In this document: positions 1 to 10,978 of the stretch, piece by piece
Position numbering within the stretch: position 1 is the stretch's first letter
Layout of the letters: every line of letters begins with the position of its first letter
NCBI GenBank assembly: GCA_001803645.1
Contig: MHDW01000193.1
Span: forward strand, 1,911 to 12,888
From: Nitrospirae bacterium GWC2_42_7
GTDB lineage: Bacteria > Nitrospirota > Thermodesulfovibrionia > Thermodesulfovibrionales > UBA6898
Direction of reading: 5' to 3'
DNA length: 10,978 bases
Position numbers and translations under genes: made by a program
Notes under the pieces: model-generated
Told to the model about the DNA's origin: nothing
Databases searched by the model: none
The model's input: the letters and a program-made list of their open reading frames with translations, nothing else

Positions 1-1
1 T

Positions 2-373
2 GGAGCGCTCCTTGGAATTCTGGCAATATGCAGTCCTTTGAGAATTACAAGGAACGAGGATGCTTGTACACACTGCGGCAGTTGTACTAGGAACTGCCCC
101 TCCCAACTGCCTGTTGAAGACAAGGAGCGGATCATATCTCCTGAGTGTACAGGATGCCTTACATGTGTAAGTCACTGTTCTTCAAAAGGGGCGCTTGATA
201 TAGCTTTTACAAGAAAGAAGATATTGAATCCTCTGTTGTTTGTTTTTCTACTGCTTGCTTTATTCTTCGGAACTATCGGTATCGGGAAAATAACCAATAA
301 ATGGAATTCAGCAATTACTTATGAAGAATACAGGCAGATGATCCCTAAGGCTGATATATTGGGACATCCCTGA
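2..373 (+). CDS. NapH-type membrane 4Fe-4S ferredoxin, C-terminal fragment (5' end outside window)
   Basis: The reading frame is open from the left edge, so the start lies upstream. The first visible residues, GALLGILAICSPLRI, match the stretch that follows the CPYG motif in NapH/CcoG/NosR-like polyferredoxins. Two cysteine clusters follow: CTHCGSCTRNCP and CTGCLTCVSHC. Each has the CxxCxxCxxxC spacing that binds one [4Fe-4S] cluster. After them comes one hydrophobic segment (ILNPLLFVFLLLALFFGTIG) and a short polar tail ending in GHP. Family members pass electrons between the quinone pool and periplasmic or membrane reductases. Which partner applies here cannot be told from a fragment. An internal TTG at 38 could be mistaken for a start, but the frame and homology clearly continue upstream. 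The next gene is convergent and I see no clear terminator between them. Confidence 0.85.
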   Translation, partial: GALLGILAICSPLRITRNEDACTHCGSCTRNCPSQLPVEDKERIISPECTGCLTCVSHCSSKGALDIAFTRKKILNPLLFVFLLLALFFGTIGIGKITNKWNSAITYEEYRQMIPKADILGHP

Positions 374-470
374 GACGCGTGGTCAGGCAGATACCAAAAT
401 ATTATTATCGAAACATCCAATGTTGCCGGTCTCAAGCCATCTTTTGTACCTGCATAATATCTTGTTGTAA

Positions 471-1058
471 TTACGACAAATACTTTATCAGCATAAATCC
501 GCCAACCAGCAGAACAAAGAAAGCTATTGTCAGTATATTGAAATACTTATCTATAAAGACCTTGATCGGCGGGCCGAAGCGATAGATCAGAAATGCTACC
601 AGGAAAAACCTTCCTGCCCTTCCTGCAAGAGATGCAAGCACAAATACAACAAAGTCTATCTTGAATGCCCCGGCAGCGATCGTAAAGACTTTATAAGGAA
701 TGGGTGTAAATCCTGCAATGCAGACTGCCCAGGCATCATATCGCATATACAACGCCCTGATATATTCATATTTCTCTGTGGCACCATAAAGAGTAAGTAT
801 TCGCATCCCGAAGGTGTCAATAAATTCAAGGCCGATAAAATATCCGAACATTCCGCCCAGAACAGAACCTGCTGTGCAAATAGCTGCGTATTTAAATGAT
901 TTTTTGGGCAGAGATAGTGCCAGGGCAATAAGAAGAACATCCGGGGGGATCGGGAAAAAAGATGATTCTGCAAAAGCGAGAATGAACAGCACTGGAACGC
1001 CGTAAGGGGTATAAGCCCAGTGCAGCACCCAGTCATAAAGTTTCCTGAAATATCTCAT
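471..1058 (-). CDS. DedA/YqaA-like VTT-domain membrane protein
   Basis: A 195-residue integral membrane protein. It has the signature of the SNARE-associated/VTT (DedA) superfamily: AESSFFPIPPDVLL near residues 29-42, a glycine-rich segment GSVLGGMFGYFIG around 64-76, GFTPIPYKVFTIAAGAF in the middle and AGRAGRFFLVA near 145-155. Hydrophobic helices run through most of the length. The family is linked to lipid (undecaprenyl phosphate or phospholipid) flipping and membrane homeostasis. That role is family knowledge and is not shown here. It is the last gene of a leftward block, 43 nt after the TPR gene. No good Shine-Dalgarno precedes the ATG, which suggests modest expression or coupling to upstream translation. 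The length suits the YqaA subgroup better than the longer DedA proteins. Confidence 0.85.
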   Translation of the reverse strand: MRYFRKLYDWVLHWAYTPYGVPVLFILAFAESSFFPIPPDVLLIALALSLPKKSFKYAAICTAGSVLGGMFGYFIGLEFIDTFGMRILTLYGATEKYEYIRALYMRYDAWAVCIAGFTPIPYKVFTIAAGAFKIDFVVFVLASLAGRAGRFFLVAFLIYRFGPPIKVFIDKYFNILTIAFFVLLVGGFMLIKYLS

Positions 1059-1101
1059 GATTTATTCATAACAAATCTTAAATTTTCTCTGCAGTTCCGG
1101 A

Positions 1102-1536
1102 TTATCTCAACCTTAACCTGGTCAAGATGAATCCGGTTATCCTGTTCAATAAATTACTTCTTCTCAGGAACGGAAAAGGTGGAGTCTTTCTGTTACCTAT
1201 TCTTTCAAGCAACATCCTGATCTCATCGTTTTTACCAACTGACAGCCCTTTTCTTAATGTCTCAAGAGATTTTGGTTTATCGCCTGCTTTTAGATAAACT
1301 TTGCCGAGATTAAGATAAAATAAACTGTTGTCAGGCTCCTGCAATATAGCATTTTCACATAAAGAGATCGCCTCAGTGATCTGGCCTCTTTCCTGAGAAA
1401 TGCAAAAGCCGAGAAATGACATGATCGCAGGTGTCTTTTTAAGGGCATAAGCTTTTTCAAGAGAAGCAAGCGCAGAGAGAGTATTCTTTTCTCTCAGGAA
1501 TAAGAGCCCTTTTTCAAATAGTTCATCTGCTGTCAT
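1102..1536 (-). CDS. Small tetratricopeptide-repeat protein
   Basis: A 144-residue protein built from TPR-like helical pairs. ELFEKGLLFLREKNTLSALA opens the first (residues 5-24), TPAIMSFLGFCISQERGQIT continues it, and SLFYLNLGKVYLKAGDKPKS (about 70-89) is the clearest canonical TPR, followed by LETLRKGL. The basic tail after residue 115 (RKTPPFPFLRRSNLLNRITG) resembles a conserved ending of small TPR proteins in related bacteria. No signal peptide is visible, so it is probably a cytoplasmic scaffold of unknown partner. The ATG at 1536 has no convincing Shine-Dalgarno and lies 13 nt downstream of a 26-bp perfect palindrome, so folding of the leader could affect its translation. It follows tRNA-Pro and precedes the VTT protein, all on the same strand. 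Confidence 0.8.
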   Translation of the reverse strand: MTADELFEKGLLFLREKNTLSALASLEKAYALKKTPAIMSFLGFCISQERGQITEAISLCENAILQEPDNSLFYLNLGKVYLKAGDKPKSLETLRKGLSVGKNDEIRMLLERIGNRKTPPFPFLRRSNLLNRITGFILTRLRLR

Positions 1537-1549
1537 TCTGTTTTATTTT

Positions 1550-1575
1550 TCAGCCGGATATTAATATCCGGCTGA
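1550..1575 (-). repeat. 26-bp perfect palindrome between tRNA-Pro and TPR gene
   Basis: The half site is TCAGCCGGATATT and its exact reverse complement follows with no spacer, giving 26 bp of perfect dyad symmetry. In the leftward transcript it would fold as a long hairpin about 11 nt after the CCA of tRNA-Pro and 13 nt before the TPR start codon. No U-run follows it in the leftward direction (the next bases are AAAAATAAAA), so it is not a standard intrinsic terminator. It could be an RNA processing or stability hairpin, or a dimeric-protein operator. The symmetry is certain; the function is not known. Confidence 0.9.
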
Positions 1576-1586
1576 TATGATTAAAT

Positions 1587-1663
1587 TGGTCGGGGCGACC
1601 TGATTTGAACAGGCGACCACTCGCACCCCAAGCGAGTGCGCTACCAGGCTGCGCTACGCCCCG
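1587..1663 (-). tRNA. tRNA-Pro (anticodon GGG)
   Basis: The reverse strand folds as a full cloverleaf of 77 nt with the CCA end encoded. The acceptor stem is CGGGGCG paired with CGCCCCG, followed by A-CCA. The anticodon arm is CTCGC-TTGGGGT-GCGAG, with GGG at positions 34-36. The T arm contains the standard GTTCAAATC loop. The sequence pattern after the acceptor stem (TAGCGCAGCCTGGTAGCGCA) matches bacterial proline tRNAs. It begins only 2 nt after the stop codon of the merR-like gene, so it must be excised from the ihfA–merR transcript unless an unrecognised promoter lies inside merR. Confidence 0.97.
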
Positions 1664-1665
1664 TT

Positions 1666-2061
1666 TTATCTGATCTGACTTAATATGTCTTTGAGTCTTT
1701 TTTTTACGAGTTCTAAAATACCGGCAGGATCCTGCGAACTTTTTGTATTTACTGGTGAAGCAGTTATCGGTTCTGAAGATTTCATAAACCCTTCGCTGAA
1801 TTTCTTCCTCACACCTTCTATAGTGAACCTGTCCTGATATAACATTTTCTTCAAAAGAAGAATTACTTCGAGATCCTTCTTTGTATAGACTCTCTGTCCT
1901 GATTTGTTTTTTCTTGGTTTGAGAAATGGGAATTCAGTTTCCCAGTATCTCAGAACATAGGATTCAATTCCCGTAAGCCTGCTTACTTCACCGATCTTGT
2001 AAAAAAGTTTGTCAGGCAAAGGCAGTTGGGGACGGACAGCTTCACTTTGTAATTTATGCAT
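1666..2061 (-). CDS. MerR-family transcriptional regulator
   Basis: A 131-residue DNA-binding protein. Residues about 20-90 form a MerR helix-turn-helix: [20 protein letters not shown], then [20 protein letters not shown] and the second helical wing [20 protein letters not shown]. The remaining 40 residues are a short polar linker and a basic helix (VKKRLKDIL), with no cysteine-based metal site and no large effector domain. This is the small MerR type typically encoded beside ihfA in deltaproteobacteria and relatives. Target genes are unknown. Its ATG overlaps the ihfA stop by 8 nt, which implies translational coupling, and the preceding Shine-Dalgarno is weak. The stop codon almost touches tRNA-Pro. 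Confidence 0.92.
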
Positions 2062-2338
2062 TTAATTTTTCTATCTCTTCTTTTAATTGATTGCTCACCC
2101 TGAAGGTTATTACTCTTCTCGGAGTTATCTCAAGGTCTTCCCCTGTTTTGGGATTTCTGCCCCTTCGGGCCATCTTTTTTCTGATATTGAATGTGCCGAA
2201 TCCTGATATTTTTACAGACTCTCCCTCTGTGAAAGTCTGCTTTATCGTGTCAAAAAGGATCTCAACTATATCCTGAGCCTCTTTCTTAGGGAGGCCTACT
2301 TTTTCGAAAATTGCATCAACAAGGTCTGCTTTTGTCAT
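2054..2338 (-). CDS. ihfA: Integration host factor alpha subunit (HU/IHF family)
   Basis: A 94-residue nucleoid protein. The order of elements is that of HU/IHF: N-terminal helices MTKADLVDAIFEKVGLPKKE, the core GFGTFNIRKKMARRGRNP (residues 46-63), the DNA-intercalating beta-arm RNPKTGE (61-67, Pro63) and a C-terminal helix ending KLNA. The GFGTF and NPKTGEDLEITPRRVITF stretches resemble IHF alpha more than HU. As a heterodimer with IHF beta it bends DNA sharply and supports sigma-54 promoters, recombination and replication. The beta gene is not in the window, so a homodimeric HU-like role cannot be excluded. A good Shine-Dalgarno (GGGAG) lies upstream of the ATG, and a consensus promoter lies just beyond. 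It leads the leftward block with merR and tRNA-Pro. Confidence 0.93.
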   Translation of the reverse strand: MTKADLVDAIFEKVGLPKKEAQDIVEILFDTIKQTFTEGESVKISGFGTFNIRKKMARRGRNPKTGEDLEITPRRVITFRVSNQLKEEIEKLNA

Positions 2339-2366
2339 TTATACATCTCCCAATAGAATTTTCTTA

Positions 2367-2395
2367 ATTATATTAAGGACATAGCTTATTGTCAA
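2367..2395 (-). promoter_or_regulatory. Consensus sigma-70-type promoter for ihfA–merR–tRNA-Pro
   Basis: On the reverse strand TTGACA (2395-2390) is separated by exactly 17 bp from TATAAT (2372-2367), a six-of-six match for both hexamers. Transcription would begin near 2360, giving a leader of about 20 nt with the GGGAG ribosome site before the ihfA ATG at 2338. An A+T-rich dyad, TTGAAAA-ata-TTTTCAA (2404-2420), sits just upstream and could act as an UP-element or weak regulator site. Confidence 0.88.
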
Positions 2396-2432
2396 GAAGA
2401 TTATTGAAAAATATTTTCAAGGGCTGGATTAA

Positions 2433-3593
2433 CTACAATTTTCTCCTGAACAGTGCGAAGAAAAATTCACTGATTTTTTCATATACCGGACGATTGACCC
2501 ATTGCTCAATTAATATTTTTTCTGAGTGTTCGAGGTCTATATGGAATATTTCATTCATGATCCCGCCAAATCCGCCACCTAAAACCCCGACATTACCTTC
2601 ATCGTTTCTTCTGAGAGATTGGAAGTCAAGATTTGTGGAACCTATTATGCTCCATATTCCGTCAAAGGCGTATGTCTTTGCATGAAGTATTTCGCCCTTA
2701 TAGTTATATATTTCGACTCCGGCTTTCAGCAGTTTTGTGAAAAAGGCCCTGCCTGCATAATATGCGGAAGAGACATCTGATTTCCCCTGTAAGAGCAGTT
2801 TTACTTCCACTCCACGTCCGACAGCATCTTCGAGTATCTGGAGCATTCTTCTGCTTGGAGTAAAATAGGCTGATGTAAGGTATATGCTCTTTTCAGCATG
2901 TGTGATGCTGTAGTACAACAGCCTGCGCATTTTGCGTCTTCCCCGTGCAGAGCTTGCGAAAACAGGCAATACAGGAAGACCGTCCGGGACCGGATCAACA
3001 GATGGATCGAATTGGATCGGGCTTCCTTTCCATATCAGCCAGCTTTCTTTGAATGTGTCGAAAAGTGTTTTAACTATCGGCCCTTCAAGGAAAATGCCAG
3101 TATCACGCCAGCCCTTGCTTTTTCTTATCATATGATATCCGCGGTATTCATTAGCGATATTCAGGCCTCCTGTGAAAGCCTTGGTGCCGTCGATAATAAT
3201 GAGTTTTCGGTGGTCTCTGTGAACATAGTGAAAAGGGGCGGCCCATTTAAAAGGCCGTGATGCCCTTATCTGAACTCCTGCCTGCCTGAGGTCTTTCCAA
3301 AATTTATTTGATGTGAAAAGAGAGCCAAAATGATCATAAATAATATAGACCTTAACACCTTCAGACGCCTTTTGTTTCAGAATTTGAGCTAATTCCAGAC
3401 CTGTTTCATCGTCTCTGAATATATAAAACTGGAGGCATATGAATTCCTTTGCACTTTTGATTGAACCAAAAATAGCATGAAATACCTCTTTGTCTTTCCA
3501 TAACAGGTTAACTCTATTTGAATCTGTAAAATGAGCGCCGTATACCTTTTGAATAATTTTTCTGCCGAATGAATTGGTTACAGTGTTATTCAT
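2433..3593 (-). CDS. cls: Cardiolipin synthase-like phospholipase D family protein
   Basis: A 386-residue protein with two PLD catalytic motifs. HRKLIIID (H128, K130, D135) is followed by GGLNIA; HAKTYAFD (H304, K306, D311) is followed by GSTNLD. This arrangement is that of bacterial cardiolipin synthases, which transfer a phosphatidyl group between phospholipids at the inner membrane. The N-terminal transmembrane pair of ClsA-type enzymes is absent, so it resembles the ClsB (YbhO) layout. Other PLD-type phosphatidyltransferases remain possible. The strong match INxLxxKDxxxFxxIFxxIKxAK near the N terminus supports the ATG at 3593, although only a weak AAAGG precedes it. It is divergent from pepA across 122 bp and is separated from ihfA by that gene's own promoter, so the two are probably separate units. 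Confidence 0.88.
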   Translation of the reverse strand: MNNTVTNSFGRKIIQKVYGAHFTDSNRVNLLWKDKEVFHAIFGSIKSAKEFICLQFYIFRDDETGLELAQILKQKASEGVKVYIIYDHFGSLFTSNKFWKDLRQAGVQIRASRPFKWAAPFHYVHRDHRKLIIIDGTKAFTGGLNIANEYRGYHMIRKSKGWRDTGIFLEGPIVKTLFDTFKESWLIWKGSPIQFDPSVDPVPDGLPVLPVFASSARGRRKMRRLLYYSITHAEKSIYLTSAYFTPSRRMLQILEDAVGRGVEVKLLLQGKSDVSSAYYAGRAFFTKLLKAGVEIYNYKGEILHAKTYAFDGIWSIIGSTNLDFQSLRRNDEGNVGVLGGGFGGIMNEIFHIDLEHSEKILIEQWVNRPVYEKISEFFFALFRRKL

Positions 3594-3657
3594 AATGCCT
3601 TTGATTTAACGGGATTTTCTTTATATTCATATTGTTGTCCGGCTGTGCTTATAGATA

Positions 3658-3687
3658 TTTACTCCCAGAATCAGCTAAACTTATTAT
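3658..3687 (+). promoter_or_regulatory. Candidate pepA promoter
   Basis: TTTACT (3658-3663) and TATTAT (3682-3687) are spaced by 18 bp in the 122-bp gap between the divergent cls-like gene and pepA. They match the sigma-70 consensus at 4/6 and 5/6 positions. The distance to the start codon at 3716 suits a leader of about 20 nt. No equally good site was found for the leftward gene. Confidence 0.45.
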
Positions 3688-3705
3688 AAGGTTTTTTTTG
3701 ATTTT

Positions 3706-3710
3706 GAGGT
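3706..3710 (+). promoter_or_regulatory. Ribosome binding site fixing the pepA TTG start
   Basis: GAGGT lies 5 nt before the TTG at 3716. No ATG or GTG in the same frame nearby has a comparable site, and the encoded MNIFIKNIAEE suits the N terminus of leucyl aminopeptidases, so the rare TTG start is preferred. Confidence 0.75.
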
Positions 3711-3715
3711 AATAA

Positions 3716-5167
3716 TTGAATATTTTTATAAAGAACATAGCTGAAGAGACATGCCTTTGCGAGGCCCTGATAATCCCTGTTACAGAAAGCAGTGCTGATA
3801 TCAGGAAGGGTCTTCCCGCACAGATAGCAAAACATGTTAACAAAAACCACTTAAATAGTTTTTCCGGCAAACAGAATGAGATCCTTATGATCCCGGCTCC
3901 TTCTGATATCAAACCAAAAAGAATTCTGCTTGTCGGACTTGGCAAAAAAGATTCTGTTACTGCTGATAAGATAAGGCAGGCAGGAGGGAAAACAGCAGTT
4001 TATCTGCGCGAAGCCGGCATAAAAAGCATGGCGCTTTCTACAGGCCTGATCTCTTCCTTGAAAATGTCTCCTGCTGAATTTGCAGAGGGTGCGGTCCTTG
4101 GGCTTTATACCTTCACTAAATACAAAACCGAGAACAAGGCAAAGCATATCAAGAGCCTGACCATACTTTCAAAGTCTTCTCATGATATAAAGGAAAAACT
4201 GAAATTCGCAAAAATCAATGCGGATGCCGTCTGTTTTGCAAGAGATCTGATAAACAATCCTTCTAATGATATGACACCTAAGGATCTGGCAAGCGCTGCC
4301 TTAACTTTAAGAACAAAGAAGCTTACAGTTAAGGTCCTCGAAAAGAAAGATGTTCAGAAGCTCGGCATGGGAGCTTATCTTGCTGTTGCAAGCGGTTCGT
4401 GCGAGCCCTCGAAATTTATAGTGCTGCAGTACAAAGGTGGAAAGGGTGCTCCTGTTGTCCTGATCGGAAAATCAATAACATTTGACAGCGGCGGGATATC
4501 ATTAAAACCAGCAGACGGCATGGAAAAGATGAAATACGATATGGCAGGAGGAGCTGCAGTATTGGGTGTTTTAAAGGCTGCCTCTGAGTTGAAAATGCCG
4601 GTGAATCTTATCGGAATACTGCCTGCAACAGAGAATCTCCCGAGCGGCTCTGCTGTAAAGCCGGGCGATATTGTAAGGACAATGAACGGGAAAACAGTTG
4701 AAATAGTCAATACAGATGCAGAGGGACGGCTTATTCTCGCTGATGCAATTGAGTATGCAAAACGTTTCAAACCAAAAGCTATTATTGACATTGCTACACT
4801 TACAGGTGCTTGCTCGATCACTTTTGGTAATGAAGCGATAGCCATGATGGGCAATAATAATGAACTTAAGCAGCAAATCACGGAATCCGGCGACAAAACG
4901 TCCGAGAGAGTGTGGGAAATGCCGCTTTTTGAGGAATATAAAGACTATATAAAGAGTGATATCGCTGATATCAAGAACTCAGGGGGCCGAAATGGCTCAC
5001 TTTTGACATCGGCATACTTCTTGTATGTATTTGCAGGACAAACCCCTTGGGTTCATCTTGACATAGCAGGCACAGCCTGGACTGAAAAGGATAAACCTTA
5101 TGTTCCAAAAGGTGCTACAGGAATTGGAACAAGGCTTATTCTGGACTTAATAAAGGAGTTGAAATGA
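3716..5167 (+). CDS. pepA: Leucyl aminopeptidase (M17 family)
   Basis: A 483-residue cytosolic metallo-exopeptidase that removes N-terminal residues from peptides and commonly works as a hexamer. The M17 active site is intact: K252 in GKSITFD, D257 in FDSGG, the catalytic K264 in ISLKP, D275 in MKYDMAGG, then the signature NTDAEGRLILADA with D334, E336 and catalytic R338. Each aligns with the E. coli PepA residues at a constant offset of 18, and the total is only about 20 residues shorter than E. coli PepA. Residues 1-150 form the variable N-terminal domain, which in E. coli PepA also contributes to DNA binding in Xer recombination and carAB control. Whether that holds here is unknown. Translation starts at TTG. 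The stop codon overlaps the start of the next gene (ATGA). Confidence 0.96.
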   Translation: MNIFIKNIAEETCLCEALIIPVTESSADIRKGLPAQIAKHVNKNHLNSFSGKQNEILMIPAPSDIKPKRILLVGLGKKDSVTADKIRQAGGKTAVYLREAGIKSMALSTGLISSLKMSPAEFAEGAVLGLYTFTKYKTENKAKHIKSLTILSKSSHDIKEKLKFAKINADAVCFARDLINNPSNDMTPKDLASAALTLRTKKLTVKVLEKKDVQKLGMGAYLAVASGSCEPSKFIVLQYKGGKGAPVVLIGKSITFDSGGISLKPADGMEKMKYDMAGGAAVLGVLKAASELKMPVNLIGILPATENLPSGSAVKPGDIVRTMNGKTVEIVNTDAEGRLILADAIEYAKRFKPKAIIDIATLTGACSITFGNEAIAMMGNNNELKQQITESGDKTSERVWEMPLFEEYKDYIKSDIADIKNSGGRNGSLLTSAYFLYVFAGQTPWVHLDIAGTAWTEKDKPYVPKGATGIGTRLILDLIKELK

Positions 5168-5937
5168 GATCGTTTAAGTTATTGTTAATACTATCTTTTT
5201 TGCTTGTTCCGTCATTTGCATTTGCATGGGGGCCATTAACACATATATATCTTGGGAATGAACTTTTCGGCTTTGGTTCTCTGCTTCCTGCAGGGATTCT
5301 TGAAATCATAAGGCGGTACAGAAAGGATTTTCTCTACGGTAATATAATGGCTGACATAATCATAGGCAAAAAATATATGCCAAAAGACAAATCATCTCAC
5401 AGCTGGGATGTTGCTTTTGATCTTTTTAGATCCGCAAGTACTAATCAACAAAAGTCTTTTGTCTATGGTTATATGTGCCATCTTGCTGCTGATACTGTTG
5501 CCCATAATACTTATACTGTTGACAGAAAGAATATCGGACACACTGTTATGGAGATGAAGGCAGACAGCATTATTGATAAGAAGTATTGGTTTCAGGCTAT
5601 GGCCATTGAAAGAAAGATACAAACAAGAAATGATGTTTTTCTGGAGAATTCTCTTGATAGGTATATGTTTTCTTTTAAAACAAATAAACGGATATGTAAG
5701 GGTCTGGTGATGCTTTCTGTTTTTAATCAGGAGAGAATTGGTGACTTCATTGATAGAAATCTGACAACGTCTCTTCCTGACAGAGGTATTATAGAGAACT
5801 TACATCAGGAATCTCTTGATAAAATAATTGATCTGCTTCAGAATTTTGAGAACTCCGAAGTTGTTAAGTCGAGTCCGAGTGGCGAAGTAGACAGAGGGAA
5901 ACGCGTAAAGACATTTATTAGTCCATATTTCCATTAA
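5164..5937 (+). CDS. Secreted zinc-dependent phospholipase C-like protein
   Basis: A 257-residue protein with an N-terminal signal peptide (RSFKLLLILSFLLVPSFAFA) predicted to be cut after residue 21. This leaves Trp22 as the first mature residue, as in Bacillus cereus phospholipase C, where the N-terminal Trp amino group binds zinc. The other candidate ligands appear in family order: H27, D64 (GNIMADI), H79 (SSHSWD), H106 and D110 and H114 (YMCHLAADTVAH), then H126 and E130 (GHTVMEMKAD). The H-x3-D and H-x3-E spacings equal those of the B. cereus enzyme. It should act on phospholipids in the periplasm or outside the cell; substrate is unproved. The ATG follows AAGGAG at good distance and overlaps the pepA stop by 4 nt, so the two are co-transcribed and probably coupled. 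The tail after residue 235 is polar and looks non-catalytic. Confidence 0.8.
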   Translation: MRSFKLLLILSFLLVPSFAFAWGPLTHIYLGNELFGFGSLLPAGILEIIRRYRKDFLYGNIMADIIIGKKYMPKDKSSHSWDVAFDLFRSASTNQQKSFVYGYMCHLAADTVAHNTYTVDRKNIGHTVMEMKADSIIDKKYWFQAMAIERKIQTRNDVFLENSLDRYMFSFKTNKRICKGLVMLSVFNQERIGDFIDRNLTTSLPDRGIIENLHQESLDKIIDLLQNFENSEVVKSSPSGEVDRGKRVKTFISPYFH

Positions 5938-6242
5938 TTTTAGGAATCCAAAAATTGCTTTAAAAAATTATTTAACCCGTTTTTTGTTGACCAGTTTTGT
6001 ATTTCTCAAATACGGCCAAAAAAATTCTTGAAATCCAAACTATAAACAGCTGTCTCTGCCACAGTTCCAAATTTCTGTCATTCTGGCTTGTCCAGAATCT
6101 TTCTTTGCTTCGGAAGGATTCCCGACAAGCGGGAATGACACTGAAAGAAACCAATCAATTTCCAGACGCTCTTCCGACTCTGCCGCAGGGTCTTCACAAT
6201 AATATTATTATGTTGGCTAGATATGAATTATAATAAACAACC
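5938..6242 (+). other. 305-nt intergenic stretch upstream of moeA
   Basis: This gap holds an A+T-rich segment without recognisable signals (5938-6050), then palindromic repeat copy A (6063-6196) and a short A+T-rich run into moeA. No gene is supported. A perfect TATAAT at 6229-6234 lies only 9 nt before the moeA ATG and has no matching -35 element, so it is not listed as a promoter. Confidence 0.7.
6063..6196 (+). repeat. Two-unit palindromic intergenic repeat, copy A
   Basis: This shares 56 of 60 bases in its first block (6063-6122) with 9795-9854, then 20 of 20 (6123-6142 with 9885-9904) and 27 of 33 in a tail block (6164-6196 with 9925-9957). It contains two small hairpins: ATTCTGG-cttgt-CCAGAAT and ATTCCCG-acaag-CGGGAAT. 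The 23-nt units 6077-6099 and 6117-6139 are inverted copies of each other (19 of 23), so the pair can also fold as one long stem. CTCTGCCrCAG occurs on both flanks (6054-6064 and 6178-6188). This is a REP/BIME-like architecture; I do not recognise a named family. Confidence 0.88.
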
Positions 6243-7496
6243 ATGAAAGACATGCTCGGGAGAGAAGATGTAAAAACTGCTGAAACTGCGCTGAAACTTT
6301 TAATAGACAACCTTCCCCTTAAAACACTAAAAGAAAAGAATCTAAAGATCGAAGATTCGCTCAATGCGATCAGTTCAAAAGACATCTTCTCCTCAGAAGA
6401 CCTGCCTGCCTTTAAACGCTCCACAGTAGATGGTTATGCAGTAAAAGCTGAAGATACATTTGGAGCAACAGAGACCATGCCTGTATACCTTAATCTGGAA
6501 AAAGAGATCTTTATGGGACAAATGGCGGATTTTTCACTTTCTGAAGACGGAGCTGCAAAGATTCCTACAGGCGGGATGCTTCCTGATGTGGCTGATGCTT
6601 CAGTGATGTTTGAACACGTCCAGATAATTGACGATAAGATGATCGAAGTTTTCAAGCCTGTGGCTCCGGCTGAAAATGTCATACAAAAGGGCGAGGATGT
6701 CAAAAAGGGCGAGATCATAATAAGAAGAGGCCGGAGAATAAGGCCTCAGGATATAGGGGCATGCGCCGGCGTAGGTGTCACGGAAATAACTGTTTATGAA
6801 AAACCAAAGGTCTCTGTGATCTCAACAGGAGACGAGATTGTATCCCCTGAAAAATCTCTGAGCATAGGAGAAGTGAGGGATATAAATTCCTATATGCTTA
6901 CGGGAATGATAGAAGAATCAGGAGGTATTCCTCTCATAAAAGGGATCTTTAAGGACGATTATGAAATTATAAGAGATGTTATGGAAACCTCATTGAAAGA
7001 TTCTGACCTGATAATTATTTCAGGTGGAACATCAGTCGGGACAAAAGATATAATTGCAAAGATCATAGATGATTTCGGCAGTCCGGGAGTTCTGTTCCAT
7101 GGATTGTCTCTGAAACCTGGGAAGCCAATGATAGGCGGAATGATCAATGGAGTTCCTGTTTTTGGACTGCCAGGGCATCCGGCTGCGGTCAGTATTTGCT
7201 TTGAGATATTCATTCTGCCGATATTGAATATATTGTCAGGACTAAACGAAAAATTTCCTCAGTACTCCAGACGGATTGTGAAGGCAAAGCTCTCAAAAAA
7301 CATCTCTTCAACTCAAGGAAGAGAAGAGCATATCAGGGTGATCCTCGAAGAAAAAGAAGATGGTTTGTGGGCAGAGCCTGTTCTTGGTAAATCAGGGTTG
7401 ATAACAACACTTGTGAAAGCTGACGGTACTATTGTAGTGCCCCTGAATGTTTATGGTATTGAAAAAGGGACTATTGTTGATGTGAGGTTGTTTTAG
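6243..7496 (+). CDS. moeA: Molybdopterin molybdenumtransferase
   Basis: A 417-residue cytosolic enzyme that inserts molybdate into adenylylated molybdopterin, the final common step of molybdenum cofactor synthesis. MoeA landmarks occur in order: LPAFKRSTVDGYAVKAEDTF (around residues 54-73), IPTGGMLPDVADASVMFEHV, the PAENVIQKGEDVKKGE region, VISTGDEIVSPE, the MPT-binding ISGGTSVGTKD, LSLKPGKPMIGG and FGLPGHPAAVSICFE, followed by a C-terminal beta domain ending in DVRLF. The length is typical. The ATG at 6243 is the longest start in frame, and ATG at 6252 (MLGRED) is also possible. Neither has a Shine-Dalgarno. No other cofactor genes lie beside it. Its product would serve Mo enzymes elsewhere in the genome. 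Confidence 0.95.
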   Translation: MKDMLGREDVKTAETALKLLIDNLPLKTLKEKNLKIEDSLNAISSKDIFSSEDLPAFKRSTVDGYAVKAEDTFGATETMPVYLNLEKEIFMGQMADFSLSEDGAAKIPTGGMLPDVADASVMFEHVQIIDDKMIEVFKPVAPAENVIQKGEDVKKGEIIIRRGRRIRPQDIGACAGVGVTEITVYEKPKVSVISTGDEIVSPEKSLSIGEVRDINSYMLTGMIEESGGIPLIKGIFKDDYEIIRDVMETSLKDSDLIIISGGTSVGTKDIIAKIIDDFGSPGVLFHGLSLKPGKPMIGGMINGVPVFGLPGHPAAVSICFEIFILPILNILSGLNEKFPQYSRRIVKAKLSKNISSTQGREEHIRVILEEKEDGLWAEPVLGKSGLITTLVKADGTIVVPLNVYGIEKGTIVDVRLF

Positions 7497-7561
7497 CCCG
7501 AATTATTTTTCATATGAATAACACGACAAGATATAATATTTGTGCTTCGAGCTTCGTGTTT

Positions 7562-7701
7562 GATTTCTCAGATACAAACAAAAATTTCCTGAAATCCGTA
7601 GTCTGTGAAGATTTTAAAATCAGCGTGTTCCAAGTATTGTGTCATTACCTGAAATATTGGGTCTTATACATTCAAGCAATTTTATTTGCATCTGAGAAAT
7701 C
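7562..7701. repeat. Inverted repeat pair (22-nt arms) in the moeA–formyltransferase gap
   Basis: The 247-nt gap between moeA and the next gene carries arms at 7562-7583 and 7680-7701 that match as inverted copies at 20 of 22 positions (core GATTTCTCAGAT). They enclose 96 bp that includes the self-complementary GATTTTAAAATC near 7610-7621. In a leftward transcript both mismatches become G·U pairs, giving 22 continuous pairs. In a rightward transcript they are A·C clashes. No transposase or terminator feature accompanies it. It could be a remnant of a small mobile element or an unrecognised structured RNA. The open frame across it looks non-coding. Confidence 0.6.
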
Positions 7702-7743
7702 TTTGGATTATGCAAAATTTATGAATAGTGTGGTTAGATTGGA

Positions 7744-8808
7744 ATGAAGATAGCGATACTTACAAGAACAGGTTTTCATCATGCCAGTTTTATAAACAGA
7801 CTGCAGGAAGAGTTTGAAATTGCCTGTGTTGTAAGAGAGTCATATCCTGAGCAGAAAAAAGATAATCCGAGTAAGTCTTTTTTAAAAAAGATCGGTATCG
7901 GGCTCACTCAAGACGAGATATTTTTGAATGGTTTTTATGAAAAATACTCTGCCGGATTCAGGCATCATTCCGGATTAAAGGAATACCTGAAAGCGCCTTT
8001 TGATGTAGTGATCGAAAAGAAATCAACCAAATATCTAGGCATCAATTGTGGAGATATAAACAGTCCTGATATTGAAGTATTTCTGAAAGATATTGCCCCT
8101 GATATTATCGTAGTGCTTGGAAGCAGCATAATAAAGCTGAATATATTAACTATACCAAAAATTGCGATGATGAACATTCATACAGGCCTTTCCCCTTATT
8201 ACAGAGGCACATGGAGCTATGGCTGGCCTATTGTGAACAAAGAGCCTGAATATATCGGAGTGACGCTCCATCATGTAAATTCAGGGATTGATTCCGGTGA
8301 CATAATATATCAGACGAGACCGATGCTTAATGTTCATGATGACCTGAATACAATATTTCTGAAGGTGGTTTCTGAAGGTATAGAACTGGCTGTAATGGCT
8401 GTAAAAGAGATCCTGAAAAATGGTTCGATCAGATCTTATAAACAACCAGTTTCTAAGGAGTTCATAAGTAAGGCCCCCTCTCCCTGCGGGGAAGATAACG
8501 CCCCCGCCTTCGGCACCCCCTCTTTACCAAAGAGGGGGAAGGGGGAGTTAATTTCCCCTCCCTTGAGGGGAGGGCCTGCCTGTCCGGTAGGCAGGGATGA
8601 AGGGGAGGGTGATGTATGTGGCTTTACTAATGACCTCAGTAGTAATACAGGCAGGCTTTATCTTGCCAAGGACTTTAATGCAGAGATAGCACGCAGATGT
8701 CTGTCTAATCTTGAAGAAGGAATATTAGAGACATATATTCAGAAAAAGGATCAGTTCGACTCTCGGGTAAAACTATCTGGATTTATTCCTCCACAAATTA
8801 CAAAATGA
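7744..8808 (+). CDS. Formyltransferase-family protein (Fmt/ArnA N-terminal type) with an in-frame repeat insertion
   Basis: A 354-residue protein. Residues 1-235 form a formyltransferase domain: the Rossmann-like start MKIAILTRTGFHHASF, DIIVVLGSSIIK, the catalytic loop NIHTGLSPYYRG with N144 and H146, and GVTLHHVNSGIDSGDIIYQT with the expected catalytic Asp183. The N, H and D triad of 10-formyl-tetrahydrofolate-dependent enzymes is therefore present. It is not the tRNA enzyme by context or length of the C-terminal part. A sugar or amino-sugar N-formyltransferase is the better guess, because the next gene is a NodB-type deacetylase overlapping by ATGA. Residues 244-290 are encoded by a G+C-rich palindromic cassette and read as low-complexity Pro/Gly sequence. 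Normal-looking protein resumes at CGFTNDLSSNTG. The start fits beta strand 1, but only a weak GGA precedes it. Confidence 0.82.
   Translation: MKIAILTRTGFHHASFINRLQEEFEIACVVRESYPEQKKDNPSKSFLKKIGIGLTQDEIFLNGFYEKYSAGFRHHSGLKEYLKAPFDVVIEKKSTKYLGINCGDINSPDIEVFLKDIAPDIIVVLGSSIIKLNILTIPKIAMMNIHTGLSPYYRGTWSYGWPIVNKEPEYIGVTLHHVNSGIDSGDIIYQTRPMLNVHDDLNTIFLKVVSEGIELAVMAVKEILKNGSIRSYKQPVSKEFISKAPSPCGEDNAPAFGTPSLPKRGKGELISPPLRGGPACPVGRDEGEGDVCGFTNDLSSNTGRLYLAKDFNAEIARRCLSNLEEGILETYIQKKDQFDSRVKLSGFIPPQITK
8473..8613 (+). repeat. G+C-rich multi-hairpin cassette inside the formyltransferase gene
   Basis: About 141 bp, roughly 65% G+C by hand count, against about 40% around it. Three hairpins are clear: CCCCCTCTTT-acc-AAAGAGGGGG (8516-8538, 10 bp perfect), CCCCTC-cctt-GAGGGG near 8554-8569, and CCTGCCT-gtccggt-AGGCAGG near 8575-8595. 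Smaller dyads such as GCC-ttc-GGC precede them. There is no stop codon in the gene's frame, so the cassette adds 47 codons (A244-D290). The edges are set by composition and may be off by several bases. It looks like a palindromic repeat that entered a coding gene in frame. Confidence 0.8.
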
Positions 8809-9782
8809 ATAAATTCATTGTTCTTTTGTTCCATTCCACAGATGATCGGAACCGGTCGTCTTTAAAGGACCTCGGTAATATCCATCCTGATCTATTCGAA
8901 GAAGTTCTGATGTCTTTAAAGAAAGATTTTGATATTGTGAGTCTTGAAGAGATCGTCGAAGGTATTTCAAAACGAGGGAAAAGCAGAGAAAAATTGCTTG
9001 CTATAACCTTTGATGATGGCCCGAAGTCTTATGCAGTGAATGCAGTCCCAATTATGGATTCACTAGGAATTCCCTCGACCTGTTTTTTGATCACAGACTG
9101 CATAGGAGACAAAGAAGTTTACTGGCGGTATTTATATAATTTTTGCATAAACAGCGGAAAAGGTATGGAGTTAGCTGATCTGATAAACTCAGAATACGGA
9201 GCTTCTATAAATACCGAAGGGATCATCAAATTCACACGTAATAACTATAACAAGAAAAAAAGTATAAGCATTATGAGAAAAATATTTGAAGAAATAATCT
9301 CAAAAGATGAATATAACAGCAAAGAGGGAGAACTTTTATTGTCTGTCAAAGACATTGATACCTTAAAGAAGAAACAGTCTGTCAGTTTCGGGATCCATAC
9401 ACACACTCATCCTGTAATGATGAGGTTGAGCGATGATGAGATACATAATGAGATATATGAAAGTTTGGAATTTTATAAGAGCAATATAAAAGACAATACG
9501 CCGATGTTCAGCATCCCATTTGGAAGGCTTTACCAGGATTATGACGAGAGGACTATTATTACAGCCGGAAAACTTTCGGTGGATGTGATCCTGTCTGCAT
9601 ATGGAGGTGATAACAAAATAGGCCAACCGCTTTATAATATACGCAGGCTTTCTGTAAATGAAGGTATGCTTAAAGACGGAATAGGGTCATTTGTCCGCTC
9701 GCTTAATAATATTGAAGCTCCTTCTGAATATTCGGAGAAAGAGGACTATTTAAATTCTGTGATTCAAAAAAAAGACTATTGA
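8805..9782 (+). CDS. Polysaccharide deacetylase (NodB/CE4-type) family protein
   Basis: A 325-residue protein with NodB motifs. It begins with the beta strand and loop FIVLLFHSTDD, followed by motif 1 ITFDDGPKSYA (D70, D71), then motif 2 FGIHTHTHPVMM with the metal-binding pair H198 and H202, and a motif-3-like FSIPFGRLYQDY near residue 230. The usual arginine of motif 3 is not present. Family members remove N- or O-acyl groups from sugars. ArnD of this fold removes a formyl group installed by ArnA. About 125 residues, including a basic helical insert, separate motifs 1 and 2, more than in a minimal NodB domain. No signal peptide is visible, so action on a cytoplasmic lipid- or nucleotide-linked sugar is plausible. 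It starts inside the formyltransferase stop (ATGA) with no Shine-Dalgarno of its own, which indicates translational coupling. Confidence 0.87.
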   Translation: MNKFIVLLFHSTDDRNRSSLKDLGNIHPDLFEEVLMSLKKDFDIVSLEEIVEGISKRGKSREKLLAITFDDGPKSYAVNAVPIMDSLGIPSTCFLITDCIGDKEVYWRYLYNFCINSGKGMELADLINSEYGASINTEGIIKFTRNNYNKKKSISIMRKIFEEIISKDEYNSKEGELLLSVKDIDTLKKKQSVSFGIHTHTHPVMMRLSDDEIHNEIYESLEFYKSNIKDNTPMFSIPFGRLYQDYDERTIITAGKLSVDVILSAYGGDNKIGQPLYNIRRLSVNEGMLKDGIGSFVRSLNNIEAPSEYSEKEDYLNSVIQKKDY

Positions 9783-9794
9783 ACTTTTCAATAT

Positions 9795-9957
9795 AGTTCC
9801 AAACTTCTCTCATTCTGGCTCGTCCAGAATCTTTCTTTGCTTCTGAAGGATTCCTCTATGAGCCGTTGGCTTCGAGCCATAGGCCGACAAGCGGGAATGA
9901 CACTTAAAGTAATATTCAAATAATAGACGCACTGCGGTCTCTGCCGCAGAGTTTTCA
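9795..9957 (+). repeat. Two-unit palindromic intergenic repeat, copy B, split by a 30-bp insert
   Basis: This is the second copy of the element at 6063-6196, in the same orientation and again just after the stop codon of a rightward gene. The left hairpin is intact (ATTCTGG-ctcgt-CCAGAAT). The right hairpin is interrupted after GATTCC by 30 bp (9855-9884) and resumes at CGACAAGCGGGAATGAC. The tail block adds CTGCGG-tctctg-CCGCAG. It ends about 25 bp before the probable tRNA-Val promoter. Confidence 0.88.
9855..9884 (+). repeat. 30-bp palindromic insert within repeat copy B
   Basis: This segment is absent from copy A, where flanking bases join directly. It has CTATG and CATAG at its ends and the overlapping dyads AGCC-gtt-GGCT and GGCT-tcg-AGCC inside, so it can form alternative hairpins. 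It may be a separate small repeat nested in the larger one, or the ancestral arm that copy A lost. Confidence 0.75.
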
Positions 9958-9980
9958 TTGTAAATTTATTTTAAACAGAT

Positions 9981-10011
9981 TTGACATAGTACATAATGAA
10001 AATGTTATTTT
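9981..10011 (+). promoter_or_regulatory. Probable promoter of tRNA-Val
   Basis: A perfect TTGACA at 9981-9986 precedes TATTTT at 10006-10011 (4 of 6 matches) with a long 19-bp spacer. Transcription would begin near 10018, a few bases before the mature tRNA. The -35 is strong; the -10 assignment is uncertain. Confidence 0.5.
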
Positions 10012-10024
10012 ATTACTCCTTCAT

Positions 10025-10099
<75 letters not shown>

Positions 10100-10108
10100 T
10101 AGAAATCA

Positions 10109-10140
10109 AACAGCTTACATGACCTGTAAGCTGTTTTTTT
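10109..10140 (+). terminator. Intrinsic terminator of tRNA-Val
   Basis: AACAGCTTAC (10109-10118) pairs perfectly with GTAAGCTGTT (10126-10135) across a 7-nt loop, and the stem runs into a T tract ending at 10140. It lies 10 nt after the tRNA CCA end. Confidence 0.95.
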
Positions 10141-10481
10141 GTTCAAAAGTTATTCAAGCAGATTACGAAATGATTTTTAAATTAACGTCCTCACAGTTTT
10201 AGAAAAAGATAGTCTTTTTCTGCATTTTTGTGTTCAAATTATGTGTAAATTCCTTCTATTGAGCATTTTCACTCATAATTAAGATTTAAAAAAAGAGCAG
10301 TGAGAATTTTGATAATTATAAATGAATGACGTAACTAGTTGAAACTGCAAGATAATTAAATAAATAAAATTATGCAATAAATTAGAAAAAATGGTATCTT
10401 TATTGCTTGTTTATTTAGTTCTGTATATTAATAACGATTCTTGAAAATAAATACAATTTTTTTTGACAGGAGGAATTTAAG
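10141..10481 (+). other. 341-nt A+T-rich region upstream of the exported protein gene
   Basis: About 24% G+C by hand count. No gene is supported on either strand. It contains a small perfect hairpin, AGAAAAAGA-tag-TCTTTTTCT (10201-10221), with no strong T tract. A possible promoter for the downstream gene is TTGCTT (10403-10408) with TATATT (10424-10429), but the 15-bp spacer is short. No riboswitch fold was recognised. The ribosome site AGGAGG (10468-10473) closes the region. Confidence 0.6.
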
Positions 10482-10978
10482 ATGAGAGACGAAGGAAGCA
10501 GAGCTGGAAGATGGCAAATGGGACTGACTGTGATAATTATGATTTTGATTGGTTTTATTTTTGTTCAAGCTGAGGCAGCAACTTCCTTTACCGATGATTT
10601 TTCAGGAGGTATTAATACCGATCACTGGACTGTTACAGCCGGTGCTTACACGATTGACGATACACAGGGCGACATCCGCATTAGCAAACCGGATGGAGGT
10701 GGTGCCTGGGCACAAGTTTTTTTCGATCATGATCTTTATGGTGATTTTGATGTATCAGTGGATTATAGTGATGCTGTTTTGGCAGGATGCCAGAACCAGA
10801 TACAGCTCAACCTGATATTTGGAGGGCAATACGTAGCAGACAGGAGAGAGAACTGGTGTGCAAGCAGATATTCGGTTTGGCTTGATCCAGGGGGAACGGT
10901 AGGCGTAATGGGCACATCGGATACATCCGGGATATTGAGGGTAACACGTGTAGGCAGTACCGTAACTTTTTATGCAAA
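10482..10978 (+). CDS. Exported protein of unknown function, N-terminal part (runs off the window)
   Basis: An ATG at 10482 follows a strong AGGAGG with 8 nt spacing, and the frame stays open to the right edge (165 codons visible). The N terminus has a basic region (RDEGSRAGRWQ), a hydrophobic core LTVIIMILIGFIFV (15-28) and a likely cleavage near AEA-A (30-33), so it is a secretory signal. The mature part begins SFTDDFSGGINTDHWTV and continues with repeated beta-strand-like sequence (GDIRISKPDGGGAWAQV, YGDFDVSVDYSDA). This resembles the opening of concanavalin-like or LamG-like jelly-roll domains in bacterial surface proteins, but I do not recognise a specific family. C103 and C126 could form a disulfide. 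The C terminus, which would show an anchor or sorting signal, is outside the window. Confidence 0.8.
   Translation, partial: MRDEGSRAGRWQMGLTVIIMILIGFIFVQAEAATSFTDDFSGGINTDHWTVTAGAYTIDDTQGDIRISKPDGGGAWAQVFFDHDLYGDFDVSVDYSDAVLAGCQNQIQLNLIFGGQYVADRRENWCASRYSVWLDPGGTVGVMGTSDTSGILRVTRVGSTVTFYA

Follow-up and report, generated by a model that had tools for sequence, protein, structure and literature searches.

A palindromic element, probably MITE-like, read in frame within a formyltransferase gene and other genes of a Nitrospirota bacterium

Background

How does a formyltransferase gene of a Nitrospirota bacterium come to carry a G+C-rich, hairpin-forming segment within its reading frame, and is that segment peculiar to this gene? 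The window, by which we mean the whole stretch of DNA analysed, comprises 10,978 nucleotides of a contig of Nitrospirae bacterium GWC2_42_7. A first-pass annotation of its sequence had placed about 141 bp of roughly 65% G+C hairpin DNA at 8473..8613, adding 47 residues behind the catalytic domain, and had proposed that an intergenic-type repeat entered the gene and was kept in frame. We have delimited this insert, compared it with homologous proteins, searched for further copies in the same genome and in relatives' genomes, and evaluated how such an element might arise and persist.

Results

The features of the locus are as follows (window positions).

7744..8808, + strand: formyltransferase gene, 354 aa, PF00551 at residues 107-213 (ORF list and family search); contains the element
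8450..8645, + strand: element, full extent, 196 bp (inverted end matches, paired; fold z -4.9)
8452..8643, + strand: net insert relative to insert-free homologues, 192 bp, 64 codons, residues 237-300 (exactly missing in P0003-P0005; frame stop-free)
8450..8475, + strand: left terminal inverted repeat, 26 bp, TTACTAANNNNNTCATNAGTAANGCC with 1 mismatch (contig G000:C193:10360-10385)
8620..8645, - strand: right terminal inverted repeat, 26 bp, TTACTAANNNNNTCATNAGTAANGCC on the opposite strand with 1 mismatch (G000:C193:10530-10555)
8516..8538, no strand: perfect 10-bp stem with a 3-nt loop (sequence inspection)
8575..8595, no strand: nested 21-bp palindrome inside a 22-mer (26 perfect genome copies of the 22-mer)

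The composition and folding of the segment agreed with the original description. G+C content is 64.5% in 8473-8613 versus 37.6% in the remainder of the gene, the 141-bp stretch folds with a z of -3.4 and the full 196-nt element with a z of -4.9, and neither fold was equalled by any of 200 shuffles. The 10-bp stem described at 8516-8538 is exact, the palindrome is present at 8575-8595, and the insert is free of stops in the formyltransferase frame, as had been claimed. The open frame by itself is weak evidence because 7.6% of 5000 base shuffles were also stop-free in that frame. A chance open frame was ruled out by the repeats across the genome and by the gap that homologues display at the insert, and the insert is for these reasons more than chance. 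Residues N144, H146 and D183, named as catalytic, do not vary across an alignment of 56 sequences, the window protein among them, and all lie N-terminal to the insert. The position of the original insert thus stood; its extent did not. Because the imperfect 26-bp terminal inverted repeats at 8450-8475 and 8620-8645 are part of the element, the earlier boundaries were too narrow by about 50 bp, and the net insert is 192 bp and 64 residues rather than 141 bp and 47 residues.

Homologues of the formyltransferase were used to establish whether the segment is ordinary protein. Of 394 found, 120 were listed and compared, and among these only two exceed 327 aa, namely the window protein (354 aa) and P0002 (340 aa), so that the segment is not a conserved part of the family. 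Three proteins of 290 aa lack the insert (P0003, P0004 and P0005, with aligned identities of 83, 83 and 78%). In them QP[V/Y] is joined directly to N[T/A]GRLY at the point where the window protein carries residues 237-300, confirming the predicted exact absence from close homologues and replacing residues 244-290 as its limits. A pattern count gave 3 residues from Q[PSA] to the next GR-Y motif in 72 of the 120 homologues, while 41 did not match the pattern; the other seven were P0001 (67 residues), P0002 (53), one protein with 5 residues and four in which the match begins at an earlier Q. P0002, which is 79% identical, carries an insert at the same site and with the same ends (TKEFIRKAPSP...GEGDVCGFTNDFSS), and its core is 14 residues shorter. 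Since the two proteins share site and ends, the insertion is most likely older than their split, and the core of one or the other has most likely been altered since by whole codons. The own genome has a single formyltransferase match at E<=1e-40, and 9 of 40 relatives' genomes have one each, in open frames of 286-312 aa.

An AlphaFold model was built from the 56-sequence alignment and reached a mean pLDDT of 77.2. Values fell below 50 in two stretches, residues 238-300 (the insert) and residues 38-51. Outside 241-300, 20 of 30 ten-residue blocks have a mean pLDDT of at least 85, and the blocks flanking the insert average 69 before it and 71 after it. Most simply, the model suggests that the insert is a disordered loop following the catalytic domain. 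The peptide would presumably be kept in the finished protein.

Searches of the own genome for further copies, as the first-pass annotation had proposed, demonstrated a dispersed family. The 141-bp query gave at least 44 matches at E<=1e-6 (self included), with 40 of 165 candidate places scored. The 26-bp end pattern, at up to 3 mismatches, occurred 29 times forward and 21 times in reverse, 50 in all, and the reversed control did not occur. For the 22-mer palindrome we found 26 exact copies and 4 with a single mismatch; its control gave none. A search with the translated 64-residue insert yielded 81 own-genome matches at E<=10, of which 20 were stop-free and lay in ORFs of 200 aa or more. Among these 20, two genes account for two matches each, one match reads a copy on the opposite strand, and the split gene L010 is also present. 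The consensus ends are ACTAA...TTAGT, and the 20 complete copies used below measure 130-265 bp. The assembly consists of 238 contigs, is 71% complete and has runs of N in some copies. The proposal of an intergenic-type repeat kept in frame within a gene is accordingly supported, and the notion of a single stray intergenic repeat gives way to a family with many in-gene copies. Elsewhere in the window, positions 6063-6209 and 9795-9970 hold a second dispersed repeat (TCATTCTGGCTTGTCCAGAATC...GGGAATGAC), the two being 93% identical over the first 60 nt.

Conserved proteins with in-frame copies include RlmN, RimO, HypF, HrpB, DnaX and an ABC-F ATPase, and the copies sit at positions that in homologues are empty or hold a short loop. 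Structure alignments placed the extra stretches at 131 to 198 of RimO versus 129 to 134 of 4jc0, 151 to 224 of RlmN versus 158 to 169 of 3rf9, 205 to 263 of HypF versus 194 to 207 of 3vth, and 264 to 356 of the ABC-F protein versus 299 to 336 of 9vvi. For Mfd the alignment supports only the C-terminal side, because the copy precedes the aligned part. NCBIfam cut-offs were met by RimO, RlmN, HisF, Mfd, HypF, HrpB, DnaX and PBP1C, and the best NCBIfam models for the ABC-F protein and a DECH helicase scored below cut-off. Further in-frame copies were found in a radical SAM-like/SPASM protein (PF04055 just under its cut-off), between Wzy_C and TPR domains, ahead of an MlaA domain, in a TPR protein, twice in an AsmA-like ORF and in an aminotransferase that we take to be BioA. 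The copies in the MlaA, Mfd and radical SAM-like genes use the reverse frame. Copy L139, in another gene, contains a run of N. Where a copy sits at the start of an ORF (PBP1C, L025, the amidase-like ORF, the nitrilase-like ORF and L142), it may be an untranslated leader. One gene departs from the pattern: in L010, near 1411-1610, the frame changes within the copy and divides the host gene, which we presume to be glycosyltransferase-like.

RlmN offered a second case for comparison with homologues. It is the sole RlmN locus of the own genome, its profile is interrupted between positions 152 and 153, and its two nearest homologues (P0121 and P0122) are without the insert. Insertions are often lineage-specific in both the formyltransferase and RlmN homologues. 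In three relatives' RlmN proteins (P0123, P0128 and P0151) the site of the own-genome copy is occupied by short inserts that differ from it. Judged from their residues, we read these inserts as palindrome-derived, and the loop behaves as if it tolerated repeated insertion.

Several in-frame stretches look like repeats of other kinds, and we excluded them from the copy count. HisF (L133:1166-2113, - strand) has about 47 extra residues relative to 4evz (153 to 203 versus 135 to 138), which include the 21-bp palindrome read as protein, without the ends of the element. HypF (L174:520-2910, + strand) has additional extra stretches relative to 3vth (375 to 428 versus 318 to 322, and 479 to 519 versus 372 to 380), which likewise resemble repeats of other kinds. 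The DECH-box helicase (L136:128-2560, + strand) and a second place in Mfd (L185:1597-4500, + strand) also hold in-frame, repeat-like sequence of a different type. Separately, a gene at L141:1502-2440 (+ strand), presumably encoding diaminopimelate epimerase, holds a repeat-like in-frame stretch of another kind (RNSEPGTQNLEVRTENSKLKTQNLELGT) close to its start.

The relation between reading frame and core length was examined in 26 end pairs, collected at up to 6 mismatches per end, which is looser than the 3 allowed in the end-pattern count. Four pairs with N (L139, L172, L173 and L187) and two alternative pairings (L029:104-497 and L138:1421-1633) were left out, giving 20 copies, 13 in long ORFs and 7 not. 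All 13 complete copies in long ORFs have a core length divisible by three, versus 3 of the 7 others (p 0.007), and the used frame is stop-free in all 13, versus 2 of the 7 for frame 1 (p 0.001). Removal of the two ORF-start copies (PBP1C and L025) left 11 of 11, with p 0.011 for length and 0.002 for the stop-free frame. These p-values are overstated, because a copy is called in-gene partly on the strength of its open frame and because the same lengths turn up repeatedly in related copies; comparison with homologues is the weightier evidence. Both frame 1 and the second reverse frame are stop-free in 8 of the 13 long-ORF copies, and the remaining 5 are open in the used frame 1 only. The cores vary in length by modules, from 138 to 159 with the 21-bp palindrome and from 240 to 261. 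Forward in-gene copies have a slight third-codon-position excess (30/279 versus 38/540, one-sided p 0.047), which was rejected as a sign of selection because it is too weak.

Relatives' genomes revealed a second core between the same ends. The 141-bp query matched 18 of 40 relatives at E<=1e-5 and the insert peptide 9 of 40 at E<=0.001. The end pattern occurs in 46 of 61 genomes (own included) and the reversed control matches in many too; the pattern stands well above the control in, for example, G037 (13 vs 0), G028 (11 vs 0), G053 (10 vs 0) and G035 (8 vs 0). Both ends were present at 11 of 18 places taken from relatives, and 9 of these 11 have a different core, of the CATTCC...GGAATGAC type. 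All nine other-core copies lie between genes, with convincing coding sequence on both sides in none: in L246 the frame runs through and an apparent signal peptide begins downstream of the copy, and in L251 the downstream frame starts within the copy. The translatable core occupies the remaining two places, in frame within a 615-residue ORF in L247 and between genes in L255. A copy with a drifted second end (L259) is in frame in a gene that we take to encode methionyl-tRNA formyltransferase, and TrpE (L225) and a TPR/glycosyltransferase protein (L230) hold other in-frame copies in relatives. The second dispersed repeat of the window resembles this other core.

Discussion

The sequence-level facts comprise terminal repeats, a nested G+C-rich palindromic core, a frame free of stops on one or both strands, many copies, and in-frame sites within genes. 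We consider it probable that the segment is one copy of a palindromic, non-autonomous element, MITE-like in kind and carried by a Nitrospirota bacterium, whose sequence can be translated by read-through. As the best reading, it would work like the Rickettsia palindromic elements, with identity to them left aside. The MITE features seen are terminal inverted repeats, many copies, and a size of 130-265 bp (MITEs being about 70-300 bp) without a transposase gene. Counting against the MITE-like assignment, no target-site duplication was seen by eye in the flanks of the end pairs. Among the end pairs listed, none is long enough to encode its own enzyme or represents a parent transposon with the same ends. 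Mobilisation of the RAYT/IS200 kind lost ground when Y1_Tnp (PF01797) gave no match in the own genome, though at 71% completeness it may still apply; a control matched in 5 of 14 genomes. As to viruses, viral_contigs gave no match to one exact left-end pattern.

The mechanism that we envisage begins with an enzyme acting in trans, which would insert the element at short A+T-rich sites with no visible target duplication. In both cases compared, the formyltransferase and RlmN, the net insert equals the end-to-end length minus 4, and these two cases fit insertion within a short A+T-rich site without duplication. A copy in a gene would be retained only if its orientation, phase and length left the reading frame open and if the site could accommodate a loop. 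The peptide would then be made and tolerated as a disordered loop, and smaller palindromes may later be gained or lost inside copies, in multiples of three.

An unlikely alternative is gene decay, by which the insertions are recent and mildly harmful and their open frames are chance survivors on the way to pseudogenes. The frequency of lineage-specific insertions would suit it, and so would the gene split inside its copy in L010, which is also a point against the best reading. Decay is difficult to reconcile with the full-length frames and curated cut-offs of RimO, RlmN, Mfd, HypF, HrpB and DnaX, with the intact catalytic residues of the formyltransferase, or with an insert common to two proteins that have diverged to 79% identity.

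Rather less probable still is that the insert is present in the DNA and absent from the working protein, being removed from the RNA or bypassed in translation with the hairpin as signal. Its very stable fold and its presence inside conserved enzymes such as RlmN and RimO would agree with this, but neither process would need an open frame and cores in multiples of three in 13 of 13 long-ORF copies. The element also corresponds to no known RNA family, a search of the window against Rfam at the gathering threshold having returned two tRNAs only. Misjoining of repeats, for which a fragmented metagenome assembly (238 contigs, 71% complete) with N runs in some copies gives some occasion, is highly improbable, since misjoins would not leave frames open in many genes, the window-protein cluster counts 2 sequences on 3 contigs, a different protein of separate origin has the same insert site and ends, and similar in-frame copies are present in relatives' genomes.

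Beyond the MITE-like reading itself, we regard a wider proposal as evenly balanced. A mobile lineage in Nitrospirota may have evolved a core translatable from either strand that colonises both genes and spacers, a stop-containing sister core with the same ends would stay intergenic, and modules would nest in threes, so that copies grow and shrink as protein in conserved enzymes. If true, such a lineage would keep supplying new disordered loops to proteins outside the Rickettsiales. The material provides a comparison set of insert-free relatives, an insert-sharing relative and an intergenic sister core. With a translatable element in many conserved enzymes, this set brings two questions within reach of testing: does selection adapt a mobile element to being translated, and by what route does mobile DNA turn into protein that is tolerated?

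Comparison with known systems

Rickettsia provides the best-known examples of palindromes inserted in frame, and others have been reported from several bacteria. The parts of the literature that we searched hold no earlier report of such an element in Nitrospirota. The comparisons that follow are drawn from descriptions in excerpts of the cited papers. Rickettsia palindromic elements are described there as palindromic repeats of about 100-150 bp that lie in ORFs with the frame intact, at the same place in orthologues and in solvent-exposed parts of the protein (PMC3767692; PMC10969869). Excerpts of a further source count nineteen frames inside genes, report that a guanylate kinase bearing an insert is active, and list the terminal pairing as 12 bp (PMC2229807). 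Like the Rickettsia and Wolbachia palindromic elements, the inserts described here are in frame in conserved genes and unstructured in the model. Unlike the Rickettsia elements, they reside in a host outside the Rickettsiales, the nearest relatives of the formyltransferase gene being Nitrospirota, and, set apart by description, their ends are 26 bp and different-looking.

The two cores find a parallel in the Correia/NEMIS elements of Neisseria. In the excerpted account, a short open-frame form is fused within genes and a longer stop-bearing form is almost only intergenic, with a target duplication and a 24-bp terminal pairing listed (PMC2229807). The translatable and the other core resemble these two forms, but, as far as descriptions allow the systems to be compared, no target duplication was seen here. 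Intragenic REPs, palindromes with GTAG/CGTC, are described in part of another report as lying wholly inside ORFs of several bacteria, repair genes included (PMC3733652). Such excerpts give REPs as 20-40 bp long, state that one end carries GTAG or CGTC, and describe them as often close to genes for Y1 transposases. The present elements are likewise palindromes inside ORFs; unlike the REP/RAYT system, they measure 130-265 bp and end in ACTAA...TTAGT, with no GTAG/CGTC end. The ERIC and RU elements of enterobacteria are given in the excerpted source as MITEs with open frames fused in frame to genes and with a target duplication listed (PMC2229807). By description, the present elements are similarly MITE-like and in frame in genes, and differ in their hosts and ends. 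The kind of element, MITE-like and read in frame within genes, is already known; the present one would be a new member of it, from another phylum, the Nitrospirota.
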